Below are positions 1-39,350 of a DNA stretch of 39,350 nucleotides, in pieces. Source of the stretch: an uncultured Sphingomonas sp. (GTDB lineage Bacteria; Pseudomonadota; Alphaproteobacteria; Sphingomonadales; Sphingomonadaceae). A program made the translations under genes and the position numbers. The notes below the pieces were generated by a model. That model was not told the DNA's origin. It saw nothing but the letters and a program-made list of their open reading frames with translations, and ran no database searches. The stretch is taken from assembly GCF_902806285.1 (NCBI RefSeq), contig NZ_CADCWA010000186.1:1-39350 (forward strand), written 5' to 3'. Position 1 is the stretch's first letter, and every line of letters begins with the position of its first letter.

Positions 1-1
1 C

Positions 2-952
<951 letters not shown>

Positions 953-955
<3 letters not shown>

Positions 956-978
956 TCCTTGCTCAAGTTATTGGATCA
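953..978 (+). terminator. Weak stem-loop after pip
   Basis: TGATCC (overlapping the pip stop codon) and GGATCA form a 6-bp inverted repeat around a 14-base loop. There is no T-tract, so a terminator role is only a possibility. Confidence 0.2.
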
Positions 979-1006
979 TCTGACAAACTCTTGGTAAGCC
1001 GCAGCG

Positions 1007-1981
1007 ATGAACTATCCTTGGGGCACTCTCCACGCTGGCTTGCAGTCGGTCCTCGACACGGCGCTGGACGCGGTGGTGGTGATGGACACGGAAGGCTGCA
1101 TCCGCGGCTGGAACCATGTCGCGGAGCGGACCTTCGGTTGGACCGAGGACGAGGTTCGCGGGCAACGGCTGAGCGAGGTGATCGTGCCCGAACAGTTTCG
1201 GGCCGGGCACGAGGGTGGCCGAGTGCACTACCTCCGGACGGGCGAAGGTCCGGTGCTCGACCGGCGGATCGAGGTCCGCGGGCTGCGCCGGTCGGGCGAG
1301 GAGTTCCCTGTCGAGCTGTCCGTCACCTGCTCCGAACAATTCGGATCCAAGCTGTTCGTCGGCTTTCTGCGCGACATTTCCGAACGCGAGCGGCTGCTCG
1401 AACGGCAGCAGCGCCAGCTCCAGGAATCCGATCACCGGGTCAAGAACATGCTGACGGTGGTCGCGGCCATCGCCCAGCAGACCGCGCGGGACGCGGAGGA
1501 TCTGCAGAGCTTCCAGGAGCGGTTCAACGGCCGGCTGCAATCGCTCGCCAAGGCTCACCAGCTGCTGGTCGGCAAGAGCGAGATGGAGGTCGCGCTCACT
1601 GCGCTGGTGGAGCAGGTGCTCGGCTCGGACGTGATCGCCGGCCGCGCCCGCTTCTCCGGCCCCGAGCTGTTGCTCAAGCCCGGACAGGTGCTCGGCCTGT
1701 CGATGATCCTGCACGAACTCTACACCAATGCGGTCAAATACGGCGCGCTGTGCGGCGAAGAGGGTTCGCTGGCGCTGGACTGGTCGGTTAACGATGGGCA
1801 GCAGGTCGAGTTGGTGTGGAGCGAGGTCGGTCCGCCGTGCGAGCCCGACGCCCCGAGCAGCGGCTTCGGCCACCGGATGATCGCAATGAGCGTCAAGTCC
1901 GACCTGCGCGGAACGGTGGAGCGCGACTGGCGGCCCGACGGACTGCGGGTGACCCTGCGCTTTCCGCTGGAAGCTTCCTAG
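1007..1981 (+). CDS. PAS-domain HWE-family sensor histidine kinase
   Basis: Soluble 324-residue kinase with one N-terminal PAS domain (about residues 10-130) followed by an HWE-type transmitter. The phosphoacceptor is His143 in ESDHRVKNML. The N-box HELYTNAVKYG and the WSE triplet that names the family follow. No membrane segment is visible, so it should sense a cytoplasmic ligand or redox/light cue through the PAS domain; the GWN and FGW residues give no clear cofactor. No response regulator is adjacent, so its partner is elsewhere. In alphaproteobacteria many HWE kinases feed the PhyR general stress response, but that is only a family-level expectation here. Its TAG stop overlaps the stop of the convergent ligD gene within CTAG. 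Confidence 0.9.
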   Translation: MNYPWGTLHAGLQSVLDTALDAVVVMDTEGCIRGWNHVAERTFGWTEDEVRGQRLSEVIVPEQFRAGHEGGRVHYLRTGEGPVLDRRIEVRGLRRSGEEFPVELSVTCSEQFGSKLFVGFLRDISERERLLERQQRQLQESDHRVKNMLTVVAAIAQQTARDAEDLQSFQERFNGRLQSLAKAHQLLVGKSEMEVALTALVEQVLGSDVIAGRARFSGPELLLKPGQVLGLSMILHELYTNAVKYGALCGEEGSLALDWSVNDGQQVELVWSEVGPPCEPDAPSSGFGHRMIAMSVKSDLRGTVERDWRPDGLRVTLRFPLEAS

Positions 1982-4491
1982 AGGTCGGGCAGCGCCTGCC
2001 TGGCTTTACCCCAGCCCTTGAGCAGGTCGCTTTCCGCCCGCGCGATCAGCTCGGGCGCGTCGCGAATCGTGTAGATGTTCGCGCCCGTCAGGCCATCCAA
2101 CTCTTCCCACGCGACCGGTGCGGACACCGGAGCGCCTTCGCGGGCGCGCGCCGAGTAGGGCATCACCGCCGTCGCCCCGCGCTGGTTGCGCAGCCAGTCG
2201 AGGAAGATGCGGCCCTTGCGCTGGACCTTGCGGATGTTGGCGGTGAACATCTCGGGCTCGGCCTCGGCGATCGCGCGGGTGAAGCGCTCGGCGAAGCTCT
2301 TCACCGTCGGCCAGTCGCGCGTCTGATCGAGCGGCGCGACGACGTGAATGCCCTTGCCGCCTGACAGCAGCGGAAAGGTGGTGAGCCCCAGGTCGCCGAG
2401 CAGCGCGCGCAGCCGCACCGCGGCCTGCTTAACCTTGTTGAAGTCGAGCCCCACGTCGGGATCGAGGTCGAACACCAGCCGGTCGGGCATCTCCAGCGGA
2501 TCGACCCGGCTGCCCCAGCCGTGGAACTCTATGGTGTTCATCTGCACGCATTCGAGCGCGCCGATCGGCTCCTCGACGTAGAGGTAGTCCTGCACCTGGC
2601 CGTCGTTCTCCGTCACCGGCACGTGCAGCACATGCGCGCCCATGCTGCCGCTGTCGTGCTTCTGGAAGAAGCACTGCTTGGAGCGGCCCTGCGGACAGCG
2701 GATCAGGGTCATCGGCCGCTTGGCGAGATCGATCATCAGCAAGGGCGCAACTGCGGCGTAATAGTTGGCGAGGTCCCCCTTGGTGAGTTCGTCCCCGGGG
2801 AAGACGACGCGCTCGGGGCTGGTCAGGCGCAGGCCGAGGCTTTCGTAGGTGGGCAGGTCGGCCTTGCGCTCGGAGCCCCGGAGCTTCTGCGGAACCTCCC
2901 GCACGACCTGCGCCGCGGGCTTGTCCTCGCGCAGCGCGATGAAGCTGGAATGGCGGAGCACGCCATCCTCGGTGAAGCCGGCGAACGCGACTTCGCCCAC
3001 CAGCCTAGGCTCGATCCAGGTCGAGCCGCGCCGCATCGCCCGCGGCACCTCAAGCGCCGGCGCGTCGATGGCCAGCGGCTTCATCCGCGCCGACAGCTCC
3101 TCGATCTTCCTGGTGTCGAAGCCGGTGCCGACCTTGCCGGCGTAGCGCAGCTCCTTTCCCTCGCGCACCGCCAGGTGGAGCGAGCGGAAGCCGCGGCGCT
3201 TGTCGCTCGCCTGCCAACCGACGATCACGAACTCCTGCCGCTGGATACACTTGATCTTCAGCCAGTTGCGCGAGCGGGTGCCGCGGTAGGGCGCGTTCGC
3301 CTTCTTGGAGATGACCCCCTCGCCGCCGTCCTTGCAGACCGCCTCGAACAGCTTCTCGCCGCGGCCCACGACATGGTCGCCGTAGATGATCTGCGGTGGC
3401 GCGGTCTTGAGCAGCGCGGCCAGCCGCTGCTTGCGTTCGATGTTGGGGAGCGCGGTGACGTCCTCGCCCCGGTCCACCAGCAGGTCGAAGGCGTAATAGG
3501 CGAGGTCGGGCTTGTTCTTCCCCGCCGCCGAAGGGCCGTCCTTCAAAGTCGCCTGCATCAGCCCGAAGTCGGGCTTGCCGTCCTTGCCCAGCGCCACCGC
3601 CTCCCCGTCGAGCAGGCACCCGGCCGGCAGCTTGGCCGCGGCCTTGACGAGCGGCGCGAAGAAGTCGCTCCAGTCCTTGCCGTTCCGGGTCCAGGCCAGC
3701 ACCGAACCCTCGCCCACCGCCAGCAGCAGCCGGTAGCCGTCATACTTATACTCGTGCAGCCAGTCATTCCCGGTCGGCACCTCGTCAACCAGCGTCGCCA
3801 GCTGCGGCTCACGGAACGGCGGCGGGGGCGCGGCGACCTCCCGCTTGGTCCGCCCGCCCTTCTTGCCGCCGCGGTTCGACTCCCACACATCCTCACCCGC
3901 CGCGATCTCGGCCATGGTTCGCGCGGTGGTGACGCTCGTCAGGCACTCGTCCACCAGCGCGTCGCCCGCGTCGGGCTTGGCGTGCTCGTCCGTGACCTTT
4001 TTGAGCATCCACGCCTCGCCCTTGTCGCCGGGCTTTGGCTTCATCCGGAACATGACCCATTCGCCATGCATCCGCTCGCCTTCAAGCGTGAAATGCAGAT
4101 GCCCTTCCTCCAGCGTCTTGCGCGGATCCTTGTCCGGATGCGGCACCCAGCGGCCGCGGTCCCACAGCATCACCGTGCCGCCGCCATATTCGCGCTTGGG
4201 GATCACGCCCTCGAACGTGCCGTAGTCGAGCGGATGGTCCTCCGTCCGCATGGCAAGCCGGTTCGTACCGGGGTCGAGGCTCGGCCCACGCGGCACCGCC
4301 CAGCTCTTGAGCACGCCGTCGAGTTCCAGCCGGAAGTCCCAGTGCAGGCGGCTGGCGTCATGCTTCTGGACAACGAAGCTGTCGCCGGCGCCCTTGAGCT
4401 TGCGGCCCTTCGGCTCCGCCGTCTTCGCGAAGTCGCGCTTGGCGTTGTAGGTCTCGATGTCGAGGCCCCTGGGGCGGGGCGCGCGGCCCAT
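1978..4491 (-). CDS. ligD: Multifunctional ATP-dependent DNA ligase LigD
   Basis: 837-residue three-domain enzyme for non-homologous end joining. The domain order is 3'-phosphoesterase (about 37-160; HDASRLHWDFRLE and the GTFEG..EYGGG block), ATP-dependent ligase (about 230-530; nucleophile Lys249 in EYKYDG, then the OB fold), and primase-like polymerase (about 550-837; metal-binding DLD at Asp675/Asp677 in DRLVFDLDPD). This is the PE-LIG-POL arrangement typical of proteobacterial LigD, at a normal length. The enzyme trims, fills and seals broken ends held by Ku, whose gene lies 86 bp upstream on the same strand. The ATG at 4491 has an AGGAG site 6 bases upstream, and that site sits inside a perfect hairpin (4497-4516). 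Confidence 0.96.
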   Translation of the reverse strand: MGRAPRPRGLDIETYNAKRDFAKTAEPKGRKLKGAGDSFVVQKHDASRLHWDFRLELDGVLKSWAVPRGPSLDPGTNRLAMRTEDHPLDYGTFEGVIPKREYGGGTVMLWDRGRWVPHPDKDPRKTLEEGHLHFTLEGERMHGEWVMFRMKPKPGDKGEAWMLKKVTDEHAKPDAGDALVDECLTSVTTARTMAEIAAGEDVWESNRGGKKGGRTKREVAAPPPPFREPQLATLVDEVPTGNDWLHEYKYDGYRLLLAVGEGSVLAWTRNGKDWSDFFAPLVKAAAKLPAGCLLDGEAVALGKDGKPDFGLMQATLKDGPSAAGKNKPDLAYYAFDLLVDRGEDVTALPNIERKQRLAALLKTAPPQIIYGDHVVGRGEKLFEAVCKDGGEGVISKKANAPYRGTRSRNWLKIKCIQRQEFVIVGWQASDKRRGFRSLHLAVREGKELRYAGKVGTGFDTRKIEELSARMKPLAIDAPALEVPRAMRRGSTWIEPRLVGEVAFAGFTEDGVLRHSSFIALREDKPAAQVVREVPQKLRGSERKADLPTYESLGLRLTSPERVVFPGDELTKGDLANYYAAVAPLLMIDLAKRPMTLIRCPQGRSKQCFFQKHDSGSMGAHVLHVPVTENDGQVQDYLYVEEPIGALECVQMNTIEFHGWGSRVDPLEMPDRLVFDLDPDVGLDFNKVKQAAVRLRALLGDLGLTTFPLLSGGKGIHVVAPLDQTRDWPTVKSFAERFTRAIAEAEPEMFTANIRKVQRKGRIFLDWLRNQRGATAVMPYSARAREGAPVSAPVAWEELDGLTGANIYTIRDAPELIARAESDLLKGWGKARQALPDL

Positions 4492-4496
4492 TCAGT

Positions 4497-4516
4497 GCTC
4501 CTGCACAGGCAGGAGC
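4497..4516 (-). promoter_or_regulatory. Perfect hairpin enclosing the ligD ribosome-binding site
   Basis: GCTCCTGC and GCAGGAGC form an 8-bp perfect stem with a 4-base loop. On the minus strand the second arm contains AGGAG, which ends 6 bases before the ligD ATG, so folding would hide the Shine-Dalgarno sequence. It could tune LigD translation relative to Ku, or be an incidental palindromic repeat. The structure is read directly; the regulatory role is inference. Confidence 0.5.
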
Positions 4517-4549
4517 CTAGTGACTTCTTGCCCTATCGAAGGGAAGTGG

Positions 4550-4569
4550 GCCCCTACCTTCGCAGGGGC
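4550..4569. repeat. Short REP-like palindrome between ku and ligD
   Basis: GCCCCT and AGGGGC pair around an 8-base loop containing CTTCGC. It lies just downstream of the ku stop and resembles GC-rich intergenic repeats seen in sphingomonads. It could attenuate read-through from ku into ligD. No T-run follows on either strand. Confidence 0.4.
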
Positions 4570-4577
4570 ACAAGCCA

Positions 4578-5504
4578 TCACCGCTTTCGCCCGCCGGCTG
4601 CCGCCTTCTTGGCAGGCGCGGCCGGCTCCTTCTTCGCCGCAGCAGCAGGCTTGCGCGCCGGCGCCTTTCTCGGCGCGGCCTTCTTCTCCGGCGCGGGCGC
4701 ATTGTCGTTGCCGGCGTCGTCGCCCAGGCTCTTCTTCAGCGCGGCCATCAGGTCGATGACGTTGCTGCCCTTCTTGGGCGCCTCCTCGTCCGCGTCCTGG
4801 ATGATCACCTCGCCCTTGCGCTTGCGCTTCTCCTCGATCAGGCCGCGCAACGCATCGACGTAGCGGTTGTGGAACTCGCCCGGCTCGAACTTGCCGCTCT
4901 TCTTCTCGATCAACGTGGAAGCGAGGTCGAGCAGGTCGGCGTCGGGCTTGGCATCCTCGATCTCGCGGAAGTAGCTCGACGCCTTGTTGACCTCGTCGGC
5001 GTAGCGCAGGGTTTCGAGCAGCAGCCCGCGCCCGCACGGCTTCAGCGCCACCACATATTCCTGCCCGCGCATCGCGAGTTGGCCGACTCCGACCTTGCGC
5101 CCGGCCCGAAGGGCGTCGCGCAGCACGATGTACGCTTCCTCCGCCAGATCGTCCGCGGGCACCACGAAATAGGGCTTGTCGTAGTAGATCGCGTCGATCT
5201 CGTGGGTGTCGACGAACTGCACCAGGTCGAGCGTCTTGCGGCTCTCCAGCTTGACGCTCTCGATCTCCTCGGGCTCGAGCAGCACATATTCGCCCTTGGC
5301 TACCTCGTAGCCCTTGACGATGTCGTCCGTGTTCACCGGACCGATGCCGGGCACCACCTTCTCATATTTGATGCGCTTGCCGGTCGGTTCATGGACCTGG
5401 TGAAAGGCGATGGCCGCGCCCGACTTGGTCGCGGGATAGATCTCGACGGGGATCGAGACCAGCGCCAGCCTGATCTGCCCGCGCCACGCCGGCCGTGCCG
5501 CCAT
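4578..5504 (-). CDS. ku: Non-homologous end joining protein Ku
   Basis: 308-residue bacterial Ku, which forms a homodimeric ring on double-strand DNA ends and recruits LigD. The N-terminus MAARPAWRGQIRLALVSIPV and the following HQVHEPTGKRIKYEKVVPG block are classic family sequences. The core beta-barrel domain extends to roughly residue 250, followed by a Lys/Ala/Pro-rich basic tail (about 255-308) as in many Ku proteins, where the tail modulates DNA binding. I chose the ATG at 5504 rather than an in-frame upstream start at 5606 because AGGAG sits 7 bases before it and family homology begins exactly there. It is probably co-transcribed with ligD. Confidence 0.95.
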   Translation of the reverse strand: MAARPAWRGQIRLALVSIPVEIYPATKSGAAIAFHQVHEPTGKRIKYEKVVPGIGPVNTDDIVKGYEVAKGEYVLLEPEEIESVKLESRKTLDLVQFVDTHEIDAIYYDKPYFVVPADDLAEEAYIVLRDALRAGRKVGVGQLAMRGQEYVVALKPCGRGLLLETLRYADEVNKASSYFREIEDAKPDADLLDLASTLIEKKSGKFEPGEFHNRYVDALRGLIEEKRKRKGEVIIQDADEEAPKKGSNVIDLMAALKKSLGDDAGNDNAPAPEKKAAPRKAPARKPAAAAKKEPAAPAKKAAAGGRKR

Positions 5505-5662
5505 CTCACCGCTCCTGCTCGTTTCGTTGCCTATCCGATTCAATAGCTGGCGGCCGGACTCGTTCCGCCGCCGTTTGCAGCCCAACGCACCGTCGGTTCG
5601 TCGCAAGCGCGGGGGCCGGCCACTTGAAAGGAGGCCGCGGCCCGCAACACATTGGCCCCGTG

Positions 5663-6394
5663 ATGATGCGCTCCCTCGCCTTCCATGCCGTCACCTACGC
5701 CGTGCGCTCGCGCGGGCAGCTGCCCGGGCTGGGCGGCTTCGGCACCGACCTGTACCGCCGTGCCACGAGCCTGCTCGCCCGGCTGGCGGTCGGCGGCATG
5801 GTTGCGGTGGTCGCCGCCATCCTGCTCGGCGCGGTCGCGACGAGCGGCGGGTTCATCCAGCTGGTGGTGACGCTGCTGGCCGCCGTCGCGCTGTGGCTCC
5901 CCGCCTTTTTCCTGGTCTCACGGATCGCCGACTGGCGGCGCCAACGCCGACGCCGGGCCACCCTGCGCCGGCCGTTGGAGCAAGCGGTAAGTGGCGATCG
6001 CACCTTCGAACCGGCCCGCCTCGACGCCGCTTGGAGCGGCCTCGCGCAGGTTTCCGGCAGCCGCGCGCCCGAGGTTCGCAGGCTCGAGCAGCAGCTGGCC
6101 TTCGTCTGGCGGGCGCTCCCCAGCCAGTCGCTCGACCCGCAGGTGCACGAGCTGCAGCTGCTGATCGGCAAGCGCATTCCCGAGCTCATCGACACGCAGC
6201 TCACCTGCCTTCCGCTGCGCCGGTCCGACCGCGGTGCCGCGGTCGACGAGCTGCTGCACCTCCTGGCCGACTTCACCGCCGACAGCGTCGAGCGCTACGA
6301 CCGGCTGGCCGGCTCCGGCCGCGAGCAGCATCAAGTGCTGCGGCGGCGGATCGAGGGCCACCTCGACCGGGACGGGTTCAAGCCGCTCAGCTGA
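5663..6394 (+). CDS. Hypothetical membrane protein with two N-terminal helices
   Basis: Protein of about 243 residues, not recognised as a named family. After a short basic N-terminus it has two hydrophobic segments (roughly residues 35-60 and 63-88: GMVAVVAAILLGAVATSG and LVVTLLAAVALWLPAFFLV), then an Arg-rich stop (WRRQRRRRATLRR) and a cytoplasmic, probably helical, region of about 140 residues with many Leu, Glu and Arg. The start is uncertain. Paired ATGs at 5663 and 5666 fit the protein, but the clear AAAGGAGG site at 5627-5634 is about 28 bases upstream, so a non-standard start nearer to it is possible. It is divergent from ku; the 158-bp gap must hold both promoters. Confidence 0.65.
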   Translation: MMRSLAFHAVTYAVRSRGQLPGLGGFGTDLYRRATSLLARLAVGGMVAVVAAILLGAVATSGGFIQLVVTLLAAVALWLPAFFLVSRIADWRRQRRRRATLRRPLEQAVSGDRTFEPARLDAAWSGLAQVSGSRAPEVRRLEQQLAFVWRALPSQSLDPQVHELQLLIGKRIPELIDTQLTCLPLRRSDRGAAVDELLHLLADFTADSVERYDRLAGSGREQHQVLRRRIEGHLDRDGFKPLS

Positions 6395-6458
6395 CGCCTG
6401 CCCCCAAGCAAGCGGTTGACCCGCCGCCCGCCGCCATGGCAAGCGACACGCAGCCCGA

Positions 6459-6532
6459 GCGGGTGTAGCTCAATGGTAGAGCAGAAGCCTTCCAAGCTTA
6501 CGACGAGGGTTCGATTCCCTTCACCCGCTCCA
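6459..6532 (+). tRNA. tRNA-Gly (anticodon TCC)
   Basis: 74-base cloverleaf with acceptor stem GCGGGTG/CACCCGC, D-arm AGCTCAATGGTAGAGC, anticodon loop CTTCCAA reading TCC, T-arm GAGGGTTCGATTCCCTT, and an encoded CCA end. Confidence 0.97.
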
Positions 6533-6540
6533 GCCGTTCA

Positions 6541-6563
6541 GCGACATGCCGTGGGCATGTCGC
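6541..6563. repeat. Hairpin repeat, copy 1 (perfect)
   Basis: GCGACATGCC and GGCATGTCGC form a perfect 10-bp stem with a GTG loop, starting 8 bases after tRNA-Gly. It belongs to an 18-base direct repeat (6533-6550) that recurs at 6599-6616. It may act as a processing or termination structure for the tRNA transcript, or be a REP-type element. Confidence 0.6.
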
Positions 6564-6606
6564 AGGCTGGAGCGCGCGGAGCGAAGCGCAGGGGCGACGC
6601 CGTTCA

Positions 6607-6630
6607 GCGACATGCCCGGGGGCTTGTCGC
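6607..6630. repeat. Hairpin repeat, copy 2 (one mismatch)
   Basis: GCGACATGCC and GGCTTGTCGC form a 10-bp stem with one mismatch and a 4-base loop. It is the second copy of the repeat that starts GCCGTTCAGCGACATGCC, 66 bases after copy 1. The rest of the gap up to tRNA-Tyr shows no gene. Confidence 0.55.
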
Positions 6631-6753
6631 GCCGTAGAGCGCGTCGCGGCTATGCCGCGGCGGCGGCCGACGAGAACGGTAGGCATCTTCGCATGGCTGG
6701 TCTGCCCGTTGACACACCTCTCCACCGCCGCCATTTGGCGCGCCTCACCTCGT

Positions 6754-6839
6754 GGAGAGGTGGCCGAGTGGTTAAAGGCAGCAGACTGTAAATCTGCCCG
6801 CGCAAGCGTACGCTGGTTCGAATCCAGCCCTCTCCACCA
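6754..6839 (+). tRNA. tRNA-Tyr (anticodon GTA)
   Basis: 86-base class II tRNA with a long variable arm. The acceptor stem is GGAGAGG/CCTCTCC, the anticodon stem GCAGA/TCTGC encloses CTGTAAA with GTA at 6788-6790, the T-arm is CTGGTTCGAATCCAG, and CCA is encoded. It lies 221 bases after tRNA-Gly on the same strand. Confidence 0.97.
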
Positions 6840-7009
6840 CCATCCGAGATCCCGACCCAGCGCCGGTCACGTGAACGCTGATGAAGCCAGCCACGGGAGC
6901 GGCGCGTGGAAGTGGCCAAGCTCGCTCCGTTTTGAGTGGCGCCACCACGAACATCCGTTAGTAGATGGTGGCAGCAGAGACTTGCGGAAGCGACTGGAAT
7001 GTTTGCTGA

Positions 7010-10000
7010 ATGAGCTTGCATGACACCTCTCGCCCGAACTCGAGAGCGATCCAAGCTAAACAGGGCGCATGGGACTCCGACCGTGCGCGGTTCTTCGAGG
7101 CCTCCCCTAACGCTTACCTCGTGCTCGACCGGCGGCTGCATATCGTCGCCGCCAACCACGCCTACCTCCTTGCGACCGGGCGCGAGCTCGCGGACATCGT
7201 CGGGCGGTGGGCCTTGGAAGCGTTCCCGACGGACCCGGAAACCGAACGTCAGGCGATCGCCTCCTTCGAGCGGGTGATCGCGACGGGGCAGCCGGACACC
7301 ATGGCGCTGCTGCGCTTCGACATTCCCCGACCGGAGAGCGACGGCGGCGGGTTCGAGAAGCGCTTCTGGAGCCTCATCCATTCGCCGGTGGTGGACGAGG
7401 ATGGCGAGGTCGCCTTTATCGTCCAGCACGCACTCGACGTGACGGAACTCGAGCGGCTGCGGGAGGAGGCTGCCGCGCCGCCAGGCGGGCAGCCGTCCGG
7501 GCTGAAACCCGCGCATGCCGGCATTTTCGACCGTGCCAACAGCGTCCACCGGGCCAACCTCGACCTCAAGGCCGAAAGCGAACGGCTACGCCTGCTGTTC
7601 CAGAATGCACCGGGTTCGATCTGCGCGCTGTCGGGCCCCGATCATGTGTTCGAATTCGCGAACGACGCCTACCTTCGCCTGATCGGGGGACGCAACCCGA
7701 TCGGCAAGCCGGTGCGCGAAGCGCTGCCGGAGATTGCCGGACAGGGCTTCCTGGAATTGCTGAACACGGTTTATGCGACTGGCGAGCCGTTTGTGGGCAC
7801 CGCCGTCCCGGCAGAACTGAACAGCGGTCCCGAAGGCGCGACCGAGCGCCGGCTGCTCGACTTTGTCTTTCAGCCGATCCGCAGTGCGGCCGATGAGGTC
7901 ATCGGCATCTTTGTTCAGGGCCAGGACGCTACCGAACGGGTGCGGGCCGAAGAGGAAGCGCGCGCTCACGCCCGCCGCCAAGACTTCCGCCTGGCCGTGG
8001 CCGAGCGTCTTCGGGATCTCGCCGAGCCGAGCGAGATGATGCAAGCGGCGACCGACCTCCTGATGGAGCAACTTGACGTTGCGCAGGTCGGTTTCGCCGA
8101 GGTCGAGGACGATGGGGAACATATCCGGGTCGCCCGCAACTCGAATGACGGACGCGTCCCCTCGGTGGCCGGCCGCTGGCGCATGGACGATTTCGGACCC
8201 GCCTTTGTCCGCGAGATGAAGGCCGGCGAGACGATCGCCATCCCGGACGTCAGGGTCGATCGCCGAACCTGTGCGCCGGAGGTCGTGGCGGCATATAGTG
8301 GCATTGCCACCCGCGCGATCCTGGATGTTCCGCTGGTCCAGCACGGCCGCATGGTAGCCATGCTGTTCATCCACCACCCCGAGCCGCGCGCTTGGAAGGG
8401 GGATGAGGTGGCGCTGGTGGAGGAGACCTGCGAACGGCTGTGGGCGGCGGTTGAGCGAGCCCGGGCCGAAGTGGCGCTGACGGAAAGCGAGGCGCGGCTG
8501 AGGACCGCGCTGGCCGTGGCCCGGCTCGGGACGTTCGAGTGGGATCTCGCAACGGACGCGGTGGTGCTGGACGCCCGCAGCCGCGAAATCTTCGGCTTCG
8601 CAGCGGGCAAGGGACTGACCGCGCAGGACGTGTTCGACCGCATCCACCCTGACGACTTGCCGTCCGTTTATGCCGACGCAGTTGCTTCAGGCGAGGCGCT
8701 CGCACGACTGGACCGCGAGTACCGCATCATCCGTCCGGACGGGGCGGTCCGCACGGTGAACAGCCTGAGCGACGCATTGCCTGGCGGGAACGGGCAGGCG
8801 GCCCGGCTAATGGGCGTGTTCGCCGACGTAACCGAGCGCAAGGCGGCCGAGCAGGCTCTTCGCGAAAGCGAGCAGCGCTACCGAACGTTGTTCGAGGCCG
8901 TGGACGCCGGCTTCTGCGTCGTCGAGTTGAAGCTCGACGAGAACGGTGGTCCGGTCGATCACTTCTTCGTCGAGGTCAACCCGGCGTTCGAGCGCCACAC
9001 CGGCGAGGCCGGCGCCGCCGGACGCTGGGCAAGCGAGGTCGCGCCCGGCATCGAACAGCGCTGGCACGACACCTACGCCCGAGTCGCTTCCACTGGTGAG
9101 GCCGTGCGCTTCGAGGCTCCCGCCGGGCCCCTGGGCCGCTGGTTCGACGTCCATGCCTTTCGCGTCGGGGCGCCGGAGCAGTACCGCGTCGCCGTCCTGT
9201 TCAACGACATCACCGAACGGAAAGCGGCCGAGAAGCGGCTGCGCGATTTAGCCGACACGCTGGAGCACCAGGTGGCAGAGCGCACGACCGAGCTGCTGGA
9301 AAGCCAGCGCCGCTTCCAGGGCATCTTCGACTCGGCCTTCCAGTTCATGGCCTTGTTGTCGCCGGACGGCACGGTGGTCGAGGTCAACCAGGCGGCGCTT
9401 GCCTGGAGCCAGATCGAGGCGTCGGACATGATCGGCAAGCCATTTTGGCGGGCGGCACCCATGCGCGACAATCCCGTGCTGCAGGAGGCGGTGGAATCGG
9501 GCGTTCGCCGGGCCGCCGCCGGTGAAACGGTCCGGGCGGAGCACGAGCTGCGCGGCGCGGGCGAGGTGCGGGCAACGGTGGACTTCTCGCTCAAGCCCGT
9601 GCCGGACGAGCATGGCGAGCCGGCCTGGCTCGTCGCCGAGGGTCGGGACATCACCGACCTCAAGGCGGCGCAGGAGGCGCTGCGGCAATCGCAGAAGCTG
9701 GAAAGCATGGGCCAGCTGACCGGCGGCGTCGCGCATGACGTCAACAATCTGCTTACCCCGATCATGGGCAGCCTCGACCTGCTGCAGCGCAAGGGCCTTG
9801 GCGGCGAGCGGGAACAACGGCTGATCGCCGGGGCGCTTCAGTCGACGGATCGGGTCCGGGTGCTCGTGCAGCGTTTGCTGGCCTTTGCTCGCCGGCAGCC
9901 GCTCCAGCCCAAGCCGGTCGACGTTGATGCACTTATCACCGGAATGGCCGATCTGGTCAGGAGCACTTCCGGACCGCAGACCAAGGTCACGGTGGATATT

Positions 10001-10777
10001 GCCCAAGACCTTCCCGCCGCCGTCGCCGACCCCAATCAGCTGGAGATGGCGATCCTGAACCTCAGCGTTAATGCGCGCGACGCCATGCCCGACGGCGGAC
10101 GCCTGACCATCTCGGCTCACGCGGAGGACATCGCCGGCAATCAGCGTCTCGGGCTGGTTGCCGGCCGTTACGTGCGTTTGTCGGTGGCGGATACGGGCAG
10201 CGGCATGGACGAAGCCACGGTGAAGCGCGCGATCGAACCCTTCTTCAGCACCAAGGGCATCGGCAAGGGTACGGGGCTTGGACTATCGATGGTCCACGGA
10301 CTCGCCGCACAGCTTGGCGGGGCGCTCAGCATCGCGAGCAAGCGGGGGTTGGGCACCACCGTTGACCTGTGGCTGCCGGCGACGGACCAGACCGTTCAGC
10401 GGCCAGCCCCGCTCCAAGCGGAGGCTGTCCTCCCGGCTGCGGGTGCCGCGCTCCTGGTCGACGATGAAGAGCTGGTCCGCGCCAGTACCGCCGACATGCT
10501 CGCCGACCTGGGGTACGTTGTGACGGAAGCAGGCTCGGCCGACCAGGCGCTGCAGCTGATCGCAGACGGGCTCACTCCCGACATCGTGATCACCGATCAC
10601 CTGATGCCGGGTCTAAGCGGTACCGAGTTCGGGCGGGAGGTGGCGAGAAGGCTTCCCAACGTCCGCGTGCTTGTTATCTCCGGCTACGCCGAGGTGGAAG
10701 GCGTTGCGCCCGATCTGCCACGTCTCGTGAAGCCGTTCCAACTCAGCGACCTCGCCGGCAAGCTCGCTGAGCTCTAG
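7010..10777 (+). CDS. Multi-PAS/GAF hybrid sensor histidine kinase with receiver domain
   Basis: 1255-residue cytoplasmic hybrid kinase. Approximate domain order: PAS (26-150), PAS (190-308), GAF (325-485), PAS (488-600), PAS (612-742), coiled linker, PAS (765-885), HisKA with phosphoacceptor His909 in GGVAHDVNNLL, HATPase (N-box NLSVNARDAMPDGG, G1 VADTGSGMD, G2 GKGTGLGLSMVHG), and a C-terminal receiver with phosphoacceptor Asp1196 in DIVITDHLMPG and the conserved Lys in LVKPF. No transmembrane segment is apparent, so the five PAS domains and the GAF domain would read internal signals. The kinase core resembles the blue-light/PAS hybrid kinases common in alphaproteobacteria. No DNA-binding output is fused. 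The LuxR-type gene 157 bp downstream is a plausible but unproven partner. The start ATG has only a weak upstream GGA. Confidence 0.93.
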   Translation: MSLHDTSRPNSRAIQAKQGAWDSDRARFFEASPNAYLVLDRRLHIVAANHAYLLATGRELADIVGRWALEAFPTDPETERQAIASFERVIATGQPDTMALLRFDIPRPESDGGGFEKRFWSLIHSPVVDEDGEVAFIVQHALDVTELERLREEAAAPPGGQPSGLKPAHAGIFDRANSVHRANLDLKAESERLRLLFQNAPGSICALSGPDHVFEFANDAYLRLIGGRNPIGKPVREALPEIAGQGFLELLNTVYATGEPFVGTAVPAELNSGPEGATERRLLDFVFQPIRSAADEVIGIFVQGQDATERVRAEEEARAHARRQDFRLAVAERLRDLAEPSEMMQAATDLLMEQLDVAQVGFAEVEDDGEHIRVARNSNDGRVPSVAGRWRMDDFGPAFVREMKAGETIAIPDVRVDRRTCAPEVVAAYSGIATRAILDVPLVQHGRMVAMLFIHHPEPRAWKGDEVALVEETCERLWAAVERARAEVALTESEARLRTALAVARLGTFEWDLATDAVVLDARSREIFGFAAGKGLTAQDVFDRIHPDDLPSVYADAVASGEALARLDREYRIIRPDGAVRTVNSLSDALPGGNGQAARLMGVFADVTERKAAEQALRESEQRYRTLFEAVDAGFCVVELKLDENGGPVDHFFVEVNPAFERHTGEAGAAGRWASEVAPGIEQRWHDTYARVASTGEAVRFEAPAGPLGRWFDVHAFRVGAPEQYRVAVLFNDITERKAAEKRLRDLADTLEHQVAERTTELLESQRRFQGIFDSAFQFMALLSPDGTVVEVNQAALAWSQIEASDMIGKPFWRAAPMRDNPVLQEAVESGVRRAAAGETVRAEHELRGAGEVRATVDFSLKPVPDEHGEPAWLVAEGRDITDLKAAQEALRQSQKLESMGQLTGGVAHDVNNLLTPIMGSLDLLQRKGLGGEREQRLIAGALQSTDRVRVLVQRLLAFARRQPLQPKPVDVDALITGMADLVRSTSGPQTKVTVDIAQDLPAAVADPNQLEMAILNLSVNARDAMPDGGRLTISAHAEDIAGNQRLGLVAGRYVRLSVADTGSGMDEATVKRAIEPFFSTKGIGKGTGLGLSMVHGLAAQLGGALSIASKRGLGTTVDLWLPATDQTVQRPAPLQAEAVLPAAGAALLVDDEELVRASTADMLADLGYVVTEAGSADQALQLIADGLTPDIVITDHLMPGLSGTEFGREVARRLPNVRVLVISGYAEVEGVAPDLPRLVKPFQLSDLAGKLAEL

Positions 10778-10934
10778 CGAGCAGTCGACGACGTCCGGTC
10801 GGCGATTCGGCCCTGGCAAGTTGCGGCGGAAAAGAAGGCCGTAGGCTGCCCGCCGCAGCGCTCAAGTTTGAAACCACGGCCCGATCCAACCAAAAAACTC
10901 GATTCCGCTGGTCCAACTATGGTAGCGGGACGGC

Positions 10935-11543
10935 ATGCTTGCTGCCGAACAAGTCAATGGAAGCCAACGAGGAATGAGCCTCCCCCAAGGCGCGGAGCCA
11001 AGCGCGGGGGCGTCCGTCGCCCACGCCGCCGACCGGGTGCAACGGCTGTCGGACGGGCAGCTCCAGGTGCTCCGCCTGGTCGACGAACACCTGAATTCCA
11101 AGGAAATCGCCGTTGAACTCGGCATTTCTCCGCACACGGTGGACCAGCGCATTCGTGGAGCGATCAGGACCCTTGGCGTGACCAAACGCCAGGAAGCGGC
11201 GCGGCTGGTGGCGCAGATCCAGCCATATCAACGCTTGATACATCAACCGCCGTACATCGACGAACCGGCCAAACCGGCCGAAACGGGTGGGGCGATCAGT
11301 TTTCAGATTCGGCACGCTGATCGTGCAGGAGGGGTCGGGCCCAGCGGCCTCGAAACCGAGCAGGGGACGCTGGTGTCCCGGCCCTTCCTGGTACCGCCGT
11401 GGTCAACCAGGAGTCATCCCCGGAACGAGATGAGCGTCAGCCAGCGGCTGTTGTGGATCCTGTCGATCGCAATGGGCGCGAGCTTTTCCGCCGGCATGTA
11501 TCTCGCGGGCCTTGAAAGCCTCGCCAGGCTGGCCGGCCACTAG
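10935..11543 (+). CDS. LuxR-type HTH protein with C-terminal membrane anchor
   Basis: 202-residue protein. Residues 35-93 are a LuxR/GerE helix-turn-helix (LSDGQLQVLRLVDEHLNSKE, then IAVELGISPHTVDQRIRGAI with the usual recognition helix). A Pro-rich, probably disordered linker of about 75 residues follows. Residues 171-192 form one hydrophobic helix (LLWILSIAMGASFSAGMYLAG), which should anchor the protein in the inner membrane with the DNA-binding domain inside the cell. There is no receiver or autoinducer domain, so regulation must come through the membrane segment, proteolysis or protein contacts. It follows the hybrid kinase on the same strand. An internal ATG at 10974 would drop only the first 13 residues and keep the HTH. 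Confidence 0.85.
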   Translation: MLAAEQVNGSQRGMSLPQGAEPSAGASVAHAADRVQRLSDGQLQVLRLVDEHLNSKEIAVELGISPHTVDQRIRGAIRTLGVTKRQEAARLVAQIQPYQRLIHQPPYIDEPAKPAETGGAISFQIRHADRAGGVGPSGLETEQGTLVSRPFLVPPWSTRSHPRNEMSVSQRLLWILSIAMGASFSAGMYLAGLESLARLAGH

Positions 11544-11617
11544 GCCCTGCTACGCTTCATCATCTCCGGTAGACGGTCCGCAGCGCCGGAAGGGCGCATT
11601 GTCGGAGAGGAGAGGTC

Positions 11618-11956
11618 ATGCGCAAGTTCCAGATTCAACAGTCCGCTCGCGAAGTCGCCACCCAGGTCCGCGCCGTCGAGGATAGCATCGAAGGCGCGCT
11701 TATCGAACTGGCGGAGCTGCAAAGCCGCCTGATCCGCGCCCGTGCCGTGGCTGGCGTCGGGATCAGCATCGGTCACGACGCCTTGGCCCGGGTCGCTTCG
11801 GCGCTGCAGGGTCTGGTCGCGGCCCGCGGCGACATGGCAGGCGCCCACGCCGCGCTGGTTGAGGCCAAGAACCAGGTGCCGGGGCTGCGGACCGTCTCAT
11901 TTGGAGATGGGTCCGAGTGCCCGCCGTCGAAGGCAGAACTGCGTATCGTGAGCTGA
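11618..11956 (+). CDS. Small hypothetical alpha-helical protein
   Basis: 112 residues, not recognised. It begins MRKFQIQQSAREVATQVRAV and is Ala/Leu/Glu/Arg-rich through about residue 88, which suggests two long helices or a short coiled coil; no signal peptide or membrane segment is visible. The strong purine-rich site GGAGAGGAGAGG sits just before the ATG, supporting real translation. It lies between the membrane-anchored HTH protein and a small membrane protein, all on the same strand. The protein may be a small cytoplasmic helper or chemotaxis/stress-type bundle, but no function can be assigned. Confidence 0.75.
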   Translation: MRKFQIQQSAREVATQVRAVEDSIEGALIELAELQSRLIRARAVAGVGISIGHDALARVASALQGLVAARGDMAGAHAALVEAKNQVPGLRTVSFGDGSECPPSKAELRIVS

Positions 11957-11995
11957 TCCGATAAGGTCGGGGCACCAGTCGAGGTCAGTCATGCA

Positions 11996-12421
11996 ATGAT
12001 GCGAGTCGTGCTCTTCTACGCGCTGTTGCTGGCCGTCGTGCTGTTGGCGGTACGACATGGGGACCGCGAAACGCGCTTCGCAGCGCTGATTGCGCTTGCA
12101 GGTTCGCTGCTGTCCGCAGCGTCCGTGTACTCAGTCGGGGGTGCTCGTCCGGTTGAAGGGTTTGTTGCCCTCGTTGACCTTGGGGTGCTTGCCGCCTTTG
12201 TCTACGTTGCACTCAGATCGTGCCGTTTCTGGCCCTTGTGGGTAGCCGGCCTTCAACTGACTACTGTACTTGCTCACCTCTTACGGCTGATCAGCCCCGA
12301 CCTTGTCGATATCGCGTACCAGGCGGCCATGCGCTTCTGGAGCTATCCCATCCTGATCATATTGGCGATGGCTGCCTGGCGTACGCACCGTTACCAACAG
12401 TTGCAGCCGGCTTCCACCTAG
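11996..12421 (+). CDS. Small four-helix membrane protein, hypothetical
   Basis: 141 residues with about four hydrophobic segments: residues 3-19 (VVLFYALLLAVVLLAV), 29-47, 57-77 (FVALVDLGVLAAFVYVA) and a C-terminal pair around 80-128. It ends in a short polar tail. Two in-frame ATGs (11996, 11999) follow an AGG-containing site. I do not recognise the family; similar small integral membrane proteins of unknown role are common in sphingomonads. It precedes phoR by 34 bp but has no visible link to phosphate transport. Confidence 0.7.
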   Translation: MMRVVLFYALLLAVVLLAVRHGDRETRFAALIALAGSLLSAASVYSVGGARPVEGFVALVDLGVLAAFVYVALRSCRFWPLWVAGLQLTTVLAHLLRLISPDLVDIAYQAAMRFWSYPILIILAMAAWRTHRYQQLQPAST

Positions 12422-12455
12422 TTGCTTGCTGCTCCGCGGCAGCTAAACCGCCGCC

Positions 12456-13460
12456 ATGAGCGACCTTCCGCTTCTCGCCACCAGCCTCCTCGACGCGCTG
12501 GAGGAGCCCGCGCTGCTCGTTCAGCGCGAACGGACCATCGCCGCCAACGCCGCGGCGCTTCGGCTGCTGGGCGACAGCATCCTCGGCACGGACGTGCGGC
12601 TGGCCGTGCGGCAGCCGCATGCGCTGCGCGCCGTGCTGGCGGCGCGGCCTGCCGATCTCGAGGTCAGCGGGATCGGCGGGCTGGAGCGAAGCTGGGACCT
12701 GCAGGTGCGGCCGCTCGAACCGGACCTGCTGCTGGTGCGGCTGACCGATCGCTCCGCGACCCGCGCCGCGGAGAAGATGCGGGTGGATTTCGTCGCCAAC
12801 GCCAGCCACGAGCTGCGCACGCCGCTCGCCACCATCATCGGCTATGGGGAAACCCTGGCGGAGGACGGCGATTTTCCGTCCGAGCACCGCAGCCGCTTCG
12901 GCCGCGCGATCCACGACGAGGCCCGGCGGATGCTGCGCATCGTCCAGGACCTGATGAGCCTGTCGCGGATCGAGGCGGACCGCTTTGTCCCGCCCGACGG
13001 GCGGCTGGACCTGGCGGAGATCGCCCGGATCGCGGCGGAGAACGGCCGGCGGCTGGCGGAAAGCCGCGGCTGCCGGGTCGTTGCGGACGTCGCGGATGGG
13101 CTGCCGCAGGTCCCCGGCGACTTCACCCAGCTGCTGCAGCTTGCCGACAACCTCGTCGGGAACGCCGTCCGCTATGGCTGCGGACCCGGTTCGCCCGAAG
13201 TCCTGGTGGGCGCCCGGCAGGAGCGCGACGCGGTTCTCCTCAGCGTGCGCGACCGCGGCGAAGGCATCGCGGCGGTCCACCTTCCGCGGCTGACCGAGCG
13301 CTTCTACCGGGTGGATGCGGCGCGCAGCCGCGACTCGGGCGGGACCGGCCTGGGCCTCGCCATCGTCAAGCATATCGTGGAGCGGCACCGGGGCACGCTC
13401 GCCATCCTCAGCAAGCCCGGCGAGGGTACGGAGGTGCAGGTCCGGCTGCCGCTGGCCTGA
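12456..13460 (+). CDS. phoR: Phosphate-regulon sensor histidine kinase PhoR (soluble form)
   Basis: 334-residue kinase assigned to PhoR from its position in front of pstSCAB-phoU-phoB and from its transmitter. Residues 1-100 form a degenerate PAS-like input. His118 lies in NASHELRTPLATIIGY, the PhoR-type H-box. The N-box NLVGNAVRYG, G1 DRGEGI, the FYRVD F-box and GGTGLGLAIVKHI follow. Unlike E. coli PhoR it has no N-terminal transmembrane helices, so it would have to reach the Pst transporter and PhoU from the cytoplasm. It should phosphorylate PhoB, encoded at the other end of the cluster. Confidence 0.88.
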   Translation: MSDLPLLATSLLDALEEPALLVQRERTIAANAAALRLLGDSILGTDVRLAVRQPHALRAVLAARPADLEVSGIGGLERSWDLQVRPLEPDLLLVRLTDRSATRAAEKMRVDFVANASHELRTPLATIIGYGETLAEDGDFPSEHRSRFGRAIHDEARRMLRIVQDLMSLSRIEADRFVPPDGRLDLAEIARIAAENGRRLAESRGCRVVADVADGLPQVPGDFTQLLQLADNLVGNAVRYGCGPGSPEVLVGARQERDAVLLSVRDRGEGIAAVHLPRLTERFYRVDAARSRDSGGTGLGLAIVKHIVERHRGTLAILSKPGEGTEVQVRLPLA

Positions 13461-13462
13461 CG

Positions 13463-13492
13463 CTTGTCACAAAACCGCAAACTCCTTGTCAC
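13463..13492 (+). promoter_or_regulatory. Pho-box-like PhoB binding site upstream of pstS
   Basis: Two identical CTTGTCAC units start 22 bases apart (13463 and 13485), exactly two turns of the 11-base period of Pho boxes. A weaker unit, CCGCAAA, lies in the intervening register. They begin 2 bases after the phoR stop and about 75 bases before the pstS start, so PhoB would control pstSCAB-phoU-phoB separately from phoR. Confidence 0.6.
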
Positions 13493-13566
13493 ACAGAACG
13501 TCCCGGCCGCTCGTTAGAGGCGCTTGGGACCGGGCTGTGCGTGCCAACCGGGGAGTTCATACATTG

Positions 13567-14610
13567 GTGAAGAAGATCGCTTTTGCGCTGCCTTTGACAG
13601 CGCTTCTTACGGCCTGCGGCGGCGGGGGCAGTGGCGGCAGCGGCGGCGCTGGCGGCGAGTTGCAGGCGGTCGGTTCGTCCACCGTCTACCCGTTCACCAC
13701 CGCGGTCGCCGAAAGCTTCATGCGGGCCAATCCCGGCACGCGCGTGATCGTCGAATCGACCGGCACGGGCGCAGGGATCAAGCTGTTCTGTGGCGGCGTC
13801 GGCGAGCAGTTCCCGGACATGGTCAACGCCTCGCGCGCGCTCAAGAAGAGCGAATATGACAATTGCGTCGCGGCCGGCGCCAGGAACGTGATCGAAATTC
13901 CGATCGGCATCGACGGCCTGACGCTGATCGAGTCCAACCAGGCTCCGCCGCTCAAGGTCAGCGTGGCCGACATCTACAAGGCGGTGGCCGCCAACCCGTT
14001 CGGCAAGGGCGCGAACACCGCCCAGACCTGGCGCGACGTGAACCCGTCGCTGCCGCCGGTGAAGATCCGGGTGCTGGGGCCGCCGCCGACCTCCGGCACC
14101 CGCGACAGCCTGGCCGAGCTGATCCTGACCAAGGGCTGCGAGAGCGACCCCGCGATGAAGGAACTCAAGAAGACGGACGAAGCGCGGCACAAGGACGTGT
14201 GCACCAAGGTGCGCGAGGACGGCGCGTTCGTGGAGGCCGGCGAGAACGACAACCTGCTGGTGCAAAAGGTTTCGGCGGACCCGGGCGCGGTCGGTGTGCT
14301 GGGCTACAGCTTCCTTGCGGAAAATGCCGACAAGGTGCGCCCTGTGGAGATCGGCGGCGTGCTGCCGACCGAGCAGACCATCCAGAACCTGAGCTATCCC
14401 GGCGCGCGCAAGCTCTACGTTTATGTAAAGGGCGAGCATCTGCAGGCCAAGCCGGGGCTCAGGAACTTCGTCGCCGAGTACGCCAAGCAATGGGGTTCGG
14501 GCGGCGAATTGCAGAAGCGCGGGCTGGTCCCGTTCGGCGGCGCCGAAGCGCAGGCAGCGGCGGCGCAGGCGAGTGCGCTGACGCCGCTCGACCCGGCGAG
14601 CCTGAAGTAA
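13567..14610 (+). CDS. pstS: Phosphate ABC transporter substrate-binding protein PstS (predicted lipoprotein)
   Basis: Protein of about 347 residues with a lipoprotein signal (KKIAFALPLTALLTAC, lipobox cysteine at residue 17) and a Gly/Ser-rich spacer. The mature part has the PstS ligand motifs: VGSSTVYPFTTAVAE, ESTGTGAGIKLFCGG, NASRALKKSE and PTSGTRDSLAELIL, whose Ser/Thr/Arg residues bind phosphate. GTG at 13567 is chosen; a TTG one codon earlier (13564) is equally well placed relative to GGGGAG at 13550-13555. The frame stays open far upstream over phoR, but homology starts at the signal peptide. First gene after the Pho box. Confidence 0.93.
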   Translation: MKKIAFALPLTALLTACGGGGSGGSGGAGGELQAVGSSTVYPFTTAVAESFMRANPGTRVIVESTGTGAGIKLFCGGVGEQFPDMVNASRALKKSEYDNCVAAGARNVIEIPIGIDGLTLIESNQAPPLKVSVADIYKAVAANPFGKGANTAQTWRDVNPSLPPVKIRVLGPPPTSGTRDSLAELILTKGCESDPAMKELKKTDEARHKDVCTKVREDGAFVEAGENDNLLVQKVSADPGAVGVLGYSFLAENADKVRPVEIGGVLPTEQTIQNLSYPGARKLYVYVKGEHLQAKPGLRNFVAEYAKQWGSGGELQKRGLVPFGGAEAQAAAAQASALTPLDPASLK

Positions 14611-14629
14611 GCGGAAGGGCGGCGGCGCC

Positions 14630-16012
14630 GTGTCCTTGACCCTTGCGCTTGCCGCCGTGCTGGCGATCGCCGCCGCTGCCGCCTACCTCGGCCGGAACAA
14701 GGCCGCGGGCCTGCGCGGCGGCGGCGCGCGTCTCAACAGCCTGCCATCCTATCACGGCGGCTATGTTTTCCTGTGGGCGGCGTTGCCCCCGCTGCTGCTG
14801 CTGGCGATCTGGCTGCCAATCCATAACGCGCTGGTGGAGCAGGCCGTATCGGCCAGCCCGGCGGGGCAGCAGCTGCCCGATTTTGCCATGGTGCGCGAAG
14901 CCATCCTGACCGAGGCGCGGGAGATCGCAACCGGCCAGCGGGAGGCAGGCTTCAACCCGGAATCGGCTAAGCTCGCGCCCGTTTATCGCTCAACGATGGC
15001 GCACTACGCATGGATCGGCGGCGGGCTGGCGATCCTGCTGGCGCTGGCCGGCGCCGCCTGGGCGCTGACCCGGGTGCGTGCCAGCTTCCGCGCCAGGAGC
15101 GGGGTCGAGCGCTGGGTCATGGGGGCGCTGGTCGGTGCATCGCTGATCGCCATCCTGACCACCCTGGGCATCGTCTTGTCGCTGCTGTTCGAGTCGCTGC
15201 GGTTCTTCTCCATGGTCCCGCCAGCTGAGTTCCTGTTCGGCACCCAATGGTCGCCGCAAATGGCATTGCGCGCGGACCAGGCGGGCAGCTCGGGCGCGTT
15301 CGGGTCGCTGCCGCTGTTCTGGGGTACCGTCTTCATCGGCGCGATCATCGCGATGGTGGTCGCCATTCCGCTCGGGCTGATGAGCGCGATCTTCCTCACT
15401 CAGTACGCCCCGGCGAAGCTGCGCTCCGTGCTCAAGCCGGCACTGGAGATCCTCGCGGGTATCCCGACCGTGGTCTACGGCTACTTCGCCGCGTTGACCG
15501 TCGCTCCTGCCGTCCGCGACATCGGAATCAACCTTGGGGTCGGCTCCGCCTCTTCGGAAAGCGCGCTGGCGGCGGGCCTGGTCATGGGCATCATGATCAT
15601 CCCGCTGGTCTCCTCCATGGCCGACGACAGCATCGCGGCGGTGCCCCAGTCGATGCGCGACGGCAGCCTGGCGCTCGGCGCCACCCGCTCGGAGACGATC
15701 AAGAAAGTGGTGCTGCCCGCCGCGCTGCCCGGCGTGGTCGGCGGCGTGCTGCTGGCGGTCAGCCGGGCGATCGGCGAGACCATGATCGTGGTCATGGCGG
15801 CGGGCCTGGCCGCCAACCTCACCCTCAACCCGTTCGAGAGCGTCACCACCGTCACCACCCAGATCGTGCAGCTGCTGACCGGCGACCAGGAGTTCGACAG
15901 TCCCAAGACGCTTGCCGCCTTCGCGCTCGGGCTGGTGCTGTTCGTCATCACCCTGATCCTCAACCTCATCGCGCTGCGGGTCGTGCGGAAGTATCGGGAA
16001 GCTTATGAGTAG
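14630..16012 (+). CDS. pstC: Phosphate ABC transporter permease PstC
   Basis: 460-residue inner-membrane permease. An N-terminal extension of about 160 residues carries extra membrane segments (residues 1-20, 45-65, 125-147) ahead of the usual six-helix permease core, a long form known among alphaproteobacteria. The cytoplasmic EAA loop that contacts PstB is visible as MRDGSLALGATRSETIKKVV. It starts with GTG 19 bp after pstS and overlaps pstA by 8 bp, so translation is probably coupled. Confidence 0.93.
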   Translation: MSLTLALAAVLAIAAAAAYLGRNKAAGLRGGGARLNSLPSYHGGYVFLWAALPPLLLLAIWLPIHNALVEQAVSASPAGQQLPDFAMVREAILTEAREIATGQREAGFNPESAKLAPVYRSTMAHYAWIGGGLAILLALAGAAWALTRVRASFRARSGVERWVMGALVGASLIAILTTLGIVLSLLFESLRFFSMVPPAEFLFGTQWSPQMALRADQAGSSGAFGSLPLFWGTVFIGAIIAMVVAIPLGLMSAIFLTQYAPAKLRSVLKPALEILAGIPTVVYGYFAALTVAPAVRDIGINLGVGSASSESALAAGLVMGIMIIPLVSSMADDSIAAVPQSMRDGSLALGATRSETIKKVVLPAALPGVVGGVLLAVSRAIGETMIVVMAAGLAANLTLNPFESVTTVTTQIVQLLTGDQEFDSPKTLAAFALGLVLFVITLILNLIALRVVRKYREAYE

Positions 16013-16901
16013 TGCCGCCCTGTCCCGCTGGTCGGGCAACGAGATGCAGCGCCGGGTATCGAAGCGCTACGCCGCGGAGCGCCGCTTCAAGCTGCTCGGC
16101 CTGCTGGCGGTCGGGCTTAGCGTGGCGTTCCTGGCGTTCCTGCTGGTCACCATGCTCGCGCGTGGGCTGGGCGGCCTGAGCGCAACCTTTCTCAGCGGTT
16201 CCGACTCGACCGATCCGGCGCTGGCGGGCGTCTGGGGCGCGCTCAAGGGCAGCTTCCTCACCATCCTGGTGACGATCGCCCTGGCCTTTCCGATCGGGGT
16301 GCTGTCCGCCGTTTACCTGGAGGAGTTCGCCCGGCGGAACCGCTGGACCGACCTCATCGAGGTCAGCATCAACAATCTTGCGGCGGTGCCGTCGATCATC
16401 TTCGGCCTGCTCGGCCTGGCGGTGTTCCTCAACGTCCTGCACCTGCCGCGATCAGCCCCGCTGGTCGGCGGACTGACCCTGGCGCTGATGACCATGCCGG
16501 TGATCGTGATCGCGGGCCGCAACGCGATCAAATCGGTGCCCCCCTCGATCCGCGACGCGGCGCTCGGCGTGGGCGCATCCAAGATGCAGGTGGTGTTCCA
16601 CCATGTCCTGCCGCTCGCCCTGCCCGGCATTCTCACCGGCACCATCATCGGCATGGCCCGCGCGCTGGGCGAGACCGCGCCGCTGCTGATGATCGGCATG
16701 CGCGCCTTTATCGCCGCCCCGCCGCAGGGGATCACCGATCCCGCAACGGTGCTGCCCGTGCAGATCTTCCTCTGGTCGGACGAGGTCAGCCGCGGCTTCG
16801 TCGAGAAGACCAGCGCCGCGATCATCGTGCTGCTGGTCTTCATGCTGCTGATGAACGGCATCGCCATCTATCTCCGCAACCGCTTCGAGCGCCGCTGGTA
16901 G
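16005..16901 (+). CDS. pstA: Phosphate ABC transporter permease PstA
   Basis: 298-residue partner permease with about six membrane helices. The first is residues 29-52 ([19 protein letters not shown]), and the core includes [15 protein letters not shown]. The EAA loop is [20 protein letters not shown]. This is the compact length, whereas many alphaproteobacterial PstA proteins carry a large extra periplasmic region. The start overlaps pstC, and pstB begins 4 bases after its stop. Confidence 0.93.
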
Positions 16902-16905
16902 GCCC

Positions 16906-17880
16906 ATGCAAATGACCCAGGAAAAACAGCCGATCACCACCAACTCGGCAGTGCCGTTCCCATCAACGGCGGTCGCCGCGGAGGCCGCGCGCGACGATGC
17001 CGGGATCGCCAAGGAGGACACCGCCTGGACCGACCGGCCCGAGCCGGCGGCCGGACTCGCGCCGATCACGGTGGCGGCGCCTACGCCGGAGCCGCAGGAC
17101 ACGGCCGAAGGAGCGCCGGGCCGCGCGCCTAAGATGCGCGCCGACAGCATCAGCGTTTTCTACGGTGAGAAGCAGGCGCTGAAGGATGTTTCCATACAGA
17201 TCCACGAGGATCGGGTCACCGCCTTCATTGGCCCGTCCGGCTGCGGCAAGTCCACCTTTCTTCGCTGCTTCAACCGCATGAACGACACCATCTCGGGCGC
17301 CCGCGTTACCGGGCGGATCGAACTCGACGGCGAGGACATCAACTCGGCGCAGATGGATGTGGTGCACCTTCGCGCCCGCGTCGGCATGGTGTTCCAGAAG
17401 CCGAACCCCTTTCCCAAGTCGATCTTCGAGAATGTCGCTTACGGCCCACGCATTCATGGGCTGGCGGACAAGAAGGCCGATCTGGAAGGGATCGTGGAGA
17501 AATCGCTCAAGCGCGCTGGCCTGTGGGACGAGGTCAAGGACCGTCTCGCCGAGAGCGGCACCGCCCTGTCCGGCGGCCAGCAGCAACGCTTGTGCATCGC
17601 CCGCGCCATCGCCGTCGATCCGGAGGTGATCCTGATGGACGAGCCGGCTTCCGCGCTCGACCCAATCGCCACTGCCAAGATCGAGGAGCTGATCCACGAG
17701 CTGCGCGGGCGGTACGCCATCGCCATCGTCACCCACAACATGCAGCAGGCGGCGCGCGTGTCGCAGCGGACCGCCTTTTTCCACCTCGGCGAATTGATCG
17801 AATACGGCCGCACCAGCGACATCTTCACCAATCCACGCGAGGAGCGGACGCAGGATTATATCACCGGCCGCTACGGCTGA
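16906..17880 (+). CDS. pstB: Phosphate ABC transporter ATP-binding protein PstB with N-terminal extension
   Basis: 324-residue ATPase that powers PstSCA. Walker A is GPSGCGKST, the signature [14 protein letters not shown], and Walker [14 protein letters not shown]; most PstB proteins read DEPCSALDP, so the Cys is replaced by Ala here. The first 76 residues are an Ala/Pro/Thr-rich, probably disordered extension absent from E. coli PstB. The homologous part starts near Met77 (17134), but no ribosome-binding site is well placed before that codon, while the ATG at 16906 directly follows pstA. The extension therefore seems genuine. Confidence 0.94.
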
Positions 17881-17896
17881 TCGGAGTTTCGGACGA

Positions 17897-18592
17897 ATGG
17901 CGACCCACGGACATACGCTCAAGGCCTTCGACGAGGACCTCGACCGGCTGCGCGCGCTCATCAGCGAGATGGGGGGGCTGGCCGAGCATGGCATCGGCGA
18001 AGCGATGCGCTGCCTGGTCGACCGCGACGTCGATGGCGCCCACCGCGTCATCGAGGAGGACAAGAAGCTCGACGCTCTGGAGACGGAAACGGAAAAGCGG
18101 GTGGTTCAGCTCATCGCCCTGCGTGCGCCCATGGCCGGCGACCTGCGCGACGTGGTCGCCGCGCTCAAGATCTCGGGCGTGGTGGAACGCATCGGCGACT
18201 ATGCCAAGAACATCGCCAAGCGGGTCGCGATCCTGGAAGACGCCGGCAAGATCGAGCCCTTGTCGCTGTTGCCCGAAATGGCCCGGATCGCGGCGGGAAT
18301 GGTGCACGATGTGCTCAACGCCTTCGTCAATCGCGACGCCGAGGCCGCCCTGCGCGTGTGCGACCGGGACAAGGCGGTGGACGATTTCTACGACAGCGTG
18401 TTCCGCACCCTGCTGACCCACATGATGGAGGACCCGCACTCCATCCGCCACGCGACGCACCTCCTGTTCGTCGCCAAGAACCTGGAGCGGGTCGGCGACC
18501 ATGCCACCAACATCGCCGAAATGGTCTACTACGCCGCCACCGGCCGCCACATGAGCGAGCGGGTCAAAGGCGCGGACCCGCTGGCCGGCTGA
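17897..18592 (+). CDS. phoU: Phosphate signaling/transport regulator PhoU
   Basis: 231-residue all-helical protein made of two PhoU three-helix bundles. The paired metal-binding motifs are RIGDYAKNIAKR in the first half and RVGDHATNIAEM in the second. It links the state of the Pst transporter to PhoR inhibition at high phosphate. It lies 16 bp after pstB. Its TGA stop shares one base with the ATG of phoB, indicating translational coupling. Confidence 0.95.
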   Translation: MATHGHTLKAFDEDLDRLRALISEMGGLAEHGIGEAMRCLVDRDVDGAHRVIEEDKKLDALETETEKRVVQLIALRAPMAGDLRDVVAALKISGVVERIGDYAKNIAKRVAILEDAGKIEPLSLLPEMARIAAGMVHDVLNAFVNRDAEAALRVCDRDKAVDDFYDSVFRTLLTHMMEDPHSIRHATHLLFVAKNLERVGDHATNIAEMVYYAATGRHMSERVKGADPLAG

Positions 18593-19281
18593 TGAGCGCG
18601 CGCCGCCTCCTGCTGGTCGAAGACGACCGTTCGCTCGCCGAGCTCATCAGCTTTCATTTCGAGCGCGCCGGCTACGACGTCACCCGCACCGGCGACGGCG
18701 AGGAAGCGCTGATCCTGGCGGACGAGGTGAAGCCCGACCTGGTGCTGCTCGACTGGATGATCGAGGGCGTCAGCGGCATCGAGGTCTGCCGCCGCCTGCG
18801 CCGCCGTGGTCCCACCGCCAACCTGCCGATCGTGATGCTGACCGCGCGGGGCGAGGAGAACGATCGCATCCGCGGGCTCGAAACGGGGGCGGACGATTAT
18901 GTCACCAAGCCGTTCAGCCCCAAGGAGCTGGTCGCCCGCGCCGGCGCCGTGCTCCGGCGGGTCCGGCCGGCGTTGGCCGCGGAGCAGCTGGAATATGGCG
19001 GGCTGGAAATGGACCTCGCGGGCCATCGCGTCCGCCGCGGCGGCAAGCCGGTGCAGCTTGGACCCACCGAATATCGGCTGCTGCGCCACTTCCTGGAGAA
19101 CCCAGGCCGCGTGTTCTCCCGCCAGCAGCTGCTGGAAACGGTGTGGCCGCACAGCGAGGAGATCGAGCTGCGCACGGTGGACGTGCACATCCGCCGCCTG
19201 CGGCTGGCCCTAGGTGAGCCGGACCTGATCAGGACGGTGCGGAGCGCGGGCTACGCGCTGGATGCCGAGGGAGTGGCCTGA
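18592..19281 (+). CDS. phoB: Phosphate regulon response regulator PhoB
   Basis: 229-residue OmpR/PhoB-type regulator. The receiver domain (1-120) has the acidic pair in VEDD, phosphoacceptor Asp54 in LVLLDWMIEG, and the conserved Lys in YVTKPFSPKEL. The winged-helix DNA-binding domain (about 130-225) includes LGPTEYRLLRHFLENPGRVF and the recognition region RTVDVHIRRLRLAL. The expected target is the Pho box before pstS, giving autoregulation of the whole operon. The start ATG overlaps the phoU stop. Confidence 0.95.
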   Translation: MSARRLLLVEDDRSLAELISFHFERAGYDVTRTGDGEEALILADEVKPDLVLLDWMIEGVSGIEVCRRLRRRGPTANLPIVMLTARGEENDRIRGLETGADDYVTKPFSPKELVARAGAVLRRVRPALAAEQLEYGGLEMDLAGHRVRRGGKPVQLGPTEYRLLRHFLENPGRVFSRQQLLETVWPHSEEIELRTVDVHIRRLRLALGEPDLIRTVRSAGYALDAEGVA

Positions 19282-19282
19282 C

Positions 19283-19398
19283 CGTCATCCCGGCGCAGGG
19301 CTCCCATCAAAGTAGTACTTTGATGGGGCCCGCAGGCCGGGATCCCAGCTGAAGGGGCACGACGGTGGCAGGAAATCCCGGCCTTCGCCGGGATGACG
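19283..19398. repeat. 116-bp inverted-repeat element with nested hairpin
   Basis: It begins CGTCATCCCGGCG and ends with the exact reverse complement CGCCGGGATGACG (13-bp terminal inverted repeats). Inside, 19303-19327 forms a 12-bp stem around one central base (arm CCATCAAAGTA). Further CCGGGATCCC and ATCCCGGCC blocks repeat the end motif. The GTCATCCCGGC end is a common intergenic repeat of sphingomonads. It lies 1 base after the phoB stop and could also terminate the phosphate operon. Confidence 0.75.
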
Positions 19399-19428
19399 TG
19401 GCGGGTTTGCTCGGCTAACCCGCACTCG

Positions 19429-20181
19429 ATGTCCCGCCGCAAGAAGTCGCACCAGTCCCACGGCACCCCCAACCGTCCGCGCTTCTGGGGCAAGCATGCG
19501 GTCGCCGCAGCGCTGGACAACCCCGAGCGGCGGGTGCTGAAGGCCTGGGCGACCCGCGAGGCTGCGGAGTTCATGCGGTTCCCGCCGGAAGTGCCGGTCA
19601 CCATGGCCGAGGCGCCCGACCTTGGCCGGCTCGTCCCGCATGATGCCCCGCACCAGGGCGTGGTGGTGGAGGTGGAGCCGCTGGAGGAGGCGTGGCTGGG
19701 CGACCTGCTGATGCAGGCGGAGGAGCGGGCGGTGCTGCTGGTGCTCGACCAGGTCACCGATCCGCACAACGTCGGCGCCATCCTGCGCTCCGCCGCCGCG
19801 TTCGGCGCGCTGGGCATCGTCACCCAGGACCGCCACTCGCCGCCGGAAAGCGGAGCCTTGGCCAAGGCGGCGTCGGGCGCGCTGGAGCGGGTGCCGTGGG
19901 CGCGGGTGGTGAACCTCGCCCGCGCGCTGGACGAGATCGCCGAAGCGGGCTTCTGGCGCATCGGGCTGGCGGGTGAGGCGGAGACCGAACTCCAGGAGGC
20001 GCTCGGCCCGCGGCGGGTCGCGCTGGTGCTGGGCGCCGAAGGTCCGGGCATGCGCGCCAACACGCGGGAACATTGCGACGCGCTCGCCCGCCTGCCGATC
20101 AGCGATGCGGTGGAGAGCTTGAACGTGTCTAACGCTGCGGCGGTGGCGTTGTACGCCGCGAGCGCGGTCAGGCCGGGGTGA
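19429..20181 (+). CDS. rlmB: RlmB-like 23S rRNA 2'-O-methyltransferase (SPOUT/TrmH family)
   Basis: 250-residue SpoU-type enzyme. A basic N-terminus (MSRRKKSHQ) and a small substrate-binding domain (about 15-90) precede the knotted SAM-binding domain. The three TrmH motifs are present: LDQVTDPHNVGAILRSAAAF, LGAEGPGMR and ISDAVESLNVSNAAAVALY. The domain order matches RlmB, which methylates G2251 of 23S rRNA; a related tRNA/rRNA Gm methyltransferase remains possible. An upstream in-frame ATG at 19393 lies inside the inverted-repeat element, so the ATG at 19429 is preferred. Confidence 0.9.
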   Translation: MSRRKKSHQSHGTPNRPRFWGKHAVAAALDNPERRVLKAWATREAAEFMRFPPEVPVTMAEAPDLGRLVPHDAPHQGVVVEVEPLEEAWLGDLLMQAEERAVLLVLDQVTDPHNVGAILRSAAAFGALGIVTQDRHSPPESGALAKAASGALERVPWARVVNLARALDEIAEAGFWRIGLAGEAETELQEALGPRRVALVLGAEGPGMRANTREHCDALARLPISDAVESLNVSNAAAVALYAASAVRPG

Positions 20182-20187
20182 CAAGCT

Positions 20188-20811
20188 ATGGTCAGAACCC
20201 TCGACACCCTCACCGCCGGCCTGGCCCATCTCGCCGCCGCCGAACCCGCCTTTCGCGCCGTGCTCGAACGCCACGGCCACCCCGAGCCGCGCAACAGCGA
20301 GCCGGGCGCCGCGACCCTGATGCGCACCATCGTCGGGCAGCAGGTCAGCGTCGCCGCGGCCCGTTCCATGTGGAACAAGCTGGAAGGCGCCTATGGCTCC
20401 CCGCCGGACCTCGGCCGCATCCTCGCGGCCAGTGACGAGGAGCTGCGAGCGCTCGGCCAGTCACGGCAAAAGGCGGGCTACCTCCGTTCGCTCGCCCAGC
20501 TGATCGTCTCGGGCGAACTCGACCTCGCGCACCTGCCGGAGGACGACGAGGAAGCGGTCGCGCTGCTCACCCGGATCAAGGGGATCGGCCGCTGGTCGGC
20601 GGAAATCTACCTGCTGTTCGCGGAAGGGCGGGCGGATGTCTGGCCGGCTGGCGACCTGGCGGTGCAGGTCGAGGTCGGACGGCTGCTCGGCCTCGACGCC
20701 AGGCCGAGCGAACGGGCGCTGCGCGAGCTGGCCGAGCCCTGGCGACCGTACCGCGGCGCGGCGGCCGTGCTCGCCTGGCACAGCTACAATTCGGTGGGAA
20801 CGGCCCTCTAG
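20188..20811 (+). CDS. DNA-3-methyladenine glycosylase II (AlkA-like, HhH-GPD)
   Basis: 207-residue HhH-GPD base-excision glycosylase. Visible are the early helix block ATLMRTIVGQQVSVAAAR, the helix-hairpin-helix LTRIKGIGRWSAEIYLLFA and, 12-16 residues later, the catalytic Asp in WPAGDLAVQ. It removes alkylated purines from DNA. The short length lacks the N-terminal AlkA domain of E. coli, as in many bacterial homologues. It starts 6 bases after rlmB, probably in one transcript, and converges on the next gene with a 9-bp gap. Confidence 0.9.
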   Translation: MVRTLDTLTAGLAHLAAAEPAFRAVLERHGHPEPRNSEPGAATLMRTIVGQQVSVAAARSMWNKLEGAYGSPPDLGRILAASDEELRALGQSRQKAGYLRSLAQLIVSGELDLAHLPEDDEEAVALLTRIKGIGRWSAEIYLLFAEGRADVWPAGDLAVQVEVGRLLGLDARPSERALRELAEPWRPYRGAAAVLAWHSYNSVGTAL

Positions 20812-20820
20812 GGTCCAGAC

Positions 20821-22080
20821 CTAGCGCCGAACGCCGCCGGGCAGCGCCCGAGCGATCACTCCGCGGAACTCGCGCGGGCCCGGGTCGGTGCGCAAGGGCC
20901 CCAGCTTCTCGCTGCTTCCCGACCCTCGCCCGATCAGGAACGCCCCCGACGTGCGGCCGGTGCTGCTGCCCGCGCGATAGCCGACGTTCACCGCGACCAG
21001 CGGTACCAGCACCCGCCCCTCGCCCGCGGCATACTCGCGGAACGCCGCCCGGGGCATCCGCACCACCGCCTGGAGCGCGGCATGGTCGAGCGGAGCGATC
21101 ATCTCCGCGGCTTGTGGCGCCGGATCGGGGCGGGCGAAAAAGGTGGCGAGTTCGCCCTCCTGCTCAGGCCCGGCATTCAGGGGCGCCACCTCCACGCCGA
21201 CCTGCCGGGCGGGCACGCTGCCGCTGTTGGCGACCAGCAATTGCAGGTGCAGCTGGAGCTCCTCCTCCGTCAGCACCGCCGCCGTGACATGCACGTCCAG
21301 ATCGAGCCATGGCCGGAGCCGCGTCGACACGATGCCCACGCCCTTGGGATGGCTCGGCGCCGGAGCTGGCGCGGGTTGCGGGGCGGGCACGGAAGCGCGA
21401 GGTGCGGCAGGTTGAGGCTCGCGCCGCGGCTCCGCTGATGGCGACGCACCGCCGGCAAAGGCCAGACCGCCGCTGTCGAGCTGGTCCTCCCCTTTGCTGC
21501 GCCGGCGGCTCCACAGGAGCAGGGCACCCGCCACCACCGCGGCAAAGGCGAGCAGCCACGGCCACATCGGCGCGCCGCCTTCATCGCTGACCGGCGCTGG
21601 CGCAATAGGATCAACCGCCCCGCCGGCCGAATTGCCGAAGCCGGGCGAGTTGAAGTCAAAGGATGCCGACGGCGCTGGTGTCGGCGGCGGCAGGTTGAGC
21701 GACGTGGCGGGGGCGGCCTCCGACGACGGTGCCGGCGAGGGTGCGGGGCTGGCGGAAGGACGCGCACCGCCCGCTGCCTGTTCCACGCGAGAAGTGGGCG
21801 GCGGCACCACGGTCCGGGGCGCGGGCGCGGGCGCGGCAGCGGGGCGATCGGGGTTCCCGACCGGTGTGCCCTGCTCCGCCGATGGCTCCCGAGCCCCCTC
21901 CGGCTGCTGCGACCTGGACCCGCCCAGCGAGAAGTCGCGCAACTGTTCGGGGCCGACCGTCCCCTCGCGGGGCGGCGGCGGCGGCGCGACCACGTTGTTC
22001 TGGGCGGACGCGGGCGCCCCCGCGGACGTGATCAGCGCGCCGGCAAGCAGCAGGATGGACAAGCGAAAGCCGCGAAACAC
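20821..22080 (-). CDS. Hypothetical Pro/Ala-rich single-pass membrane protein
   Basis: 419 residues, not recognised as a named family. Residues 1-27 are a signal peptide (LLLAGALITSAGAPASA). Residues 28-170 are low-complexity Pro/Ala/Ser sequence expected in the periplasm. Residues 172-190 form one transmembrane helix (MWPWLLAFAAVVAGALLLW) followed by SRRRSKG, a cytoplasmic positive patch. Another Pro/Ala linker then leads to a predicted beta-rich domain (about 250-400). In that domain RLRPWLDLDVHVTAAVLTEEE and a VANSGSVPARQVGVEV stretch look like an Ig-like/CARDB-type fold; this is a guess. It may bridge the envelope and a cytoplasmic partner. The 166 bp upstream (22081-22246) hold no evident gene. 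Confidence 0.7.
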   Translation of the reverse strand: MFRGFRLSILLLAGALITSAGAPASAQNNVVAPPPPPREGTVGPEQLRDFSLGGSRSQQPEGAREPSAEQGTPVGNPDRPAAAPAPAPRTVVPPPTSRVEQAAGGARPSASPAPSPAPSSEAAPATSLNLPPPTPAPSASFDFNSPGFGNSAGGAVDPIAPAPVSDEGGAPMWPWLLAFAAVVAGALLLWSRRRSKGEDQLDSGGLAFAGGASPSAEPRREPQPAAPRASVPAPQPAPAPAPSHPKGVGIVSTRLRPWLDLDVHVTAAVLTEEELQLHLQLLVANSGSVPARQVGVEVAPLNAGPEQEGELATFFARPDPAPQAAEMIAPLDHAALQAVVRMPRAAFREYAAGEGRVLVPLVAVNVGYRAGSSTGRTSGAFLIGRGSGSSEKLGPLRTDPGPREFRGVIARALPGGVRR

Positions 22081-22246
22081 TGGCGGTGATCAACCTCTTA
22101 GAGCCGGGCCGGCTGCCCCCGGAACGCTCTGCAGCGCTGTCGAAGCCGGCGTCTATCAGCCGCGCCTCATGCCCTGCGGAGCGCCGAGGCACAAGCATGT
22201 CGTGCCGTGCCGGGCGCGCGCCGCAACCGCTTTGGCCGACTTCTCG

Positions 22247-22768
22247 TCAGAGCGGGCGGAGCCCAGCCGCGTAGCGCGCTGCCTTTTCGGCATAATGTGC
22301 GGCGGAGGTCTGCAGCGCCGCCATCTCCGCTTCGCTCAGCTGCCGCACGATCCTGGCCGGGGTGCCGACGATCAGCATGCCCCCCTCGAAGGTCTTGCCT
22401 TCGGTCACCAGAGCCCCCGCGCCGACGATGCACCCGGCCCCGACCAGCGCGCCATTGAGCACGCGGGCGCCCATCCCGATCAGCGCTCCGTCGCCCACTG
22501 TGCAGCCGTGGAGAATGGCCTGATGCCCGACCGTCACGCCGCGCCCCACCGTCAGGGGCGCACCCGCGTCCGAATGACACACCGCGCCGTCCTGGATGTT
22601 GCTGGCCTCGCCGACCAGGATCGGGGTGTTGTCCGCGCGGATCACCGCCCCGAACCATACGCTGGCCCGCGCACCCAGGCGGACGTCGCCGATGAGGTCG
22701 GCGGAGGGCGCCGCCCAGGCTCCGTCCCCCAGCGTGGGTGCGCGGCCTTCCCATTCGTATAGCGGCAT
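22247..22768 (-). CDS. Gamma-carbonic-anhydrase-like left-handed beta-helix protein
   Basis: 173-residue hexapeptide-repeat protein of the gamma-carbonic anhydrase/YrdA/PaaY group. Repeats of the form [LIV]GxxxxV run from about residue 20 to 130. The three zinc-ligand histidines fall at expected places: His65 (VCHSD), His82 (VGHQA) and His87 (ILHGC). The C-terminal helix with HYAEKAARYA caps the trimer. Family members are either carbonic anhydrases or uncharacterised metal-binding trimers, so activity cannot be claimed. Confidence 0.9.
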   Translation of the reverse strand: MPLYEWEGRAPTLGDGAWAAPSADLIGDVRLGARASVWFGAVIRADNTPILVGEASNIQDGAVCHSDAGAPLTVGRGVTVGHQAILHGCTVGDGALIGMGARVLNGALVGAGCIVGAGALVTEGKTFEGGMLIVGTPARIVRQLSEAEMAALQTSAAHYAEKAARYAAGLRPL

Positions 22769-22853
22769 CGGCTGGCCGTAGCGGGAGCGCCGACGTCATG
22801 TCGATGCATTTGACCCTTTGCGTTGCGGATATCTGCCGCTAGCCAGCCATGGC

Positions 22854-25604
22854 ATGCTGATTCAGCGGTCTTCTCCGGACATCGGATTCCTCCAGGGTGA
22901 CGGCGAGTGCGCGGAGCTGATCCTGGCCAAGGATTGGTCGGACACGCTTGGCCCGATCGCTGCATGGCCGATCACCCTCAAGGTCGCCACCGGCCTCCTG
23001 CTTCGCTCCCCCGTGCCGATGGTCATGCTGTGGGGCGAGGACGGCATCATGATCTACAACGATGCCTACTCGGTGTTCGCGGGCGGGAAGCACCCGGAGC
23101 AGCTCGGCATGAAGGTGCGGGAAGCCTGGCCGGAGGTCGCGGACTTCAACGACAATGTGATGAAGGTCGGCCTGGCCGGCGGCACGCTCAGCTACAAGGA
23201 TCAGGAGCTGACGCTTCACCGGCACGGCCAGCCGGAACAGGTCTGGATGAACCTCGACTATTCGCCGGTGCTGGATGAAAGCGGCCGTCCGGGCGGCGTT
23301 CTCGCCGTGGTGGTCGAGACCACCCAGGCGGTTCTGGCCGAACGGGCGCGAAGTGATTCTGCCGAGCGGCTCCGCTTCTTCGATCGGCTTTCCACCGCGA
23401 CCAGCGTGCTGTCCAACCCAACGGAAGTCATGACGGCTACCGCGCGCCTGTTGGGCGAACAGCTCGGCACGTCCGTAATCGCCTATGCCGACGTGCACGA
23501 GGACGAGGACCAGTTCACCATCCGCGGCAACTGGGCGGCGCCGGGCGCCCAATCGATCGTGGGCACCTACAGCCTCGCCGCCTTCGGCCGCACCGCCAAC
23601 GAGGCGCTGCATGGAGGGCGGCCGTTCATCACCCGCGACACGCTGGCGGAGCTTGGCGCAGAGGAAGGCGCAGCGCTGCTTGGCCTGGGCCTTGGGGCGA
23701 CCGTATGCATGCCGCTCGTGAAGGAAGGGCGGCTGACGGCGTTGATGGCCGCGCATGAGAAGGAGCCGCGGGACTGGACGGACGCGGAACTCTCGTTGAT
23801 CGCCGAGACCACGGAACGGAGCTGGGCGCACGTCGAGCGCGTGCGGTCGGAAGCGGTCCTGCGCGAAAGCGAGGAACGGCTGCGGATCGTGGTCGACAGT
23901 GCATCCGACTACGCGATCGTGACCATCGATCCCGAGCGGCGGATCACCGGCTGGTCGCAGGGCGCCGCCAACATCTTCGGACTGTCCCGCCAAGAGGCGA
24001 TTGGCCGGAGCAGCGACGAACTCTTCACCCCTGAGGACCGGGCCGCGGGCCAGCCGGAAAAGGAAGTCGACACCGCCCGCCGGGAAGGCTGCGCGCCCGA
24101 CGAACGCTGGCACCAACGGCTGGACGGGCCCCGCGTCTTCCTGAGCGGTTCGGCTCATCCGCTGCCGCGCGACGAGCTCGGCCGGGAACGCGGCTTCATC
24201 AAGGTCGCCCGCGACGAAACGGAGCGCAGGCGCACCGAAGCGGCGCTGCACGAGACAGCCGAACGCTATCGCCTGGTCGCCAAGGCCACCAACGACGCGA
24301 TCTGGGACTGGGACCTGGCGTCCGACCAGATCGTCTGGAACGAAGCGGTGCGGACCCTGTTCGGTCACGAAGATGCGGTGGGCGGCACCGCGGGGGATTG
24401 GTGGATCGAGCACATCCACCCGGACGATCGCGACCGGGTGGAGCAGCAGATCTTTTCGGTCATTGATGGAACGGAGACGAGCTGGACCGACGAATACCGC
24501 TTCCTCTGCGCGGACGGCAGCGCGGCGCATGTGCTGGACCGCGGAACCGTCAGCCGCGACGAAACCGGCAAGGCGGTCCGGATGATCGGGGCCATGCTCG
24601 ACCTTAGCGAACGCTACGAGGCGGAAGCGGCGGTGGCGCAAAGCGAGGCCACGCTGCGCAGCGTGCTGGAGCAGATGCCGATCGGGGTCGCCATCGCCGA
24701 AGTGCCGAGCGGCCGGCTGGTCCACTTCAACCAGGCTTGCGCCAGGATCCTGGGGCAGGACGTGCGCCCCGGACCCGTCAAGGATTATGGCATCTTCAAC
24801 GCCGTCAAGGAGGACGGCACCGCCTACGCCATCCACGAGTACCCGCTGTCCCGCGCGGTTCTGAGCGGCGAAACGACCATCGACCAGGAAATCGGCTACC
24901 GCCGCGGCGACGGCGAGATCATCACCCTGGAGGTAAGCGCCGCTCCCATCGAAACCGCGCAGGGCCGATCGCTGGCGGTGACCACCTTTACCGACATCAG
25001 CGCGCGCAAGCGTGCCGAGCGCCACCAGCAGCTGCTGATCGATGAGCTCAGCCACCGGGCCAAGAACCTGCTGGCGATCATCCAGAGCGTCGCGCAGCAG
25101 AGCTTCAAGGGCGACCGTCCGCGCAAGGAGATGGTCCGCGCGTTCGAGGGCCGGCTGGGCGCGCTGGCCGCCGCCCACGGCATCCTTACCCGGCAGAAGT
25201 GGGAAAGCGCGCCCGTCCGGCAGATCATCTGCGACACAATCACCGCGGTGAAGCCGGACGATCACCGGCTGAAGCTCGACGGGCCGGAACTCACGGTTTC
25301 TCCGAAGACCGGCGTCAGCCTGGCGATGGCGGTGCACGAGCTTGCCACCAACGCGGTGAAATATGGCTGTTTCAGCAATGAGAGCGGAACGGTGGACGTG
25401 CGCTGGTCGACCCACGACGGGCGGCTGCACCTCCGCTGGACGGAGCGCGGCGGACCACGGGTGGAGCCGCCTTCCCGCCGCGGCTTCGGCAGCCGGATGA
25501 TCGAGCGCGGGCTGGCCGCCGAGCTCGGCGGCACCGTGCACATCGACTTCCAGCCGGAGGGCATCGTCTGCACCGTCGACGCGCCGCTGCCCGAGGCGGG
25601 ATGA
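22854..25604 (+). CDS. Multi-PAS/GAF HWE-family sensor histidine kinase
   Basis: 916-residue soluble kinase. Approximate order: PAS (28-150), GAF (175-330), PAS (340-455), PAS (465-585, PAS_3 type with WDWDLASDQIVW and HIHPDDRDRV), PAS (593-705), then an HWE transmitter. The phosphoacceptor is His734 in DELSHRAKNLLAI, the N-box HELATNAVKYG, and WTERGGP carries the W-x-E signature. ATG at 22854 is preferred over an upstream TTG at 22818 because family-like sequence begins there; the ribosome-binding site is weak either way. It overlaps the response regulator gene by 4 bases (ATGA), so the two form a coupled pair. Confidence 0.92.
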   Translation: MLIQRSSPDIGFLQGDGECAELILAKDWSDTLGPIAAWPITLKVATGLLLRSPVPMVMLWGEDGIMIYNDAYSVFAGGKHPEQLGMKVREAWPEVADFNDNVMKVGLAGGTLSYKDQELTLHRHGQPEQVWMNLDYSPVLDESGRPGGVLAVVVETTQAVLAERARSDSAERLRFFDRLSTATSVLSNPTEVMTATARLLGEQLGTSVIAYADVHEDEDQFTIRGNWAAPGAQSIVGTYSLAAFGRTANEALHGGRPFITRDTLAELGAEEGAALLGLGLGATVCMPLVKEGRLTALMAAHEKEPRDWTDAELSLIAETTERSWAHVERVRSEAVLRESEERLRIVVDSASDYAIVTIDPERRITGWSQGAANIFGLSRQEAIGRSSDELFTPEDRAAGQPEKEVDTARREGCAPDERWHQRLDGPRVFLSGSAHPLPRDELGRERGFIKVARDETERRRTEAALHETAERYRLVAKATNDAIWDWDLASDQIVWNEAVRTLFGHEDAVGGTAGDWWIEHIHPDDRDRVEQQIFSVIDGTETSWTDEYRFLCADGSAAHVLDRGTVSRDETGKAVRMIGAMLDLSERYEAEAAVAQSEATLRSVLEQMPIGVAIAEVPSGRLVHFNQACARILGQDVRPGPVKDYGIFNAVKEDGTAYAIHEYPLSRAVLSGETTIDQEIGYRRGDGEIITLEVSAAPIETAQGRSLAVTTFTDISARKRAERHQQLLIDELSHRAKNLLAIIQSVAQQSFKGDRPRKEMVRAFEGRLGALAAAHGILTRQKWESAPVRQIICDTITAVKPDDHRLKLDGPELTVSPKTGVSLAMAVHELATNAVKYGCFSNESGTVDVRWSTHDGRLHLRWTERGGPRVEPPSRRGFGSRMIERGLAAELGGTVHIDFQPEGIVCTVDAPLPEAG

Positions 25605-25960
25605 GCGTGCTGCACAACAAGCGGGTGCTGCTGGTCGAGGACGAGGCGGTGATCGCCTTCGCCGTCGAGGATGCCCTGCTGGAGCTTGGCTGCGAAGTCG
25701 TCGGGCCCGCCTTCTGCCTGGAAGATGCCGTCGCGCTGGCCAGCGCCGAACCGATCGACGCCGCCATCCTCGACGTCAACCTCAACGACCAGCGCAGCTA
25801 TGCCGTGGCCGACGAGCTCCGGCGCCGCGGCGTCCCGTTCCTGTTCGCCACCGGCTATGCCGAAGGCGGCCTCGACTGGGACCGGGCGAAAGTGGACGTC
25901 CTGCCCAAGCCCTACCGCAAGGACCAGATCGCGGCGGCCCTGAACCGGCTGCTGAACTGA
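25601..25960 (+). CDS. Single-domain response regulator
   Basis: 119-residue stand-alone receiver domain. The acidic pocket is VEDE (residues 12-15), the phosphoacceptor Asp58 in AAILDVNLND, the Thr in FATGYAE, and the Lys in LPKPYRKDQ. There is no output domain, so it should act through protein contacts or as a phosphate sink, as is common for receivers paired with HWE kinases. Start and stop overlap with the upstream kinase (ATGA) makes that kinase its likely phosphodonor. Confidence 0.93.
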   Translation: MSVLHNKRVLLVEDEAVIAFAVEDALLELGCEVVGPAFCLEDAVALASAEPIDAAILDVNLNDQRSYAVADELRRRGVPFLFATGYAEGGLDWDRAKVDVLPKPYRKDQIAAALNRLLN

Positions 25961-26116
25961 CGCGGCAGAGGCGGCAAAGCCGGCGAGTTGCAGCGAACCG
26001 GAACCGACTCGGCCTGATATTCGCTTCAACCCAACGGCTTAAGCGCGAGGCTGCTGCTACCCAGGGGCGCGCCTGCTATCCGGCCAAGCAGAGGAGGGCA
26101 GCAAGGAGCTGGGCGC

Positions 26117-27526
26117 GTGGTGATCCCGAGTCAGAAGCAGGTCGAAGGCTGGACCGAGCGGCTTCCGACCTCGCCCTTGCTGGAGCGGCTCGACGCGGGC
26201 CTGCCGCAGCTCTTCGCGGACACCGACCGGCCGCCGCTCGACCGCTACAAGCTGTTGTTCGATTACCTGCTGGCCGGCTTCCTGGAGTTCCGGACCGCGG
26301 CGGGGGAGCGGGCCTATTATCCCGGCTTCAAGGGCATGAGGGGTCACCGCATCGAGGGGCTGGAAGGCTTCGCCCGGACCGCCCCGCTGTTCGCCAGCTG
26401 GCTGGCCTCGGGCCGCGGCGAGCAGGTCGCGGATCCGCGCAACTCGGGTTCGATTGATCTTGCCGAGCTCATCCGCGACGGCCTTCTGGCTGGAACGGAC
26501 CCCGCCGCGGACACCTATTGGGGTGCGATCGGGGATGTGGACCAGCGATGCGTCGAAGCCGCCGACGTCGCACTGATCCTGTGGCTGACCCGCGCGTCGA
26601 TCTGGGCCCGCCTCGCCCCGCTCGAGCGCGAGCGGATCGCGGACTGGCTCCGCCCGGTCGCGCAGCGCGAGGTGTCGCCGAACAACTGGCTGCTGTTCCG
26701 GGTGCTCGTTCTGGAGGTGCTCGAGGCGCTCGGCATGGGGGGCGACAGGGCGGCCAGCCAGGCGGCGTGGACCGACTTCAAGCAGCATTATCGCGGCTCG
26801 GGCTGGTTCTACGACCCGCCGATGGGGATCGACTTCTACAACTGCTGGGCGATCAGCTACGCGCTTGGCTGGATCGACCAGGTCAATCCGGCGCTCGATC
26901 GCGAGTTCATCCGCGCGGCGCTGCGCTCCTCCGCCGAGCTCACGCTGCACCTGATCACCGCCGAGGGCCTGCCCATCATGGGCCGCAGCATCTGCTACCG
27001 GATGGCGGTGCCATGCCCGGTGTTGATCCAGTCGCGGCTCGACCCCGGCAGCCTCGACCCGGGGCTTGCCCGCCGCGCGCTGGACGCGGTGTGGCGGTAC
27101 TTTGTGCGGCACGACGGCCTGGCCCAGGGCTGCGCGACCCAGGGCTATCACCATCCCGACAAGCGGCTGCTCGACCGCTACTCCGGGCCGGCGAGCTGCC
27201 AATGGTCGCTCCGTTCGCTGGTGCTGGCGTTCCTCCATCCCGACGACGCGCCGTTCTGGACCGCGCCTGAGCAGCCGCTCCCTGTCGAAGTGGGCGATTT
27301 CCGCCGCGACTATCCCGAGCTCGGCTGGGTGGTGCAAGGCGACCATGCGGCCGGTGAGGTCAGCATCAGCATCCAGGGCAACCCGGAACGTGAGGACACC
27401 CCTCCCGAGGAGCACCGCGCCTGGCGCAAGGCGGTCGAGCTGCTGTTCCACAAGCCCCATCAGCCCCACAACCACCGGGCGAAATATGGAAGGCGGCGCT
27501 ATTCGTCGCGCAGGCCCCTCGTTTGA
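26117..27526 (+). CDS. DUF2264 domain protein (predicted alpha/alpha-toroid, carbohydrate-active)
   Basis: 469 residues, no signal peptide or membrane helix. The N-terminal two thirds match the DUF2264 pattern by eye: DRYKLLFDYLLAGFLEF, YYPGFKGMRGHRIEGLEGFA, the NNWLLFRVLVLEVLEALG helix, GWFYDPPMGIDFYNCWAISY and GRSICYRMAV. Such proteins are predicted to adopt a helical toroid like glycoside hydrolases and uronyl hydrolases. The protein ends in a very basic tail (AKYGRRRYSSRRP). Substrate is unknown and no sugar transporter is adjacent. An alternative start could be the ATG at 26336, but that would remove conserved sequence. Confidence 0.75.
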   Translation: MVIPSQKQVEGWTERLPTSPLLERLDAGLPQLFADTDRPPLDRYKLLFDYLLAGFLEFRTAAGERAYYPGFKGMRGHRIEGLEGFARTAPLFASWLASGRGEQVADPRNSGSIDLAELIRDGLLAGTDPAADTYWGAIGDVDQRCVEAADVALILWLTRASIWARLAPLERERIADWLRPVAQREVSPNNWLLFRVLVLEVLEALGMGGDRAASQAAWTDFKQHYRGSGWFYDPPMGIDFYNCWAISYALGWIDQVNPALDREFIRAALRSSAELTLHLITAEGLPIMGRSICYRMAVPCPVLIQSRLDPGSLDPGLARRALDAVWRYFVRHDGLAQGCATQGYHHPDKRLLDRYSGPASCQWSLRSLVLAFLHPDDAPFWTAPEQPLPVEVGDFRRDYPELGWVVQGDHAAGEVSISIQGNPEREDTPPEEHRAWRKAVELLFHKPHQPHNHRAKYGRRRYSSRRPLV

Positions 27527-27656
27527 GGGGCGAAAGCTCCCAGCGGTTGATGAACACCCGGCTGCTCCGCAGCCTTCGTAATCAAACTGGCCGAACCATC
27601 CCCCGAATGGTCCTAAGCCGCTACCGCGGCCTGCCGGCCCTTCGCTGCGCTACGAG

Positions 27657-27681
27657 AGCCTGGCGGGAAACTCGCCAGGCT
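27657..27681 (+). terminator. Stem-loop upstream of the VIT/exosortase cassette
   Basis: AGCCTGGCG and CGCCAGGCT form a perfect 9-bp stem with a 7-base loop. It could end transcription from the DUF2264 gene or be part of a leader; there is no T-tract. Confidence 0.35.
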
Positions 27682-27701
27682 GGTGCCAGGAAGGGACAAA
27701 G

Positions 27702-27851
27702 ATGGGCACTCAGATCATTGGACGAAATCACTGCCGCGGCCCTGAAGGCAGCCGCTTCAAAGCGCCCCAGCAGAAAAAGCTAGCGACGAGGTGTGCAAAA
27801 TCAGCGATAGACGGAGGAAGGGCAAATCGGCTACCGGTCTGCTCGTCGTAA
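27702..27851 (+). CDS. Possible 49-residue small protein or leader peptide
   Basis: ATG at 27702 preceded by AGGAAGGG six bases upstream, a better ribosome-binding site than many real genes here have. The frame (begins MGTQIIGRNHCRGPEG) runs 49 codons to TAA at 27849, ending 18 bases before the GTG of the VIT protein and overlapping none of it. The product is basic and shows no membrane segment. It may be a leader, a small accessory protein or chance. Confidence 0.3.
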   Translation: MGTQIIGRNHCRGPEGSRFKAPQQKKLATRCAKSAIDGGRANRLPVCSS

Positions 27852-27869
27852 ACGATCAGGAGCGCCGGC

Positions 27870-30251
27870 GTGTACGAGGCCAGGCTCGAAGCGAGCGAGG
27901 AAGGGGAGCGGCCGGGTACCTGGCTGCTGATCTACGGATCCATCTTCCCCGCCATGGTCATCGTCATCGAACTCCTGACTGGACTGTGCGCCAACATCTT
28001 CTTCGATCCGCTGCCTACGCCTGCTCACGTTCTCCTGACGCTTGCGGTGCCTGCGGCGAACCTCGCGCTGTGGCTTACGCTGCGCGGTGGTACGCTGATC
28101 GGCGCCCGTTGGCTGATGATGGCCGGAGGCGGGGCCGCTGCGATCGCCATATCCTATTCGCTCATCTTCCTGCCGCTGCTGCCGCTGGCGGTGATCGGGA
28201 TCATCGTCGGGCTCGGGCTGCTGCCGTTCGGACCGGTTGCTGCGGCCTACGCCGCGATCAAGCAGACCTGGGGCCTGTACTGGGCGCTTGGTGAGCGCCA
28301 CGGGCGGCGAGCCTGGGCTGGAGTAGGGCTTGGTGTCTGCGCCGTGCTGCTGGCGGACCTCCCCTCCACCGCGACCTTGCTCGCCTTGCGCTGGGCCGAC
28401 GGCGATCCTGCCAGCGTGTCGCGCAGCGTGACGCTGATGCGGACCTTGGGTGACAAGGACATGCTGCTGCGCCTCTGCTATGAAAGCGACCGTCGCGCCA
28501 ATGGGCTCGGCAGCGCACTCGTGTCGTTATGGGATGGCCCGTTCGGTGGCGAATTCGACCGCGGCGCCAACACGACGGCGGCGCGCGAACTCTACTACCG
28601 AGTGACCGGCGAAGCATTCAACCTGCGCCCGCCGCCCTACACGCGCGGGGCCTGGGCACAAGCGAACGACTTCCAGTTCGACGAGGAGCAGGGCGGAGCA
28701 CAGGTCGGAGGGCGGCTACGCGGGCTAGGCCTGGCGTCCTCGCGGATCGATGGCTCGATCTCGGCCGACGATGCGCTGGCCTATGTCGAGTGGACGATGG
28801 ACTTCGACAACAGTTCGTCGCAGCAGCGCGAAGCGCGGCTCACCCTTGCCCTTCCGCCCGGGGCGGTCGCGTCTCGAGCGACCTTGTGGGTCAACGGCGA
28901 GCCGCGCGAGGCGGCGGTCGCCTCCCGGGCGAAAGCACGCGCCGCCTATGAGCAGGTGGTGGTGCGCGAACAGCGCGACCCGTTGCTGGTCACCACCGAT
29001 GGTGCCGACCGGTTGTTGGTTCAAGCATTCCCGATCCAGCCCGGCGGTGAGCTCAAGCTTCGGATCGGCATGAGCGCGCCCCTGGAGATTGGGCCTGACG
29101 GACGGATGAGCATGGCGCTGCCGGCGATCACCGACCGCAACTTCTCGATCGGTAACGGGGTGCCGCATCTGGTATGGCTGGAGAGCAAGAGGCCGCTCGG
29201 CGAGAAACACCCGCGTCTCGCGGTGCCCGCGCCCGGGCAGGTGCGGGGCGAATTGACCGACCGCGACCTGGCGAGCGGCCGAGCGCGGATCGATGCTGGA
29301 AGGGCGGTGCCGGGTTTGCGTCACGCCGTGTTGCCTGTCGACGGCAAGCTCCCGGCAAAGCCGGTGACGCAGACCATCAGCTTGGCTCCAAACGAGCCCG
29401 CCTCCGCGCTGATGCTTGTGGTTGACGGCTCCGCCGCCGGCGGTGCCGCGCGGGAAGGCCTGCTGACCGCGCTGGACGCGATCCCGGAAGGCTCCAAAAT
29501 CGGGCTCATCATCGCGGCCGACGAGGGTGCGCAGGTGTCGCCGTCACCTTGGACGCGCGAGCAACGCAGCCGGTTCGAACGGGCGCTTCGCAGTCACCGG
29601 TTCGTCGGCGGCCAGGACAACGCCGGGGCGCTCGCGGACGCGACCGCGCTTCTCGGCCGTGAGTCGCGCGGCGCCCTGCTCTGGGTCCATGGGCCGCAGC
29701 CCGTCGCCTTTGCCGCCTCCACGGCGAGGATCGAACAGCTTGGCGAGCGCGCTTCGTCGCTGCCTCGTCTTCTGCTCTACCAGGTGGCTCCGGGCCCGCA
29801 GCGGATCCTGGGAGGCAGCGACTGGACGGAGGCGGCGCGAGTTGTTCCGGCATCCGGTGCTGTTGCCGACGATCTCGCGCGGGTCTTTGCCGAGGTTTTG
29901 GGCGCGGGGCAGCGGCTGCGGGCGGTCCGCGTTGCCGGGACGAGCGGAGCGGCCCAAGGTTCGCCGCACATCGCCCGCCTCTGGGCTGCGGAAGAAGTGC
30001 AGCGCCTGAACGCAGCCGGACGGCGCGACCAAGCGATCGCGCTCGCCGCGCAGGCCGGGATCGTCACGCCGGTGAGCGGTGCGGTCGTGCTGGAGACCGA
30101 TGCCGACTACAAGAACAACGACCTGGCCGTCCCCGCGGCGGCGGACGTGCCTACGGTTCCGGAGCCGGAAGTCTGGGCGCTCCTGTTGCTCGCGCTGTTG
30201 GCCGCCGCCTGGTACTGGCGGCGCTACGGCGCGCGGACGGTGGCCGCTTGA
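27870..30251 (+). CDS. Membrane VIT-domain protein with degenerate VWA region and PEP-CTERM sorting signal
   Basis: 793 residues. Residues 18-170 contain about five membrane helices. A VIT domain (vault/inter-alpha-trypsin) spans roughly 285-400, including the typical AYEQVVVREQRDP segment at Tyr360 and VQAFPIQPGGEL. Residues 510-680 look like a VWA fold with a broken MIDAS: VVDGSAA at Asp519 instead of DxSxS, and GGQ at 580-582 where Thr is expected. The C-terminus is a PEP-CTERM signal of the PEPxxWA type: VPEPEVWA (763-770), a hydrophobic helix, then WRRYGAR. The adjacent exosortase should cleave at this signal. GTG at 27870 has AGGAG 7 bases upstream. First gene of a tightly overlapped cassette. 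Confidence 0.85.
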   Translation: MYEARLEASEEGERPGTWLLIYGSIFPAMVIVIELLTGLCANIFFDPLPTPAHVLLTLAVPAANLALWLTLRGGTLIGARWLMMAGGGAAAIAISYSLIFLPLLPLAVIGIIVGLGLLPFGPVAAAYAAIKQTWGLYWALGERHGRRAWAGVGLGVCAVLLADLPSTATLLALRWADGDPASVSRSVTLMRTLGDKDMLLRLCYESDRRANGLGSALVSLWDGPFGGEFDRGANTTAARELYYRVTGEAFNLRPPPYTRGAWAQANDFQFDEEQGGAQVGGRLRGLGLASSRIDGSISADDALAYVEWTMDFDNSSSQQREARLTLALPPGAVASRATLWVNGEPREAAVASRAKARAAYEQVVVREQRDPLLVTTDGADRLLVQAFPIQPGGELKLRIGMSAPLEIGPDGRMSMALPAITDRNFSIGNGVPHLVWLESKRPLGEKHPRLAVPAPGQVRGELTDRDLASGRARIDAGRAVPGLRHAVLPVDGKLPAKPVTQTISLAPNEPASALMLVVDGSAAGGAAREGLLTALDAIPEGSKIGLIIAADEGAQVSPSPWTREQRSRFERALRSHRFVGGQDNAGALADATALLGRESRGALLWVHGPQPVAFAASTARIEQLGERASSLPRLLLYQVAPGPQRILGGSDWTEAARVVPASGAVADDLARVFAEVLGAGQRLRAVRVAGTSGAAQGSPHIARLWAAEEVQRLNAAGRRDQAIALAAQAGIVTPVSGAVVLETDADYKNNDLAVPAAADVPTVPEPEVWALLLLALLAAAWYWRRYGARTVAA

Positions 30252-31033
30252 TCAACCCCGCGGCAATCCTGCTCGTCCTTCTGCTGGCGTTCTGGGACGC
30301 TTGGCAGCTGCTCGCAGTTCGGCTCGACAGTGGCGTGGATGCGATCCCGCTCCTCCTTGTTCTGACTGCCGTGTTTGTTCCGTTGGCTCGGCGGCTCTAC
30401 TCTGGAGCCGCCGGCTTCCCCGTCGAGCTCCGCTACCTCACTGCAGCGCTCCTGCTCTATGTTTCAGCCACCCTGTTCGCGCCGCCGCCAATTCGCATCG
30501 CGGTCGCCGCCGTTACCCTGCTCGGGGCAATGCATCAGGTGGGCATCGGCCGCCGTCCGGGAGCGCCGTTCGTCAGCCTGACCTTGCTCGCGTTACCAGT
30601 GCTGCCTTCCCTGGAGTTCTTCCTCGCCTACCCGCTGCGGGTCGCTTCGGCGGGGATCACCGCCCTTATGCTCCGCACGAATGGCTTCCCAGTTGCGTTG
30701 GACGGGGTCGCGCTGCGCTGGGGCGAAGCCACCGTTCAATTCGACGCGGCCTGCAGCGGCGTTCGGATGCTGTGGGGCGCGCTGTTCCTGGCCAGCGCGC
30801 TGGCGCTTATCGCCGGGCTGCCGCTACGTCGTTATGCATTGCTGATCGCAGCGGCGGTTCCGCTGGCGATCTTCGCCAATGCCCTTCGCGCCGCGAGCCT
30901 GTTCTACCTCGAAGCGAATGCGGCCGCGCTGTCGCTGCCGCCGGCTGCGCACGAACTCACCGGGATTGCGGCTTTCGCGATGCTTGCAGTTGCGGTGATG
31001 ACGCTGGGCGTCCGGCAAAGGCTTGCGCAATGA
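30248..31033 (+). CDS. Exosortase/archaeosortase family transpeptidase
   Basis: 261-residue integral membrane enzyme with about seven to eight helices. The family's catalytic residues are visible: Cys169 in FDAACSGVRMLWG, Arg214 in ANALRAASLFYLE and His235 in HELTGIAAF. Exosortases cleave C-terminal PEP-CTERM signals on the periplasmic side and transfer the protein to an acceptor; the substrate encoded immediately upstream makes this a dedicated pair. The TTG start overlaps the upstream stop (TTGA), and its own stop overlaps the next ATG (ATGA). No glycan-biosynthesis genes surround it, unlike exopolysaccharide-linked exosortase loci. It is shorter than EpsH-type exosortases with a fused EpsI domain. 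Confidence 0.88.
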   Translation: MINPAAILLVLLLAFWDAWQLLAVRLDSGVDAIPLLLVLTAVFVPLARRLYSGAAGFPVELRYLTAALLLYVSATLFAPPPIRIAVAAVTLLGAMHQVGIGRRPGAPFVSLTLLALPVLPSLEFFLAYPLRVASAGITALMLRTNGFPVALDGVALRWGEATVQFDAACSGVRMLWGALFLASALALIAGLPLRRYALLIAAAVPLAIFANALRAASLFYLEANAAALSLPPAAHELTGIAAFAMLAVAVMTLGVRQRLAQ

Positions 31034-31545
31034 CCCGGATCCAACCGGCGTTGTTCCTAATGATGGCTGCGCTGGCCGCCTCGGTGCCCTTCGTGAGTCG
31101 CGCCTCCGGCCCACCGGAAACCTCGGCTTTCCCGGGCTGGCCGAGCCGTCATGAGAACCGGGCGATCGCGCTCCTGCCGCCGGCGCCCGAGGACGCCTGG
31201 CTTGCGCGCCAGTTCCCGGGCCGGATCGCCCGCTTCAGCGACGGCAAGCGCCAGATCGTTCTGCGCTGGGTGGCGGGACCGACCCGCCTTCTCCATCCGG
31301 CGGTGCAATGCTTTCGCGCCGCCGGCTACACGATCGGCGAAGCGCCGGTACGGCGATTGGCGGATGGCGCGACGATGGGCTGCTTTCGCGCCAGCAAGGA
31401 CGGCCGGGCCGTCCTGGCCTGTGAGCGAATCTTCGACGCCCGCCAGTCCTGGCCCGACGTGTCCTCCTGGTACTGGCATGCGCTTCTGAATAGGGCGCCG
31501 GAGGGTTACTGGGCGGTGCTGGAGGTCGGCACCGCCGGAAGCTGA
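31030..31545 (+). CDS. EpsI-like exosortase-associated secreted protein
   Basis: 171 residues with an N-terminal signal or anchor segment (PALFLMMAALAASVPFVS) and a periplasmic domain. The HPAVQCFRAAGY motif resembles the HxPxxCLPxxGW element of EpsI/DUF3485 proteins that accompany or fuse to exosortases. Cys residues in VQCFRA, GCFRAS and ACERIF could form a disulfide or active site. The start is fixed by the ATGA overlap with the exosortase stop. The family assignment is by motif and context and should be treated as tentative. Confidence 0.65.
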   Translation: MTRIQPALFLMMAALAASVPFVSRASGPPETSAFPGWPSRHENRAIALLPPAPEDAWLARQFPGRIARFSDGKRQIVLRWVAGPTRLLHPAVQCFRAAGYTIGEAPVRRLADGATMGCFRASKDGRAVLACERIFDARQSWPDVSSWYWHALLNRAPEGYWAVLEVGTAGS

Positions 31546-31601
31546 TGCCCGAGCTTGCCTCTGCCTGACTGCTCGCTAGGCTGCTGCAGCCAGGGGGCAG
31601 T

Positions 31602-34600
31602 ATGCGTGTTTATCTTCTTGCCGCGTGCATCGGCCTTGCCGCGCTGAGCGCGACAGCGGGCGCGAAGAGCGCCCAGCCGGTAATCCCTCGTGACGCAATT
31701 TCGGCAAGCACTGCACGCAATCCGTCCGTGCTCGCGTATGAAGGCGGCGTTCGCAGCGAAGCGACCGAGCGCAGCCTGGACATCCGGCGCATGGACCTGC
31801 GCGTGAATGTGCGTGGCGCGGTTGCGGTCAGCGAGATGAACCTGTGGGTGCACGCAGCAAGCGCGGAGACGGTTGAGGGACACGTTCGGATCGCCCTTCC
31901 GGCCGGTACTGTCGTGACCGGCTATGCGCTCGACGTGGATGGCACGATTGTAGACGGCTCTCTGGTCGAGGCCGCCCGCGCCGAGGCTGCCTACGAACGC
32001 CAGGTTCGTGGGCAGGTGGATCCGGGCCTTGCAAAGATCGATGCCGGCGGAGCCTTCACGACGCGCGTGTTCCCGATCGATCGGGGCAAGGGGCGCCGGC
32101 TGCGGCTCCGGTTCGTGACTCCGGTCGCCAATGGCTACCGCCTGCCGCTCGATCTTGCCTCGCCGGTAGATGGCTGGGCGGTGGTTGTGAGCGGCGACGG
32201 CGCTCAGGCGCGGCTTGGCGGCCGAGGCCTCCAGCAGCGCGGCAGGGATGCAGTCCTGACCGGCACCCGAGCCATCCGAGGCGATCTCGTCATCGACCCG
32301 CCCCGAGGGCCCGAGGCGCTCGCCAGCCTGCACTCCACCGGTGAGACCTACTGGCAGCTAAGCGGCCCGATGCCAAAGGCGCAGCGGCGGACCGGTGGCA
32401 CCATGAGGATCTACTGGGACCGTTCCCGCTCCCGCCGTGACCAGGACCATGCCGCCGAACTGCGACAGGTGCGGGACGCGGCGAGGGCGCTGGCACCTGA
32501 GAGGATCGAGTGGGTCGCCTTCTCATCGGGCGCACCGGAACGGACTACTTTGGCGAACGCCGCCGAGATCGATCGCCGGGTCGGAGCCCTCCGCTACGCA
32601 GGTGCGACCAGCTACGCTGTGCTGGCTTTCGCCCCCCCGGCCGACACGTGCGTGCTGGTCAGCGACGGACAGGCAACTCTTGACGAAGGCCGCCTTGCCC
32701 CGCTGCCGTGCCGGCTTTTCGCAATCGCGCCGGCCGAGGGCAGCAACGTCGCCCGGCTCACTTCCCTGGCGCAAGCGAGCGGAGGCCAGTTCGTCGCCGC
32801 CGACCGCGGCGAAGTCGATTGGCATGCTCCAGCGATCGAACAGGTGCTGGACGCATCCGGCACTCCACTTCGGTTCGTGACCCTCGGCAGCTCGCCGGAC
32901 CGGTGGACGGTCGCCGTCAAGGCGCCACCCAGCGGGCCGGTGCGAGTCATGATCGGCGGGGCTGCCGTTCAGCGTGAGCCTGTCGCCGCTCCGCTGCGGT
33001 TCGATGGCGAAGGCGCAATCCTTGCCCGCGCTCAACTCGCGGCGTTGGAGGGAACAGCGGATCGCCCGGCCTTCGTAGAACTTAGCCGGCGCTACTCGAT
33101 CGCCAGCCCGACACTGTCCTTCGTCGTGCTCGAACGACCGGAGGATTATGTCCGCAATGGCATCGAGCCGCCGCGAGGATACAAGCGGCACTCCGAGTGG
33201 GCGGAGCTCAAGCTGGCTGAAGATGCCAATCGCAAGGCAGCCGAGCAGAACCGCTTCGCGCAGCTGCTGAAGGATTGGAACGAGCAGGTCGCCTGGTACG
33301 AAACGCGCTTCGACCTGACTGCGCGCCCGCCGCAGAGAAACGGCAAGGGACAGCCGGCACCAAGCGTGATAGCGGCGCCGGCGCCCGCCATCGCGCAGAC
33401 CCCTGGGACACCGACCTGTCCGGACGGTTCATCGCGCGGTGCCGCAGCTTCGTGCCCTGCGCCGCCGCCGCCGCCTCCGCCGCCTCCACCCGCGCCCGCG
33501 CCCGCGCCCGCGTATGAGAGGGACGACGAATATGAGCCGGAAGGGGCCCAGGAGGTTGTAGTTACGGCCAACAGGACTCCAGCTGAGAGTCCGGGCAGCA
33601 ACTCCCGAGACCTCCTCGTGTCCGTGGCCGCGTGGCGGCCGGAGCGGGACTATCTCGACGCCTACGACAAGGCGCCCGGGGCCTTCGACCACATCTATCC
33701 CGACTGGGAGAAGAAGGCGGGCGGCGTGCCCTCATTCTATCTCGATACTGCCGATTGGCTGTACCGGCAGCAGCGACTGGCCCCAGCCGAGCAGGTCCTC
33801 ATGTCGGCGCTCGATCTTCCGACCGCCAACCAGATAACGCTGGGCATGGTTGCGGCGCGACTGGAACGCTACGGTTTGATCGACATGGCCGTCGGGTTGC
33901 GCGAGCGGCAGGCGCTGCTCGATCCCGATCGTCCGCAGCCCAAGCGGCTGCTGGCCCTGGCACTGGCACGTCGTGCGGCGCTGGGCCGGGCTGGCGCGAA
34001 GGCGGACTTGGAGCGGGCCATCAGCCTGCTCCTGGAGATCGCGCTCAAGCCGGTCGACGGTCGCTGGAAGGGCATTGACCTCATCAGCATGGTCGAGGCC
34101 AACAATCTTCTTGTCCGCCTCCGCAGGCTAGGCGGCGACGTTGCTGTCGATCCACGGCTGATCAGGAACATGGCGAGCGACGTCCGTATCGTGATCGACT
34201 GGTCCAGCGACGCGACGGATGTGGACCTGTGGGTAGATGAGCCAAATGGCGAACGGGCAATCTACAGCAATCCGCGGACTCGGATCGGCGGGCACCTCTC
34301 GAATGATATGACGGAAGGATTCGGCCCGGAAGAATATCTCCTGAGACGTGCCGCGACAGGTGCTTACGTCACCCGGGCGGATGTCTACGCGCCCGATCGG
34401 CTGGACCCCAATGGAGCCGCCCGCGTCACCGCCCACCTTTACCGAGATTGGGGCCGCCCGACAGAGCGGGTGGAATCGATCGATTTCGACGTCAGGGACG
34501 GGGAAGACGAGGAAGTCCGTATCGGGACGCTGACCGTCGAACGATCAGGCGAGGGTGATGAAGCCCGCGTACGCGGTGCCTCGTCCATAGGGGCTCCGGC

Positions 34601-34631
34601 CGTTCAGCGTCGGGCGGAGCCGCGGCAATAG
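31602..34631 (+). CDS. Secreted VIT-VWA-DUF2135 protein with TonB-box-like motif
   Basis: 1009 residues. A signal peptide (1-20, LLAACIGLAALSATAGA) precedes a VIT domain (about 52-175; AYERQVRGQVDPG, TTRVFPIDRGKG). A VWA-like domain (about 265-400) has a complete-looking MIDAS: Asp273-x-Ser275-x-Ser277 in IYWDRSRSRRD, Thr336 in YAGATSYAV and Asp355 in VLVSDGQAT. A Pro/Ala linker with ten consecutive prolines (about 617-637) leads to EVVVTANR at 651-658, which looks like the TonB box/plug start of TonB-dependent receptors. A helical repeat region (about 700-850) and a C-terminal DUF2135 domain (about 860-960, DVDLWVDEPNGERAIYSNP) follow. There is no C-terminal sorting signal. It lies 56 bp after the EpsI-like gene, probably in the same transcript. 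Confidence 0.85.
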   Translation: MRVYLLAACIGLAALSATAGAKSAQPVIPRDAISASTARNPSVLAYEGGVRSEATERSLDIRRMDLRVNVRGAVAVSEMNLWVHAASAETVEGHVRIALPAGTVVTGYALDVDGTIVDGSLVEAARAEAAYERQVRGQVDPGLAKIDAGGAFTTRVFPIDRGKGRRLRLRFVTPVANGYRLPLDLASPVDGWAVVVSGDGAQARLGGRGLQQRGRDAVLTGTRAIRGDLVIDPPRGPEALASLHSTGETYWQLSGPMPKAQRRTGGTMRIYWDRSRSRRDQDHAAELRQVRDAARALAPERIEWVAFSSGAPERTTLANAAEIDRRVGALRYAGATSYAVLAFAPPADTCVLVSDGQATLDEGRLAPLPCRLFAIAPAEGSNVARLTSLAQASGGQFVAADRGEVDWHAPAIEQVLDASGTPLRFVTLGSSPDRWTVAVKAPPSGPVRVMIGGAAVQREPVAAPLRFDGEGAILARAQLAALEGTADRPAFVELSRRYSIASPTLSFVVLERPEDYVRNGIEPPRGYKRHSEWAELKLAEDANRKAAEQNRFAQLLKDWNEQVAWYETRFDLTARPPQRNGKGQPAPSVIAAPAPAIAQTPGTPTCPDGSSRGAAASCPAPPPPPPPPPPAPAPAPAYERDDEYEPEGAQEVVVTANRTPAESPGSNSRDLLVSVAAWRPERDYLDAYDKAPGAFDHIYPDWEKKAGGVPSFYLDTADWLYRQQRLAPAEQVLMSALDLPTANQITLGMVAARLERYGLIDMAVGLRERQALLDPDRPQPKRLLALALARRAALGRAGAKADLERAISLLLEIALKPVDGRWKGIDLISMVEANNLLVRLRRLGGDVAVDPRLIRNMASDVRIVIDWSSDATDVDLWVDEPNGERAIYSNPRTRIGGHLSNDMTEGFGPEEYLLRRAATGAYVTRADVYAPDRLDPNGAARVTAHLYRDWGRPTERVESIDFDVRDGEDEEVRIGTLTVERSGEGDEARVRGASSIGAPAVQRRAEPRQ

Positions 34632-34658
34632 GCAGGCGAGTTCGAGCAACGCTCTCTC

Positions 34659-34705
34659 GATCAGCCGCGCGATGCGTTGCAAGCTTCACATGAGGCGGGC
34701 TGATC
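34659..34705. terminator. Inverted repeat between convergent genes
   Basis: GATCAGCC (34659-34666) and GGCTGATC (34698-34705) are complementary with a 31-base gap, in the short intergenic space between the VIT-VWA gene and yqiK. It may act as a bidirectional terminator; no T-tract is visible. Confidence 0.25.
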
Positions 34706-34710
34706 AATGG

Positions 34711-36420
34711 CTAACGTTCAGGCCTGCCAGGCAGGTTGTCACTCAAGAGGTCCGAGGGCCCTTCCGGCGAATTGCCATCAGCCACCCGAGTCGACGTTGA
34801 GGGCTTGATCGCGTTTGCCAGGTTCTCGAGGCTACCTCCGTCGAACCCGAGTTCCTTCATCAAGCCGTCCACGATCGGTGCCTGCGCCCGGTAGCGGAGA
34901 GCTGCCGCAACGGCATTCGACGCGAGGTTGCCGTCCGTTGGGGTTGCGCCAGTTCCGTCACTGCTCGCGGGGGCACCGGACAAACCCTCGACCTGGATGA
35001 TCTTGATGGAGTCAATCGCCTCCATCGGCTTGGCGGCTTCCCGCACAACTTCCGGCAGGACCCTCAGCAAGGCGAGCTTGGTCTGCAGCGAAATCTGGTC
35101 GGAAGACAGCAAGTTGGCCGCTTCGTTGACTGCCCGCTGCCCGGCTGCCTCAACCTCGAACCGAACGCGCGCCGCTTCAGCCCTCAACTTCTCGGCATTG
35201 GCTTCACCTTCAGCCGCGAGCCGGACCGCCTCGGCCCGGTCCGCCGCCGCCTGCTTGTCCGCGTCGGCTTGGACCTTGATCCCGATGGCCGCTCGCTCGG
35301 CCTCACGTGAGGCGTCGATCAACTCGATGCGCTTGACGCGTTCCGCGACCTCGGTCTCCCGAGCCGTTCCGACCCGCTCTTCGGCGGCGACCGCCTCCGC
35401 CCGCGCGCGATCCGCCTCGGCCTTGGCCTGACTCTCCTCGCGGCTTTTGTTCTGAACGGCGATCTGCTGCTCTTGGCGGGCGATCTCGACCGCCTGCGCC
35501 TGCGCGATCTTGGCTTGCTCGATAAGACGGTTGGCTTCGATCTGCGCGCTGTCCACCTGCTGCTTGGCTTCGATCCGGGCCTGCTCGGCCTCGCGCTGGC
35601 GGATGGACTGCTCCTGCGCGACCTCCGCGACCTGCGCCGCGCGCCGGACTTCGACCTCGCGCTCCTGCTCGAGCCGGGCGAACTCGCCCTCGCGCGAGAT
35701 CTCCAGGCTGCGGCGCTCGGCCTCCAGGTTCTTGGCCTCGATCTGGACCCGCGTTTCCTGCTCGATGTCGTTGCGCGCCTTCTTCCGAAGCTCGATCTGC
35801 TCGGTAAGCTTGGTAAGGCCCTCGGCGTCGAAAGCATTGTTAGCGTTGAAATGCTCGATGGAGGTCTGGTCGAGGCCGGTGAGCGACACGGACTCCAGCT
35901 CAAGACCGTTCATCGCTAGGTCGGCCGCGCTGACCTGCTGCACCTTCTGGACGAAGTCGGCACGCTGCTCATGGAGCTGGGCCATGGTCATGCCGGCCGC
36001 CACCGATCGCAGCGCATCGACGAACTTGCCCTCGATCAGCTCTTTCAGGCTATCCGGCTGCATCGTCCGCACCCCAAGTGTCTGTGCCGCCATCGCGATG
36101 CTCTCGCGATCAGGACGGACCCGCACATAGAACTCGGCCTTCACGTCGATCCGCAGCCGGTCCAGCGTGATCAGGGCATCGGTGTTCTTGCGCTCCACCG
36201 CCAAACGGACGGTATTCAGGTTCACCTGCATCGTCTCGTGCAGCACCGGCAGGACCAGCGCTCCGCCGTTGATCACCACCCTCTCGCCTCCAAAGCCGGT
36301 CCGGACGAAGCCGGTCTCCTTGCTGGCCCGCTTGTAGAGTCGCGTCAGGATGAGACCGATCACGAGCAGCGCGGCAAGAACAATGCCGGCGTAGATGGCC
36401 GTTTCGATGAGCACTTCCAT
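34711..36420 (-). CDS. yqiK: Flotillin-family membrane scaffold protein (YqiK-like)
   Basis: 569 residues. An N-terminal membrane anchor (8-30, IYAGIVLAALLVIGLILTRL) is followed by a PHB/SPFH domain (about 38-190; KETGFVRTGFGGERVVINGG), then a long charged Glu/Ala/Arg/Gln coiled coil (about 210-455), and a flexible tail. This is the flotillin arrangement of YqiK proteins, which organise membrane microdomains. It lies 5 bases downstream of the NfeD-related yqiJ gene, the classical partner, so the pair is an operon. Confidence 0.92.
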   Translation of the reverse strand: MEVLIETAIYAGIVLAALLVIGLILTRLYKRASKETGFVRTGFGGERVVINGGALVLPVLHETMQVNLNTVRLAVERKNTDALITLDRLRIDVKAEFYVRVRPDRESIAMAAQTLGVRTMQPDSLKELIEGKFVDALRSVAAGMTMAQLHEQRADFVQKVQQVSAADLAMNGLELESVSLTGLDQTSIEHFNANNAFDAEGLTKLTEQIELRKKARNDIEQETRVQIEAKNLEAERRSLEISREGEFARLEQEREVEVRRAAQVAEVAQEQSIRQREAEQARIEAKQQVDSAQIEANRLIEQAKIAQAQAVEIARQEQQIAVQNKSREESQAKAEADRARAEAVAAEERVGTARETEVAERVKRIELIDASREAERAAIGIKVQADADKQAAADRAEAVRLAAEGEANAEKLRAEAARVRFEVEAAGQRAVNEAANLLSSDQISLQTKLALLRVLPEVVREAAKPMEAIDSIKIIQVEGLSGAPASSDGTGATPTDGNLASNAVAAALRYRAQAPIVDGLMKELGFDGGSLENLANAIKPSTSTRVADGNSPEGPSDLLSDNLPGRPER

Positions 36421-36425
36421 TCCCC

Positions 36426-37064
36426 CTAGCTGAATAGCCGCGGACGATCCTCGAGACTGAGCTCGAGCGTTTCACCTTCCGCGAGTCCAATGAACAATTC
36501 GCCTTCCCGGCGAACGAGCAGCAAGCTTTGGCCTTCCTTGGCTTCTGATCCCTCGCTGAAGGGCTCAACCATGACGTGGTGCGCCTGACCATGCTCGTCC
36601 CGCACGACCGCCCTCGCCGGTGCGCCGATCCGGGCGGTGCCCACCGTCACCGTTGCGCGCTTGCCGATCAGGGAATCTCGGCCAACGGCGGTGGTTTCGT
36701 CCCTTGGCATGATCCGGGCTGCAGCCCGAGCAGTGATCCCTAGCAGCGGAAGCGAAGCTGCCGCGGCGGCAGGAGCAGCGAGCCATGGTGTGATCGGACC
36801 ACCGAGCAGTTCCGCGGCGATCCGCTGTCCGATGAGGCCTATCAAGCCGAACAGCGCGAGGAAGATTACGAGCAGAATGAGGACGGGAACGGCACCGAAG
36901 CCTAACCAACCCAGAAGATGACCCACATCGTGCAGGTCGAGATCTCCATCCAGGTGCACGGCCGACGCGCCAATCCCAAGCGCTTCGACCAGACCGATCA
37001 TCATCATCAGCGCCAAGGCCACAGTAAACGGCAGAACCTCGGGCGCCCCCAGAAAGTCGATCAT
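36426..37064 (-). CDS. yqiJ: YqiJ-family membrane protein with OB-fold (NfeD-related)
   Basis: 212 residues: a first helix at about 10-30 (LPFTVALALMMMIGLVEALG), a second at 52-80 (WLGFGAVPVLILLVIFLALF), a third near 93-112, and a soluble C-terminal OB-fold (about 127-205; IGKRATVTVGTARIGAPARA). It is the YqiJ partner of flotillin YqiK and is thought to steer its assembly. The ATG at 37064 is preceded by a short open frame that overlaps it by ATGA but is judged non-coding. Confidence 0.88.
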   Translation of the reverse strand: MIDFLGAPEVLPFTVALALMMMIGLVEALGIGASAVHLDGDLDLHDVGHLLGWLGFGAVPVLILLVIFLALFGLIGLIGQRIAAELLGGPITPWLAAPAAAAASLPLLGITARAAARIMPRDETTAVGRDSLIGKRATVTVGTARIGAPARAVVRDEHGQAHHVMVEPFSEGSEAKEGQSLLLVRREGELFIGLAEGETLELSLEDRPRLFS

Positions 37065-37190
37065 CGAGCCTCCGCAAGCAGGCTAACCAGCGAAGGAGCG
37101 ATTTCATAGCGTTTTCGCCGGGTTGCCCTTCGACGCCACTCTTCGCCGTCGAGCATCCGCGAACTCTGCCCTCCGCCCCCTCGGGTTCGC

Positions 37191-37220
37191 GATGTCCGCC
37201 TTCCACCCATTCCGGACATT
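37191..37220 (-). repeat. 30-bp palindromic repeat, copy 1
   Basis: ATGTCCG and CGGACAT arms around CTTCCACCCATT; minus-strand orientation relative to copies 2-7. It lies upstream of yqiJ. Confidence 0.7.
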
Positions 37221-37425
37221 GAGCCATGGCTGCTAAGCGCCATTCAGCCGCCCTATGACGCCCTCTTGGCCTTGGCCTGTATATCGCATCGGAGATCGCC
37301 AAGGCACACGACGGAATGCTCGACGTCCGCTCATCGGATCATGAAACTAGGTTTACTTCCACAATGCCGAAAGGCGGCTGATCAGCGGAGCTGCATCGGT
37401 TGATAGGCCGCAAGCTTACATCCGC

Positions 37426-37455
37426 GATGTCTGCAATGGGTCGAAAGCGGACGTC
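37426..37455 (+). repeat. 30-bp palindromic repeat, copy 2
   Basis: GATGTCTGC ... GCGGACGTC with the conserved centre AATGGGTCGAAA. It sits 8 bases past the stop of the DUF1993-like gene. The rest of 37244-37463 shows no gene. Confidence 0.7.
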
Positions 37456-37463
37456 TGTGCTGC

Positions 37464-38036
37464 TTAAGCCGGCGGGACGGTCCCCGGCCTAAGGTAGGCG
37501 AACATTTGTGGCACATAGTCCACCTTGCCGAGTGGCACCCCGGCTTGCCGGAGGATCGCGTAGGCAACCATCTGGTGGAAGGTGACCTGCGGCAGGACCC
37601 AGTCGCGGACATATTGCTCGCCGTTCATGTCGAAGACCATGCCGGTGGGCAGCTCGTGTGCGACCGGGCGCTCGGCCGCGGCATCGAGCGCATCGGAGGC
37701 GATGGTGGTCAGGAACCGCGCCGCCTCGGCAACGCGCGCGCGCGCCTCGGCCCAGGTGCCCGGCCGTTCTCCGCCGTCCCGTCCTTCCTGTCGAACCGCC
37801 AGCACTTTATCCGGTACCGCCTCGCCTTGAAGGCGGAAGCAGGGCTCCTGCGTCTGGAAGGCCAGGAAGCGCAGCTGCGTAGTCAGCGGAAACATGTCGG
37901 GCGCGAGACGCAGGGCTAGAAGCGCGTCCGGGCTCTCCCCGCGCGTCGCGGCGAATGCCTCCGCCTTGTCGAGCCAGCCGGAGAGGGCTTGAAGCTGGTT
38001 GCCGAGCGAAGTGACGAGGAAGGTGGTGAGCTGCAT
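37464..38036 (-). CDS. DUF1993 family protein
   Basis: 190 residues, cytoplasmic, mostly helical, resembling DUF1993 (a DinB-like four-helix fold). It starts MQLTTFLVTSLGNQLQALSG and contains APDMFPLTTQLRFLAFQTQE and a C-terminal VTFHQMVAYAILRQAGVPLG, with His and Asp residues typical of the fold. The frame extends upstream to 38507, but that part overlaps palindromic repeats and a neighbouring gene, so the ATG at 38036 is used. No function is established for the family. Confidence 0.8.
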   Translation of the reverse strand: MQLTTFLVTSLGNQLQALSGWLDKAEAFAATRGESPDALLALRLAPDMFPLTTQLRFLAFQTQEPCFRLQGEAVPDKVLAVRQEGRDGGERPGTWAEARARVAEAARFLTTIASDALDAAAERPVAHELPTGMVFDMNGEQYVRDWVLPQVTFHQMVAYAILRQAGVPLGKVDYVPQMFAYLRPGTVPPA

Positions 38037-38138
38037 ACGGCCGCTTGTGGGCGAATGTGGATCGCGTGCGCAAGCGGGTGCGATCTCAAGGCAGGCGGAA
38101 GCCCCGTCTGCGACTACCTGGGGTGGAGTTGTTCGGGA

Positions 38139-38168
38139 AATGTTCCGAATGGGTCCGAAACTGACCTC
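38139..38168 (+). repeat. 30-bp palindromic repeat, copy 3 (degenerate)
   Basis: AATGTTCCGAATGGGTCC and a decayed right arm (CTGACCTC). It has lost most of its inverted symmetry. Confidence 0.45.
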
Positions 38169-38175
38169 CGACCTG

Positions 38176-38204
38176 AGTGTCCGAACGGGTGGAAAGCGAA
38201 CATT
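38176..38204 (+). repeat. 30-bp palindromic repeat, copy 4 (one base shorter)
   Basis: AGTGTCCG ... GCGAACATT with centre GGGTGGAAA. It touches the stop codon of the DUF2059-like gene (38204-38206). Confidence 0.6.
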
Positions 38205-38734
38205 CACAAACTCGTGAAGCTGGCCATCGCTTCCTTCACGATTTGCTCCTCCAACTCCTCCGTATTGGTGCCGACGTAAGCCTCCATGCGCCACCGGCCA
38301 TCGAGAAAGTGCTTGCCTACAGGGCGTTCCAAGAAGCCTACCATTTCCGTGAGTTCGCCCTCGGTGAACTCCCAGTTCACATGGTCCTCGTAAGCCTGCT
38401 GGTATTCGGCTCGATGCTTTGCATAGGCGTTCGTCAGAGCGGTCATTCGCTTCTCGAAACCGCCTGTAAGGCTCTCCTGCACGGCTTGGCCGCTTGAGAC
38501 CTGCCACATCGGGCCGCCCGGAATGGCATATCGTTCGAGGAAGCTGCCGCTATCCAACTGCTGCTGAAGTCCAATCGCGCGCAGAAAGCGGCGGATAAGT
38601 AGCAGCTTCGAGGGGCTCGGAGGCTTGTCGATTTGTGCGGACGGCGCGAGCGTTCGAGTGGCTTGCGGGGGAGCAGCGAGTGCACCCGAAGTCGAGAATA
38701 GCGCGGCCACGCCGAGCAGCAGAAAGGTCTTCAT
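38204..38734 (-). CDS. Secreted DUF2059-like protein
   Basis: 176 residues. A signal peptide (MKTFLLLGVAALFSTSGALA) precedes a helical domain. The segment FTEGELTEMVGFLERPVGKH resembles the FTeeEL..FYxSPxGk core of DUF2059 proteins, which are periplasmic and of unknown function. An in-frame ATG at 38797 would add 21 residues (including NVRFRPIADIS), but those are encoded by the palindromic repeat; the same peptide turns up in mis-annotated starts in many alphaproteobacteria, so the ATG at 38734 is chosen. Confidence 0.75.
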   Translation of the reverse strand: MKTFLLLGVAALFSTSGALAAPPQATRTLAPSAQIDKPPSPSKLLLIRRFLRAIGLQQQLDSGSFLERYAIPGGPMWQVSSGQAVQESLTGGFEKRMTALTNAYAKHRAEYQQAYEDHVNWEFTEGELTEMVGFLERPVGKHFLDGRWRMEAYVGTNTEELEEQIVKEAMASFTSL

Positions 38735-38758
38735 CTCCGCGTTGTGACCCGCGCCGCT

Positions 38759-38788
38759 AATGTCCGCAATGGGTCGAAAGCGGACGTT
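38759..38788 (+). repeat. 30-bp palindromic repeat, copy 5
   Basis: AATGTCCGC ... GCGGACGTT, centre AATGGGTCGAAA; near-consensus. Located just upstream of the DUF2059-like gene. Confidence 0.75.
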
Positions 38789-38795
38789 CTGCCCC

Positions 38796-38825
38796 AATGT
38801 TCGGAGTGGTTGGAAAACGGACCTT
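38796..38825 (+). repeat. 30-bp palindromic repeat, copy 6 (degenerate)
   Basis: AATGTTCGG ... ACGGACCTT, centre GTGGTTGGAAA. It follows copy 5 after 7 bases, giving a tandem pair. Confidence 0.6.
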
Positions 38826-38834
38826 GCCCACCCG

Positions 38835-39227
38835 CTAGGCGGAGCTGAACGGTGACTCGGGCACCACCTGATTTTGTGCCACCCTGAAAATCTCGAACTG
38901 CAGGTCCGTCAGGTCTAGCGCGGAAGTGCTGCCAGCAAGAGCATAACCTTCCAGCATATGAAGCGCGCCGTCCTTCATGAAGAGAACGAAGCCGAGGTCA
39001 TACTCCATCCCCCTGATGTGGGCATGACTTTCATAGCCGAGCACCTTTGGGCTCTTCACTCGCTCCGCGTCTTCAGGAACCCTAATGGTCGTGAAGAAGC
39101 CAGCGCCGCTGTTCTCGCGCTCGATCACGGTCGCAGCCTCAAGCTGCCGCTCAAGCCCCGCCGCCAGTTCAGGTGTCTCGGAGAAGATTGAGCGTAGGGC
39201 CGCTTCTTCCAGTTGAGTCAACGTCAT
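38835..39227 (-). CDS. Conserved hypothetical protein, unrecognised
   Basis: 130 residues, soluble, no signal peptide. It starts MTLTQLEEAALRSIFSETPE and contains ENSGAGFFTTIRVP and a DLGFVLFMKDGALHMLEGYA strand pair, giving a mixed alpha/beta impression. Similar small proteins with the GAGFFT and LHMLEGY blocks seem to be scattered in proteobacteria without known function. A GTG at 39242 would add five residues; the ATG at 39227 is preferred. It is flanked on both sides by palindromic repeats. Confidence 0.65.
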   Translation of the reverse strand: MTLTQLEEAALRSIFSETPELAAGLERQLEAATVIERENSGAGFFTTIRVPEDAERVKSPKVLGYESHAHIRGMEYDLGFVLFMKDGALHMLEGYALAGSTSALDLTDLQFEIFRVAQNQVVPESPFSSA

Positions 39228-39259
39228 GCTCGCCGTTACCACGGCAAGCGGGCCCAGCG

Positions 39260-39289
39260 AATGTCCGCAATGGGTGGAAAGCGGACATT
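39260..39289 (+). repeat. 30-bp palindromic repeat, copy 7 (best copy)
   Basis: Perfect 9-bp arms AATGTCCGC and GCGGACATT around AATGGGTGGAAA. It serves as the consensus for the other six copies. The remaining bases to the window end show nothing recognisable. Confidence 0.8.
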
Positions 39290-39350
39290 GAGGCGCAGGT
39301 GGAGAACCCAGTAGGGCGATCAGTCGTCGACTACTGCTGAGGAGTTCCCA

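Follow-up and report, generated by a model that had tools for sequence, protein, structure and literature searches.

Exosortases usually serve many targets in genomes that harbor polysaccharide loci, as stated in two earlier studies (PMC1569441; PMC12188702), and the cleavage site, the acceptor and the role of EpsI are therefore hard to test. Relatives with VIT/VWA domains carry GlyGly-CTERM, LPXTG or PEP-CTERM tails, according to a further study (PMC3237569). Several described systems come close to the cassette analyzed here, which encodes a multi-pass VIT protein, an exosortase and a small EpsI-like protein. The Gram-negative sortase system (TIGR03784/TIGR03788) likewise places one sorting enzyme next to one VIT-family target, but that enzyme is an unrelated sortase and the target ends in an LPXTG tail. 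By model scores alone, the exosortase N target (TIGR04477) and MSEP-CTERM (TIGR04286) are nearest to the cassette target; the exosortase N enzyme itself is far from the cassette enzyme (TIGR04476, 39.5 bits against a cut-off of 200).

Among enzymes, exosortase Q (NF012182) is the group nearest to the cassette clade in our tree. In the three exosortase Q loci inspected (L072, L073, L075), the genes run from target to exosortase to the same EpsI-like protein, as in the cassette, and in L073 the enzyme and the EpsI-like protein share one open reading frame. L074 also holds a target homologue within its stretch, and a profile built from the EpsI-like proteins of the cassette clade finds the partner in L072-L075 with E-values of 2e-51 to 5e-59. 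The targets of L072, L073 and L075 are VIT-VWA proteins with DISGS or DVSGS, akin to TIGR03788; they begin with a signal-peptide-like stretch and, judged by eye, lack the multi-pass region that marks the cassette target. The single exosortase T (NF033770) locus resembles the cassette in having a VIT target, which there ends in an APEPEG tail, and an EpsI-like domain, and is adjoined by CreBC-like two-component genes, as are three clade loci. It differs in that its fused enzyme is placed before the target and in that this target is of the VIT-VWA, TIGR03788 kind (434.9 bits, against 12.1 for the cassette target); exosortase T also sits on a long branch in the tree. Pairs of exosortases and VIT proteins, which the original prediction took to be known mainly from Bacteroidetes, are found in Pseudomonadota as well, as exosortases Q and T, which are likewise accompanied by an EpsI-like protein of this kind.

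Against this background, the cassette, whose exosortase appears to serve one adjacent surface-type protein, recurs in scattered bacteria and is related to the known exosortase types without bearing any of their names. A literature search that left most subscription papers outside returned nothing on an exosortase with a VIT domain or XrtN and nothing on "exosortase Q", which is weak evidence of novelty, and no paper combining a bacterial VIT domain, von Willebrand and sortase; the titles and abstract openings in the literature listings name no such exosortase-VIT unit. The features of the locus, within a window that comprises the whole analyzed stretch of 39,350 nucleotides, are the following.

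27870..30251, + strand: multi-pass VIT protein (target), 793 amino acids, GTG start
27918..28385, + strand: N-terminal membrane region of the target, residues 17-172, about five hydrophobic segments (hydropathy scan and model helices; putative topology)
28767..29066, + strand: VIT domain of the target (PF08487)
29397..29789, + strand: VWA-like domain of the target with degenerate metal site (alignment columns, ITIH4 profile match, model)
30147..30248, + strand: PEP-CTERM sorting tail VPTVPEPEVWALL...WRRYGAR (invariant columns; PF07589)
30248..31033, + strand: exosortase, 261 amino acids, TTG start (PF09721; Cys169/Arg214/His235)
31030..31545, + strand: EpsI-like small protein, 171 amino acids, ATG start, N-terminal anchor or signal
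31602..34631, + strand: second VIT protein, outside the unit, 1009 amino acids, N-terminal hydrophobic segment (PF08487, 43.9 bits)

The target and exosortase genes overlap by 4 bases (TTGA), as do the exosortase and EpsI-like genes (ATGA); these overlaps, the coordinates and the three exosortase residues had all been given correctly beforehand. The earlier statement that polysaccharide genes are absent nearby also holds as far as Pfam was applied, to 15 proteins of the window with the cassette included, none of which is of that kind.

The description of the target holds too: it is a VIT protein of the multi-pass type and ends in a PEP-CTERM tail. Its VIT domain matches PF08487 with 46.7 bits in one scan and 51.6 in another (cut-off 26.5), and within the tail V760, P761, P764, E765, P766 and L771 are invariant in 18 of 18 aligned targets (alignment A6, which was built without L037, a copy, and without L038, L052, L056, L059, L061, L062, L063 and L076). 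With a cut-off of 20.7, PF07589 gives the window tail 20.3 bits in the protein scan, just below it, and 26.6 bits in the genome scan, above it. The best NCBIfam match of the target is the model of XrtN targets, TIGR04477 (140.2 bits, below its cut-off of 250), and MSEP-CTERM TIGR04286 reaches 49.3 bits (cut-off 150), with the membrane region as its best stretch. The VWA-like domain is not recognized by Pfam, but the target profile matches ITIH4 across VIT, VWA and the region after them. Human inter-alpha-inhibitor heavy chain 1 is the best solved-structure match of the AlphaFold2 model of the target, which has a pLDDT of 84.8 (Foldseek E 1.7e-18 over 589 columns; TM-scores 0.33-0.41). The clade target is a multi-pass, XrtN/MSEP-like protein whose fold is heavy-chain-like and whose metal site is degenerate. 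Heavy chain 1 is not known to have a membrane region, unlike the cassette target. It also has an intact metal site, and a pro-domain where the cassette target has its PEP tail (PMC7170535).

The window exosortase matches PF09721 with 87.7 bits (cut-off 25.7) and the general signature TIGR04178 with 48.0 bits (cut-off 23), and all 20 exosortases of alignment A3, the window enzyme among them, have Cys169, Arg214 and His235 conserved. A profile of these enzymes found no match among solved structures at E<=0.1. Within NCBIfam, no named exosortase type is reached at its cut-off by the window enzyme or by the A3 members; exosortases Q, T and N were dropped as identities on these scores, which for the window are 94.5 bits for NF012182 (cut-off 270), 35.9 for NF033770 (cut-off 250) and the value given above for exosortase N. 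The expectation of a recurrent unit in which an exosortase has a single VIT target and an EpsI-like protein of its own is borne out, and by curated cut-offs this unit belongs to none of the named Xrt types. The other exosortase of this genome is a polysaccharide-locus enzyme.

In the tree, the 21 cassette enzymes group at 92/76, a moderate value that was not starred, and join with exosortase Q at 99/96; the sister relation is carried by the midpoint root, and several branches are long. These data suggest that the cassette enzymes probably form a clade beside exosortase Q, and that the unit, whose target is XrtN/MSEP-like, probably represents a subfamily sister to exosortase Q. It could be argued that the cassette enzyme is simply exosortase Q, the NCBIfam cut-off being too strict and the name fitting the whole clade. 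In this regard, the exosortase Q model is the best one for the window enzyme and matches 20 of 20 A3 members, the two groups join at 99/96, and both have the EpsI-like protein and, in the three exosortase Q loci inspected, the same gene order. The clade scores, however, remain well below the cut-off of 270 even for the best of the 20 (164, L058), while the four exosortase Q members found score 335-398 bits. The two groups are also separate in the tree, and the exosortase Q targets reach 407-424 bits to TIGR03788 (below its cut-off of 551.65) against 12.1 for the multi-pass cassette target. We therefore consider the wider use of the name rather unlikely, and favor a sister subfamily.

Recurrence of the unit goes beyond chance, since 17 of 23 database loci retrieved by the VIT protein alone have the same gene order, which is also that of the window and of L038, two loci additional to the scan. 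The other six comprise three cut by contig ends (L047, where the contig ends with the exosortase, and L061 and L062, where it ends in the target) and three in which the VIT protein lacks partners and any detectable exosortase (L056, L059, L063), the PEP tail being still present in L059. L037 and L048 are one contig of 233,347 bases, represented by L048 among the 23 loci and in the tree and by L037 in alignments A3 and A4; L040 (contig C53) was left out of the analysis. Across loci, the intergenic spacing varies between an overlap of 31 bases and a gap of 44, start codons having been set at the nearest to the upstream stop, a choice that favors short overlaps. The distances of the three proteins covary over the 15 loci in which all three were aligned as separate genes (r 0.86-0.90, permutation p 0.0001), for which shared descent alone could suffice.

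The locus had been presented as a sphingomonad cassette, a description that proved too narrow. The unit also occurs in gammaproteobacteria, Caulobacteraceae, Hyphomicrobium, Xanthobacteraceae, a deltaproteobacterium and Armatimonadota, and it is rare in the sampled sphingomonad relatives, with matches above 100 bits in 3 of 298 genomes of the family and 1 of 61 of the genus, own genome counted in both. The target had no match in the plasmid collection, and none of the 19 stretches in the viral collection that fit a pattern encoded a relative. The CreBC-like genes lie directly after the cassette at only three clade loci (L038, L043, L060), and a gene read as winged-helix lies upstream of the target only in the L037/L048 contig and in L049; since such neighbours are limited to few loci, no common regulator is claimed.

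The small protein had been called EpsI-like, but no EpsI family model in NCBIfam matches it, and in Pfam none of the 17 proteins of alignment A4 has a match to PF11984 (EpsI/DUF3485) at E<=1. The other EpsI of the same genome gives 111.4 bits to PF11984, and a profile comparison between the two yields a probability of 9.6 and E 0.0034 over 26 columns; membership in the EpsI/DUF3485 family was dropped on the Pfam, NCBIfam and profile results. Each of the 17 aligned members has a match to the exosortase T model at E<=1, the lowest value being 2.1e-12 and that of the window protein 0.063. Cys94 is invariant in the alignment, and Cys118 and Cys131 are nearly so. The structure model has a pLDDT of 88.5, and a fold search with it gave no match at E<=0.001 among PDB entries or viral models. 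Several of the top-ranked PDB entries (thylakoid NDH-PSI subunit, DcrB, EagT6, PA94) presumably share one PsbP/Mog1-type fold, which we regard as a lead only. In two Armatimonadota, the exosortase and the EpsI-like protein are fused.

Taken together, these features are best explained by a dedicated one-substrate exosortase operon whose enzyme would cut, and probably transfer, the VIT protein, a reading to which we assign a probability of roughly 0.75. The cassette exosortase is the sole exosortase in 6 of the 16 carrier genomes searched, a set that excludes L047, L052, L053 and L057, and a second exosortase match is present in the other 10. In the six single-exosortase genomes, no PEP-CTERM match beyond the cassette target was found at E<=0.01, a search in which PF07589 often misses tails: at this threshold it detects the tail of the cassette target itself in just 4 of the 16 carrier genomes, and in 2 of the 6, and can therefore miss other such targets. 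Sphingomonas sp. Leaf407 (L060) has two exosortases, and the cassette target is its sole PEP-CTERM match at E<=0.01. In the window's genome, which is 87% complete, the two exosortases and the two PEP-CTERM matches that pass the cut-off are split between two loci, each with one enzyme and one match.

Such second enzymes leave room for the view that the other exosortase (contig C202 in the own genome), or none, processes the VIT protein and that the adjacent enzyme does something else. The window tail does resemble ordinary PEPxxW tails, and the own genome and 10 of 16 carriers could supply the activity; yet 6 of the 16 have no other exosortase match, and the VIT protein and the adjacent exosortase co-occur across phyla, which makes this view improbable. 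A unit of four genes, with the second VIT protein as a part of the system, is less probable by far. VIT matches in the own genome number exactly two, and these adjoin, but a search of 25 other loci, some of them cut short, did not find the second protein, 7 of 8 genomes of the genus with it are without the cassette exosortase, and the PF07589 scan of the own genome gives no match in it. The four-gene cassette of the original prediction was accordingly dropped, as the second VIT gene is not co-inherited with the exosortase, and the VWA and DUF2135 domains attributed to that protein are not seen by Pfam at E<=1.

For the one-substrate operon, we infer a course of cleavage and transfer as follows. 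The N-terminal helices would insert the VIT protein in the inner membrane, leaving the heavy-chain-like body in the periplasm, and the PEP-CTERM helix would go back to the membrane. Cys169 of the exosortase would then attack the chain at or near the PEP motif to form an acyl-enzyme, which would hand the new C-terminus to an acceptor. The body would thereby be held by its N-terminal helices, with its C-terminus joined to something else. The EpsI-like protein may act as the partner of the enzyme, binding either the tail or the acceptor.

A more speculative and doubtful extension views the cassette as a minimal bacterial machine for heavy-chain conjugation. In it the heavy-chain-like target, held in the inner membrane by its N-terminus, would be joined by the exosortase through its new C-terminus to a glycan or glycolipid of the envelope, and the EpsI-like protein would present this acceptor. 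Heavy chain C-termini are ester-linked to polysaccharide (PMC7170535). If the extension were true, conjugation would parallel that of the animal proteins that are ester-linked through their C-termini to chondroitin sulfate and then moved onto hyaluronan, and the target may share common ancestry with those animal proteins.

The cassette pares exosortase sorting down to a single enzyme with one large target and one accessory protein, and some of its carrier genomes show no further exosortase. The unit links two named groups, the exosortase Q/T enzymes and the XrtN/MSEP-like targets, and in it the EpsI-like protein both travels with the enzyme and fuses to it.

The three overlapping genes of the original prediction are present in the window. 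It had also claimed that polysaccharide genes are absent nearby, and none was found among the 15 window proteins scanned with Pfam, cassette included. By the same scan, the neighbours comprise sensor kinases, LigD, phosphate-transport-type genes, an RNA methylase, DUF2264 and flotillin. The cassette and the gene that follows it are:

27870-30251, +: the target, a VIT protein of 793 aa in which some five hydrophobic segments precede the VIT domain; a VWA-like domain missed by Pfam and another region follow, and the PEP-CTERM tail is VPTVPEPEVWALLLLALLAAAWYWRRYG
30248-31033, +: exosortase, 261 aa (PF09721, 87.7 bits)
31030-31545, +: EpsI-like protein, 171 aa, with an N-terminal anchor or signal
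31602-34631, +: second VIT protein

Scanning one genome per species (84,980 species) with an alignment of the VIT protein recovered 23 loci, and a search of their ORFs with profiles of all three cassette proteins found the order VIT protein, exosortase, EpsI-like protein in 17 of them, enzyme and EpsI-like protein being fused in two (L057 and L058, both Armatimonadota). Three of the 23 loci (L047, L061, L062) are cut by contig ends, and three others (L056, L059, L063) show neither exosortase nor EpsI-like protein in the stretch examined (2.3 kb past the gene in L059, about 10 kb in the other two). The window and L038 add two loci with the trio order; the order differs in L076, where enzyme and EpsI-like protein precede the target. 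With start codons taken nearest to the upstream stop, adjoining genes overlap by up to 31 bases or stand up to 44 bases apart, and at most junctions the overlap measures 1 to 16 bases. The cassette is real and recurrent.

Several of these and related loci deserve separate mention. Exosortase and EpsI-like protein form one ORF in L057 (10449-11777), L058 (12295-13629) and the exosortase Q locus L073 (6917-8572), the same gene pair being fused in more than one group. L059 (727-3396), on a 5.7-kb contig where no exosortase was found, encodes a target relative with a PEP tail and an extra N-terminal region, and L063 (8999-11863, Obscuribacterales) and L056 (9944-12106, Poribacteria) hold distant relatives lacking the usual tail, with no exosortase found in about 10 kb downstream; these two may represent a form without a tail, or the genes may be broken. 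In the sphingomonad loci L038 (6288-8524), L043 (13507-15896) and L060 (13495-15779) the cassette is followed by two-component genes, a response regulator with CreB and a histidine kinase with CreC as best match, a like pair adjoins exosortase T at L080 (2436-4829), and a divergent CreD gene lies upstream of the exosortase Q target in L072; the CreB/CreC matches fall below cut-offs (model scan for L038 and L080, similarity for L043 and L060).

No match to PF11984 or to any EpsI model was obtained for the EpsI-like protein. At E<=1 the exosortase T model is matched by all 17 members of its alignment, the best with 2.1e-12 and the window protein with only 0.063, over model positions 317-387 of 472, past the enzyme part. 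With the DUF3485 EpsI of its own genome it has in common a 26-column stretch around LHP..xC..xGY (probability 9.6, E 0.0034). Among its cysteines, Cys94 never varies in the alignment and Cys118 and Cys131 hardly do. Such a companion gene is not new in itself, since EpsI-like regions fused to or beside exosortases, their function not known, are reported by Haft et al. (2006; PMC1569441).

PMC3237569 calls a system dedicated when its sorting enzyme serves just one target. In the window's own genome, exosortases and PEP-CTERM matches over cut-off number two each, one pair in the cassette and one on contig C202 amid polysaccharide-type genes (names there were read by eye, except exosortase, DUF3485 and PEP-CTERM). 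On C202, positions 7696-10847 hold the second exosortase, the DUF3485 EpsI and their own PEP-CTERM protein; an ORF between the genes of this locus looks, from its motif, like an L,D-transpeptidase. Sixteen of the 20 other clade carriers were searched (leaving out the genomes of L047, L052, L053 and L057), and each contains between one and three exosortases. In six (G365 and the genomes of L046, L050, L054, L055 and L058) there is no exosortase besides the cassette enzyme, and there PEP-CTERM matches at E<=0.01 comprise the cassette's own target in two genomes and nothing in four; the remaining ten carry 1 to 23 matches. The cassette tail itself was detected at this threshold in just 4/16 (G205 and the genomes of L055, L058 and L060), so the model is insensitive to such tails and the absence of further targets in the six single-exosortase genomes is only suggestive.

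The second VIT protein had been counted as part of the cassette. A search of 25 other loci, L076 not among them, did not detect it at any, and the seven other genus genomes that carry it (8/61 with our own) all lack the cassette exosortase, which leaves a four-gene cassette very unlikely. The target and this protein are the only VIT matches in the genome, and we take their adjacency as chance or local preference. In another genus genome, the second VIT gene stands beside one (L090, 8757-9278) whose product, as judged by eye, ends in a PEP-CTERM-like segment.

Carriers include Sphingomonas and relatives, Caulobacteraceae, Hyphomicrobium, Xanthobacteraceae, several gammaproteobacterial families, one deltaproteobacterium (Myxococcota by NCBI's ranks) and Armatimonadota. 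The cassette is rare within the sampled family and genus: its exosortase exceeds 100 bits in 3/298 family genomes, own genome counted (next best 37 bits), although exosortase matches of any kind at E<=0.001 occur in 112 of the 298, and among 61 genus genomes it occurs in our own alone (290 bits; ten have any match at E<=1e-8, the second best 55 bits). Among 14 loci compared, a Caulobacteraceae MAG is closest for all three window proteins (overall identity 50, 44 and 52%), which, together with the patchy spread, suggests that the cassette was horizontally transferred. Against this, the tree groups the window enzyme with six sphingomonad enzymes (93/77), the MAG falling just outside (98/97 for all together), and the nearest enzyme in the trimmed alignment used for the tree is L045 (41%).

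The window exosortase matches the general signature TIGR04178 (48.0 bits, cut-off 23) and falls under the cut-off of every named-type model, the best being exosortase Q (94.5 bits, cut-off 270). This model is matched by all 20 aligned cassette enzymes (top 164 bits) and by the L076 enzyme (127.3 bits). Over cut-off, exosortase Q proper occurs in 4/398 Pseudomonadota genomes and exosortase T in 1/299 genomes. In a tree of 54 enzymes, 21 from the cassette clade, the latter forms one group (92/76), recovered in 94% of 200 bootstrap trees. Exosortase Q forms another (98/93), and support for the two joined is 99/96; the branch of exosortase T is long, and the midpoint root, long branches (L055 included) and odd letter make-up in some rows drew program warnings.

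Like the cassette, exosortase Q loci L072, L073 and L075 combine, in this order, a VIT protein with a PEP tail, an exosortase and an EpsI-like protein (L074 shows the latter two, with a target homologue in the stretch, its place not inspected), and the exosortase T locus follows the same plan except that a fused enzyme precedes the target. Their targets differ, those of exosortases Q and T scoring 407-435 bits against TIGR03788 (below its cut-off of 551.65) and the window target 12.1.

For the AlphaFold2 model of the window target (pLDDT 84.8, pTM 0.81), a match to human inter-alpha-inhibitor heavy chain 1 (HC1) extends over 589 columns (E 1.7e-18); TM-scores are just 0.33-0.41 and the rmsd is 10, so the domains agree better than their arrangement. 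The target profile also matches ITIH4 (E 3.1e-9), through three stretches in collinear order that are each weak taken singly. According to PMC7170535, HC1 binds metal through Asp298, Ser300, Ser302 and Asp403. In the targets Asp-Gly-Ser is kept in 18/18 aligned sequences, position five of DxSxS is Ser in just two, and the segment expected to hold the distal Asp reads W-[VIL]-H; judged from these residues, the site is degenerate, whereas exosortase Q targets retain DISGS (L072, L075) or DVSGS (L073).

By analogy with the model outlined in PMC1569441, Cys169 of the exosortase would attack near the PEP motif of the target, and an acceptor would then receive the product. VIT/VWA relatives bear GlyGly-CTERM, LPXTG or PEP-CTERM tails (PMC3237569), and heavy-chain C-termini are ester-linked to sugars (PMC7170535). 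The latter prompts the bold idea, which we consider improbable, that the enzyme might join the target C-terminus to an envelope glycan or glycolipid. The general principle of such a system is already known. The cassette enzymes probably constitute a new dedicated exosortase subfamily beside exosortase Q, with a different type of target, the odds for this reading being carried by the co-occurrence evidence.
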